The notes beneath the pieces were generated by a model. That model was not told the DNA's origin. It worked only from the letters and a program-made list of their open reading frames with translations, and did not search any database. Below, piece by piece: positions 1-39,404 of a DNA stretch of 39,404 nt (position 1 is its first letter; every line of letters begins with the position of its first letter). The position numbers were made by a program, and so were the translations under genes. The stretch lies in the NCBI GenBank assembly GCA_021158005.1, contig JAGGVN010000058.1:1-39404 (forward strand), given 5' to 3'. This DNA comes from Candidatus Aerophobota bacterium. Lineage in GTDB: Bacteria > Aerophobota > Aerophobia > Aerophobales > JAGGVN01.

Positions 1-63
1 CTATTAAAGGAAAATAATTAAATGGATAAAGAAAACACAAGGAGAAAGAAGGAGACAAGATAA

Positions 64-2130
64 ATGAATAGAAAGAATATAGAGTTAGATGATTGCTATG
101 TAAGGATAAAAGAAGGGATAATTGTTATTGGTAATAGTAAAATTGAAAGAAGTTGGAAATATGAGAAAGGGTCTCTTTATACCTTTAGCTTCAGAAATAA
201 AGTTAGTGGCAAAGAATGGGTAACTCCGGGAACTTATGGAGATGAAGTAAAGATAGTTCACAGCGAAGGATATTTTAGTCTATCTAATTCTATTTATTTT
301 GATAATGTAGATGTCCAGGTAGAAATTGATAAAAATCCTCTACATACTGCTAACATTCATACAATTATTACCCTAAAGAGTACCCAAAACTCTCTTTCTA
401 ACCTTGAAAATTATTTTATTATTAAGAAACATATTATTATCTATCCTGATACCCCAGCTTTAAGAATATACTTAGAAATATACAGCAAGATTCCTTTAGG
501 TAATCTTTCATATAGTATGGTAGATAGTATAGGAGTAAAAGGTAAGGATGCCTATGTCACTGCCGTAGAACTTCACGATTTTACCGACGCCACAAATAAC
601 CTGGTAAGTAAAACAGAAGAAAAATATAAATCAAGTGAAATCTTACGATTGAAAGGTAATCTACTTTTCTTTGAAGAAGAATCTGGTGAAGGTTTATTTA
701 TATGGAAGGAAAGTCCGGTCAGTTCCTCAAGGTTAAATTCAACCCTTTGGGATTTCAAAGTTGGTCCAGAGCAGATAGGAATAGTGGGAATAGGTTTCGA
801 AAAAATTAACCAACAAGTTTATCGAAGAACCTACGGGTTAGGAATAGGTTTTTATAATAATAAAAGGGAAAAAGATTATGGCATAGCAGCCTTAAAAGAC
901 TATCAAAAGGCGAGATACAATATTAAACCTGAAAAAGGTTATGAGGTTACCTGTAATGGTTGGGGTGATCAGCCTTATGCTAATGTTATTAATGAAGCTA
1001 AGATATTAGAAGAATTAAAATTAGCAAAAAAGTTAGGGGTAACTCAACTTACTATAGATGCTGGTTGGTCTACTAGTGATTCTGAGGAGATTGATAAAAA
1101 TAAATTTCCCAATGAATTTTATTCACTCAAAGAAAAATGCTCTGAGTATGGCACAATTTTAGGACTATGGATAATGCCAATGATGGTAAGGGAAAAATCT
1201 TTAACTTTACAGAAACATCCAGAATGGATAGCACGAACTAATAACAATACTCCTTGCGAGATAATGAATGATAAGCAGGGAATAGTTTATGGAATGGATT
1301 TATGCCATCCTGGGTTTTTTAATCATATGAAGAATTTTATTCTCGGAATGTATAAGAAATATTCAATAAAGCTATTTAAGTTAGATGCCTATCAATTAAA
1401 TCAATATGATACTAAATACGGCGATGTCTATGAGCATTACCGAGCTTTTGAAAGACTTTTAGAAGAGATTCACAATTTAGAGCCTGAAATAAGATTTAGT
1501 ATGGACGCTACCAGAGCCAATAGACCTATTTATCATTTCGCTCTGGATTACGGTAGTATATTCTTGGAGAATAGATACAAATACAAAAAAGAAAATAATC
1601 CAACAAAGTATAAACCTTATAAAACATTAAATAACCTCTGGCAGTTATCTTCTTATATTCCTCCTCAAAAGCTGGAGATAGAATTTTGTGCTGACGAAGA
1701 CTCCTATTCTATCTCTTATTTATTTTCCATAGCTATGTTTGCTATTCCACTTTTCTGGGGATTCCTTCAAAATATATCCGAAAAATCCCAAAAGGAACTA
1801 ATTCCTTTGATAAAAATTTATAAAGAACATAGAGATGATATTCATCAAGGTCATATTTTCCCAATAGGAGATCAACCTACTGGAAAGTCATGGACTGGTT
1901 TCCAATCCCACAATTTCCAAACAAATAGTGGTTATATAATAATTTATCGGGAGAACAACTGCTTCGAAGAGCATGTTTTTTATCCCAAGTTTATGGGAGG
2001 CAAGAAGGTTAAATTTGTTAGTATAAGTGATTGTTCAAATGATTTAATTAAGCCAGCTCACAGGAGTAGTATCTCATTTAAGCTTTCAGAGAAAAATAGT
2101 TTTCGATTATATAAATACAATTTCCTTTAA
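64..2130 (+). CDS. GH36-family glycosidase (alpha-galactosidase-like)
   Basis: Predicted retaining glycoside hydrolase of clan GH-D, 688 residues, the usual size for GH36. The first 300 residues look like the N-terminal beta-sandwich. The TIM barrel begins near the WGDQPYANVINE segment and includes TIDAGW, matching the GH36 pattern of a Trp-rich strand followed by an iDxGW strand. The likely nucleophile is D441 in the segment LFKLDAYQLNQ. The usual Cys-Gly-Gly-Gly-Arg region carrying the acid/base residue is not obvious; the local sequence there is LDYGSIFLENRY, so linkage specificity cannot be assigned. There is no signal peptide, so it is probably cytoplasmic. The ATG follows a GGAGA Shine-Dalgarno site. 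A sugar-isomerase-like gene follows 27 bases downstream, which suggests one catabolic operon that began left of the window. The family is fairly sure, the substrate is not. Confidence 0.82.
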   Translation: MNRKNIELDDCYVRIKEGIIVIGNSKIERSWKYEKGSLYTFSFRNKVSGKEWVTPGTYGDEVKIVHSEGYFSLSNSIYFDNVDVQVEIDKNPLHTANIHTIITLKSTQNSLSNLENYFIIKKHIIIYPDTPALRIYLEIYSKIPLGNLSYSMVDSIGVKGKDAYVTAVELHDFTDATNNLVSKTEEKYKSSEILRLKGNLLFFEEESGEGLFIWKESPVSSSRLNSTLWDFKVGPEQIGIVGIGFEKINQQVYRRTYGLGIGFYNNKREKDYGIAALKDYQKARYNIKPEKGYEVTCNGWGDQPYANVINEAKILEELKLAKKLGVTQLTIDAGWSTSDSEEIDKNKFPNEFYSLKEKCSEYGTILGLWIMPMMVREKSLTLQKHPEWIARTNNNTPCEIMNDKQGIVYGMDLCHPGFFNHMKNFILGMYKKYSIKLFKLDAYQLNQYDTKYGDVYEHYRAFERLLEEIHNLEPEIRFSMDATRANRPIYHFALDYGSIFLENRYKYKKENNPTKYKPYKTLNNLWQLSSYIPPQKLEIEFCADEDSYSISYLFSIAMFAIPLFWGFLQNISEKSQKELIPLIKIYKEHRDDIHQGHIFPIGDQPTGKSWTGFQSHNFQTNSGYIIIYRENNCFEEHVFYPKFMGGKKVKFVSISDCSNDLIKPAHRSSISFKLSEKNSFRLYKYNFL

Positions 2131-2157
2131 AAAAGGAAATAAAGGAGGTAATACCTA

Positions 2158-3060
2158 ATGAAACCCGCTACTTGGACAGGTATAGGTAGATTTAAACCAG
2201 AACGACCTGTTGACTCAGAGGGAGTGCTGAAACGCCTGGCAAGGACTGGTTGGAGATATGTTGAACTTTCTATGGAAGACCTGGAAGATATTGACAAACG
2301 GGATAATCCAGAACGAGAGTTTAAGGCATTAAAACGACTCTGTACAGAACTTGGTATCTCTATCCCTCAAATGCATGGACCTGTGCCCGATATGGCTAAG
2401 TTCAGTCCTGTTGTATCTAATCAGGATGAATATATAAAAGTAATAAAAAGATCTCTTCGTTGGGCAAGTATCCTGGGTGTAAAATGGGTAGTTCTTCACC
2501 CTGGGGGTGCATATTGGTCTGATGATGAAAGAATGAAGGAAAAATTAAAAGAAGGTAATCTGAAATTCTTTAGCCAGATTTTAAAATACGCCGAGAGTTT
2601 CAAAGTAGGCATCGCTATAGAGAATCTAACTTTGTATAGAAAAACTAAAGATTATAAATGTTTTGGGGCAACACCATCAGAACTCCTCTGGCTGGTGAGC
2701 AACTTGGATTCAAAGTGGGTAGGAATATGTTGGGATACAGGTCATGCTAATGGAGAGGATCTTGATCAATATCAAGCTCTAAAGATAATAGGTAAACATC
2801 TTGTAGCTACCCATATTAATGACAATGATTCCTTCTCGGATCAGCATCGGTTGCCCTTTGAGGGAACAATTAACTGGGAGGGAGTAATGCAAGCTCTTCG
2901 AGATATTGGTTATAGTGGACTATTTAACTTAGAAGTTGGTGGAACTACATATTGCTTGCGCAATAACAGGATGCCTGTAGAGATGAAGGAAGATAAACTG
3001 CGTTATATATTAAAATTAACAGAATATCTCATTAAGAAGGAGCCTTTGAGCTGGAAATAA
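2158..3060 (+). CDS. Sugar phosphate isomerase/epimerase (xylose-isomerase-like TIM barrel)
   Basis: A 300-residue protein of the AP-endonuclease-2/xylose-isomerase-like superfamily. Typical strand-end motifs appear in order: QMHGP, LHPGG, AIENL, CWDTGHAN, THINDND and LEVGG. The acidic and histidine residues in them would bind a divalent metal, as in known isomerases and epimerases of the family. An AAAGGAGG Shine-Dalgarno site precedes the ATG. It directly follows the GH36 glycosidase, so I infer that it processes the sugar released, but the substrate cannot be read from sequence. There is no signal peptide and it is probably cytoplasmic. Inosose dehydratase-like or keto-hexose epimerase activity are alternatives within the same fold. 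Confidence 0.83.
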   Translation: MKPATWTGIGRFKPERPVDSEGVLKRLARTGWRYVELSMEDLEDIDKRDNPEREFKALKRLCTELGISIPQMHGPVPDMAKFSPVVSNQDEYIKVIKRSLRWASILGVKWVVLHPGGAYWSDDERMKEKLKEGNLKFFSQILKYAESFKVGIAIENLTLYRKTKDYKCFGATPSELLWLVSNLDSKWVGICWDTGHANGEDLDQYQALKIIGKHLVATHINDNDSFSDQHRLPFEGTINWEGVMQALRDIGYSGLFNLEVGGTTYCLRNNRMPVEMKEDKLRYILKLTEYLIKKEPLSWK

Positions 3061-3273
3061 ACAGAAATTAGAAAGGAGAGACAAATCTATTGGTTTTTTT
3101 AACTCGGCTTTTAGTATGGGGCTGTGCCATGTCAGGTATGATATCTCTGGGGTATTTACACTGAATTGGCATCTAAAACATGCTCGGTTTTCCAATTTCA
3201 ACAATAATCCTGTTGCCTTCTGTAGCCAGAGAATCTCCTAAGGAGACTACTGTGCTATTTTGGCGGAAGAGAT

Positions 3274-4221
3274 TTAATTAAAGGAATTGAACCGGGAAGC
3301 TCTGGAGAAAGAGTCATTATTTTTATAAACTTTACTTTTGTTCCTAATAGCAATAAAACAACCTCCAATTAAGATTGTGGCAAAAAGTATTTGTTCTACA
3401 TTTAAACTTTCCTTAAGGAGCAAATAAGCAAATATCCCTGTAAACACAGGGGTAGATAAACTAATAAGATTTACTTTAGATATCCCGAACATCTTAATGC
3501 ACACATAGCCTAATCCCATTCCAATCATTAGACCATAGACACCTGAACCCAATAAAATGAAATTAGTAAAAGAGGAAACCTGCACAATTTTTACCAAATT
3601 ACCATTAAACAAAGCTCCTATAAAGAAAAACACAGACATAAACATTGTGACCAAACTACTAAGACAAACTGGATGAGAATTAATAATTAACCTTTTCGTT
3701 AATAAGTTAACTACACCTACCAGAGCAACAGCTACAATTAAATAATAAATACCTGATGAATATTTTGGTATATCTATTCCTTTACTTATGTTCAGGCCTA
3801 TTACACCAAGTATTGAAAACATTAAACCCATTATAAAATTTCTACCTTTAATGATTTTTCTCTCATCAGCGAAAACCAAACCCACTAAAACTATTCCGAT
3901 TAGTAAGCCTAAAACATTAATTAATGGACCCATTACTGCAGAAGTATAAGAGAGCCCCTTTATGTAAAAAAATTGTGAAGTAGCAAGTATTCCAGCTAAA
4001 ATTATTATTTCACCTAATTGGCGAAAATTATTAATCAATTTTTTAAAATCACTTTTAAAGAAAAAACGAGAAACTATCAATAATGATAAAGAACCAACAA
4101 AGAAACGATAAAAATTTAAGGTAAAGCTATCAAAATAAAAAGTTAAATATCTACAAAAAATATCTACAAAAGATACTGCGACAACATAAAAAAGCAGTAA
4201 TGATGCTAAAAATTTACGCAT
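3274..4221 (-). CDS. DMT-superfamily (EamA-type) permease
   Basis: An inner-membrane protein of 315 residues with about ten hydrophobic helices in two similar halves, as expected for the EamA/RhaT drug-metabolite transporter superfamily. The N-terminus starts directly with a membrane segment (MRKFLASLLLFYVVAVSFVD) and the last helix is followed by a basic cytoplasmic tail. Members export metabolites or import sugars and amines; nothing here fixes the substrate. It lies alone on the minus strand, convergent with the sugar-isomerase gene, and has its own promoter-like boxes upstream. A GGGGGAGAAGG stretch precedes the ATG. Confidence 0.8.
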   Translation of the reverse strand: MRKFLASLLLFYVVAVSFVDIFCRYLTFYFDSFTLNFYRFFVGSLSLLIVSRFFFKSDFKKLINNFRQLGEIIILAGILATSQFFYIKGLSYTSAVMGPLINVLGLLIGIVLVGLVFADERKIIKGRNFIMGLMFSILGVIGLNISKGIDIPKYSSGIYYLIVAVALVGVVNLLTKRLIINSHPVCLSSLVTMFMSVFFFIGALFNGNLVKIVQVSSFTNFILLGSGVYGLMIGMGLGYVCIKMFGISKVNLISLSTPVFTGIFAYLLLKESLNVEQILFATILIGGCFIAIRNKSKVYKNNDSFSRASRFNSFN

Positions 4222-4286
4222 AATTTATTTTCCTTCTCCCCCAGGTTATTCCACTTCTTTGGATTGCAACCTTTTAAATGTTTCAT

Positions 4287-4315
4287 ATTTTATCATAATT
4301 CTCTAATACTGGCAA
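4287..4315 (-). promoter_or_regulatory. Predicted sigma70-type promoter of the DMT permease
   Basis: On the minus strand TTGCCA (4315-4310) and TAAAAT (4292-4287) are separated by 17 bases. They sit about 65 bases upstream of the permease start. Each box differs from consensus by one base. Confidence 0.5.
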
Positions 4316-4357
4316 TAAACCGCATCAAATCATCTAAAATGTAACCGAAGAGGTATT

Positions 4358-4721
4358 GTCCCTGTCATTTAAAAACTGACCAAAATATAATATAATTCTC
4401 CCTGATGAAATTAAAATATCAAGTCCTCTTTCTCGCTGTATATCCGCTTCAAATTATTCTACGCGGCTTTATCGCTACGGGAAAGATATAATTCATCTTG
4501 AGGGGGCAATGCTTCACATTTTCCCCTCAACGTCTGCGCTGCTCCTAAAAACAGGCAGAGCAACTTGGAAGCTTTCGCTTCCTTCAAACATAAATCTTTC
4601 TTTTTCCTTCGCTAAGAATCGTTAAGGTAGTGTATATAATGCTCCTTCGGGAAAAGTCCCTCAATACTGCATAAACCTTCTAAAATCTAATACTTTCTTA
4701 TACGATCAGGGAGGAAAGGGA
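4358..4721. other. Non-coding stretch with inverted repeats, possible element left end
   Basis: No convincing reading frame exists here on either strand. Three hairpins can be drawn between 4498 and 4582: TTGAGGGG (4498-4505) with CCCCTCAA (4523-4530), TGCTC (4540-4544) with GAGCA (4558-4562), and GGAAGC (4567-4572) with GCTTCC (4577-4582) closing a TTTC loop. A TGTCCCTGTCATTTAAAAAC-like segment near 4358 resembles ends I associate with integrase-type insertion sequences, and a decayed transposase follows. The stretch may be the left part of that element or a structured RNA; I recognise no known RNA family. Confidence 0.35.
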
Positions 4722-5266
4722 ATGAACATGGATGCAAGAAACCAATACTTCAAGGTTTTACAAGAAAGATATTTTATAGTAAAGACAAAAAAGATAAATC
4801 TTCCATTTTGAATAAAAATTGCGGGAATACTCATCAGAACAGAAAATATGCCATTGGGAAGATAAGCTCATTCCTTTTCCCTTTAGCACCTAAGAAGAGA
4901 GAATATCTATATGATGGTTATGCCTTGGTAAAGGTCTGGAAGATATTTGACTCTCCCTGCGGACAAGGACTGGAGCGAATGCTTAAAAAAACAGGTAGAT
5001 AATTTAAGAGAGCGGCGAGAACTCTTGATCCCCATGAGATAGCGAGGAAGCTAAAGAAAATAGCTCCTATTACTATTGATCAAAAACTTATAAGAACTTC
5101 TTTGCGGGTTGTGATGAAGTTAAAGGAAAAGATAAGAATTAAGGGAAAGATCGATGAGAAGATTCATCAACTCTTTTAGGCCTATGAGGAGAAAAATGGG
5201 AGAGGGCGGAAAGTAAAATATAGAAGAGTTTTTCTCTTCATCGATGATCTAAGGGATAAAGGTTAA
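4722..5266 (+). pseudogene. Decayed integrase/transposase (N-terminal part)
   Basis: This is a broken transposase of the DDE-integrase type. A GGGAGG site precedes ATG 4722, which opens MNMDARNQYFKVLQERYFIV. The protein then continues in another frame as KDKKDKSSILNKNCGNTHQN and the following RKYAIGKI, a helix-turn-helix pattern typical of such integrases. Next comes KVWKIFDSPCGQGLERML, the usual Trp-x-x-x-aromatic-Pro-Cys-Gly segment, then DPHEIARKLKKIAPITIDQK after another frame change, and stops at about 5177 and 5264. At least two frameshifts and several stops are present. The catalytic DDE core is missing, replaced by the convergent AAA ATPase gene. It is surely non-functional; the exact IS family is uncertain. 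Confidence 0.7.
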
Positions 5267-5306
5267 AAAACTGGAGTAAGGTAAAGAGGATAAATAGGTT
5301 TATTAC

Positions 5307-6608
5307 TCAACCGACAAGCCAGCAGGGAATGAAATAAACCCAAACATCGCCATATTTTTCGCTGGCAATAAAGTCCTTTGTAATCACAAATGCATAAGGA
5401 GGCTTATATCTTTGGAGAAAACTTCTCATACTTCTGGAAATAATTGGATTTCGAAAACTGCGGTACTTTACTTCCACAGGTATGAGAAAATTTGACTTCA
5501 CCACAAAATCCACCTCAGCTTTTGAAAGTGACCTCCAGAAAAAAATATTAGTCAGAGGAGATTTGTTTTTAAAAAATTGAGAGAGCACTACATTTTCAAC
5601 AATTTCTCCTCTATCAGCTCGAGAATTTAATCGGGTAAAATCCCCCAGCACAGAGTTTCGTAAACCTGTATCCTGCATATAAATTTTAGGCATCTTTGTT
5701 ATTTCTTTACGTTTATTGGTGAAATAAGGCAACAGTAATGTTATAATAAAAGTGTTCTCCAACAAAAATAGATATTTTTCAATGGTTTGTTTACTGATGC
5801 CCAGGGTTGAAGATAATTCTGCTATATTAATAAGTTTGCCACATTGTGCCGCACTTAATTGTATTAACCTGTTAAAACCGGTTATATTTTCAATACGCGC
5901 TAGATCTTTAATATCCTTGCGAATATAAGAATTGACTATTTCCAGAAGTAACTCAACTTTATCATTTTTATCAGGATTTAAAACAACCGCTGGATATCCT
6001 CCGTATAGAGCAAACTCTTCATACATAAGACTAAATTCATCAGCATGAAATCGTAACTGGTCTGGATTAGTTGCTTGCATCGTTTTGGCATCAGCAAAAA
6101 TATGAGTGGGAAGCAATTCTGCTAATTTATACTGGTTTCGGAAAATAAGGAACTCTTTGAAACTGAGAGTATGTATTTGAAAAACTCTCTTGCGGCCCGC
6201 AAGAGAATCTTTAAATTTTTGGCGAATAGATAGCGTTGATGAACCCGAAGCTATAACTTTGAATTGGGGATAGTGGTCATGGATAAATTTTAAGAAATTT
6301 GAGGGGTTATCTGCATACTGTATCTCATCAAGAAATAAATATTGTCTCGTATTTGAAATTTGGTATTCGGAACGCAAAAAATGAATAAACGATGTCGGCC
6401 CCTTATTGACTAAATCCAGGATGCGGAAATCTTCTAAGTCAAAAAAATGGATACTTTGGGGATTTACTCGCTCTCTAAGTCTATTTATAATGAGGTGCAT
6501 AGCTGAAGTTTTGCCTGTTTGCCTTGCTCCGATAAGCAAAAGAATTTCGGATGAGTCCATCTTCTCCATAATTCGGGGAATAATCTCCCTGTCTATAAGT
6601 TTGGCCAT
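5307..6608 (-). CDS. AAA+ ATPase with DUF4143 (nuclease-fold C-terminus)
   Basis: A 433-residue protein of the common AAA_14/DUF4143 family. The Walker A motif GARQTGKT lies at residues 27-34 and Walker B QYLFLDEIQ follows, with D94-E95. A middle winged-helix-like region includes SSTLGISKQTIEKYLFLLEN. The C-terminal DUF4143 part contains EVDFVVKSNFLIPVEVKYR, a PD-(D/E)xK-like pattern with D, E and K in register. The role of this family is poorly known; members are frequent in mobile or accessory DNA and are often suspected of toxin or defence roles. It follows a decayed transposase on the opposite strand and has a consensus promoter of its own, which suggests an acquired stand-alone gene. It appears intact. 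Confidence 0.88.
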   Translation of the reverse strand: MAKLIDREIIPRIMEKMDSSEILLLIGARQTGKTSAMHLIINRLRERVNPQSIHFFDLEDFRILDLVNKGPTSFIHFLRSEYQISNTRQYLFLDEIQYADNPSNFLKFIHDHYPQFKVIASGSSTLSIRQKFKDSLAGRKRVFQIHTLSFKEFLIFRNQYKLAELLPTHIFADAKTMQATNPDQLRFHADEFSLMYEEFALYGGYPAVVLNPDKNDKVELLLEIVNSYIRKDIKDLARIENITGFNRLIQLSAAQCGKLINIAELSSTLGISKQTIEKYLFLLENTFIITLLLPYFTNKRKEITKMPKIYMQDTGLRNSVLGDFTRLNSRADRGEIVENVVLSQFFKNKSPLTNIFFWRSLSKAEVDFVVKSNFLIPVEVKYRSFRNPIISRSMRSFLQRYKPPYAFVITKDFIASEKYGDVWVYFIPCWLVG

Positions 6609-6661
6609 TTTCTTACCCTAAGTTAGAAATTATTAAACAATTCTTTACTTTTTTCGGGGTA

Positions 6662-6690
6662 ATTATAAAATAACTTTTATAAATTGTCAA
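6662..6690 (-). promoter_or_regulatory. Consensus sigma70-type promoter of the AAA ATPase gene
   Basis: On the minus strand a perfect TTGACA (6690-6685) and a perfect TATAAT (6667-6662) are exactly 17 bases apart. The ATG lies 53 bases downstream of the -10 box. An AGGGTAAG ribosome-binding site sits just before the start. Confidence 0.72.
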
Positions 6691-6745
6691 GGATATCTCG
6701 GGACTTTTTCCCTCTGTCACTGTATAAACTTTCTGAAAAAAATTT

Positions 6746-8080
6746 TTAAATGCGACGGGGAAGGATATCCCGGGGTTGATAAGGTGGAAGATGCCTTGGC
6801 TCTTGCACCAAAAACTTCAGCAAGAGAAAACCTGAGGAGAGAATGAGAGCAGTGAGGAGAAAGACAAGGGGGAAGGAAAACCTGTCGGCGATTGCTCCTC
6901 CTAACAAAGGGGATAACCCAATAAAGGGTGCCTTAAAGGTATTGGTTAGGGCGATATAAGTTGGCCTCATCCGGGGAGTAGAGAATTCCAGCACGATGTT
7001 TTGACCTGATATCATACCGGCGCTGAAGCTACAACCTGTAAGAATAAATACTATGTAAAACAAATAGAGGGAAGAAGAAAAAATGGCAATAAGAGAAGCG
7101 AGAATTGTTGATAAAATTGATATTTCTACTATTAATTTATATCCCCTGCGATCGCCCAGATAACCCCATAAAAGCGAGCTTATAGTTTGTGCTCCAAGTA
7201 TTAAAGCAGTGAATACCCCTATCTGGCTATCGGGAAGGGCTAATCTGTTAAGGGCATATACGGCAAAGAAGGCGGTAGCCATTCCTCCGAAGCTCAAAAG
7301 AATATTTACGAGGAGAAAAGAGGAAAAATTCTTATCTCCTTTAAGAAGATGAGGAATTTTACTGAAGTATTCCTTGAGACTCGTAAGATTATCTTCTATC
7401 GGATAGACGGGCTCCCGGGTCGAGACCACAAAACCATAGGAGATAGAGGTGGCCACAAAGGTTATGAGAAAACAGAGGGAGAAATTTGAGGGAAAGGGGT
7501 ATTTACGGAGAATATAAATGGATAAAAAACCAGCAAACATCCCCGTTCCTCCCCCAAGAAAATTACTCCATCCAAAGAATTCCCCCCTTTTTTTTAATGG
7601 TATTACCTTAGCTAACATATCCAGCCAGGCAGGACCCTGTATTCCTCCCGAAAAGACACAAATTGCATAAAGCACTAAAAATATGATTAGAAACAAAGGG
7701 GAGAAATACTCAGAAAAATAAAAAACTAGAAGAGATATAAATAGCCAGGGCACTCTTTCTCCTAATCCCCAGCGTAAGATAACATCCTTTCTCCTCTTAA
7801 ATTTTTGAATGTAATTGACGCTAAAGATTTGAGGAAGAAACCAGCCCAGGGTGCTCAGTGAGACGACCAGACCAATGAGGAAATTGGAGGAAGTAAGGTG
7901 TCTGAGGAAAGCGGGCAATATAGTGTTGACCGAGGCAAAGCCCATCCCAAACCAGAATAAGACCGCATCCATAACATTAACGGTAAAATTCCAGCGGTAG
8001 TGCTTCTTTACCTCTTTTTCGAAATCCTTATTTAATTTTCTGGATATCTTTGACATATTTATATTTTCCAGAAAACTCAT
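6746..8080 (-). CDS. MFS transporter
   Basis: A 444-residue inner-membrane protein with about twelve hydrophobic segments. The N-terminal 30 residues are basic and cytoplasmic. The helix 2-3 region WFLPQIFSVNYIQKFKRRKD and the central loop LLWGYLGDRRGYKLIVE match the major-facilitator signature around loops 2-3 and 8-9. It is a clear paralog of the permease at 18436-19710, sharing the TSSNFLIG/TSSKLLIG segment, the KKRGEFFGW/TKRGKFFSL segment and similar helix 8-9 sequences. The substrate is unknown. The Shine-Dalgarno site before the first ATG is weak; the Met at residue 9 is a possible alternative start. A TTGACA box lies about 40 bases upstream of the start. Confidence 0.85.
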   Translation of the reverse strand: MSFLENINMSKISRKLNKDFEKEVKKHYRWNFTVNVMDAVLFWFGMGFASVNTILPAFLRHLTSSNFLIGLVVSLSTLGWFLPQIFSVNYIQKFKRRKDVILRWGLGERVPWLFISLLVFYFSEYFSPLFLIIFLVLYAICVFSGGIQGPAWLDMLAKVIPLKKRGEFFGWSNFLGGGTGMFAGFLSIYILRKYPFPSNFSLCFLITFVATSISYGFVVSTREPVYPIEDNLTSLKEYFSKIPHLLKGDKNFSSFLLVNILLSFGGMATAFFAVYALNRLALPDSQIGVFTALILGAQTISSLLWGYLGDRRGYKLIVEISILSTILASLIAIFSSSLYLFYIVFILTGCSFSAGMISGQNIVLEFSTPRMRPTYIALTNTFKAPFIGLSPLLGGAIADRFSFPLVFLLTALILSSGFLLLKFLVQEPRHLPPYQPRDILPRRI

Positions 8081-8299
8081 AATGAGCTTTTAATGTATTT
8101 TAATACGCATATGTCAAACTCTCAGTCCTCTTAATAAAAAAATCCTCCGCAGAATAATATGGAGGAAAATTCTCACTTTATGAAATAAAAAGTCTAAGGT
8201 TGCCGGTATTTTTCTTATTTTAGGATGTTATTTTATTCTGGAGGCAAAGAGTAAGGTAGAGAAAGAAAAAGATAAATTGAGAAATCTTGAAAATAGCTG

Positions 8300-9646
8300 T
8301 TACCACCCCATCTTTCTTCGCCATTCATCATAAGTTCCTTTTTCCTCTTCTATTAACTTCTTTAACCGTTTCTTGGGAGGAAGGCCTTTCTCAGCTATTC
8401 TTCTAAGAGGATCAGTGTGCTTACCTAAATGTTCTGTTACCCACCGGTGAAACTTAAGTTCCAGTTCGTCCACAATTTCTCTTCTCTCCTCCACAAGGTT
8501 CTTGAGCTCTTTAGGGTCAGATTGAAGGTCGTAAAGTTCAGTTGAGGGAAGATTCCAGAACCCGTTATCTATACACTTAATTAATTTCCACCTTTTATTT
8601 CTCATCATTCGGGTAGCCTGCCATAGACCCTGATTAGTAAAAACTTCTTTGTATTGCTCTGTGCGCTCTCCTTTTAACAGCGGGAATAAACTCTTGCCTT
8701 CAAATTCATCGGGAATATCAACTCCAAAAAATTCCAGCACGGTGGGAGCAATATCAATTAGTTGAACCAATGCCTCAATTTTTTTACCTCGGGGAAGGTC
8801 AGGATGATGGAAAATGAGGGGGACATGGATTGTGGGTTCGTAGACATCAGCATGGTCAAAGTAGATATTATGTTCTCCTAAACTTTCCCCATGATCGGAA
8901 GTTAATATAATGAGAGTATCATTTAAAATGTTTAGTTCTTCCAGGGTGGCTATCAGTTCACCAAACTTTTCATCAACGTAGGTAATCTCAGCATCGTATT
9001 GAGCAATGACATATTCAATATCGGTAATACCTTTACCCATTGCATCTAAAAGTCTTTTAACAAAGGGATAAGCTAAGCTTTCCTTTATTCCCTCAAGGCT
9101 GTGATTGTCTGGGTCTTTTTCGTCTCCCTGATAGTAAAGTCTTTTGTAGCGGGATGGGGGAGCATATATCGTGTGCACATCCCAATAATGAACGAACATA
9201 AAGAAGTTATCTTCCCGATGAGTTTTAAGCCAGGGGATAGCCATAGAGTTTATCTGGTCCGCAGTTACTCTTTGAGTTAATCTAACATCTCCAGCTACAG
9301 GATTCATATAATATTGAAAACCCCTGGCAAACCACTTCTTCATATGATAAAGGGTACTTACCGCACAAGTTGTATATCCTTTAGATACTAAAATTTGAGG
9401 AAACCAGGGAGCATCATCAGGGAGATACTCATCAGCATGGGAGACTACCCCTGTAGAGATACCTCTTTTTCCAGAAAACATTGCTGTATAAGAAGGTTGA
9501 GTAGGAACATCCGTAGGATAAGCATTAGAAAATAGGACCCCTTCAGAAGCTATTCGGTCAATATTAGGAGAGGTGGGCCTAAAGTATCCATAGCAACTAA
9601 GATGATCTGCCCGTAAGGTATCAAATACCACATATAATACTCTCAT
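8300..9646 (-). CDS. Sulfatase-fold hydrolase (alkaline phosphatase superfamily) without a formylglycine site
   Basis: A 448-residue protein of the sulfatase family. The metal-binding N-terminus VVFDTLRADHLSCYG (D9, D14), the central HYWDVHTIYAPP and the later TSDHGESLGEH are all well kept. At the place where sulfatases carry Cys or Ser-x-Pro-x-Arg, this protein reads PTQPSYTAMFSG, so T49 occupies the nucleophile position and Tyr replaces the Arg. Formylglycine cannot form from Thr, so I infer a phosphodiesterase, phosphatase or phosphonate-hydrolase-like activity, as in Thr-using members of the superfamily. There is no signal peptide. No sulfatase-maturase gene lies nearby. An AAAGGAGG site precedes the ATG. 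Confidence 0.85.
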   Translation of the reverse strand: MRVLYVVFDTLRADHLSCYGYFRPTSPNIDRIASEGVLFSNAYPTDVPTQPSYTAMFSGKRGISTGVVSHADEYLPDDAPWFPQILVSKGYTTCAVSTLYHMKKWFARGFQYYMNPVAGDVRLTQRVTADQINSMAIPWLKTHREDNFFMFVHYWDVHTIYAPPSRYKRLYYQGDEKDPDNHSLEGIKESLAYPFVKRLLDAMGKGITDIEYVIAQYDAEITYVDEKFGELIATLEELNILNDTLIILTSDHGESLGEHNIYFDHADVYEPTIHVPLIFHHPDLPRGKKIEALVQLIDIAPTVLEFFGVDIPDEFEGKSLFPLLKGERTEQYKEVFTNQGLWQATRMMRNKRWKLIKCIDNGFWNLPSTELYDLQSDPKELKNLVEERREIVDELELKFHRWVTEHLGKHTDPLRRIAEKGLPPKKRLKKLIEEEKGTYDEWRRKMGW

Positions 9647-9690
9647 TTTCCAAAACCTCCTTTTTACTTTTTAATTTAAAACCATTACTT

Positions 9691-9718
9691 TTTATACCAT
9701 AATTGGCTAAAAAATCAA
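9691..9718 (-). promoter_or_regulatory. Predicted promoter of the sulfatase-fold gene
   Basis: On the minus strand TTGATT (9718-9713) and TATAAA (9696-9691) are 16 bases apart, 45 bases upstream of the ATG at 9646. Confidence 0.5.
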
Positions 9719-9771
9719 ATTTTTTGGCTTTATGCTCAATATAGAACTGTCCCGATTCTGATTTTAAAAGA

Positions 9772-9825
9772 AAGAGGTTGCCGAAATAATAGCTGGGTGG
9801 GTTTATAAACTCACCTTAACCTCTT
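9772..9825. repeat. Nested inverted repeat
   Basis: The outer arms AAGAGGTT (9772-9779) and AACCTCTT (9818-9825) are perfectly complementary. The right half of the interior is a 20-base near-palindrome, GGTGGGTTTATAAACTCACC (9796-9815), with a single G-T pair. It could be an operator, a small mobile-element relic or a structured RNA; there is no T-run that would make it a terminator. Confidence 0.5.
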
Positions 9826-10015
9826 AAAAGTTCATATCGGGTTATATTGGGGTGTTTTTTAGGCGTTACTCAATTAGTAGATGCTTGGTTTCAATTTCTT
9901 ATAGGAGCTTGTGAATTTCCCGTTTTAAAATGAGAGGACGGAGATATATAGTATCGAAGGTAGTTGGTAGATGCTATTTGAGATGGAATGTATTTTTGAT
10001 AAAAAATAATAACGG

Positions 10016-10044
10016 TTTGCAAATGTTTATTTTTCGTGTATAAT
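10016..10044 (+). promoter_or_regulatory. Predicted promoter of the cupin-deacetylase operon
   Basis: TTTGCA (10016-10021) and a perfect TATAAT (10039-10044) are 17 bases apart. The leader to the coding start is over 100 bases long and can form small hairpins. Confidence 0.5.
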
Positions 10045-10225
10045 TAAAATAGGGCAATAAAAAGCTTATTCATCTTTTGATCCTTCTTCTGGTAATGAGT
10101 ACGATACCTCTCGGCGTGCACTCGAGAGTGATATAGCTGCCTCTACTATTTAGAGAGGGGGCAGTTTCATGGACTTTAATTTGAGGTTAAATTTTCAAAG
10201 AATAATCTATCAAGGAGGAAGGGAA

Positions 10226-10567
10226 GTGAGTAAACATTACATTGTGAAAAAAATTGGAGATATTTCTGAGGAAAGAAGTATTTGTGGCTTTAGGAAACGA
10301 CTTATTACAGAAAAAGATTTTAAAGAAGCAAGTTTTACTTTTCTAAGTGTATATGAGGCCACTAAACATTATCATAAAAAAAGTACTGAGTTCTATTATG
10401 TATTAAAGGGGAAAGGAATTTTGGAATTAGATAAAGAAGAGATTAAGCTTGAACCAGGAACCTTAGTGATGATTAATCCTGGGACAAAGCATCGAGCTAT
10501 AGGTAAAGTAGAAGCTCTCATAATAGGTATACCTCCTTTTGATCCCACCGATACTTATGAGAATTAG
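10226..10567 (+). CDS. Small cupin-domain protein
   Basis: A single-domain cupin of 113 residues from the chosen GTG start. Cupin motif 1 is seen as HYHKKSTEFYYVLKGKG (H-x-H then E then G) and motif 2 as PGTLVMINPGTKHRAIG, giving a His-His-Glu-His metal site. Such proteins bind sugars or isomerise them. An AAGGAGGA site at 10212-10219, six bases before GTG 10226, decides this start. An upstream in-frame ATG at 10169 also has an AGAGGGGG site, but that site lies in a hairpin and the added 19 residues are not cupin-like. A polysaccharide deacetylase gene follows after 15 bases, so the two probably act on one carbohydrate substrate. Confidence 0.78.
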   Translation: MSKHYIVKKIGDISEERSICGFRKRLITEKDFKEASFTFLSVYEATKHYHKKSTEFYYVLKGKGILELDKEEIKLEPGTLVMINPGTKHRAIGKVEALIIGIPPFDPTDTYEN

Positions 10568-10582
10568 CAGGAAAATATAATA

Positions 10583-11467
10583 TTGAAAGAGAAAATTTAT
10601 GTAATCTTTACTATGGATTGTGAGAGAATTAAGAAGTTTTCACCTCCTGGTGGCCCAGAAACCTGGAGAGTTAGTGAACGCGCTATAGAGGGATTTTCTG
10701 AAATACTTCTCGATAAAAACCTATTAGCTACTTTCTTTATTGTTCCGCAGACAGCACATCAGCATCGAGGTTTATTTTTAGATTTAGAAAAGAAGGGCTT
10801 TGAGTTAGGAATGCATCTACATCCTCAGAGCTTTGATGGTTTGAGATATAAGGACTACTTAGGTGGATATTCCCTTGAAAAACAGATAGAAATTTTAAGA
10901 GAGGCTGCAAACGTCTGGCGAGAAGCCTTAGGAAAGACTCCAAAAAGTTTTAGACCGGGAAACTTCTCCGCTAATGATTCTACCTTTAGGGCTCTTTACG
11001 CAGTAGGATTCAGACAGGGCAGTGTCTCTGCTCCTGAGCGTGAGATACCGGAGTACAAAGCAGTATGGAGAGGACTCTATCCGTATGCTCATCATGTTCA
11101 CCCTAATTTTAGGCTTATTCCCGGTAATCTTGACTTCTATGAGGTGCCCGTTACTGAAGATTGGGATAAGCGTACCTGGCAAGGAAAATCAGCTATGGAA
11201 CTAAGAATTGAAATGGGGAATATTGAAGACCATTTTTCTACAATTAATAAGAGGATTTTGGATATGAGAGAGAAAAAGATTCCAGTAAAGACGCTGGTAG
11301 CCGTAACTCATAATTTTTTTGATTATAAACAGAGGAGAGAACCCCGAAGGAAAGTATTAGAGAAAGTAACAGATTACCTATGGGAGAGCGCCGAAAAACT
11401 CAACTTTCAGCTCTGTCCTATTACTCTGAGCAACTTACATAAAATTGTCGATGAAGAAAATATATGA
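10583..11467 (+). CDS. Polysaccharide deacetylase (NodB-like) family protein
   Basis: A 294-residue carbohydrate-esterase-4-like protein. The N-terminal strand has FTMDCER, where the Asp is the likely catalytic base. ATFFIVPQTAHQH and GMHLHPQSF (the H-x-H metal motif) follow, and FRPGNFSANDSTFRALYAVGF matches motif 3. It starts at TTG with an AGGAAA site nearby. There is no signal peptide, so it may act in the cytoplasm on nucleotide-sugars or precursors rather than on wall polymer. The last bases overlap an ATG (ATGA) that once opened a Gfo/Idh gene, now decayed. The operon with the cupin gene suggests amino-sugar or surface-sugar metabolism. Confidence 0.82.
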   Translation: MKEKIYVIFTMDCERIKKFSPPGGPETWRVSERAIEGFSEILLDKNLLATFFIVPQTAHQHRGLFLDLEKKGFELGMHLHPQSFDGLRYKDYLGGYSLEKQIEILREAANVWREALGKTPKSFRPGNFSANDSTFRALYAVGFRQGSVSAPEREIPEYKAVWRGLYPYAHHVHPNFRLIPGNLDFYEVPVTEDWDKRTWQGKSAMELRIEMGNIEDHFSTINKRILDMREKKIPVKTLVAVTHNFFDYKQRREPRRKVLEKVTDYLWESAEKLNFQLCPITLSNLHKIVDEENI

Positions 11468-11565
11468 GGGTAAAGTGGGGAATTATAGACTGTGGAAATG
11501 TGGCTAAATACAAAGGGGACTAGCTCTTTATCAAGTTAACCAAAGTAGAGGGTGTTAGCCGGCAA
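11464..11565 (+). pseudogene. Remnant of a Gfo/Idh/MocA oxidoreductase N-terminus
   Basis: From the ATG at 11464, overlapping the deacetylase stop as ATGA, the frame reads MRVKWGIIDCGNVAKYKGD and then TAG. This is the dinucleotide-binding first strand of Gfo/Idh proteins, with GIIDCGNVA for the usual GxGxxG-like GIIGCGxxA. Shifting by one base at the G run (11515-11518) recovers GLALYQVNQ, the expected continuation. Loss of one G explains the stop. Homology fades by about 11565 and the rest of the gene is gone. The coupled start shows it was once the third gene of the cupin-deacetylase operon. Confidence 0.72.
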
Positions 11566-11580
11566 ATAAAGAAAAGTATT

Positions 11581-11619
11581 CCCAAGAGAGAAGTGTTGAG
11601 AAATTAGTCTCTTTTTGGG
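11581..11619 (+). terminator. Possible hairpin terminator or leader hairpin
   Basis: CCCAAGAGA (11581-11589) can pair with TCTCTTTTTGGG (11608-11619), with a two-base bulge. The T-run lies inside the right arm rather than after it, so terminator function is uncertain. It lies between the decayed oxidoreductase and the next gene. Confidence 0.28.
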
Positions 11620-11661
11620 AGCTTTCAGGGAAAAACGAACATAATATAAGGGAGGTGACTA

Positions 11662-12231
11662 ATGAGAGGAGTAAAAAGTCTAATAATAATGGGAATGGTT
11701 ATTTCTCTATTTCTGGGAGAAAGTGTATTAGCTAAAGTATGGAAACCTTATCAATTCAGTGGGAAGAGTGAGCATTTTGAATACTTAATTACTACCTTCG
11801 AAGATGAAAAAGAGGAGAGATCTACTTACATTCTTGATATTAAAAAAGGGGAAGGGAATCTTTATGATGTTACTGTGACCTCTAAATGGACAACGGAAGA
11901 ATTGGGAGATAGTATTTTAGCAGGATTCTGGGGAGGTAGGGGAATAATGTGGCTCTTTCTTAATCCTATGTATGGGATGTATTTTACCAATTTTGATTTA
12001 GAAGTAGGGGAAGGAGTAAGTTTTTTTGGTGCAGGATATATGAAAATTACCGGGAAGGAAAAAGTTGCCGGAGTGGAAGGTTTCGTATGCGAATTTCGGG
12101 AGAAGAAAAAAGCTCCCCTTTTATCTCGCTGGGTAATTAATCCCGATATTGCTCTCCCCTTGAAAACAGAAAATTTTAATGAGGAGGGGAAACTGGACCA
12201 TAAAGTAGAGCTTCAAAAATACTCTCGCTAA
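11662..12231 (+). CDS. Secreted protein of unknown function
   Basis: A 189-residue protein that I do not recognise. It has a clear signal peptide (basic MRGVK, a hydrophobic core, then a likely cut after SVLA near residue 24). The mature part looks beta-rich with alternating charged and hydrophobic residues (EYLITTFEDEKEERSTYILD). A hydrophobic patch GIMWLFLNPMYGMYF lies near residues 92-108, and the stretch FGAGYMKITGKEKVAGVEGF follows. It is probably periplasmic or carried to the outer membrane. It starts at ATG behind a GGGAGGTGA site and ends three bases from the convergent era gene. Confidence 0.65.
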   Translation: MRGVKSLIIMGMVISLFLGESVLAKVWKPYQFSGKSEHFEYLITTFEDEKEERSTYILDIKKGEGNLYDVTVTSKWTTEELGDSILAGFWGGRGIMWLFLNPMYGMYFTNFDLEVGEGVSFFGAGYMKITGKEKVAGVEGFVCEFREKKKAPLLSRWVINPDIALPLKTENFNEEGKLDHKVELQKYSR

Positions 12232-12234
12232 AGA

Positions 12235-13140
12235 TTATTTATATTCTATTTCCTTGAGAGAGTCTTTGTGATGACGCCAGTTCCTTTTTACACTTATCCA
12301 TAAGTCTAAATAAACCTGGCAGCCCAGTCTCTTTTCTATCTCAGAGCGGGCTGCTTCTCCTATCTTTTTTATCATCTTTCCGGATTTACCTACCAGAATT
12401 CCCTTTTGAGAGGAATGCTCAGTAAATATGGTAGCATGAAGGTAGATAAGGCCTTTTCTTCTTTCCTCAAACTCGTCCACTTTTACCATTACCGAATAGG
12501 GTATTTCTTGTTTGGTGAAGTTAAAAATCTTTTCTCTGATTAATTCGGCTACCAGGAGTCGCTCAGGTTGGTCAGTAATGAAATCTGAGGAATAATAAGG
12601 AGAATGAAAGGGAAGATGATTAATTATCTCCCCCATTAAAATAGAGAGATTGGTTCCTTTTTTAGCTGAGATAGGAATAATTTTAGTAAAAGAAAAAAAA
12701 CTTTCGTAATCTTCTTTTATAGAGTTTAACTCGGCTTCTTTTATCTTATCTATCTTATTGATGAGTAAAAAAGAAGGCTTTTTGATTTTTTTTAAGTCCT
12801 TCAGGATAAATCTATCGTTAGCAGTAGGAGGGGAAGAGTTGACTATAAATGCTATTATATCTACTCCCTCAAGATTTTTAAGAGTCTCCTTGATTAACTC
12901 CTTATCGATAACTGTTTTCACCTGGCTAAGTTCAACTATTCCGGGAGTATCTAAAAAAATCACTTGAGCCTCTTCAAAGGTAATTATACCTCGAATTATA
13001 TTGCGGGTAGTTTGAGGCAGAGGAGAGGTAATAGTAATCTTCTCCCCTACCAGTTGATTAAGAAGAGTAGATTTACCCACATTTGGCCGCCCTATAAGAG
13101 CAACAAATCCCGCTTTAAAATCTTTCTTTTCATTTCTCAT
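12235..13140 (-). CDS. era: GTPase Era
   Basis: Era, the essential GTPase that binds 16S rRNA during 30S subunit maturation, 301 residues as usual. G1 is GRPNVGKS (residues 17-24), G3 is DTPGIVE and G4 is NKID. An effector region rich in Thr (TSPLPQTTRN) is present. The C-terminal KH RNA-binding domain includes GILVGKSGKMIKKIGEAARS and ends in WRHH as in most Era proteins. It is cytoplasmic and membrane-associated. The ATG has an AAAGGA site. It lies downstream of glutamine synthetase on the same strand with a 94-base gap that shows no clear terminator, so they may be cotranscribed. Confidence 0.97.
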   Translation of the reverse strand: MRNEKKDFKAGFVALIGRPNVGKSTLLNQLVGEKITITSPLPQTTRNIIRGIITFEEAQVIFLDTPGIVELSQVKTVIDKELIKETLKNLEGVDIIAFIVNSSPPTANDRFILKDLKKIKKPSFLLINKIDKIKEAELNSIKEDYESFFSFTKIIPISAKKGTNLSILMGEIINHLPFHSPYYSSDFITDQPERLLVAELIREKIFNFTKQEIPYSVMVKVDEFEERRKGLIYLHATIFTEHSSQKGILVGKSGKMIKKIGEAARSEIEKRLGCQVYLDLWISVKRNWRHHKDSLKEIEYK

Positions 13141-13234
13141 AAGTAATCCTTTCAGGAAAAAACTGTTCCTCAGGTTTTAGTTTCCGGTCTCACTATATAA
13201 AACAGGCTCACCGGGCAAGCTAATCTTCGGTTTT

Positions 13235-14563
13235 TTAAAGAATGGGTAAATACTTTTCTAATTCATAAGAGGTAACTTGGGAGCGATATTTTTCCCATTC
13301 CATTTTTTTATTTTCTATGAGATTAAAGAATATATGGTCCCCGAGAGTCTTTCTTAACCACTCACTCTTTTCGGCTATTTTTATCGCCTCCCATAAATTC
13401 TCAGGGAGTTGAGCGATACCGGCCTCTTCTCTTTCTTCAGGACTCATTTGATAAACATTCTTAGCTACCGGTTCTACAATATCATACTTTTTTTCTATTC
13501 CCTCCAGTCCTGCTGAAAGGATTACGGCAAAAGTAAGATAAGGGTTGCAAGCCGGGTCCGGGGAGCGAATCTCTATTCGGGTGGCTTTCTCCTTGGCCGG
13601 TTTATAAACAGGGACTCTAATAAGATCTGATCTATTTCTTAAAGCCCAGGAAATATATACCGGTGCTTCATAACCGGGAACTAATCTTTTATAAGAATTA
13701 ACCCATTGATTGGTTATGAGAGTAAATTCAGGCACATGCCTTAGTAAGCCTGATATGTATCTTTTAGCTATTTCTGAAAGATGATATTTATCCTGAGGGT
13801 CAAAAAAAACATTTTTCTCTCCTTTAAAAAGAGACTGGTGGATGTGCATCCCGCTACCATTCTCTCCGTAGACTGGTTTAGGCATAAAGGTAGCATAAAG
13901 GCCATTTTTTAAAGCAACTTCTTTAACTACTAAACGATAGGTCATAGTATTGTCCGCCATTCTCAAAGCATCAGTGTATTTTAAATCAATTTCATGTTGA
14001 CTGGGAGCTACTTCATGATGAGAACATTCTACCTCTATTCCTATTTTTTTTAGAATAAACACAGTCTCTTTTCGGAGATTATCCGCTAAATCCCGCGGAG
14101 TAAGGTCAAAATAACCCCCCGTATCTATTCCTTGAGGAGGAAGCTGAGAAGAGCGAAAATAAAAATATTCCAGCTCCGGTCCTACATAAAAAGTGTATCC
14201 TAAGTCTTCTGCTCTTTTAAGGTTTCTCTTTAGTATATACCGGGGGTCTCCTCTATATGGATGACCGTCTGGTTCGAGAACATCGCAAAACATTCGTGCC
14301 ACTTCTCCATACTGGTTATTTCCAGGGATAATAGAGAAGGTAGTAGGGTCAGGCATAGCCACCATATCACTTTCTTCAATACGAGTAAATCCTTTAATAG
14401 ATGAACCATCAAAACCTACTCCCTCTTTTAAGGCTTTCTCCAGTTCCTCCACAGTAATAGCGAAGCTTTTCAAAAAGCCCAGAATATCTGTAAACCAAAG
14501 ATAAATAAATTTTACCCCTCTTTTTTTTACTTCTTCCATAACCCATTTTTTATCTTTAATCAT
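13235..14563 (-). CDS. glnA: Glutamine synthetase type I
   Basis: GlnA converts glutamate, ammonia and ATP to glutamine. At 442 residues it fits the short GSI-alpha group. Hallmarks include VGFDGSSIKGF, VGPELEYFYF (metal-binding Glu), HHEVAPSQHEID, NGSGMHIHQS, NSYKRLVPGYEAPVYISWA and RIEIRSPDPACNPYLTFA (the Arg-Glu of the active site). The tail ends ELEKYLPIL without the NLYDLPPE adenylylation site, so control by adenylylation is not expected. The ATG at 14563 has an AAGGAGAG site and overlaps the asparaginase stop by eight bases, which decides it over a longer in-frame opening. Coupled translation with an ammonia-releasing asparaginase is notable. Confidence 0.96.
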   Translation of the reverse strand: MIKDKKWVMEEVKKRGVKFIYLWFTDILGFLKSFAITVEELEKALKEGVGFDGSSIKGFTRIEESDMVAMPDPTTFSIIPGNNQYGEVARMFCDVLEPDGHPYRGDPRYILKRNLKRAEDLGYTFYVGPELEYFYFRSSQLPPQGIDTGGYFDLTPRDLADNLRKETVFILKKIGIEVECSHHEVAPSQHEIDLKYTDALRMADNTMTYRLVVKEVALKNGLYATFMPKPVYGENGSGMHIHQSLFKGEKNVFFDPQDKYHLSEIAKRYISGLLRHVPEFTLITNQWVNSYKRLVPGYEAPVYISWALRNRSDLIRVPVYKPAKEKATRIEIRSPDPACNPYLTFAVILSAGLEGIEKKYDIVEPVAKNVYQMSPEEREEAGIAQLPENLWEAIKIAEKSEWLRKTLGDHIFFNLIENKKMEWEKYRSQVTSYELEKYLPIL

Positions 14564-15422
14564 TCTCTCTCCTTTTGAAGAATCTTGATTTTTTAACAGT
14601 CTCTTCTTTTCCCGAAAAAATAGCATAAGGAAATTCTTTTCCCAGGGAAGCCGCTCCATATTCTCCCTGTTTATTAAGGGCAATAAATCCCACCCATTCT
14701 TTCTCTCCTTTAGAAATCATTCTTTTAATAACTTCCTCGCAAGCTTTTTGAGGGGACATTCCTCTTCTCATGTTCTCCACAATAAAGAAACTTCCGCAAA
14801 ACATCATTATCTTCTCCCCCATTCCTGTAGCCGCAGCTCCTCCAATCTCATTATCTACATAGAGCCCTGCTCCAATAATACAGGAATCACCCACTCTTCC
14901 GGGCATTTTTCTACTTATTCCACTGGTGGAACAACCTGCATAAACATTTTTTTCAGAATCGAGAAGAATCATTCCAATAGTATCATGAGTCTCAATCTTT
15001 TTTTCTTTTTGTTTAAGCCATTCCCTTTTTGCTTTATCTGTTAAAAGATTTCTCTTTTGAAATCCATTCCTTAAAGCAAATTCCAGGGCTCCTTCCCCTG
15101 CTAAAAGAACATGTTTTGTCTTCTCCATTATTTTTCTGGCTACGGAAATAGGGTTGACTATTTCCTCCAGAGCCGCTACTGCTCCAGCTTTATGGAGAGG
15201 TCCTGACATTATAGCCGCGTCAAGCTGAAGATACCCTTCCTCATTAGGAAGACCTCCGTATCCTACACTCATAACTTCAGGATCTTCTTCTATCACATTA
15301 ATTCCCTTTTCTATAGCATCCAGGGGGCTTCCTCCTTCTCTGAGAACTTCAGCGGCAAATTTATTTGCCTTCTTACCAAAATCCCAGGTCGAAATTATTG
15401 AAAATAAATCTTCCTTTCCCAT
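14556..15422 (-). CDS. Isoaspartyl peptidase / L-asparaginase (Ntn hydrolase)
   Basis: A 288-residue asparaginase_2 family protein. These enzymes are made as precursors that cut themselves before a Thr, which becomes the N-terminal nucleophile. Here the site is ETHDTIGMILLD, with T148, followed by the family segment AGCSTSGISRKMPGRVGDSC and GAAATGMGEKIM. The early SVGYGGLPNEEGYLQLDAA is also typical. The length agrees with the glycosylasparaginase-like subgroup. There is no signal peptide, so I expect a cytoplasmic enzyme hydrolysing Asn, isoaspartyl dipeptides or glycosyl-Asn. It sits between an HD protein and GlnA, overlapping glnA by eight bases, so the ammonia released can be reassimilated. 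Confidence 0.92.
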   Translation of the reverse strand: MGKEDLFSIISTWDFGKKANKFAAEVLREGGSPLDAIEKGINVIEEDPEVMSVGYGGLPNEEGYLQLDAAIMSGPLHKAGAVAALEEIVNPISVARKIMEKTKHVLLAGEGALEFALRNGFQKRNLLTDKAKREWLKQKEKKIETHDTIGMILLDSEKNVYAGCSTSGISRKMPGRVGDSCIIGAGLYVDNEIGGAAATGMGEKIMMFCGSFFIVENMRRGMSPQKACEEVIKRMISKGEKEWVGFIALNKQGEYGAASLGKEFPYAIFSGKEETVKKSRFFKRREND

Positions 15423-15455
15423 TTTTTTTTTACCCTTTCTGAAAAAATTAAGAAA

Positions 15456-15998
15456 TTACAAACCTAAATCATGGTGAATTTTCTGCATTCCCTTAAGAGT
15501 AATTTCAATAAATTTTTCTAAGGATATTCCCAATTTTTCACAAGCCTTTATCTGCTCTCTATCCGCTCCTTGAGCAAAACGTTTCTCCTTGAATCTATGC
15601 ATAATAAAATCCTTATCAAGCTGGGTAAGATTTTTGGTGGGATGGACCAGACAGGCAGAGACAATTAATCCTGTGAGGGCATCTACAGCATAAAGAGCAA
15701 TATCCATCTTACTTTTTGGCTCTGAATGTCCCGCGTGAGCTTTTATGGCATAGATAATTCGCTCATCCACTTTTCCTTTTATCATTTTTGCTGTTTCTAA
15801 ACCGTGCTTTAAAGGATCTCCCCCTGTTTCTTCGTAATCTAAATCATGAATAAGTCCGGCTAAGCTCCAGAGTTTCTCATCTTCGCTAAAGTATCTGGCT
15901 AATTCCTCCATAGAAGCTTCTACAGCCAGAGAGTGTTTAATAAGATTATCTTTCTTTATCTTCGATTTAAGTAACTTCAACCATTCCTCTCGGGTCAT
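15456..15998 (-). CDS. HD-domain phosphohydrolase-like protein
   Basis: A 180-residue HDIG-type protein. The first metal-binding His is in HSLAVEAS, the HD pair in GLIHDLDYEE, and further ligands in the IKAHAGH and YAVDALTGLI segments. The family contains hydrolases of nucleotides and phosphoesters, many uncharacterised; here the acidic and His residues needed for a metal site all look intact. An AGGGGG site precedes the ATG, and a TTGACA promoter lies just upstream. It opens an operon with asparaginase and GlnA, 33 bases before the asparaginase start. The substrate is unknown. Confidence 0.85.
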   Translation of the reverse strand: MTREEWLKLLKSKIKKDNLIKHSLAVEASMEELARYFSEDEKLWSLAGLIHDLDYEETGGDPLKHGLETAKMIKGKVDERIIYAIKAHAGHSEPKSKMDIALYAVDALTGLIVSACLVHPTKNLTQLDKDFIMHRFKEKRFAQGADREQIKACEKLGISLEKFIEITLKGMQKIHHDLGL

Positions 15999-16016
15999 CT
16001 TAACCCCCTTTTCATT

Positions 16017-16044
16017 ATTTTAATTTCTCCTAAAGAGTTGTCAA
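16017..16044 (-). promoter_or_regulatory. Predicted promoter of the HD-asparaginase-glnA operon
   Basis: On the minus strand a perfect TTGACA (16044-16039) and TAAAAT (16022-16017) are 16 bases apart, about 19 bases before the HD gene start. The boxes lie directly after the stop of the SpoIID-like gene. Confidence 0.6.
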
Positions 16045-16049
16045 AATAA

Positions 16050-17174
16050 CTAATACATTTTTTTTATTTTTGTTCCTGGATAATAAAAATTAAGGATTTC
16101 TTTATAAGAATATCCCTCTTCGGCCATCTTTTTCGCTCCCCATTGAGACATTCCCACTCCATGCCCATGACCCTTTCCCATAAAGAGAAAAGAATTTCCC
16201 TTTCTTTTAACTTTAAATAAAGTGCTCTTTATTTTATCCCATCCTACCAATTTACGAAAGTCTTTTCCCTCTAATTTTAAGGGTTCCTTGGTTTCGTTGT
16301 ATTTTATTTTTAGCTCTTTTACTCTCCCGCTTTCATCGTAGCTAAGAACTTCAATATCGTAAATTTTCCCTGCAGATATTCCATTTTTTCTCAAAATTTC
16401 TTCTAAATTTTCAGCTTTAATTTCGTATTCCCATTCATAATAGGGGTTTTCTTTAGAAAACTTATCGGGTTTAGCTATTAAATAAGGTAGCTCTTTTCCC
16501 CATACATCTCTACTGGAAGCTATATATCCTCCACTACAGTTATGATAATAAATTTCTGCTAATTCACCATTATAAGTGACAACCATTCCGTAAGTTTTAT
16601 CTACCGCTAATTTTGCCAAAAGGTCTTCTGCTTCGTATCCTCTATATATCTGATCGCTCTCCGTATTTAAAAGGTGATAATCTTTTTCCGGATTGTCCCT
16701 TATTTTCTTTAAAGCGTAACTTCTGGCAGCGATAGCCTGAGCCATTACCGCTGCTTCTTCCCAGGTAGAGTCTATTTCTCCTCTAATTACTCCGTAAAGA
16801 TATTCCTCTAAGGAAATTTCATTAATTACCTCCAGAACGGGGCTTTTTTCTATAAGAAGAATATCTCCGCGATATCTCCTTCTGTTAACTTCTATTAAGG
16901 AATTTGAAGATATACGCACTCTATTCCCGCAAGGTATTCGTTTAACCACTATTCCCCGGTCCGTAGCTTTAATCTTTCCAAAATTATAAAATTGAGTATT
17001 CCACTTCCAATAAACACTCTCTCCTTCTATCTCACCAGGACCATCCACACTTATATTTAAATTCTTTGTCTGCAGTATTTTTACTCTGATCAAAGGAGAA
17101 AGATTATTAGCTTTAGAAACAAAGGGAAAAGATAGGCAAAAAAACATAACAGCTAAAGAAATTATTCTCTTCAT
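16050..17174 (-). CDS. SpoIID/LytB-domain protein
   Basis: A 374-residue exported protein. An N-terminal signal peptide (MKRIISLAVMFFCLSFPFVS) is followed by a beta-rich region. The SpoIID domain comes next: ISLEEYLYGVIRGEID with the catalytic-type Glu, AMAQAIAARSYALKK-like helix (here AVMAQAIAARSYALKK), YHNCSGGYIASSRDVWG, and a C-terminal GKGHGHGVGMSQWGAKKMAE. SpoIID proteins are lytic transglycosylases acting on denuded glycan; in bacteria that do not sporulate they occur as LytB-like wall-remodelling proteins. No sporulation gene is nearby, so a general wall role is likely. The -10 box is so close to the ATG that the mRNA may be leaderless. Confidence 0.92.
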   Translation of the reverse strand: MKRIISLAVMFFCLSFPFVSKANNLSPLIRVKILQTKNLNISVDGPGEIEGESVYWKWNTQFYNFGKIKATDRGIVVKRIPCGNRVRISSNSLIEVNRRRYRGDILLIEKSPVLEVINEISLEEYLYGVIRGEIDSTWEEAAVMAQAIAARSYALKKIRDNPEKDYHLLNTESDQIYRGYEAEDLLAKLAVDKTYGMVVTYNGELAEIYYHNCSGGYIASSRDVWGKELPYLIAKPDKFSKENPYYEWEYEIKAENLEEILRKNGISAGKIYDIEVLSYDESGRVKELKIKYNETKEPLKLEGKDFRKLVGWDKIKSTLFKVKRKGNSFLFMGKGHGHGVGMSQWGAKKMAEEGYSYKEILNFYYPGTKIKKMY

Positions 17175-17180
17175 ACTCTA

Positions 17181-17209
17181 AATATATCTTTATTTTCTTT
17201 TTAAGTCAA
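17181..17209 (-). promoter_or_regulatory. Predicted promoter of the SpoIID-like gene
   Basis: On the minus strand TTGACT (17209-17204) and TATATT (17186-17181) are 17 bases apart. The ATG begins at 17174, only six bases after the -10 box, so transcription would start at or next to the start codon. No Shine-Dalgarno site is present. Confidence 0.5.
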
Positions 17210-17264
17210 AAATGACATTTTGAAAAAATATGTTAAGATAAAAAATAATTTTTTGGGAATTACC

Positions 17265-18461
17265 ATGAATAAGAGAAGGGCAACTTTTTTATTATTTTTA
17301 ATTTTTGTCTCCTGTGCTTTTTATTCTCTTTCCTTGCAAAAAGTTTTGTTTAATATTGGTCAAACATACAAGCTCTCCGGTGCTCAAAAAGGTAATTTAG
17401 TTTCAGCGAGTTCCCTCGGTTTTGTCCTGGCTACCCTTACAGGAGGATATTTATCGGAATTTTTAGGGAAAAAACCTATTATTGCTATAGGCTCAATTTT
17501 CTCGGTTATAGGTTCATTTCTTTTTGGTTATGCACCAAATATTAAACTTATCTCCCCCTATCACCTCTCTTTATTTTTTATATTCTTAGTAGGAGCAGGA
17601 ACAGGAGTTATGGACGGAGTAACTAACGCTTTAATTGTTGACCTTTATCCTGAAAAAAAATCTCTTTACTTAAATCTCTCTCACGCCTTTTTCGCCATAG
17701 GAGCAATAATTGAACCCATTATTGCTGGATATTTGATAAAATGGTTTAACTGGTCCTGGGTTTATTATTTTGTGGCAATGTTTGGTCTGTTAATTCTCAT
17801 TCTTTTTAGTTTTCAAAAATTCCCTTCTTTTAAAGATGAACAAAAATTAAACGTAGAAATTATCAGAAAAATTGTAAGTAAAAGGGATTTTTGGGGGCTA
17901 AATCTCTGTATAGCTCTATATGTAGGTGCAGAAATAGGGTTTGGTAGCTGGTTGGTTGAATATTTACAGGTTAATAATAACTTTGAGCTTTCTCAGATGA
18001 GTGCGGGAATGTTTCTCTCCTATTTCTGGATAGCAATGCTAATAGGTCGCTTCCTCTATGGCTTTTTAGTAGAAAGATTTTCTTACAAAACTGTTCTCTC
18101 TTTCTCTTCTTTAGGAGGAGCTCTTTCTTCTTTAGGATTTATCTTCGTTAATCATCTCTATTTAGCTATTGCTTTTGTAGTTTTATATGGCCTATTTTTA
18201 TCAGGAATGTTTGCTACCATCATCTCTCTGGGAACAGAGAAATTCCCCCGTTACTCAGGTGTAATCACGGGAGCAATGGTAGCCAGTGGAGGAATAGGAG
18301 GGGCTATATTCCCTAATATTATTGGTCGTATCGCTGACATTGAAAAATGGGGTTTAGAACTGGGATTGGGAAGTTGCGCTCTCTATCTTCTGGGAATATT
18401 TATTATTATTCTGATGATTACAGGAGGTAATCTTTATGGTTCGAAAGAAAGATCAAAATAA
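17265..18461 (+). CDS. MFS transporter (sugar-permease-like)
   Basis: A 398-residue inner-membrane permease with about twelve helices. The motif after helix 2, GGYLSEFLGKKPIIAIGS, is the MFS motif A, repeated in weaker form after helix 8 (GRFLYGFLVERFSYKTVLS). The pattern is closest to FucP/NagP-like proton-sugar symporters, but the substrate is not certain. I chose the ATG at 17265; an in-frame TTG at 17220 would overlap the likely promoter elements between the divergent genes. A second MFS gene overlaps its end by 26 bases with its own AGGAGG site, so both are made together. It is less similar to the two other MFS permeases here than those are to each other. Confidence 0.85.
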   Translation: MNKRRATFLLFLIFVSCAFYSLSLQKVLFNIGQTYKLSGAQKGNLVSASSLGFVLATLTGGYLSEFLGKKPIIAIGSIFSVIGSFLFGYAPNIKLISPYHLSLFFIFLVGAGTGVMDGVTNALIVDLYPEKKSLYLNLSHAFFAIGAIIEPIIAGYLIKWFNWSWVYYFVAMFGLLILILFSFQKFPSFKDEQKLNVEIIRKIVSKRDFWGLNLCIALYVGAEIGFGSWLVEYLQVNNNFELSQMSAGMFLSYFWIAMLIGRFLYGFLVERFSYKTVLSFSSLGGALSSLGFIFVNHLYLAIAFVVLYGLFLSGMFATIISLGTEKFPRYSGVITGAMVASGGIGGAIFPNIIGRIADIEKWGLELGLGSCALYLLGIFIIILMITGGNLYGSKERSK

Positions 18462-19710
18462 AAATTTCCTTTTGGGGATATTAAACGGCACTATTTTTAA
18501 ATTTGCTATCTCTTTTTATAATCCTAATACGGTCCTTCCTCTCTTTGTAAGTTTTTTCACCTCTTCAAAACTATTAATTGGTTCTATTTCTACTATTACT
18601 AATTTTAGTTTTTTAGCTCCCCAATTATTTGTAGCTAATTTAATCGGGCATTGGAGCAAGAAGAAATCATTTTATATCCTGGGAGCCTTTTTTAGAACTA
18701 CTTCCTGGTTTACTATCTCGATTCTCACTTATTTTTACGCTTTAAAAAAACCCTCACTGGTCTTAATTAGCTTTTTCCTCCTTTATTCTATCGCCTGTTT
18801 GGGAGCGGGCATATCCCAGATTTCTTTTCTTGATATCGTCAGTAAGATTGTAAGACCAACAAAGAGGGGAAAATTTTTTTCCTTAAGGCACTTTTTTGGA
18901 GGAATACTGGGTATGGGAGGGGGAGCCATAGTTAGATATATTCTCAGTGATGAAAAAAATTTTCCTTTCCCTCTCAACTTTTCCCTTCTCTTCTTTCTCG
19001 CTTTCATCCTTATATTTATTTCTCTATCTTTATTTATCTTAATCAAAGAACCTCCTTCTTCTACTAAACCCAGTCAGAGAACACCCTTTATCCAATACTT
19101 AAGAAATGTTCCTCGCATCCTAACCCGAGATAAAAACTACCGTTTATTTTTAATTGCCAGACTTCTTTTAAGCTCCGGAGTAATAGCAATCCCTTTTTAT
19201 ATCATCTATGCTAAAGATGTTCTTCGTATTCCTAAAGAAGCAGCGGGAATATTTATCTCCTCTCAGGCATTAGGAGGAATAATCTCTACCCTTTTTTGGG
19301 GATTCTTATCTGACAGATACGGAAACAAGATAGTAATGCAGCTTTCTGGAATCTTAGGATTATTAGTTCCTCTTTTAGCCTTAGCTTCCAGAGTCCTGGG
19401 ATTTCTTTTTTATAACCCCGATATTTTCGTTATCTACTATTCCTTTATATTTCTCTTCTTAGGAATGAATATCAGTGGAAATTTTATCGGACAGACTAAT
19501 CTTCTTCTTGAAGTTTCTCCTGAAGAATTTAAATCTACTTATATAGGGATAGTAAATACTCTCAGCGCTCTGGTAATGCTTCTTCCTCTCCTTGGAGGGA
19601 TAATTATTGAAAAGATTTCCTATTCTATTAACTTCTCTTTAGCTTTTTTCTTGATACTTACCGGATTACTTTTAACTCTTTCTTTAAAAGAACCCAGAAA
19701 GAAAAATTGA
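18436..19710 (+). CDS. MFS transporter
   Basis: A 424-residue permease with about twelve membrane helices. Recognisable pieces are SPQLF-type helix 2 (LAPQLFVANLIGHWSKKKS), KIVRPTKRGKFFSLRHFFGG and STLFWGFLSDRYGNKIVMQ. These line up with the permease encoded at 6746-8080, so the two are paralogs. The ATG follows an AGGAGG site at 18422-18427, inside the end of the previous gene; the 26-base overlap suggests coupled translation. The two coupled permeases belong to different MFS branches, so they may move different parts of one pathway. The substrate cannot be told. Confidence 0.85.
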   Translation: MVRKKDQNKNFLLGILNGTIFKFAISFYNPNTVLPLFVSFFTSSKLLIGSISTITNFSFLAPQLFVANLIGHWSKKKSFYILGAFFRTTSWFTISILTYFYALKKPSLVLISFFLLYSIACLGAGISQISFLDIVSKIVRPTKRGKFFSLRHFFGGILGMGGGAIVRYILSDEKNFPFPLNFSLLFFLAFILIFISLSLFILIKEPPSSTKPSQRTPFIQYLRNVPRILTRDKNYRLFLIARLLLSSGVIAIPFYIIYAKDVLRIPKEAAGIFISSQALGGIISTLFWGFLSDRYGNKIVMQLSGILGLLVPLLALASRVLGFLFYNPDIFVIYYSFIFLFLGMNISGNFIGQTNLLLEVSPEEFKSTYIGIVNTLSALVMLLPLLGGIIIEKISYSINFSLAFFLILTGLLLTLSLKEPRKKN

Positions 19711-19742
19711 CAGAAAAAAAGAGGATGCTAATATTTTACTAA

Positions 19743-20363
19743 ATGAATAAATGTATCAAATGTAATCGAAGAAAAGGAGTGAGGATGTGTAAGCCCTTAA
19801 AAGGTTATATTTGCGCAAAATGTTGTGCCGAAAACCGGGGGGTAAGTATTAATTGCCCGCCTGAATGTCCGTATTTTAAACAACACGAAATCTATCAGGA
19901 ACAAAAAATAGCTAATAAGAATAGAGAAAAACTTATTAATCATTACCTTAAATATTTAGATAAAGGGCAAAGAAGATTGGCTGAACTTATGAATCTTATT
20001 GAATCAGATATTTATCGTTATTATAAAGATAAGCTTAGCGCTACCGATGAAGAAGTTCTCAATGGATTAAAATTCTTAAGAAGAAAAGAGAGTCCTCTAA
20101 CTACCATAGAGATAGTGGGGCCTTCTTTGGGGGAATATCTTTATAGGGATATAGAGGAGTTTTTAGAAGAAAGAAGATTTTCTTCCTCTGAAGTTATCGA
20201 AATAATAGAAGAGATTATTAAATTTATAGAATCTTTTAAATCTGAAAATGATCCTCGCGCCTATCTTCGTTTCCTTAGAGGTTATGTAAAAAAGATGAGA
20301 GGAACAGAGAAAGAAGAAAAAATTATTGATACTACTTCCCGCCTCATTATTCCTGCTCCTTAA
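19743..20363 (+). CDS. Protein with N-terminal Cys-rich zinc-finger-like domain, unknown function
   Basis: A 206-residue protein. The first 45 residues carry a conserved cysteine pattern (CIKC near residue 4, C15, C24 and CAKCC, then CPPECPYF), which looks like a treble-clef or double zinc site. The rest is helical and charged, with no membrane segment (KLINHYLKYLDKGQRRLAEL, then an Arg/Glu-rich region). I have seen similar Cys patterns in uncharacterised proteins of several bacterial phyla, without an assigned role. It follows the MFS gene by 32 bases. The 3' end overlaps by 17 bases the end of a broken RelE-like toxin on the other strand. Confidence 0.7.
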   Translation: MNKCIKCNRRKGVRMCKPLKGYICAKCCAENRGVSINCPPECPYFKQHEIYQEQKIANKNREKLINHYLKYLDKGQRRLAELMNLIESDIYRYYKDKLSATDEEVLNGLKFLRRKESPLTTIEIVGPSLGEYLYRDIEEFLEERRFSSSEVIEIIEEIIKFIESFKSENDPRAYLRFLRGYVKKMRGTEKEEKIIDTTSRLIIPAP

Positions 20364-20580
20364 AGATATAGCCTTCTGTTGTAATTTGAAACAAAAATCG
20401 GTAGTCCTTGGTGATACTACCTTCGAAGATACCTTTATATTTCCGAACTCTTTTTACTCTCAGTGAGGAATGAGAGAAGTTCTAGGCCAGAAGCTTTAGC
20501 TTCTCATCTACTCTTTTTTGGATAGAGGAAGGAAGTTTCTTATAATCTCGCTTGAAGTGGGTAGTTTGGATTATCTGCAT
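20347..20580 (-). pseudogene. RelE/ParE-family toxin interrupted by an in-frame TAG
   Basis: Right after the AbrB stop (TAAATG junction) an ATG at 20580 opens MQIIQTTHFKRDYKKLPSSI, then QKRVDEKLKLLA, then TAG at codon 33 (20484-20482), then NFSHSSLRVKRVRKYKGIFE and GSITKDYRFLFQITTEGYIF in the same frame up to a TAA at 20347. This is the full RelE fold plan: N-terminal beta strand, helices, the SLRVKRV and YRFLFQI strands. The usual C-terminal histidine segment is replaced by KEQE. A single amber codon separates two good halves, so it is a recently broken toxin unless the codon is read through. It was too short to appear as one frame. Confidence 0.75.
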
Positions 20581-20853
20581 TTATTTGTGGAGGTCGTCAA
20601 TTAGCTCTTCTGCATTTTTGAACTTTTTAATCCTACCTTTTTTAACATCCTCCAAAGCCTCTTTGAGCATTTTCTCACCCTCCTTGGATAAAGTAACAGC
20701 TTCAGCTTTATCAATTAAAATTTTTGGAATAAGGACTATCTTATTACCTTCCGTTTCTACTTCTAAATAATCACCTTCCTTAATACCTAAAGTTTTGCGG
20801 ATTTTACTGGGGATTGTAATCTGAGCTTTTTCTCTGACCTGAACTAATGGCAT
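20581..20853 (-). CDS. AbrB/MazE-family antitoxin (SpoVT-AbrB domain)
   Basis: A 90-residue DNA-binding protein. The swapped-hairpin AbrB domain is seen at the N-terminus: VQVREKAQITIPSKIRKTLG, then KEGDYLEVETEGNKIVLIPK. The C-terminal helical tail (LSKEGEKMLKEALEDVKKGR) is the part expected to wrap the toxin. The start at 20853 is fixed by an AAAGGAGG site; a longer frame to 20892 lacks one. Its stop abuts the ATG of a RelE-like toxin that is now interrupted. Such antitoxins repress their own operon. It is intact while its partner is not. Confidence 0.87.
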   Translation of the reverse strand: MPLVQVREKAQITIPSKIRKTLGIKEGDYLEVETEGNKIVLIPKILIDKAEAVTLSKEGEKMLKEALEDVKKGRIKKFKNAEELIDDLHK

Positions 20854-21093
20854 TAGCTTTCCTCCTTTAGTTGCAAATATTTGATGATTCATATGGTTAG
20901 AAGTTCTTACTTTCTTAATATAGCAAATACAAAAAGGAGTATCAAGTTCTATCTAAGAGAGCTCTGGAAAAGTATCCAAGATATTTTAATAAAGGAGAAC
21001 ATTATCGCCCTGGGGGGATGACTGCTTTTATCTACACCAAATGTGGTAGTCTTATGAGGCCTATGGAGGAAGAGGATGTTTAAGGAGTCCTCC

Positions 21094-23049
21094 TCACTTT
21101 AGCGAGGAGTTATCTTTGACAAAAAAAGAGCAAGAACATAAATTGCAAACTTTCTCAGGTTCGGTTCCTTTTATAAAAATCTCTTTAATTTTCCCCGGGC
21201 AGGAAGAGGTAGCTAACATTCCTGATCGAGGGCAAATATAAACTTTTACTAATTCCTCGGGAATAGGGAAGTGGATTTTCTCTCTCTTTTCCTTTTTCTC
21301 TAAAAGGAGCATAATATCTCTAAAGAGAGGGCCTGCCCCCGAGATTCCCGAGACATTTTTCATAGGCTTACCATCAAAATTACCAACCCATACCCCTACA
21401 GTATAATGGGGAGTATAGCCTATGGTCCAGTTATCTCTAAAATTCCCAGAGGTTCCTGTTTTTACAGCACAGGGGAAAGGTAAATTCAAACAGGAATCTT
21501 CTCCAAAAGCAGGAATTCGAGCATCTCTATCCGCAAGAATATTAGTAATAATATAAGAAACCTGGGGAGAGAAGACTCGAACAGAAGGAAGATCGGGAAG
21601 AGGTTTTCTTTTTCCCCGAATATCTTTTATTTCTAAAAATAATTTTTCCCTTTTAAATATCCCCCCTCTGGCTAAAGTGGAATAAGCTCGCACCAGTTCC
21701 AGTAAGGTAACCTCACCATTTCCCAGAGTAAGACCGAGGCCATAATAGTTAGCTTCTCTGTTAAGACTCGTAAAACCTAATTCTTTAAGTTTACGAAGCA
21801 AAGAATCTACCCCTATTTTTTCTAAGACTCTTATTGCGGAAACATTGTAAGAACAGGCTAAAGCTTCTCTTAGACGCACAAGCCCATGAAATTTTCCATC
21901 GTAATTTTTAGGGAGATACTCAACTCCCCCGACCCGGATGTGAATTTGTGTATCTTCAATAAGGGTAGCTGCTGTCATTCCTTGATCTATAGCAAGAGCA
22001 TAGGTAAAAGGTTTTAAAGTTGAGCCTGGTTGTCTTAAGGAAGTGACCCCATTTACCTGTCCCTGGTGAGAAGAGTCAAAAAAATCTGCTGATCCCACAA
22101 AAGAGAGAATTTCACCACTTTCATTGTCCATAACAAGAGCAGCTGCATTGGTAATTTCCCATTCCTTCAGGGATCTAACATAACTCTTTAAAAGAGCTTC
22201 AATATCTTTTTGAAGTTGGAAATCTAAGGTAGTGCGGATAGAACAGATGTTTTGTCTATCTTTTAAGGAAATTTTTGCGAGAATAAAATTGCAAAAATGA
22301 GGAGAGCGAAAAGCAATTTGAGGATCCACAAGTTTAAGAGGCTCTTTCAGGGCTCTCTTATACTCTTTTTCGGTAATCATCTTCTTATTTAGCATTCGGC
22401 GAAGAATCTCTCTCTGTCTCTTTTTTGCCCTGGAAAAATGTTGATAAGGGTTATAAATAGAAGGACCTCGAGGGAGGCCAGCTAAAAAAGCTGCTTCCGC
22501 TAAAGAAAGATGAGAAAGGGGTTTATCAAAATAAAACCAGGAGGCAGCATTAACTCCAAAAATTTGATTACCATAAGAGAGGCGATTGAGATATTGAGTA
22601 AGGATTTCCTCTTTAGAAAGTGAAATCTCTAATCTTAAGGCATACCACATTTCTACAATTTTCCAGAACCAATTTCTGGGAAAATGATAGATGTTTTTCA
22701 CTACCTGCTGGGTAATGGTTGAACCTCCCGAAATGATTTTCCCTGCCCGAATATTTTGAATTATCGCTCTCAAAGTAGCTTTTAAATCCACACCTATATG
22801 TTCATAAAAATGGCTGTCCTCAGCAGCTAAAGTAGCTAAAATTATCTCTTGAGGAATATCTTCGAAAGAAACCCATCGACTTCTTCCTTCTTCATCAGAG
22901 AGAACCTCTCTTAAAAGAATTCCATTACGATCAAGAATTCTTAAAGAGATTATGGGGGCGGGCTTAAATGCTTCTTGAGGAAAAGGTATATATAAGGTTA
23001 TCCCCGATAATAAAAAAATAATCCCTAAAAGACTACCAAAAATTTTCAT
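21094..23049 (-). CDS. pbpC: Penicillin-binding protein 1C (glycosyltransferase-transpeptidase)
   Basis: A bifunctional peptidoglycan synthase of 651 residues. An N-terminal membrane anchor precedes the GT51 domain with AAEDSHFYEHIGVD (catalytic Glu) and GGSTITQQVVKNIY. The transpeptidase domain has the SxxK motif in RQPGSTLKPF (S343), the SYN motif in ACSYNVSAIRV and KTGTSG followed by NWTIGYTPHYTVGVWVG. The C-terminus has a Cys cluster (ICPRSGMLATSSCPG, then CNLCSCSFF), as in PbpC proteins. It is shorter than E. coli PbpC (about 770) and seems to lack the last BiPBP_C domain. The ATG overlaps the A2M stop by four bases (ATGA), the usual A2M-pbpC arrangement. It acts in the periplasm. Confidence 0.95.
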   Translation of the reverse strand: MKIFGSLLGIIFLLSGITLYIPFPQEAFKPAPIISLRILDRNGILLREVLSDEEGRSRWVSFEDIPQEIILATLAAEDSHFYEHIGVDLKATLRAIIQNIRAGKIISGGSTITQQVVKNIYHFPRNWFWKIVEMWYALRLEISLSKEEILTQYLNRLSYGNQIFGVNAASWFYFDKPLSHLSLAEAAFLAGLPRGPSIYNPYQHFSRAKKRQREILRRMLNKKMITEKEYKRALKEPLKLVDPQIAFRSPHFCNFILAKISLKDRQNICSIRTTLDFQLQKDIEALLKSYVRSLKEWEITNAAALVMDNESGEILSFVGSADFFDSSHQGQVNGVTSLRQPGSTLKPFTYALAIDQGMTAATLIEDTQIHIRVGGVEYLPKNYDGKFHGLVRLREALACSYNVSAIRVLEKIGVDSLLRKLKELGFTSLNREANYYGLGLTLGNGEVTLLELVRAYSTLARGGIFKREKLFLEIKDIRGKRKPLPDLPSVRVFSPQVSYIITNILADRDARIPAFGEDSCLNLPFPCAVKTGTSGNFRDNWTIGYTPHYTVGVWVGNFDGKPMKNVSGISGAGPLFRDIMLLLEKKEKREKIHFPIPEELVKVYICPRSGMLATSSCPGKIKEIFIKGTEPEKVCNLCSCSFFVKDNSSLK

Positions 23050-26000
23050 CTTTGGATCACTATTTCTTTTTCGGCACTTCTTCCAAAGACTTCGGGTGTA
23101 TACATCTCTTCTGCTACAGTAGGAGGAAGATGATAAATTCCCGGGGTGGTGATTCTCACCAGATAGGTATGGGTGTAAATTCCTGGAGAGAGATGATCGG
23201 CAAAAAGAAGAACTTTCTCATTATACATCTCCATATGCCTGAATCCTTGCCACCAGAATTTATCTCTTCTCTTCTCTACTTCTCTAATTAATTCCTTACT
23301 CTCTGTTTTAAAGGAGGGATTTAGGGGCACAAAGCCTGCGGGAAGAGGGTCATTTACTACTACAAAATATCTTTCCTGAGGAATGACTATCTTTAAAGTA
23401 ACCACTAATAAATCTCCCGCGCGGAAAGAATTTTCTACTCTTTCTCCTTCAAGAGTTTCAAAATACTTAAAGACGGCAATTCCTTCATCTCGAGGTTGCA
23501 ATCTCTTAATGGGAAAATAATTCATTCTTACCTCATAATATATTTGACCTTTTCCCTCTTTATAAATCTTTAAAGGTAAACTTTCTCCTTTCTTTAAAGA
23601 AGCTATACTTATTTGTTTTTCACTAATTTTTTTACTTCTCCCTTTAAAATTATCTTCGAAAACAGTCTTTCCCGCAAGCTGGACCTTCACTTTAAATTCC
23701 GGTTCCTCTTTTTCGTAGCGATGAAAATAATCAGCCAGGGCGTAAAAAAGATAAGCATTATCCTGGGTAGACTTCCGGGGATTTCTCTGTTTGTCTATTA
23801 ACCATTTAATAATTTGGGGAGTCATTGGAGGTTCTTTTTCTATTTCCATCAAAGCCTGAAGGATTATTGCTGTAGTCCGAAGATTACTGTGGAAAACCCA
23901 GGGGATTCTCTTTCCTTCATCAAAATAAGCACGGGTAGGAGAAATCTTTATCTTGTTTATTAAACTCCTTACTATCTCTTCCTCCATTTCTTTATCTTTA
24001 CCCCCTAAATGAATAGCTTTAAGCAGAAAAGCACGGGCAAAGAGGGGCATTTCTTCTCTCTTTCGGTATAAATATTCCTTATAAGCTGGCTCGGACTCTC
24101 CAAAAAGAGAAAGAACATAAAGGGCAAAGGCCTGAGAGCTTCTCCAGGAGAGTAAGTTATAAGGGTACTTCTTTTTCTCCAGTTTTCCATGGAGGAGATT
24201 CTTTAAATAGCCTAATCCTTTTTCTATGGTTCTTGAGGGAACCTGGTAACCGTATTCTTGAGCTTTCTTTAAAATAAAAAGAGTATAACAAGTAAGATAG
24301 GGAGAATCATAAGATGAATCTTTCCAATAAGAAAACCCGCCATTAGCTCTTTGATAAAGAGGGACTTCACTTAGGACTTTCTTAATCATTTCTTCCCTAC
24401 TTTTTCCTCCCGGAAGGGAAGAAGAAAGGCTTTTTTCTATATTTTTAAAGAGAATTAAGGGAAATATGCGAGAAAGTTCTTGTTCTAAGCAATGATAGGG
24501 GTAATTAATAAGAGAGACAAGAGGGTCTTTTAAAGAATAAAGAAGAGTAGAGGAGATAGCTATTTTTATTTCTCCTATGTCGGGATAAATATCCTCGGGA
24601 ATGAAAATTTCTTCAGAGGGAATAAATTCCTTAGAACTACTTCCTAAAAGAGCTACACTTTCAGTATGTCTTGGAAGGCATACCGGAAGAGTAAGAGCAA
24701 GACCATCACTATAGTTTCCCATAACAGCCTTAAAGAAAAATTTCGCTTCTCCTCTCTTATTGGCTTTAAATAAAAACTTAATTTCTCTACTTTCACCAGA
24801 TTTCAAAAAGACTTTGTGGACCTTTTTCCCTTCCAGGATAATTCCTTCAGCTTCTCCAGAAACTTGAACCTCTCCCTCTTTTCCTGTATAGTTATACACT
24901 ACTACCCCCGCCTGGAAAGAATCTCCCCTTCGCGCAAATCGAGGTAAGGTGCTCTTTAATAAAAGGGGTTTTTTAACTATCAATCTTTCTTCCCCGGAGC
25001 CGAAGAGAGAATCTTTAGTATGAGCGGTAACCATTACCTTAAAAGTAGTAAGATTATCCGGTAGTTTAAAGACGACTTCACCCCATCCGTGAGGTCCAAT
25101 TTCTACTGAGGGATTCCAGTAAGCAGTGGGAATAAACTTTTCTCTCATTGCTATCCCCGCAAATTTCTCCATCCCTCCTCCTCCTCCAGGACTTCTCCCT
25201 TTGACTCCCCTCTTTATCTCTTCAATTACATAAGAGCGAATCTCTGAGGTCTTTACTGAAAGTGGGCGCTGAGCGTAGAAAGTCTTAAAGGCATCGGGGG
25301 TTTTGTACCCTATAAGATTCAATACTCCCATATCTACTACCGCTACGGAAACCTCTGAGGAAACTCCCTGACCAAGATAGTTTTCTACATTAATAGCCAA
25401 TCTTACTTCTTCTCCAGGAGAATATTCTTCTTTATTGGGAATAACCTCTACCTGGAGATGTTTTTCCACTGGGTCCACAGAAAGCTTAATATAACCTATC
25501 TTAAATGAAGATTTTTCTAAATCTTCTTGGAGATTGTCTTTTTTCAATCCCTTCTCCTTGAGAAGAATAATTGAAAGGAAGATATTGGGAATATAATCCT
25601 GAATAATGGGAATTTCGAGAGTATCTCCTGTTCCTCTTATCTCCTCCACCCAGCTTTTCATAATTCTTTCTCTTTCCACAGTTATTAAGGCTTTTGCTTT
25701 CTCATAAGGTGATTTAATTAAAACTTTAGCTATATCCCCAGGATGATAATTTTGAGCATCGGCTACTAATTCAACTTTATCATCATCTCTTCTCTTCCAA
25801 AAACTATATGCTTTTCCACTTACATAAAAATAACTTCCACTGAGAATCTTATTTCCCCGAGAATCTTCCCCTCTTGCTTCTAAAAGATAAAGCCCCGTAC
25901 TTTCAGGAGAAAAAGAACAGAGGGTAGGTTTTTCTTGAGAAGTTATCTGGTAAGAAGCTTTTTCTTTATCCTCTTTTTTACTAACCCATTTCCATCCTCC

Positions 26001-28658
26001 TCCCGGGAGAGGTTTTCTCTCATAATGCCATTCTCTCTTTAATACTCGCAGTTGCAATTTCTTTCCCCAAACAATCTTTCCTTCAGGGTCTACACTGATA
26101 ACTTTAATTTTAACTTCTTTCCCTTCAGTAGTAAAAGTAGTGGAAGGCATTATCCCTATATAATACTCTCCTCGATGAATTATTGCTGTAGTGCGAGAAG
26201 CTATACTCTGACGAGAAGGATCGGTAACCTCTGCTTCTAAAAATAGATTAGCCGAACCTTTAAAACCAATTTCTTTAAGACTTTTTTTTAAATAAATTTT
26301 TCCTGAAGAGTCGAGTCTTCCCTCGCCGGATTCTATCAATTGGCTCTTATCTTCCTCTTGCCACCATCCTGGGCCAAAAAAATACTCTTTATAACCCGGA
26401 GGAGAAAAATGAAAAGGATTTAATCTCACTCTCCAGGAAGCTTTTTCCCCGCTCATGGGCGCACCAAAGAGATAGTTTCCTTCAATAACTATCTTACAAC
26501 TCTCTCCAAAAATATAACTCTTTTTATCGGTCTGCACACTTACCTCAAAGTTAGCGGCACGGAAGTCTTCTACCCGGAAAGAACCCCCAAAAGTGCTTTC
26601 GGGATGTTTACTCCTCTCCTCTTTGCTTTCAAAAGGAGAGACCTGCATACGATAATATCCCGAAGGAGCATTTTTATCCAGTATTAAAGAAAGGGAAAAA
26701 GATCCGTAAGAAGAGAGAGTTATATTTTTTTTGAGAATTTCTTCATCCCGAGAGTTCTTTACAGAAATCCATAATTCTTTTATCTGGGGAATTTTCCACT
26801 CTCCCTTCTCTTTCTCCCTTATTATCCCCTTCAGGTAAACTTTCTCACCCGGTCTATAAAGTCCTCTATCAGTAAAGAGAAAACCCGCAAATTTCTGAGG
26901 AAGTGGTCCCCAATCATAGGAAATACCAAACTGATAAGGGAGAATCCCCCTTCCCCAATCAGAATTAATAAAAGCAGTGTCTTCTCCCTTAATAACCAAT
27001 ACCCATTGGCGAGGTTTCATTCCCTCTTTTTCTGCTTTTATTCCCAGGGCTTTCCATCCTGGTGTAGAGACCATTCCTTGAGAATCAGTTTTCCCCCTCC
27101 AGAAGACTTTATTAGAGTCGTCCCTTATTTCCACCAGAGCTCCCTCTATAGGAGCAGATGTTTCCAGTTCAGTTACCCAGATAAGATTATTCTCAGAAGA
27201 AAATTTGGCGGTAACCCCCATTTTCGTAATCTGAATAAACACTCTTTTAAATCTTTGATACTTCTCTACTTCGGGAATGAAAAGTTCTATAAAAACAGAG
27301 CCATATTGCTTTTGGCCTAATATTTCTTTTATTTTTATAGAATCTACTATTTTTTGATTTCTGGGTCCCCCTATTTTCCATTCTTTCTTTATTTCAAAGA
27401 AATCTTTAAGATCCTCAATTTCTCTGCTCGACCAGAAAATTTCCTTTCGGGAAAGAAGAGGAATAACTTCCTCTACATCTAATGACTTTGCTCTAAGTCT
27501 CACCTTTTGTATATTCATAAAAACAATTGGGTAGAGAAGATCTTCGTAAGCTTCGAGAACAGCCCATCCGGTAGACATAGAAATCCAGGGAGAATAAGGG
27601 CCGGTAGTAAGATTAAAATTTATCTCTTCATCAAGAGAATTTCCAAATCTGTCTTTAAGGTTAGGAGAAAGAGTAACCTTATAGAGAGTATCGGGTCTTA
27701 AATTTAAATATAAGTAAAGGCGGGAAGTGGAATAATCAGATTTATAGTAATATTCGGGTATATCTACTTCGGGTTTAAAAGAAATATTCCTGGCTAACTC
27801 CTTATAAGAAACAGGATTACTGAAATTAATAGCTATTCCTTCACCAGGATGAAGATAAGATTTATCTATACTTAAGAATCTGAAGAATCCATAAGTAGAG
27901 AAGTTAAATTTATACTCCCGGGACATACCCAGGGGACCTTCTTTTCCAGGAAGACCTTTAAGTATCTTCACCTCATAAAAGCACCCGGGTTTAAAGCTCT
28001 TCAGAGGTTCTAAAATAAGGACCTCTTTTTCCTCAGCTTGAAGATTTCGCTCTTTTATTTCATCCAGGGTCAGATATCTTAACTTAAAAGGAAGGGAAAT
28101 TTTCTTTTTTCCCGGAGAGCTTTCATTAATCTCTAAAAAGTCTTTCGCTTTTTCAAGAGATATTTTCTGATTGAATTGAAGCATAACTATTTCGTTTAAG
28201 TCAATCCATTTGGCTTTATTTCGAGGCCAGTGGTAAACGACCTTTGGTCGGGGAGTTTCTAAGAACCAGGTATAATCTTCTCTTAAGATCTCTCCAGAGA
28301 GGGAGGAGGTCCCTCGAGGGAGAGTAAGGATGAACTTACTTGCATAAGGCAGCCTTCCCTTCTCGGGGAGAAAGACTAAAGTGCGTGTCCCCATCCAGCG
28401 ATATTTTCCGGGGATAGGAGGCTCAATAAGAAGAGGACCTGTTCCTTTCCCTTCAGGGAGTTCCTGTAAGGAAACCATTGGTTGATTAAAACTGACAATG
28501 ATTGCAGAAGTTTCTCCTATATTTTCTACAGGACCTTGAGGTATAGTGGAAAGAATTTTAATTTCTTCTGCAAAAATGGAAGAATATCCCCATTTTGTAA
28601 AAATAAGGAGGGTTAATGTTCCCACCAAAAATAAGAACCTTTGTCTTTTTTTTAACAT
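23046..28658 (-). CDS. Bacterial alpha-2-macroglobulin with thioester motif
   Basis: A periplasmic protease trap of 1870 residues, typical for bacterial A2M. After an N-terminal signal peptide come Ig-like domains (STIPQGPVENIGETSAIIVSF, residues 35-350). MG domains follow near residue 590 (LFTDRGLYRPGEKVYLKGI), then a bait-type loop rich in Gly near 1150 (GRSPGGGGGMEKFAG). The A2M domain reads WNPSVEIGPHGWGEVVFKLP. The thioester motif CLEQ is intact, with C1390 in YPYHCLEQELSR, and the helical thioester domain follows to about 1650. No lipobox Cys is seen after the signal, unlike YfhM. The pair with PbpC is thought to guard the periplasm and repair the wall when foreign proteases break in. 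SD CTGGAG. Confidence 0.96.
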   Translation of the reverse strand: MLKKRQRFLFLVGTLTLLIFTKWGYSSIFAEEIKILSTIPQGPVENIGETSAIIVSFNQPMVSLQELPEGKGTGPLLIEPPIPGKYRWMGTRTLVFLPEKGRLPYASKFILTLPRGTSSLSGEILREDYTWFLETPRPKVVYHWPRNKAKWIDLNEIVMLQFNQKISLEKAKDFLEINESSPGKKKISLPFKLRYLTLDEIKERNLQAEEKEVLILEPLKSFKPGCFYEVKILKGLPGKEGPLGMSREYKFNFSTYGFFRFLSIDKSYLHPGEGIAINFSNPVSYKELARNISFKPEVDIPEYYYKSDYSTSRLYLYLNLRPDTLYKVTLSPNLKDRFGNSLDEEINFNLTTGPYSPWISMSTGWAVLEAYEDLLYPIVFMNIQKVRLRAKSLDVEEVIPLLSRKEIFWSSREIEDLKDFFEIKKEWKIGGPRNQKIVDSIKIKEILGQKQYGSVFIELFIPEVEKYQRFKRVFIQITKMGVTAKFSSENNLIWVTELETSAPIEGALVEIRDDSNKVFWRGKTDSQGMVSTPGWKALGIKAEKEGMKPRQWVLVIKGEDTAFINSDWGRGILPYQFGISYDWGPLPQKFAGFLFTDRGLYRPGEKVYLKGIIREKEKGEWKIPQIKELWISVKNSRDEEILKKNITLSSYGSFSLSLILDKNAPSGYYRMQVSPFESKEERSKHPESTFGGSFRVEDFRAANFEVSVQTDKKSYIFGESCKIVIEGNYLFGAPMSGEKASWRVRLNPFHFSPPGYKEYFFGPGWWQEEDKSQLIESGEGRLDSSGKIYLKKSLKEIGFKGSANLFLEAEVTDPSRQSIASRTTAIIHRGEYYIGIMPSTTFTTEGKEVKIKVISVDPEGKIVWGKKLQLRVLKREWHYERKPLPGGGWKWVSKKEDKEKASYQITSQEKPTLCSFSPESTGLYLLEARGEDSRGNKILSGSYFYVSGKAYSFWKRRDDDKVELVADAQNYHPGDIAKVLIKSPYEKAKALITVERERIMKSWVEEIRGTGDTLEIPIIQDYIPNIFLSIILLKEKGLKKDNLQEDLEKSSFKIGYIKLSVDPVEKHLQVEVIPNKEEYSPGEEVRLAINVENYLGQGVSSEVSVAVVDMGVLNLIGYKTPDAFKTFYAQRPLSVKTSEIRSYVIEEIKRGVKGRSPGGGGGMEKFAGIAMREKFIPTAYWNPSVEIGPHGWGEVVFKLPDNLTTFKVMVTAHTKDSLFGSGEERLIVKKPLLLKSTLPRFARRGDSFQAGVVVYNYTGKEGEVQVSGEAEGIILEGKKVHKVFLKSGESREIKFLFKANKRGEAKFFFKAVMGNYSDGLALTLPVCLPRHTESVALLGSSSKEFIPSEEIFIPEDIYPDIGEIKIAISSTLLYSLKDPLVSLINYPYHCLEQELSRIFPLILFKNIEKSLSSSLPGGKSREEMIKKVLSEVPLYQRANGGFSYWKDSSYDSPYLTCYTLFILKKAQEYGYQVPSRTIEKGLGYLKNLLHGKLEKKKYPYNLLSWRSSQAFALYVLSLFGESEPAYKEYLYRKREEMPLFARAFLLKAIHLGGKDKEMEEEIVRSLINKIKISPTRAYFDEGKRIPWVFHSNLRTTAIILQALMEIEKEPPMTPQIIKWLIDKQRNPRKSTQDNAYLFYALADYFHRYEKEEPEFKVKVQLAGKTVFEDNFKGRSKKISEKQISIASLKKGESLPLKIYKEGKGQIYYEVRMNYFPIKRLQPRDEGIAVFKYFETLEGERVENSFRAGDLLVVTLKIVIPQERYFVVVNDPLPAGFVPLNPSFKTESKELIREVEKRRDKFWWQGFRHMEMYNEKVLLFADHLSPGIYTHTYLVRITTPGIYHLPPTVAEEMYTPEVFGRSAEKEIVIQR

Positions 28659-28805
28659 TTTTTGTCTCCAGGCAAAATATTTTTATATTCTTATCCCTCT
28701 TCTTTCCGAGACCTCTTCAAGGGTGTGCCTGATGTAGGTTTTTTAAGAATAAACCTCGATACTACTGGAGACGGGGGCAATCCTGTGCATCTCAAGAACT
28801 AAGAA

Positions 28806-29819
28806 CTAATGACTAATTTCTTTAACTTTTACCTCCTTGCATAAAGAAGCTGATCGGTAAATAGCTTGAGTAAGAATGGTTACTTTCAAAGCATCTTCGG
28901 GAGGAGAGATAATCTCTTTACCTTCGAAGATAGCCTCAATAAAATTAGTATCGGGGTTTGAAGCAGGGGGAAGGTTTTGGGGTTTAAAGATATTTCCTTC
29001 TTTATCCTGAACATAGACTTTGTTATTCCGAAGGAGTAAATTACCCTGGGAACCCCAGATAGAAAGCTCCCAGTGATGATGGTCGTCTCCGATGACAGAG
29101 ATATTTCCTAAGGCACCGTTACTAAACTTTAAAGAAATAGCCGAGTTTATATCGACTTTTTCTCCTTTATTCTCCATAAAACTATATACTCTCTCAGCGG
29201 TCAGATTGCTTAGCCAGAGAAGAATATCTAAAAGATGAGAACCAGAATCAATTAGCATTCCTCCTCCGCTAAATTCTGGGTCTAAACGCCATAATCTATT
29301 CGTTCTTTTCACTCTTACGCGCCAGTCCTGAGTTATCAAAGCTGAAATAAACTGGATTTCACCTATTCTTTTCTCTTCCATAATTTTTCGAGCATATCTG
29401 TAAATTGGCTCATAGCGGAGCTGATAAGAAACCACAACTTTTTTCTTTCTGATTCTGGCTTCCTCAATTATTTTTTTAGCCTCGCCGATTTCTGTAGTCA
29501 TAGGTTTTTCTACCAGAACATGCATATCTCTTCGCAGAGCTTCCATAATTTGAGGAAAATGGAGAGTATGAGGAGTAAATATACCTACAGCGTCTAAATT
29601 AACCTCAGAAAACATCTCTTTATAATCACTAAAAACAGCCACTCTCTCCCTTCTAAGAGAGAATATTTTTTCTTTTATCTTCTGGGCTTTATTTTGATTT
29701 ATATCTACCAGAGCAGTCAATTCTACTTCGGGAATATTCAAGAGTCGATTTATATGTCCATAACTTATACTTCCACATCCTATGATTCCTATGCGGATCT
29801 TCTTATAATTTTTTTCCAT
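28806..29819 (-). CDS. Gfo/Idh/MocA-family oxidoreductase (second copy in operon)
   Basis: A 337-residue NAD(P)-dependent sugar or polyol dehydrogenase. The Rossmann start IRIGIIGCGSISYGHINRL, the VGIFTPHTLHF strand and the EKPMTTEIGEAK motif (Lys-Pro of the active site) are clear. In the C-terminal domain DPEFSGGGMLIDSGSHLLDILLWL carries the usual Gly-Gly and Asp-x-x-x-His residues. It is the last gene of a four-gene minus-strand operon with IolB 55 bases upstream, which suggests inositol or uronate-type substrates. An AAAAAGGAG site precedes the ATG. It is only moderately similar to the first Gfo/Idh gene of this operon, so each likely has its own substrate. Confidence 0.9.
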   Translation of the reverse strand: MEKNYKKIRIGIIGCGSISYGHINRLLNIPEVELTALVDINQNKAQKIKEKIFSLRRERVAVFSDYKEMFSEVNLDAVGIFTPHTLHFPQIMEALRRDMHVLVEKPMTTEIGEAKKIIEEARIRKKKVVVSYQLRYEPIYRYARKIMEEKRIGEIQFISALITQDWRVRVKRTNRLWRLDPEFSGGGMLIDSGSHLLDILLWLSNLTAERVYSFMENKGEKVDINSAISLKFSNGALGNISVIGDDHHHWELSIWGSQGNLLLRNNKVYVQDKEGNIFKPQNLPPASNPDTNFIEAIFEGKEIISPPEDALKVTILTQAIYRSASLCKEVKVKEISH

Positions 29820-29874
29820 TTTTTATCTCCTTTTTGAGAACAGGGTAATGTCTAAGCTTTATCCTTCATTATAA

Positions 29875-30696
29875 CTATTTTTCTTTTACCCAGCTATGTT
29901 TAGGGTCATCTGACCAGGCTCCGTATCTTCTTTCTTCTCCCGCCAAACACCATAAATAACAGAGCTGATAGCCGGCCGCAGCTACTACCGGATGATAACC
30001 CCGAGGAATAACGATAGTATCATTATTTTCAATTACATAAACCTCATTGAGAGGATTATCTTCATCGGGAGAAGTATATATTCTTTGAATACCAAATCCT
30101 TGAGAGGGTTTAATCTGAAAAAAGTATATCTCCTCTAAGGGGGCTTCGTGGGGGGGATTATGAATGTCGTGTTTGTGAGGAGGATAGCTTGACCAGTTCC
30201 CCGGAGGATTAAAAGTTTCTCCAAATAAAATTCTATCTGCTTCCACATTTTTTCCTACGCAGGTATATACTTTTCTTTTCCAGTTCCCAGAACCAGGAAT
30301 ATTCAACTTAACTTCCTCCGGTCTAATTAGCCTCGCAGAAGTCTTTTTCTTAGCCGGCGCTTTAAAAATAGCTATTTCTAATAAATTTGAGCAAGATTTT
30401 AAAAGATATTTTGTGCCCTTAGGAATATAAACTACGGTGGGAATACTCGAAAAAACATCAGTTCTTCCTCCCACTTCTGACCAGTTTATTTTTCTTCCTT
30501 CATCTTCTATCTCTATGTCACTTTTTCCCCTTAAAATATCGAGAACTATTTCTCTATCTTTACTTTCCTCTGAGTATCTCTCTTCTTCTTTAAGAAGTAA
30601 TCTGCCAAATTCCAAATACTTTAAAGGTGCATTTTCAGGACTCACTATCACCTGATATCCTTCTTTTAATGAACTTGCTTTGTATAAAAGATTCAT
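29875..30696 (-). CDS. iolB: 5-deoxy-glucuronate isomerase (IolB-like)
   Basis: A 273-residue bicupin of the KduI/IolB family, the right length for IolB. The C-terminal cupin carries the metal ligands in YPPHKHDIHNPPHEAPLEEIYFFQ (written in part here: PPHKHD, EEIYFF) and a later H in IPRGYHPVVAAAGYQLCYLW. IolB converts 5-deoxy-glucuronate to 5-keto-2-deoxygluconate in myo-inositol breakdown. Other inositol genes (iolC, iolD, iolE) are not in the window, so a related role in another sugar-acid route is possible. It lies 21 bases after the UroD-family gene and has an AAGGAGG site before the ATG. Confidence 0.87.
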   Translation of the reverse strand: MNLLYKASSLKEGYQVIVSPENAPLKYLEFGRLLLKEEERYSEESKDREIVLDILRGKSDIEIEDEGRKINWSEVGGRTDVFSSIPTVVYIPKGTKYLLKSCSNLLEIAIFKAPAKKKTSARLIRPEEVKLNIPGSGNWKRKVYTCVGKNVEADRILFGETFNPPGNWSSYPPHKHDIHNPPHEAPLEEIYFFQIKPSQGFGIQRIYTSPDEDNPLNEVYVIENNDTIVIPRGYHPVVAAAGYQLCYLWCLAGEERRYGAWSDDPKHSWVKEK

Positions 30697-30717
30697 AATT
30701 CCTCCTTTTTTAGTTTG

Positions 30718-31866
30718 TCATCGTCGGTAGCTTCCATATTTCAAACCAGAATCTATATACTGGATAATGTTTTCTTTTATCTTTGGATTTAAAGGAGTAG
30801 TAAGAGGCATCGCTGTAGGCAGGAGAACAAATCTTCCTCCGGGTGCACCTTCTTCTAATGTCTTCTTTATAAGAGCATCCATCTCATTCTTTGAATAAAC
30901 TTCAAAACATCTCTCCTCCACATTTCCCATCAAAGTAATCTCTTTACCTACTCTTCTTTTAAGTTCCCTGAGTTCAATATCTCCATTGGGTGGTGGTTCT
31001 ATAGGGTCCAGGGCATCGGGAGACATTGAAGAAATTTTATCCAGAACTTTTCCTATTTTTCCATGGCAGTGAATTCTGGAAAAACCTCCATAAGAGCGAA
31101 TTAAAGAAATAAGTTCTTTATCGTATTTGACAACGAATTTATCAAAATAAGAAGGAGAAAGATAAGGAGGGGTAGCATATTCGGGGCCTACTATTCGGAA
31201 AAGAGTAATTACTCCGTTTTTCAAAAGATATTCCAGATAATTATAAACTCTCTCATAAGCATTATCTAAGAGTTTGGTTATTATCTTCTCTTCAGTGAGA
31301 GTAAAAATAAGAAAATCGGAAAAGGAGAAAAGTTCGGCTACTAAACATAAAGGGTCAGGCAAATCTACTAATAGAATCCCTTCATCCCCTAATTTCTCAT
31401 CAGCTTCTTTAAATCCCTCTACTTTTGGAAAAACAGGAGTATAAGGAAGAGATAAAACCTTTTTTATATCATCTATACTCTTACAGAAAGGCTCTTTCGT
31501 CCAGCTCGTATGTATTCCTTCCTCTTCCCATCTTATACTCTGGATTTCCCCTTCAGGAGTATTAATTATAGTTTTGGTGAGTTTTCTTTTACCCTCAAGC
31601 CATTTTTCTTCTTTTAAATCGCTTTCTTCTATTTGGGTGAAAAAGAAGGTCCTCCTCCCTTCCCAATCTGGAGACCAAAAATACATCTTGTCTGTCTTAC
31701 CTTTCGCATAATTTAAAATCTCCACATATTCTGGAGCTTGATAGATCCAGGAATCATAAAAACCATCAAATTCATATAAGGACAGAGGAACCCTGTCTGT
31801 GGGTTCTCCTTTTAAAATTTTCAGAAGACGTTCTCGGGAACTATAAGAACCTATTTTAGAGGAAAT
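30718..31866 (-). CDS. Uroporphyrinogen decarboxylase (URO-D) family protein, probable AUU start
   Basis: A URO-D fold protein (also found in MtaA/CmuA-type methyltransferases), about 382 residues from the start chosen here. The family N-terminus is unmistakable as SSRERLLKILKGEPTDRVPL, followed by barrel motifs such as LVDLPDPLCLVAELF, FRIVGPEYATPPYLSPSYFD and RIHCHGKIGKVLDKI, whose His and Cys (HCHGK) may bind metal. This N-terminus lies upstream of the first ordinary start codon (GTG 31725), and no ATG, GTG or TTG exists between the preceding in-frame stop and it. An ATT at 31866-31864 with an AGGGAGG site (31881-31875) eight bases before is the best start. The gene overlaps the end of the Gfo/Idh gene. 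The function is unknown; there is no haem pathway here. Confidence 0.75.
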   Translation of the reverse strand: MSSKIGSYSSRERLLKILKGEPTDRVPLSLYEFDGFYDSWIYQAPEYVEILNYAKGKTDKMYFWSPDWEGRRTFFFTQIEESDLKEEKWLEGKRKLTKTIINTPEGEIQSIRWEEEGIHTSWTKEPFCKSIDDIKKVLSLPYTPVFPKVEGFKEADEKLGDEGILLVDLPDPLCLVAELFSFSDFLIFTLTEEKIITKLLDNAYERVYNYLEYLLKNGVITLFRIVGPEYATPPYLSPSYFDKFVVKYDKELISLIRSYGGFSRIHCHGKIGKVLDKISSMSPDALDPIEPPPNGDIELRELKRRVGKEITLMGNVEERCFEVYSKNEMDALIKKTLEEGAPGGRFVLLPTAMPLTTPLNPKIKENIIQYIDSGLKYGSYRR

Positions 31867-32888
31867 TTTATGGACCTCCCTGTGCGAGAAGACTTATATA
31901 TTCCTAAAATAATTTCTACTGCTTTTCTTCCCTCTTCTCCATTGACTAAGGGCTCTCGATTCTCTCTTATGGCTTTCACCATTTCCTCAATTTGCACTCT
32001 ATGTCCTTCTTTTCCCATTGCCGTGGGTTTTGCTGATGTTCCTGTCTTCTTTTCCTCAGTTTCTTCCTTAATTTTGCTTTTTTCTCCTTGAAATTCCCAG
32101 CGGGTAATCTTCTCATCCTCTATTATTACTGTTCCTCTTTCTCCGTGAATTTCCAGTTTTCGAGAAAACCCTGGATAAACAGAGGTCGTTGCCTCAATTA
32201 CACCCAAAGCTCCGTTTTTAAAGTTCACTACCGCCGTAGCTGTATCTTCTACTTCAATTTTCCGAGCTAAGGTCTTTGTATAGGCATAAAGAGAATCTAC
32301 GGGTCCCATAATATATTGAAGAAGATCTACCCCGTGAATAGCTTGATTCATTAGAGCTCCTCCTCCATCGAGTTTCCAGGTTCCTCTCCATTTTCCACTA
32401 TCGTAATATTCCTGAGAGCGATACCATTTATTATACATATCCCCCAATACTAACTTTCCTAACTTTCCTTCATTTATAGCTTTCTTTAATTTTTTTACAG
32501 AGGGAAGAAATCTACTTTGGAAAATCACTTCCAGCTTTACATTTGCTTTCCGGCAGGCGGAAATCATCTCATCACACTTTTCTAAGGTGATTTCCATTGG
32601 TTTTTCTACTATTATATGTTTGCCTGCTTTTGCCGCTTCTATGGCTATTTCTCCATGTGTTCCACTGGGAGTACAGATATTAACTACATCTATATCATCT
32701 CTTTCTAACATCTTACGATAGTCACTATACCAATCGACTTTATTTTCCTGAGCTACTTTCTTCGCTCTTTCTTCAACCATATCGGAGACAGCTATAAGCT
32801 TTGCTCCCTCTGTGTGAATAATGCCATAAATATGCCAGGGAGTAATCACTCCACAGCCGATTACTCCAAATCCCAGTTCTTTAGCCAT
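31851..32888 (-). CDS. Gfo/Idh/MocA-family oxidoreductase (first copy in operon)
   Basis: A 345-residue NAD(P)-dependent oxidoreductase. The Rossmann motif is LGFGVIGCGVITPWHIYGII. CTPSGTHGEIAIEAAKAGKH and IVEKPMEITLEKCDEM (active-site Lys-Pro) follow, and the substrate domain has GGGALMNQAIHGVDLLQYIM. The start is set at ATG 32888 because a GGAGGAGG site sits six bases before it; an upstream in-frame ATG at 32906 contains that site in its own codons. It is the first gene of an operon with UroD-family, IolB and a second Gfo/Idh gene. Its last bases overlap the URO-D coding region. The substrate is likely a sugar or cyclitol. Confidence 0.9.
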   Translation of the reverse strand: MAKELGFGVIGCGVITPWHIYGIIHTEGAKLIAVSDMVEERAKKVAQENKVDWYSDYRKMLERDDIDVVNICTPSGTHGEIAIEAAKAGKHIIVEKPMEITLEKCDEMISACRKANVKLEVIFQSRFLPSVKKLKKAINEGKLGKLVLGDMYNKWYRSQEYYDSGKWRGTWKLDGGGALMNQAIHGVDLLQYIMGPVDSLYAYTKTLARKIEVEDTATAVVNFKNGALGVIEATTSVYPGFSRKLEIHGERGTVIIEDEKITRWEFQGEKSKIKEETEEKKTGTSAKPTAMGKEGHRVQIEEMVKAIRENREPLVNGEEGRKAVEIILGIYKSSRTGRSIKFPLK

Positions 32889-32918
32889 ATTCATCCTCCT
32901 CCACATTTTCTACCATTC

Positions 32919-32946
32919 ATTATATTCGCATTTCTTAAGTTGTCAA
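32919..32946 (-). promoter_or_regulatory. Consensus promoter of the Gfo-UroD-IolB-Gfo operon
   Basis: On the minus strand a perfect TTGACA (32946-32941) and a perfect TATAAT (32924-32919) are 16 bases apart, 30 bases upstream of the chosen ATG. Confidence 0.7.
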
Positions 32947-33027
32947 AAAACAGGATATCAATGAGAATGAGACTTTCTCTTAAAATTTTAAGGAAAAGCC
33001 AGTACTGACCTACCTCTTACAGAGCAC

Positions 33028-33058
33028 TTGACACCCGGGAAAATTATATTATTATAAT
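33028..33058 (+). promoter_or_regulatory. Promoter of the Fur-headed iron/Fe-S gene island
   Basis: A perfect TTGACA (33028-33033) and a perfect TATAAT (33053-33058) are 19 bases apart. The -10 box overlaps the start of a Fur box, the arrangement expected for direct repression. Confidence 0.6.
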
Positions 33059-33074
33059 AATGAAAATCATTATC
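33056..33074 (+). promoter_or_regulatory. Fur box
   Basis: AATAATGAAAATCATTATC matches the classic 19-base Fur consensus GATAATGATAATCATTATC at 17 of 19 positions and is palindromic around its centre. It lies between the -10 box and the fur-family start codon at 33103. I infer iron-dependent self-repression and control of the genes downstream. Confidence 0.78.
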
Positions 33075-33102
33075 AATATAATTGAAGATCAGGAGTAGAA
33101 AA

Positions 33103-33564
33103 ATGCCGGGGCCTCCTTGGAGTCATCAAAGATTAAGGAACAGGGGATTCCGGTTAACTTTGCCGCGGCAGGCAGTTTTGAATATCTTTAACCAGAATCC
33201 TCGGCATTTAACTGCCGAAGAGGTATTTTTCTTAGTTCATAGAAATTACCCCGGGATTGGTTTAGCTACTGTATACCGCACCCTGAATCTTTTAACTCAA
33301 ATGAGACTCATTCACAAATTTAACTTTGGTGATGGACGTAATCGCTATGAATTGGCTTCTAAATTTAAAAAGAAATACCATCATTTAGTCTGTGTGCAGT
33401 GTGGGAAGATAATTGACTATGATAGTCCTACAGAAAAAGAAGCAGATTCTATTAAAGAGATAGAAAAAGAGTTAGTCAATAAATATAAATTTAAAATAAA
33501 TTCCTATCAGATACATTTTTACGGAATATGCAAGGACTGTCAAAATAAGCAAGGAGGTGAGTAA
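33103..33564 (+). CDS. Fur-family transcriptional regulator
   Basis: A 153-residue metal-dependent repressor. The N-terminal winged helix reads FRLTLPRQAVLNIF, then HLTAEEVFFLV and GLATVYRTLNLLTQMRLIHK. The dimer part has HHLVCVQCGKIIDY and ends in YGICKDCQ, giving two CxxC pairs (C97/C100 and C143/C146) for the structural zinc. The ATG is set by an AGGAG site at 33091-33095; an upstream TTG at 33082 is less likely. Whether it senses iron (Fur), peroxide (PerR) or zinc (Zur) cannot be settled from sequence; the promoter site is of the iron-type Fur consensus. Its stop lies one base before the next gene's start codon, with the next gene's ribosome-binding site inside its own end. Confidence 0.9.
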   Translation: MPGPPWSHQRLRNRGFRLTLPRQAVLNIFNQNPRHLTAEEVFFLVHRNYPGIGLATVYRTLNLLTQMRLIHKFNFGDGRNRYELASKFKKKYHHLVCVQCGKIIDYDSPTEKEADSIKEIEKELVNKYKFKINSYQIHFYGICKDCQNKQGGE

Positions 33565-33565
33565 A

Positions 33566-33715
33566 ATGCCAAGAGGCTTTGGCAGAAGAGGTTTTTGGTG
33601 GCGAGGATACTGGGGATGGTATTCTTTCTATAGGCCATGGATACCTCGATGGTGGATGACTCCTTATCTTCCCTATTGGGCTCCTTATATTCCTTATGCT
33701 CCTTATTGGGTATAA
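33566..33715 (+). CDS. 49-residue Trp/Tyr/Pro-rich small protein
   Basis: A short gene starting at an ATG with an AAGGAGGTGAG site, placed one base after the fur-family stop. The product begins MPRGFGRRGFWWRGYWGWYS and ends in repeated Pro-Tyr units (PYLPYWAPYIPYAPYWV). About half of its residues are aromatic or proline and there are no cysteines. The MPRG start resembles the DUF5320-type proteins downstream (MPRGNGTGP, MPAGDGTGP). It has no signal peptide or plain membrane helix. The excellent ribosome site and operon position argue that it is a real gene; the function is unknown. Confidence 0.72.
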   Translation: MPRGFGRRGFWWRGYWGWYSFYRPWIPRWWMTPYLPYWAPYIPYAPYWV

Positions 33716-33759
33716 TTAGGAATTGAAAAATAATAAAAAATGAAGAGGAGGTGAAAAAA

Positions 33760-34029
33760 ATGCCACTGGGATTAGGTCCTGCAGGATGGTTTTTATACCC
33801 CGGGTTTAACCCTTATATAGGAAATCCATATTGGAGATATGGTTATCCCGGATACGGTTATCCCCTATATGGTTATCCCGGATACGGTTATCCCCTATAT
33901 GGATATCCCGGATACGGTTATCCAATGAGTAAAGAGCAAGAAAAAGCAATGTTAGAGCAGGAAGCAAAAGTTTTGGAAGATCAACTTACCCAAATTAGAA
34001 AAAGATTGGAAGAGCTTGGAGAAAAATAA
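33760..34029 (+). CDS. Small GY-repeat protein with C-terminal coiled coil (DUF5320-like)
   Basis: An 89-residue protein. It begins MPLGLGPAGWF, a variant of the GxGPxGxGP start seen in DUF5320 proteins. It then has an array of GYGYPLYGYP units (residues 28-54) and a charged helical tail EQEAKVLEDQLTQIRKRLEE at the C-terminus. The tail is similar to the tails of three other proteins in this island. The ATG at 33760 is eight bases after a GAGGAGG site; a GTG nine bases upstream is possible but overlaps that site. The middle is disordered or a flexible spacer, so the likely role is to hold a coil at a distance. Exact function unknown. Confidence 0.75.
   Translation: MPLGLGPAGWFLYPGFNPYIGNPYWRYGYPGYGYPLYGYPGYGYPLYGYPGYGYPMSKEQEKAMLEQEAKVLEDQLTQIRKRLEELGEK
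33841..33922 (+). repeat. Tandem 30-base repeat within a coding region
   Basis: Two identical 30-base units (33841-33870 and 33871-33900) and a third, partial unit with one changed base (33901-33922). Each unit encodes GYPGYGYPLY. The identity at DNA level points to recent slippage or duplication, so repeat number may vary between strains. Confidence 0.9.
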
Positions 34030-34069
34030 ATTTTATAAAGGATTAAAATTAATAAGGAGGTGATTATCT

Positions 34070-34330
34070 ATGCCAGCCGGAGATGGAACTGGACCCTTAG
34101 GGTTAGGACCGATGACAGGAAGAGCTGCTGGATATTGTGCAGGATTTCCTGTTCCTGGGTTTATGAACCCCTTAGGAGGAAGATTAGGCTTAGGCTTTGG
34201 ATGGGGTCGAGGTTTCTGGCCATACGCTTATTATGGTGCGAGAGGATTCTTCCCTCTACCCTATTACGGTTACAGGATGCCTTATGCTGGTTATGCTTAT
34301 CCTTATGGATATTTACCCAGAGTTTGGTAG
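34070..34330 (+). CDS. DUF5320-type glycine/tyrosine-rich small protein
   Basis: An 86-residue protein with the signature start MPAGDGTGPLGLGPMTGRAA followed by GYCAG, as in DUF5320 proteins of anaerobes. The rest is rich in Gly, Tyr and Pro (GLGFGWGRGF, YYGYRMPYAGYAYPYGY). Unlike its neighbours it has no C-terminal coil. It has one Cys. An AAGGAGGTGA site precedes the ATG. The family is generally found beside NifX-like and ferredoxin-ATPase genes, as here; its job is not known. A longer reading frame in another phase covers the same bases and is a shadow. Confidence 0.78.
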   Translation: MPAGDGTGPLGLGPMTGRAAGYCAGFPVPGFMNPLGGRLGLGFGWGRGFWPYAYYGARGFFPLPYYGYRMPYAGYAYPYGYLPRVW

Positions 34331-34374
34331 TAATAAATAGTTGGTTTAAATAATTATGCGAGGAGGTGAGTGGA

Positions 34375-34791
34375 ATGGGAGGATACGGTCATAGAAATAT
34401 GTACTATCTTACAGGATTACCGGGATGGATGAGATTTGGTTTTTCTCCAGGGTGGATAGGGAGAAGTCCTACAGGATTAGGTCCCGCGGCAAGTTATCTT
34501 ATGAGTGGCCAATGGCCAACTCCCCAAGCAGCGGCTTATTGGCAGGCTATGCAAGCAGGACAAGCATCTTATCCAGCTTTTGGGGGAGTCGGAGCTACAC
34601 CTTACAATTATCCACCAGCAGGAGGGGCTCCTTCTATGGGAATTTCTCCAGGAATGGCTCCATTTGGGCCCCAACCCGATCCCGAACAGGAGTTAAACTT
34701 CTTAAAAAATCAAGCAGATGCTTTGAAGAATCAAATTGAACAGATTAATGCCCGCATTAAAGAACTGGAAGAACAAAAAGGCTCAGGATAA
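34375..34791 (+). CDS. Gly/Ala/Pro-rich protein with C-terminal coiled coil
   Basis: A 138-residue protein. It starts MGGYGHRNMYYLTGLPGWMR, holds a TGLGPAASYL segment that recalls the DUF5320 start, and a long flexible part of Gly, Ala and Pro. It ends in a coiled coil, EQELNFLKNQADALKNQIEQ then INARIKELEEQK. The coil closely matches the end of the NifX-like protein encoded next (LQFLKNQAQVIAEQLEQINK). The GAGGAGG site sits eight bases before ATG 34375; the GTG at 34366 overlaps it. The product may dock to the NifX-like protein through the common tail. The function is unknown. Confidence 0.75.
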   Translation: MGGYGHRNMYYLTGLPGWMRFGFSPGWIGRSPTGLGPAASYLMSGQWPTPQAAAYWQAMQAGQASYPAFGGVGATPYNYPPAGGAPSMGISPGMAPFGPQPDPEQELNFLKNQADALKNQIEQINARIKELEEQKGSG

Positions 34792-34802
34792 TGAGTATAA
34801 CC

Positions 34803-34834
34803 AATAGGGGACAGGTAAAAACCTGTCCCCTATT
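34803..34834. terminator. Perfect 14-bp hairpin between the small-protein and NifX-like genes
   Basis: AATAGGGGACAGGT (34803-34816) and ACCTGTCCCCTATT (34821-34834) are exact inverted repeats around an AAAA loop. There is no T-run after the stem, so it could be a partial terminator, an mRNA stabiliser or an operator. GGGGACAGGT-type palindromes also occur as dispersed repeats in other genomes. It begins 12 bases after the stop of the preceding gene. Confidence 0.55.
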
Positions 34835-34913
34835 CAGAATAATTACGGGGTTGAAGGTTGCATAATAAAGTAAACTGAATTAAGATTACTAAATATAATC
34901 GTAGGGGGATTAT

Positions 34914-35495
34914 ATGAAAATAGCAATATCAGCTGCAGGACCAAATTTAGAGGATATGGTAGACCCAAGATTGGGACGCTGTCAATATTTAATTATTGTA
35001 AATCCAGAAACAATGGAGTTTGAGAGTATTCAAAATTCCAATACAGGAGTAATGCATGGAGCAGGTATTCAGACTGCTCAAATGATAGCCAATAAAGGCG
35101 CTACTGTAGTTCTTACCGGTAATTGTGGACCCAACGCTTTTCAAACTCTCTCAGCTGCAGGAATTCAGGTAATAACAGGGGTTAGTGGACAGGTAAAGGA
35201 AGCTGTGGAAAAATATAAAAAGGGAGAATTTCAACCCACCGCTCAAGCAAATGCCCCCTCTCATTTTGGAGGAGGAAGGGGTATGATGGGTGGTGGAATG
35301 GGTAGAGGTAGAGGAATAGGAATAAGTCAAGGAGGAAGATTTCAAACGACATCTTTTAGTGACGCAGAAACTTTAAGATCCTCTAATATGAGTAAAGAAG
35401 AAAAATTACAATTCTTGAAAAATCAAGCCCAGGTTATAGCAGAACAATTAGAACAAATTAATAAAAGAATTAAAGAGTTAGAAAAAGAAAAATAA
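34914..35495 (+). CDS. NifX/NifB-type iron-cofactor-binding protein with Gly-rich linker and coiled-coil tail
   Basis: A 193-residue protein. Residues 1-110 form the dinitrogenase iron-molybdenum cofactor domain: MKIAISAAGPNLEDMVDPRL, GRCQYLIIV, NSNTGVMHGAGIQTAQMIAN, VVLTGNCGPNAF and AGIQVI. Proteins of this kind carry Fe-S or metal clusters. A flexible linker with GGGRGMMGGGMGRGRG follows, then a C-terminal coil, LQFLKNQAQVIAEQLEQINK then RIKELEKEK. No nitrogenase genes are near, so a nitrogenase role is unlikely. A TATAAT-like box lies at 34894-34899 and a GTAGGGGG site precedes the ATG. The added tail is unusual for NifX-like proteins and matches neighbouring small proteins. Confidence 0.86.
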   Translation: MKIAISAAGPNLEDMVDPRLGRCQYLIIVNPETMEFESIQNSNTGVMHGAGIQTAQMIANKGATVVLTGNCGPNAFQTLSAAGIQVITGVSGQVKEAVEKYKKGEFQPTAQANAPSHFGGGRGMMGGGMGRGRGIGISQGGRFQTTSFSDAETLRSSNMSKEEKLQFLKNQAQVIAEQLEQINKRIKELEKEK

Positions 35496-35510
35496 TTAAA
35501 GGAGGAGAAA

Positions 35511-35699
35511 ATGCCCAGAGGAAATGGAACAGGCCCCTTTGGTGGAGGAAGAGGTAGAGGAGGCGGTAATCGGCCGGGTGCCGGTCCCGGCGGAAAATGT
35601 GTATGTCCAAATTGTGGAGCTACTGTCTCTCATCAAAGAGGGGTTCCGTGTTATCAGGTAAGTTGCCCTAAATGCGGAACTAAAATGGTAAGAGGGTAA
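35511..35699 (+). CDS. DUF5320-type small protein with a zinc-ribbon-like Cys cluster
   Basis: A 62-residue protein starting MPRGNGTGPFGGGRGRGGGN. The second half has two CxxC pairs, CVCPNCGATV and VSCPKCGTKM, which look like a zinc ribbon or rubredoxin-like knuckle able to bind zinc or iron. The glycine-rich start is that of the island's other small proteins. An AAAGGAGGAG site precedes the ATG. It ends four bases before the first ferredoxin-ATPase gene. I infer a metal-binding partner of the Fe-S machinery; the activity is unknown. Confidence 0.8.
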   Translation: MPRGNGTGPFGGGRGRGGGNRPGAGPGGKCVCPNCGATVSHQRGVPCYQVSCPKCGTKMVRG

Positions 35700-35703
35700 A
35701 GAA

Positions 35704-36540
35704 TTGATTATCTCAGTAGCCAGTGGTAAAGGAGGGACGGGGAAGACTACAGTAGCAGTCAGCTTAGCTTTATCCTTAGGTAATGATATTCAGTTCCTGG
35801 ATTGCGATGTAGAAGAACCAAATGCTCATATTTTCTTAAAGCCAAAGATTACTCGTATTCAATCTATCAATGTATTGATTCCTCAAGTAGACGAGGAGAA
35901 ATGCACCTATTGTGGGAAGTGTGCAGAGGTATGCTCCTATAACGCCATTGCTGTAATTAAAAAGAAAGTTTTGTTTTTTCCTGAACTTTGTCATCACTGT
36001 GGAGGATGTAGTCTTCTCTGTCCCCAGAAAGCTATTGAAGAAGTTCCTCGAGAAAAGGGGATAGTTGAAGAGGGAAGAGCTGGTTCTATTCATTTTCTTC
36101 ATGGAAGACTTACCGTTGGAGAAGCAGTATCTCCTCCTTTGATTAGAGCAGTTAAAAAATTTGCTCGTAAAGATAAGACTACTATAATTGATGCTCCCCC
36201 AGGAACATCCTGCCCTGTAATCGAAGCAGTCAAGGGAAGTGATTTTTGTGTTTTAGTTACCGAACCCACTCCTTTTGGTTTAAACGATTTAACTTTGGCT
36301 GTGGGAATGGTTAGAGAATTAAAGATACCTCTTGGAGTAGTAATTAATCGGGCAGATTTAGGAGATAAAAAAGTTGAGGAATACTGTTATAAAGAAAAAA
36401 TTCCTATTTTAATGGAAATTCCTATGGATAAAGAAATTGCTATAGCTTATTCTAATGGTGTTCCTTTAGTGGAAAGAAAACCCGGGTATAAAGAAAAATT
36501 TAAAAAGTTATACCAGAAAATTATTGAAGAAAGAGGATAA
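35704..36540 (+). CDS. ParA/MinD-like ATPase with inserted 2[4Fe-4S] ferredoxin domain (copy 1)
   Basis: A 278-residue P-loop ATPase. The deviant Walker A is [10 protein letters not shown] at residues 7-16, the switch region is DAPPGTSCPVIEA, and the C-terminal part is of the Mrp/MinD kind. Between the strands lies a bacterial-ferredoxin insert with two full cluster motifs: C67, C70, C73, C77 and C96, C99, C102, C106. Such proteins are frequent in anaerobes beside NifX-like genes; they are thought to pass electrons or clusters with ATP use. The start is TTG, four bases after the preceding stop, with an AGAGGG stretch nearby. It is clearly related to the following gene and probably pairs with its product. 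Confidence 0.9.
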   Translation: MIISVASGKGGTGKTTVAVSLALSLGNDIQFLDCDVEEPNAHIFLKPKITRIQSINVLIPQVDEEKCTYCGKCAEVCSYNAIAVIKKKVLFFPELCHHCGGCSLLCPQKAIEEVPREKGIVEEGRAGSIHFLHGRLTVGEAVSPPLIRAVKKFARKDKTTIIDAPPGTSCPVIEAVKGSDFCVLVTEPTPFGLNDLTLAVGMVRELKIPLGVVINRADLGDKKVEEYCYKEKIPILMEIPMDKEIAIAYSNGVPLVERKPGYKEKFKKLYQKIIEERG

Positions 36541-36579
36541 TGTTTTTAATTATTAGAAGTAGTTGAGAGGAAGTTTTTT

Positions 36580-37431
36580 ATGAAGCAAATTGTAATTATT
36601 AGTGGTAAAGGCGGGACAGGAAAGACAGTTATTACTGCAAGTTTTGCTGCTTTGGCTAAAAATAAAGTTATGGTAGATTGTGATGTAGATGCGGCAGATT
36701 TGTATCTTTTACTTCATCCAGAGATCAAAGAGACTTATGGATTTACAGGAAGAGTGGCAAAAATAGATGAAGATAAGTGTATTCAGTGTGGGAAGTGCCA
36801 GGAAGTTTGCCGATTTGAAGCCATAAATAACTTTATAGTTGACCCTATCTCTTGTGAAGGATGCGGGGTTTGCTCTTATATTTGTCCTCAAGAAGCAATT
36901 AAGATGAAACAACACCCTGCAGGAAATTGGTTTATCTCTGAAACTAAATACGGTCCATTAATTTTTGCAAAGTTGGGAATTGCTGAGGAAAATTCAGGAA
37001 AATTGGTGAGCCTGGTTAAACAAAAAGCAAAAGAGATTGCTCAAAATCAAAAAAGAAATTTTATTATCATAGATGGACCTCCAGGGATTGGTTGTCCGGT
37101 GATTGCCTCTTTATCAGGGGTAGATATTGCTTTAATTGTTACTGAGCCTACTCTTTCGGGTATTCACGATTTGGAACGTGTTGCTAAGGTTTCTTATCAC
37201 TTTGGTATTAAGACGAGGGTCTGTATAAATAAATATGATTTAAATCTTAAGATGTCGCAAAATATAAAAGATTTTTGTCAGACTCATAATATTGAGATAA
37301 TCGGCGAAGTCCCTTTTGACATAGTAGTTACTAAAGCTCTAACTATGGGTAAACCGGTAGTAGAATATTCTGATAATGAAGTTTCTTCCCGGATAAAGAA
37401 AATGTGGGAAAAGCTGGAAATTACTTTATAA
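36580..37431 (+). CDS. ParA/MinD-like ATPase with inserted 2[4Fe-4S] ferredoxin domain (copy 2)
   Basis: A 283-residue paralog of the preceding gene. Walker A is [16 protein letters not shown]. The ferredoxin insert has [18 protein letters not shown] and [18 protein letters not shown], so both [4Fe-4S] sites are complete. The switch segment reads [20 protein letters not shown] and the C-terminus [18 protein letters not shown]. Two such ATPases in tandem are usual in this gene neighbourhood and suggest a heterodimer. The ATG has an AGAGGAAG site. The start is 39 bases after the previous stop, so they are one operon. Confidence 0.91.
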
Positions 37432-37441
37432 GGAAAGAAAA

Positions 37442-38281
37442 ATGAAAAAGACAAATGATATATTTTCCAAACAAGAGGAACAAAGAAGAAAAATTAAAGA
37501 AAGAATGGAAAAAATTAAATACAAACTTCTCATTATAAGTGGAAAGGGAGGAGTAGGTAAGAGCACAGTGGCGGTTAATTTAGCTTATGGTTTACTCTTT
37601 CAGGGGGGAAAGGTGGGCATTTTAGATGTAGATATTCATGGACCGAGCATAGCTAAAATGCTCGGAATTGAAAATTGTCGATTATCCAGTTCCGATGATA
37701 ATATTATAGAGCCTATTAACATTACTCCTCATTTGAAAGTAATTACTATTGCTTCTTTACTTGAGAGCGTGGATACTCCGGTGATTTGGCGTGGCCCTTT
37801 AAAGATGAAATTAATCTCCCAATTTTTAGGGGACGTTAATTGGGGAGAGCTCGATTATTTAGTTATTGATTCTCCTCCGGGAACAGGGGATGAACCCCTG
37901 AGTGTGGCTCAACTTATTCCAGAATTAGATGGGGTAATAATTGTTACTACTCCTCAGGAAGTGGCTTTGCTTGATTCTCGGAAATCAGTTAATTTTGCTA
38001 AATCTTTAAAGGTTCCGGTGATAGGAATAATAGAAAATATGAGTGGACTTATCTGTCCTTACTGTGGGAAAAAAATTAATCTTTTTAAAAGTGGGGGAGG
38101 AGAAAAGGCAGCAAAAGATTTTAAAGTTCCCTTTCTTGGTAAGATTCCTATTGAGCCCGATATAGTAGAATCTACAGATAAAGGTAGACCTTTTATCCAG
38201 ACTTATGCAAAAACAAGGACAGCAAATTTGATGGAAGAAACTATAACAAAAATTAGGGGAATAGTAGAGAATAAAAAATAG
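37442..38281 (+). CDS. mrp: Mrp/NBP35-family Fe-S cluster carrier ATPase
   Basis: A 279-residue P-loop ATPase of the Mrp/ApbC type. Walker A reads [51 protein letters not shown] and [20 protein letters not shown] are hallmark segments. Near the C-terminus ICPYCGKK supplies the CxxC that binds a bridging [4Fe-4S] cluster in the dimer. Mrp proteins assemble clusters and hand them to apoproteins. It lacks the N-terminal DUF59 domain of longer Mrp proteins. It follows the second ferredoxin-ATPase by ten bases and shares its operon. It is cytoplasmic. Confidence 0.93.
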
Positions 38282-38303
38282 CAAAAATAGAGGAGGAAAT
38301 TAA

Positions 38304-38843
38304 ATGTTTGATTTAAGAGTGCGCAAATTCGGCGACCCTATTCTCAGAGAAAAAGCAAAATGGGTAGAGAAGATAACTTCTGAGGAAAGAGATTTATTAT
38401 TTTGTATGGCGAGGATAATGGCGGAAAATGAAGGAGTGGGTTTAGCGGCTCCCCAATTAGGCATAAATAAGAGGATTATTATTGCTGATACCGGGAAGAG
38501 CCTATTAAAGTTAATTAATCCTCAAATTTTAGAGAGAGAGGGAGAAGATCTTCTTTCTGAAGGGTGCTTAAGTCTTCCTGAAGTTTTTGTTCCCGTGAAT
38601 AGAGCAAGCAAGATTAAAATAGAGGGATTAAATGAGAACAAAAAAATAATAAACCTTACCATTGAAGGCTTCCTTGCCCGTATTATCCAGCATGAGATTG
38701 ATCACCTTAATGGAGTTCTTATTATTGACTATGCTTCTCCAGAAAGGAAGGAGAAAATTAAAAATAACTTAGAAAAAATAGCTAATCATACCAGAATGAT
38801 TCTTAAGGTAAAGGAGAAAAGGAAATATCAAAGGAAAATATAA
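38304..38843 (+). CDS. def: Peptide deformylase
   Basis: A 179-residue peptide deformylase, which removes the formyl group from new proteins. All three motifs are present: GVGLAAPQLG, EGCLSLPE and QHEIDHLNGVL, giving the Cys-His-His metal site and the catalytic Glu. These enzymes work best with Fe2+. An AGAGGAGG site precedes the ATG. Its usual partner gene fmt is absent; instead it lies inside an iron/Fe-S operon and overlaps the next ferredoxin gene by one base (TAATG). It has a basic C-terminal extension (KVKEKRKYQRKI). It appears fully functional. Confidence 0.95.
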   Translation: MFDLRVRKFGDPILREKAKWVEKITSEERDLLFCMARIMAENEGVGLAAPQLGINKRIIIADTGKSLLKLINPQILEREGEDLLSEGCLSLPEVFVPVNRASKIKIEGLNENKKIINLTIEGFLARIIQHEIDHLNGVLIIDYASPERKEKIKNNLEKIANHTRMILKVKEKRKYQRKI

Positions 38844-39130
38844 TGCTTAAAGTAAGAGAAGAATTGTGTATAGGCTGTGGTTTATGCGCCCGATCTTGCC
38901 CCACAGGAGCAATAAATATTATTTACGGTAAGGCACACATTGATGAAAAGAAATGTATTCGGTGCTACCAATGTAAGAGAATTTGTCCCCGAGGAGCAAT
39001 TGTTGAGATAACTGAACCTGCAGTTCCTGTTTCTTTAAAAACTCTTAAGAACGATGTTCAGAATCTTGAAAAGCAAATAGAGGAAATTTTATATAAGATT
39101 GAAGAGCTTAAAAGAGGAGCTCACAGGTAA
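38843..39130 (+). CDS. 2[4Fe-4S] ferredoxin with C-terminal coiled coil
   Basis: A 95-residue protein. Residues 1-55 form a ferredoxin with LCIGCGLCARSCPTGAINII and KCIRCYQCKRICPRGAIVEI, two complete four-Cys cluster sites. After a short Pro-containing linker the chain ends in a helix, LKTLKNDVQNLEKQIEEILY then KIEELKRGAHR, that resembles the tails of three small proteins upstream in the island. The gene starts at ATG overlapping the def stop by one base. I infer that it is an electron carrier for the ferredoxin-ATPases, perhaps bound to the NifX-like and small proteins through the tail. Confidence 0.9.
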   Translation: MLKVREELCIGCGLCARSCPTGAINIIYGKAHIDEKKCIRCYQCKRICPRGAIVEITEPAVPVSLKTLKNDVQNLEKQIEEILYKIEELKRGAHR

Positions 39131-39235
39131 AAGTAAGGAAATTGTCATAGATTTCTTTTTCCAGGGAACATCAGGAAATAAGTAATAGAAAGAGAGATAT
39201 TTTAATGATAATGACCAATCCAAGAGGAGGGTAGG

Positions 39236-39404
39236 ATGCAAATTAAAGTAATCTGTGATAATAGAATCTACAATGACAAGCTGGATATTTGTTGGGGATT
39301 ATCTTGTTTAATAGATGAAGTTCTTCTTTTTGATACCGGAGAAAGTGAAAAAGTTTTGCTTGGAAATATGCAAAAATTAAACGTCTCTGTGGAGAATATC
39401 TCTA
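39236..39404 (+). CDS. Metallo-beta-lactamase-fold protein, N-terminus (runs off the window)
   Basis: Only the first 56 codons are present. The frame opens MQIKVICDNRIYNDKLDICW and continues GLSCLIDEVLLFDTGESEKV. This is the start of MBL-fold hydrolases of the group that includes the ribofuranosylaminobenzene phosphate synthase-like proteins; the FDTG strand precedes the usual HxHxDH motif, which would lie past the edge. An AGAGGAGGG site precedes the ATG. MBL-fold genes of this kind are commonly near NifX/Mrp-type clusters. The 105 bases before it hold only a weak AT-rich hairpin (AAGGAAAT with ATTTCTTT). Confidence 0.72.
   Translation, partial: MQIKVICDNRIYNDKLDICWGLSCLIDEVLLFDTGESEKVLLGNMQKLNVSVENIS

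Follow-up and report, generated by a model that had tools for sequence, protein, structure and literature searches.

NifX and NafY serve as chaperones for precursors of the nitrogenase cofactor. The genes for the Desulfovibrio ORP complex likewise include one for a NifX-fold protein, besides those for two ferredoxin-MinD ATPases and Mrp (PMC6345978); Orp3, Orp4 and Orp8 co-purify, and MrpORP transfers clusters. A second described system is IssA of Pyrococcus furiosus, which is purified without partners, forms homomeric particles and is induced by an ample supply of iron and sulfur (PMC5524996). The IssA tail is cationic, contains Gly and aromatic residues and is proposed to wrap thioferrate. 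The name 'IssX' has been given to an uncharacterised clade of NifX-fold proteins from non-thermophiles that have a high pI and a Gly-rich tail (PMC5524996). Finally, when M. voltae grows on FeS2 it senses that Fe is limiting; at the same time its IssA homologues go up and Fe builds up in a thioferrate-like form (PMC8516115).

The locus that we compared with these systems lies at the end of a 39-kb window (the whole stretch of 39,404 nucleotides that was analyzed) from an Aerophobota MAG. As listed in Table 1, every named gene lies on the + strand and the intergenic gaps measure -1 to 122 bases, which agrees with the first-pass annotation of a one-strand row without long gaps. The NifX-like protein, two ferredoxin-ATPases, Mrp, peptide deformylase and ferredoxin that it had named were each confirmed by Pfam, with both ParA-type ATPases containing 2x[4Fe-4S] inserts, and its statement that nitrogenase is absent also holds, there being no PF00148 match in this 92.5%-complete genome. 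Its candidate MBL-fold gene gave no Pfam match in the 56 codons up to the contig end. Start codons were corrected, for Fur most likely to ATG 33103, and for the small genes to ATG 33566, 33760, 34070, 34375 and 35511. The hairpin at the boundary between the small-protein and enzyme segments was considered as a repetitive element and rejected because it is single copy in the genome.

Table 1. Features of the locus, with positions in the window
Feature	Position	Strand	Evidence and remarks
Sigma70-like promoter TTGACA-N16-TATTAT	33028..33055	+	11/12 consensus
Fur box AATAATGAAAATCATTATC, directly after the -10 box	33056..33074		17/19 match
Fur-family regulator, short W/G/R-containing N-terminal extension	33103..33564	+	PF01475 5e-33
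sp1, 49 aa, 41% W/Y/F, pI 10.2	33566..33715	+	exact 10-nt SD; homologue in genome G002
sp2, GYPGYGYP repeats and C-terminal coil (DUF5320 C-half)	33760..34029	+	PF17253 6e-8, positions 37-99
sp3, DUF5320 N-half, MPAGDGTGPLGLGPMTGRAAGYCAG, without coil	34070..34330	+	PF17253 4e-16, positions 1-62
sp4, RNMYYLTGLPGWMRFG motif and DUF5320 coil	34375..34791	+	PF17253 5e-5, 24.7 bits (cut-off 27)
14-bp perfect hairpin, boundary of small-protein and NifX-enzyme segments	34803..34834	+	-24.6 kcal/mol, z -6.2
NifX-fold protein	34914..35495	+	PF02579 2.6e-23; PF17253 1.7e-9
Zinc ribbon, 62 aa, MPRGNGTGP tag	35511..35699	+	CxxC...CxxC
Ferredoxin-inserted MinD/ParA ATPase 1	35704..36540	+	PF10609, CbiA, Fer4
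Ferredoxin-inserted MinD/ParA ATPase 2	36580..37431	+	PF10609, CbiA, Fer4
Mrp/NBP35 Fe-S carrier ATPase, without Di-Nase domain	37442..38281	+	PF10609 9.6e-95
Peptide deformylase	38304..38843	+	TIGR00079 1e-43; syntenic in order relatives
2[4Fe-4S] ferredoxin, C-terminal coil	38843..39130	+	Fer4 1e-17; weak DUF5320 match, 0.0018
Beginning of another ORF, truncated at the contig end (candidate MBL-fold gene)	39236..39404	+	56 codons

The proposal that this is a wholly undescribed system was not borne out, as its core is the ORP complex gene set (PMC6345978) and NifX with a Gly-rich tail is already known as 'IssX' (PMC5524996), a clade whose published description fits the high pI and Gly-rich tail of the window protein. 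The locus resembles the Desulfovibrio vulgaris ORP complex (Orp3, Orp4, Orp5, Orp8, MrpORP; PMC6345978) in that an anaerobe encodes two ferredoxin-MinD ATPases together with an Mrp/NBP35 carrier and a NifX-fold protein of a single domain, each of the two window ATPases having two [4Fe-4S] motifs. However, there are several differences. The ORP complex is under sigma54 control whereas the window has Fur and a sigma70-like promoter, and MrpORP is Mrp fused to a Di-Nase domain whereas the window Mrp has no PF02579 match; NifX+Mrp fusions exist in some related loci. The window also adds DUF5320 proteins and a tagged zinc ribbon, and its NifX has a Gly/Arg tail plus coil and falls outside the ORP branch. 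The DUF5320 link, the shared modules and the Fur control appear to be undescribed in the searchable literature.

The NifX-fold protein consists of a globular domain (residues 1-110), a disordered Gly/Arg tail and a C-terminal helix (161-192), with the AF2 model (pLDDT 85) showing an ordered domain, a disordered tail and a confident helix. Its best PDB match is ORP, both in structure (2wfb, TMt 0.91) and in sequence (D. gigas ORP, 43% identity, E 4e-23). NifX/NafY nitrogenase chaperones share the fold (9ian_F and 1p90 are among the structural matches) but match much more weakly than ORP. Although ORP is the best PDB match, we rejected ORP orthology on the tree, in which ORP groups with short untailed paralogues and not with the window branch (support is moderate and the ORP branch is long); these untailed paralogues coexist with tailed NifX in the same loci (L040, L042, L066).

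As to the small proteins, the first-pass annotation had described four to five very small low-complexity proteins without an assigned role. Four are indeed Gly/aromatic proteins, members of Pfam DUF5320 (PF17253) or derivatives of it and so not without a family, but the fifth is a zinc ribbon. The absence of a role stands in so far as DUF5320 has no known function, and we found no functional paper on it in the open-access literature. Against the gathering cut-off of 27 bits, sp2 (34.2), sp3 (60.4) and the NifX tail (39.1) score above, sp4 falls just under on the protein scan and exceeds the cut-off in the genome search, and sp1 has no family match in the profile scan. Relative to the Pfam family, Aerophobota have split it into an N-half (sp3) and a C-half (sp2 and sp4, the NifX tail carrying the C-half as well), with an aromatic micro-protein (sp1) in addition. 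DUF5320 proteins are predicted by AF2 to be disordered apart from one helix. Their genes have stronger SD sequences than the Fd-ATPase genes in 62/65 loci (p 1e-11), a point weakened by the possibility that small genes in general have strong ribosome sites. The N-terminal MPxGDGTGP tag of DUF5320 proteins recurs on the zinc ribbon, with the same layout in more than 30 loci. This tag was also seen in a Fur protein (L038), not significantly by HMM, and was rejected as a general Fur feature.

The C-terminal coil is shared between small proteins and the NifX-fold protein, with 20/33 residues identical between sp4 and NifX. An HMM of the coil, made from DUF5320 proteins with NifX and Aerophobota left out, matched 68 DUF5320 and 26 NifX proteins in about 80 loci, 8 of the 26 being fusions of NifX with ferredoxin, and no other real ORF, so that tailed NifX is the only other kind of protein nearby that bears it. 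A Pfam DUF5320 match is likewise present in 20/28 aligned NifX proteins. The ferredoxin coil is conserved in relatives; it was not accepted as a proven DUF5320 module, given a pairwise BLAST value of 4e-5, a Pfam value of 0.0018 and a miss by the coil HMM at 0.01. In many phyla, Omnitrophota for example, a tailless NifX lies beside full-length DUF5320, and the DUF5320 coil therefore has no NifX coil to dock to there, which counts against coil pairing in those phyla.

The claimed link between the small proteins and the NifX and ATPase genes is supported across genomes. DUF5320, widespread in anaerobes, occurs in about a third of the 290 genomes sampled and also in Thermotoga maritima and Methanosarcina acetivorans, which served as controls. 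NifX is present in 92/95 DUF5320 genomes (odds ratio 80, Fisher p 1e-32). NifX lies within 5 kb of DUF5320 in at least 59/90 cases, a lower bound, always on the same strand. Among 40 neighbourhoods picked by DUF5320 alone, half of which were taken because no NifX was among the neighbours listed, NifX is found in 35, an Fd-ATPase in 31 and two or more in 27. The 80 loci that had been found with NifX and coil patterns were for that reason left out of these rates. Rather than being absent from most relatives, the small proteins belong to a set that is syntenic across Aerophobota, and DUF5320 stands beside NifX in many phyla. DUF5320 also avoids COX1 genomes, COX1 being present in 5/95 genomes with DUF5320 versus 115/195 without, and this avoidance holds among NifX-positive genomes (p 2e-10).

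The Fur-family gene was annotated as having its own Fur box and this is borne out. The box matches GATAATGATAATCATTATC at 17/19 positions, is the best site in the window and was equalled in 0/100 shuffles. A 12/12 promoter, TTGACA-N16-TATAAT, occupies the same place in five relatives of the Aerophobota order, four of which have a 16-17/19 Fur box at the same position. This conserved footprint supports the proposed iron control at the sequence level. The only other Fur paralogue in the genome (C77) lacks the N-terminal extension. A Fur box right after such a promoter is, judged by its position, a repressor arrangement, and since the Aerophobota box abuts the -10 box, expression at low iron is predicted. 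Fur boxes are present at loci in other phyla; Fur control is nonetheless a lineage feature, because only 8/40 neighbourhoods picked by DUF5320 alone have a Fur gene.

One rival reading is that excess iron and sulfide are stored in the manner of IssA. Here the NifX domain and cationic tail would bind a thioferrate-like polymer, DUF5320 would enlarge the particle and the operon would be on at ample iron, with Fur as an activator or with sensing of something other than free Fe. Like IssA, the window protein has a NifX-fold domain and, behind it, a cationic, Gly-rich tail that is disordered (pI 11.8; 13 Gly and 5 R/K of 50), and the composition of DUF5320 resembles a free-standing IssA-type tail. 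The window tail is nevertheless poor in aromatics (3 of 50, versus 14 of 70 in IssA) and ends in a conserved coil common to separate DUF5320 proteins; the operon has ATPases and a Fur box, and the NifX domain is not near MTH1175, the sole member, and thus proxy, of the IssA clade in the tree. We consider this reading unlikely, and plain storage of excess iron was demoted from first choice because of the promoter/Fur-box layout. An ORP-type complex, in which DUF5320 would be a structural accessory and the NifX-fold protein would either carry a heterometal (Mo/Cu-S) cluster or act with the MinD ATPases in a positional role, is improbable: the PDB matches, the paired ATPases and Mrp speak for it, but ORP groups with the untailed paralogues and the window has no sigma54-type or MrpORP-fusion features.

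It is slightly more doubtful that the module matures one particular complex metalloenzyme, the NifX-like protein acting as a chaperone without nitrogenase and the small proteins serving as adaptors for delivery. Mrp and Fd-ATPases belong to types that handle clusters and the chaperone role of NifX/NafY is established, but the genome has no nitrogenase, and the families tracked include no one metalloenzyme that is repeatedly found next to the module. Least probable of all, the RGG-like, aromatic-rich small proteins would bind nucleic acid or act elsewhere, being merely co-transcribed with an iron-responsive cluster-maturation operon. In favour of this, an RG-rich G-quadruplex-binding motif has been pointed out in a DUF5320 protein of Hadesarchaea (PMC7565180). 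Against this, the near-obligate genome-level and same-strand linkage to NifX over many phyla and the covalent sharing of the coil point to DUF5320 as a physical partner, not a bystander.

Overall, the first-pass idea of an apparatus for storing, moving or loading clusters, whether of Fe-S or of other metals, stays a hypothesis, and the promoter layout argues against simple storage of excess iron. We give a probability of about one half to a Fur-controlled module with which a strict anaerobe captures iron-sulfide or Fe-S clusters, keeps them and passes them on while it senses little free Fe(II). In such a module, Fe-Fur over the start site would keep the operon repressed until free Fe(II) falls, as the conserved promoter layout suggests. 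DUF5320-type proteins would then be made in excess over the enzymes, consistent with their ribosome-site strength, as disordered Gly/Arg/aromatic chains with a predicted terminal helix. By analogy with IssA, they and the NifX-fold protein may assemble by way of the homologous coil into a scaffold or condensate, inside which the NifX domain and cationic tail would bind Fe-S material. The two ferredoxin-MinD ATPases, Mrp and ferredoxin may load or release [4Fe-4S] units to apo-proteins, as the ORP complex would suggest. The rise of IssA homologues in M. voltae under sensed Fe limitation speaks for this low-iron reading, as does the avoidance of COX1 genomes by DUF5320 for a role in anaerobes. 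Against it, IssA itself, induced at plentiful iron and sulfur and forming homomeric particles, is unlike a Fur-repressed multi-protein scaffold.

The iron switch, the single gene row and the little proteins that share the carrier's tail thus make it probable that DUF5320 helps build an iron-sulfur holding scaffold, and the best reading of the module is an ORP/IssX-like core with DUF5320 as an abundant disordered scaffold. More speculatively, DUF5320 could be the matrix of an unrecognised iron-sulfide condensate in anaerobic bacteria and archaea, its abundant disordered Gly/Arg/aromatic chains joined to tailed NifX by the shared coil, with MPxGDGTGP-tagged zinc-ribbon (perhaps Fur) clients and with ferredoxin-MinD ATPases that fill and empty it. 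The ties of DUF5320 to NifX-fold and ORP-type ATPase genes, the shared coil, the shared tag and the Fur control provide a concrete hypothesis for this widespread family, one that concerns the handling of iron and sulfide in anaerobes without oxygen-dependent ferritin chemistry.

The Fur-headed operon of the window (see the table below) lies on a contig that the window covers in full, from a 1.77 Mb MAG that is 92.5% complete and whose closest named relatives are Candidatus Aerophobetes. The ORF that follows the ferredoxin gene is cut by the contig end. Aerophobota relatives share this gene order; some (such as relative G002) have sp1 and sp2, and others lack them or have them rearranged. The hairpin that sits between the small-protein genes and the NifX gene lacks a T run, occurs only once in this genome and may separate transcript segments of differing stability. 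On visual inspection of translations, the genes at positions 1-32906 look like routine metabolic and envelope functions (Era GTPase, glutamine synthetase, SpoIID-like, penicillin-binding protein, alpha-2-macroglobulin-like, oxidoreductases, IolB-like).

Features of the Fur-headed operon
Feature	Position	Strand	Detail
Promoter	from 33028	+	TTGACA-N16-TATTAT
Fur box	33056-33074		17/19 match, score reached in 0/100 shuffles
Fur	33103-33564	+	
sp1	33566-33715	+	
sp2	33760-34029	+	
sp3	34070-34330	+	
sp4	34375-34791	+	
Hairpin	34803-34834		perfect 14-bp, -24.6 kcal/mol
NifX-fold protein	34914-35495	+	
Zinc ribbon	35511-35699	+	
Two ferredoxin-inserted MinD/ParA ATPases, Mrp, peptide deformylase, ferredoxin	3' of zinc ribbon, in that order	+	

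The first-pass annotation described the small proteins as having no assigned role; three of the four belong to a known family, and sp1 (41% W/Y/F) matches none. Specifically, Pfam identifies sp3 as the N-terminal half of DUF5320 (4e-16), places the C-terminal half in both sp2 and sp4, and matches that half again as a tail on the NifX-fold protein (1.7e-9). Outside Aerophobota, DUF5320 is a single protein that runs from MPGGDGTGPxGMGPMTGRAAGYCAGYxVPG through Gly/Arg/aromatic repeats, often RNWFYATGLPGW, to a coil, so the window carries a split and duplicated DUF5320. AF2 predicts DUF5320 as a disordered chain with a single C-terminal helix, and the window NifX protein as an ordered domain, a disordered tail and a confident helix at 161-192.

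An HMM of the coil was built from DUF5320 proteins alone, leaving out NifX and Aerophobota sequences. Run on all ORFs of ~80 loci, it matched 68 DUF5320 proteins, 26 NifX-fold proteins and nothing else among real ORFs; both control matches were reversed ORFs labelled DUF5320. In the window, the coil of sp4 shares 61% identity with that of NifX across 33 residues. Eight of the 26 NifX proteins are additionally fused to a 2[4Fe-4S] ferredoxin, which we read as a Rosetta-stone link. At loci L039, L050, L059, L069, L082, L089, L091, L095 and L098, from Planctomycetota, Myxococcota, Fibrobacterota and sulfate reducers, a single protein joins a NifX domain to a GRGM-rich tail, a DUF5320-like coil and a 2[4Fe-4S] ferredoxin. 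Many of the NifX proteins that adjoin full-length DUF5320 (Omnitrophota) are tailless, so coil-to-coil docking cannot be universal. At L189:2904-3011 (-), in a relative with no PF02579 match (G007), a 35-aa ORF between the second ferredoxin-ATPase and Mrp consists of the coil alone, and is either a remnant or a stand-alone coil micro-protein. An N-terminal MPxGDGTGP tag is common to DUF5320 (73) and zinc ribbons (21). The ferredoxin coil and a Fur tag are only suggestive as shared modules. The Fur at L038:7370 starts with MMPFRDGTGPPWW, similar to the DUF5320 tag, and other operon Furs have N-terminal extensions rich in W/G/R. A third tagged class (L058:7449, L085:2533, L087:3395, L102:9109) comprises further small proteins that begin with MPRGDGTGPxGxGPxTGRGLGPCG and are rich in Gly/Arg/Gln towards the end.

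Linkage of the small proteins to the NifX and ATPase genes was found when co-occurrence was scored. Among 290 genomes picked regardless of NifX, DUF5320 is present in 95 and PF02579 in 146, with both in 92 (odds ratio 80, p 1e-32); the two lie at most 5 kb apart in at least 59 of 90 genomes, on the same strand in all of these. Forty neighbourhoods selected by DUF5320 alone, half of them picked since they had no listed NifX close by, contained NifX (35/40), ferredoxin-ATPase (31/40; at least two in 27/40), zinc ribbon (12/40), Mrp (9/40) and Fur (8/40). COX1 is rare in DUF5320 genomes (5/95 versus 115/195), also among NifX-positive genomes, indicating that the gene set marks anaerobes.

All five order relatives have a TTGACA-N16-TATAAT promoter (12/12). 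Four of these relatives resemble the window in having a Fur box of 16-17/19 that starts directly behind the -10 box, and the fifth has a match of only 13/19. This placement predicts an operon repressed by Fe-Fur and expressed at low free Fe(II). Loci with a Fur gene in other phyla mostly have the Fur box just upstream, and at L165 and L168 one also precedes DUF5320. Ribosome sites are much stronger for DUF5320 than for ferredoxin-ATPase genes (median -12.0 versus -6.4 kcal/mol; stronger in 62/65 loci, p 1e-11), and those of the DUF5320 genes in the window reach 9-12 exact bases. Such strength fits a scaffold-like dosage, although it may have other causes in small genes.

By fold and sequence, the nearest PDB entry for the window NifX domain is D. 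gigas ORP (TMt 0.91, 43% identity). Despite this match, orthology to ORP is ruled out by a tree (few columns, rough support) in which ORP branches with short untailed paralogues. The same genome encodes a second NifX-fold protein (G000:C38:19428-19703), which is 118 aa, untailed and has an HFGRC motif. The reported absence of nitrogenase extends to the entire 92.5%-complete genome.

Several precedents bear on function. Orp3, Orp4 and Orp8 purify together and receive Fe-S clusters from MrpORP (PMC6345978). IssA, which combines a NifX fold with a tail that is cationic and Gly/aromatic, holds iron and sulfide as thioferrate and is able to rebuild ferredoxin clusters; a Gly-tailed 'IssX' clade is mentioned as uncharacterised (PMC5524996). 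M. voltae grown on FeS2 behaves as iron-limited, raises IssA homologues and accumulates FeS-like particles (PMC8516115), so that control by low iron and the holding of FeS are compatible. From these precedents we favour a module that, at low free iron, would hold and deliver FeS/Fe-S, with DUF5320 co-assembling as a scaffold; Fe-S binding, co-assembly, the direction of the iron response and the ATPase role are what we infer here. The first-pass suggestion of an undescribed system applies to the Fur-headed, DUF5320-bearing form, for which no prior description was found in the open-access literature searched, but not to the core. What the analysis shows directly is which genes are present, how they are linked, the modules that their products share, the arrangement of the promoter and the ribosome-site bias. 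The operon is real, conserved and informative: its core is of a known kind, and the Fur-headed, DUF5320-bearing form is a variant with a putative biochemical function.
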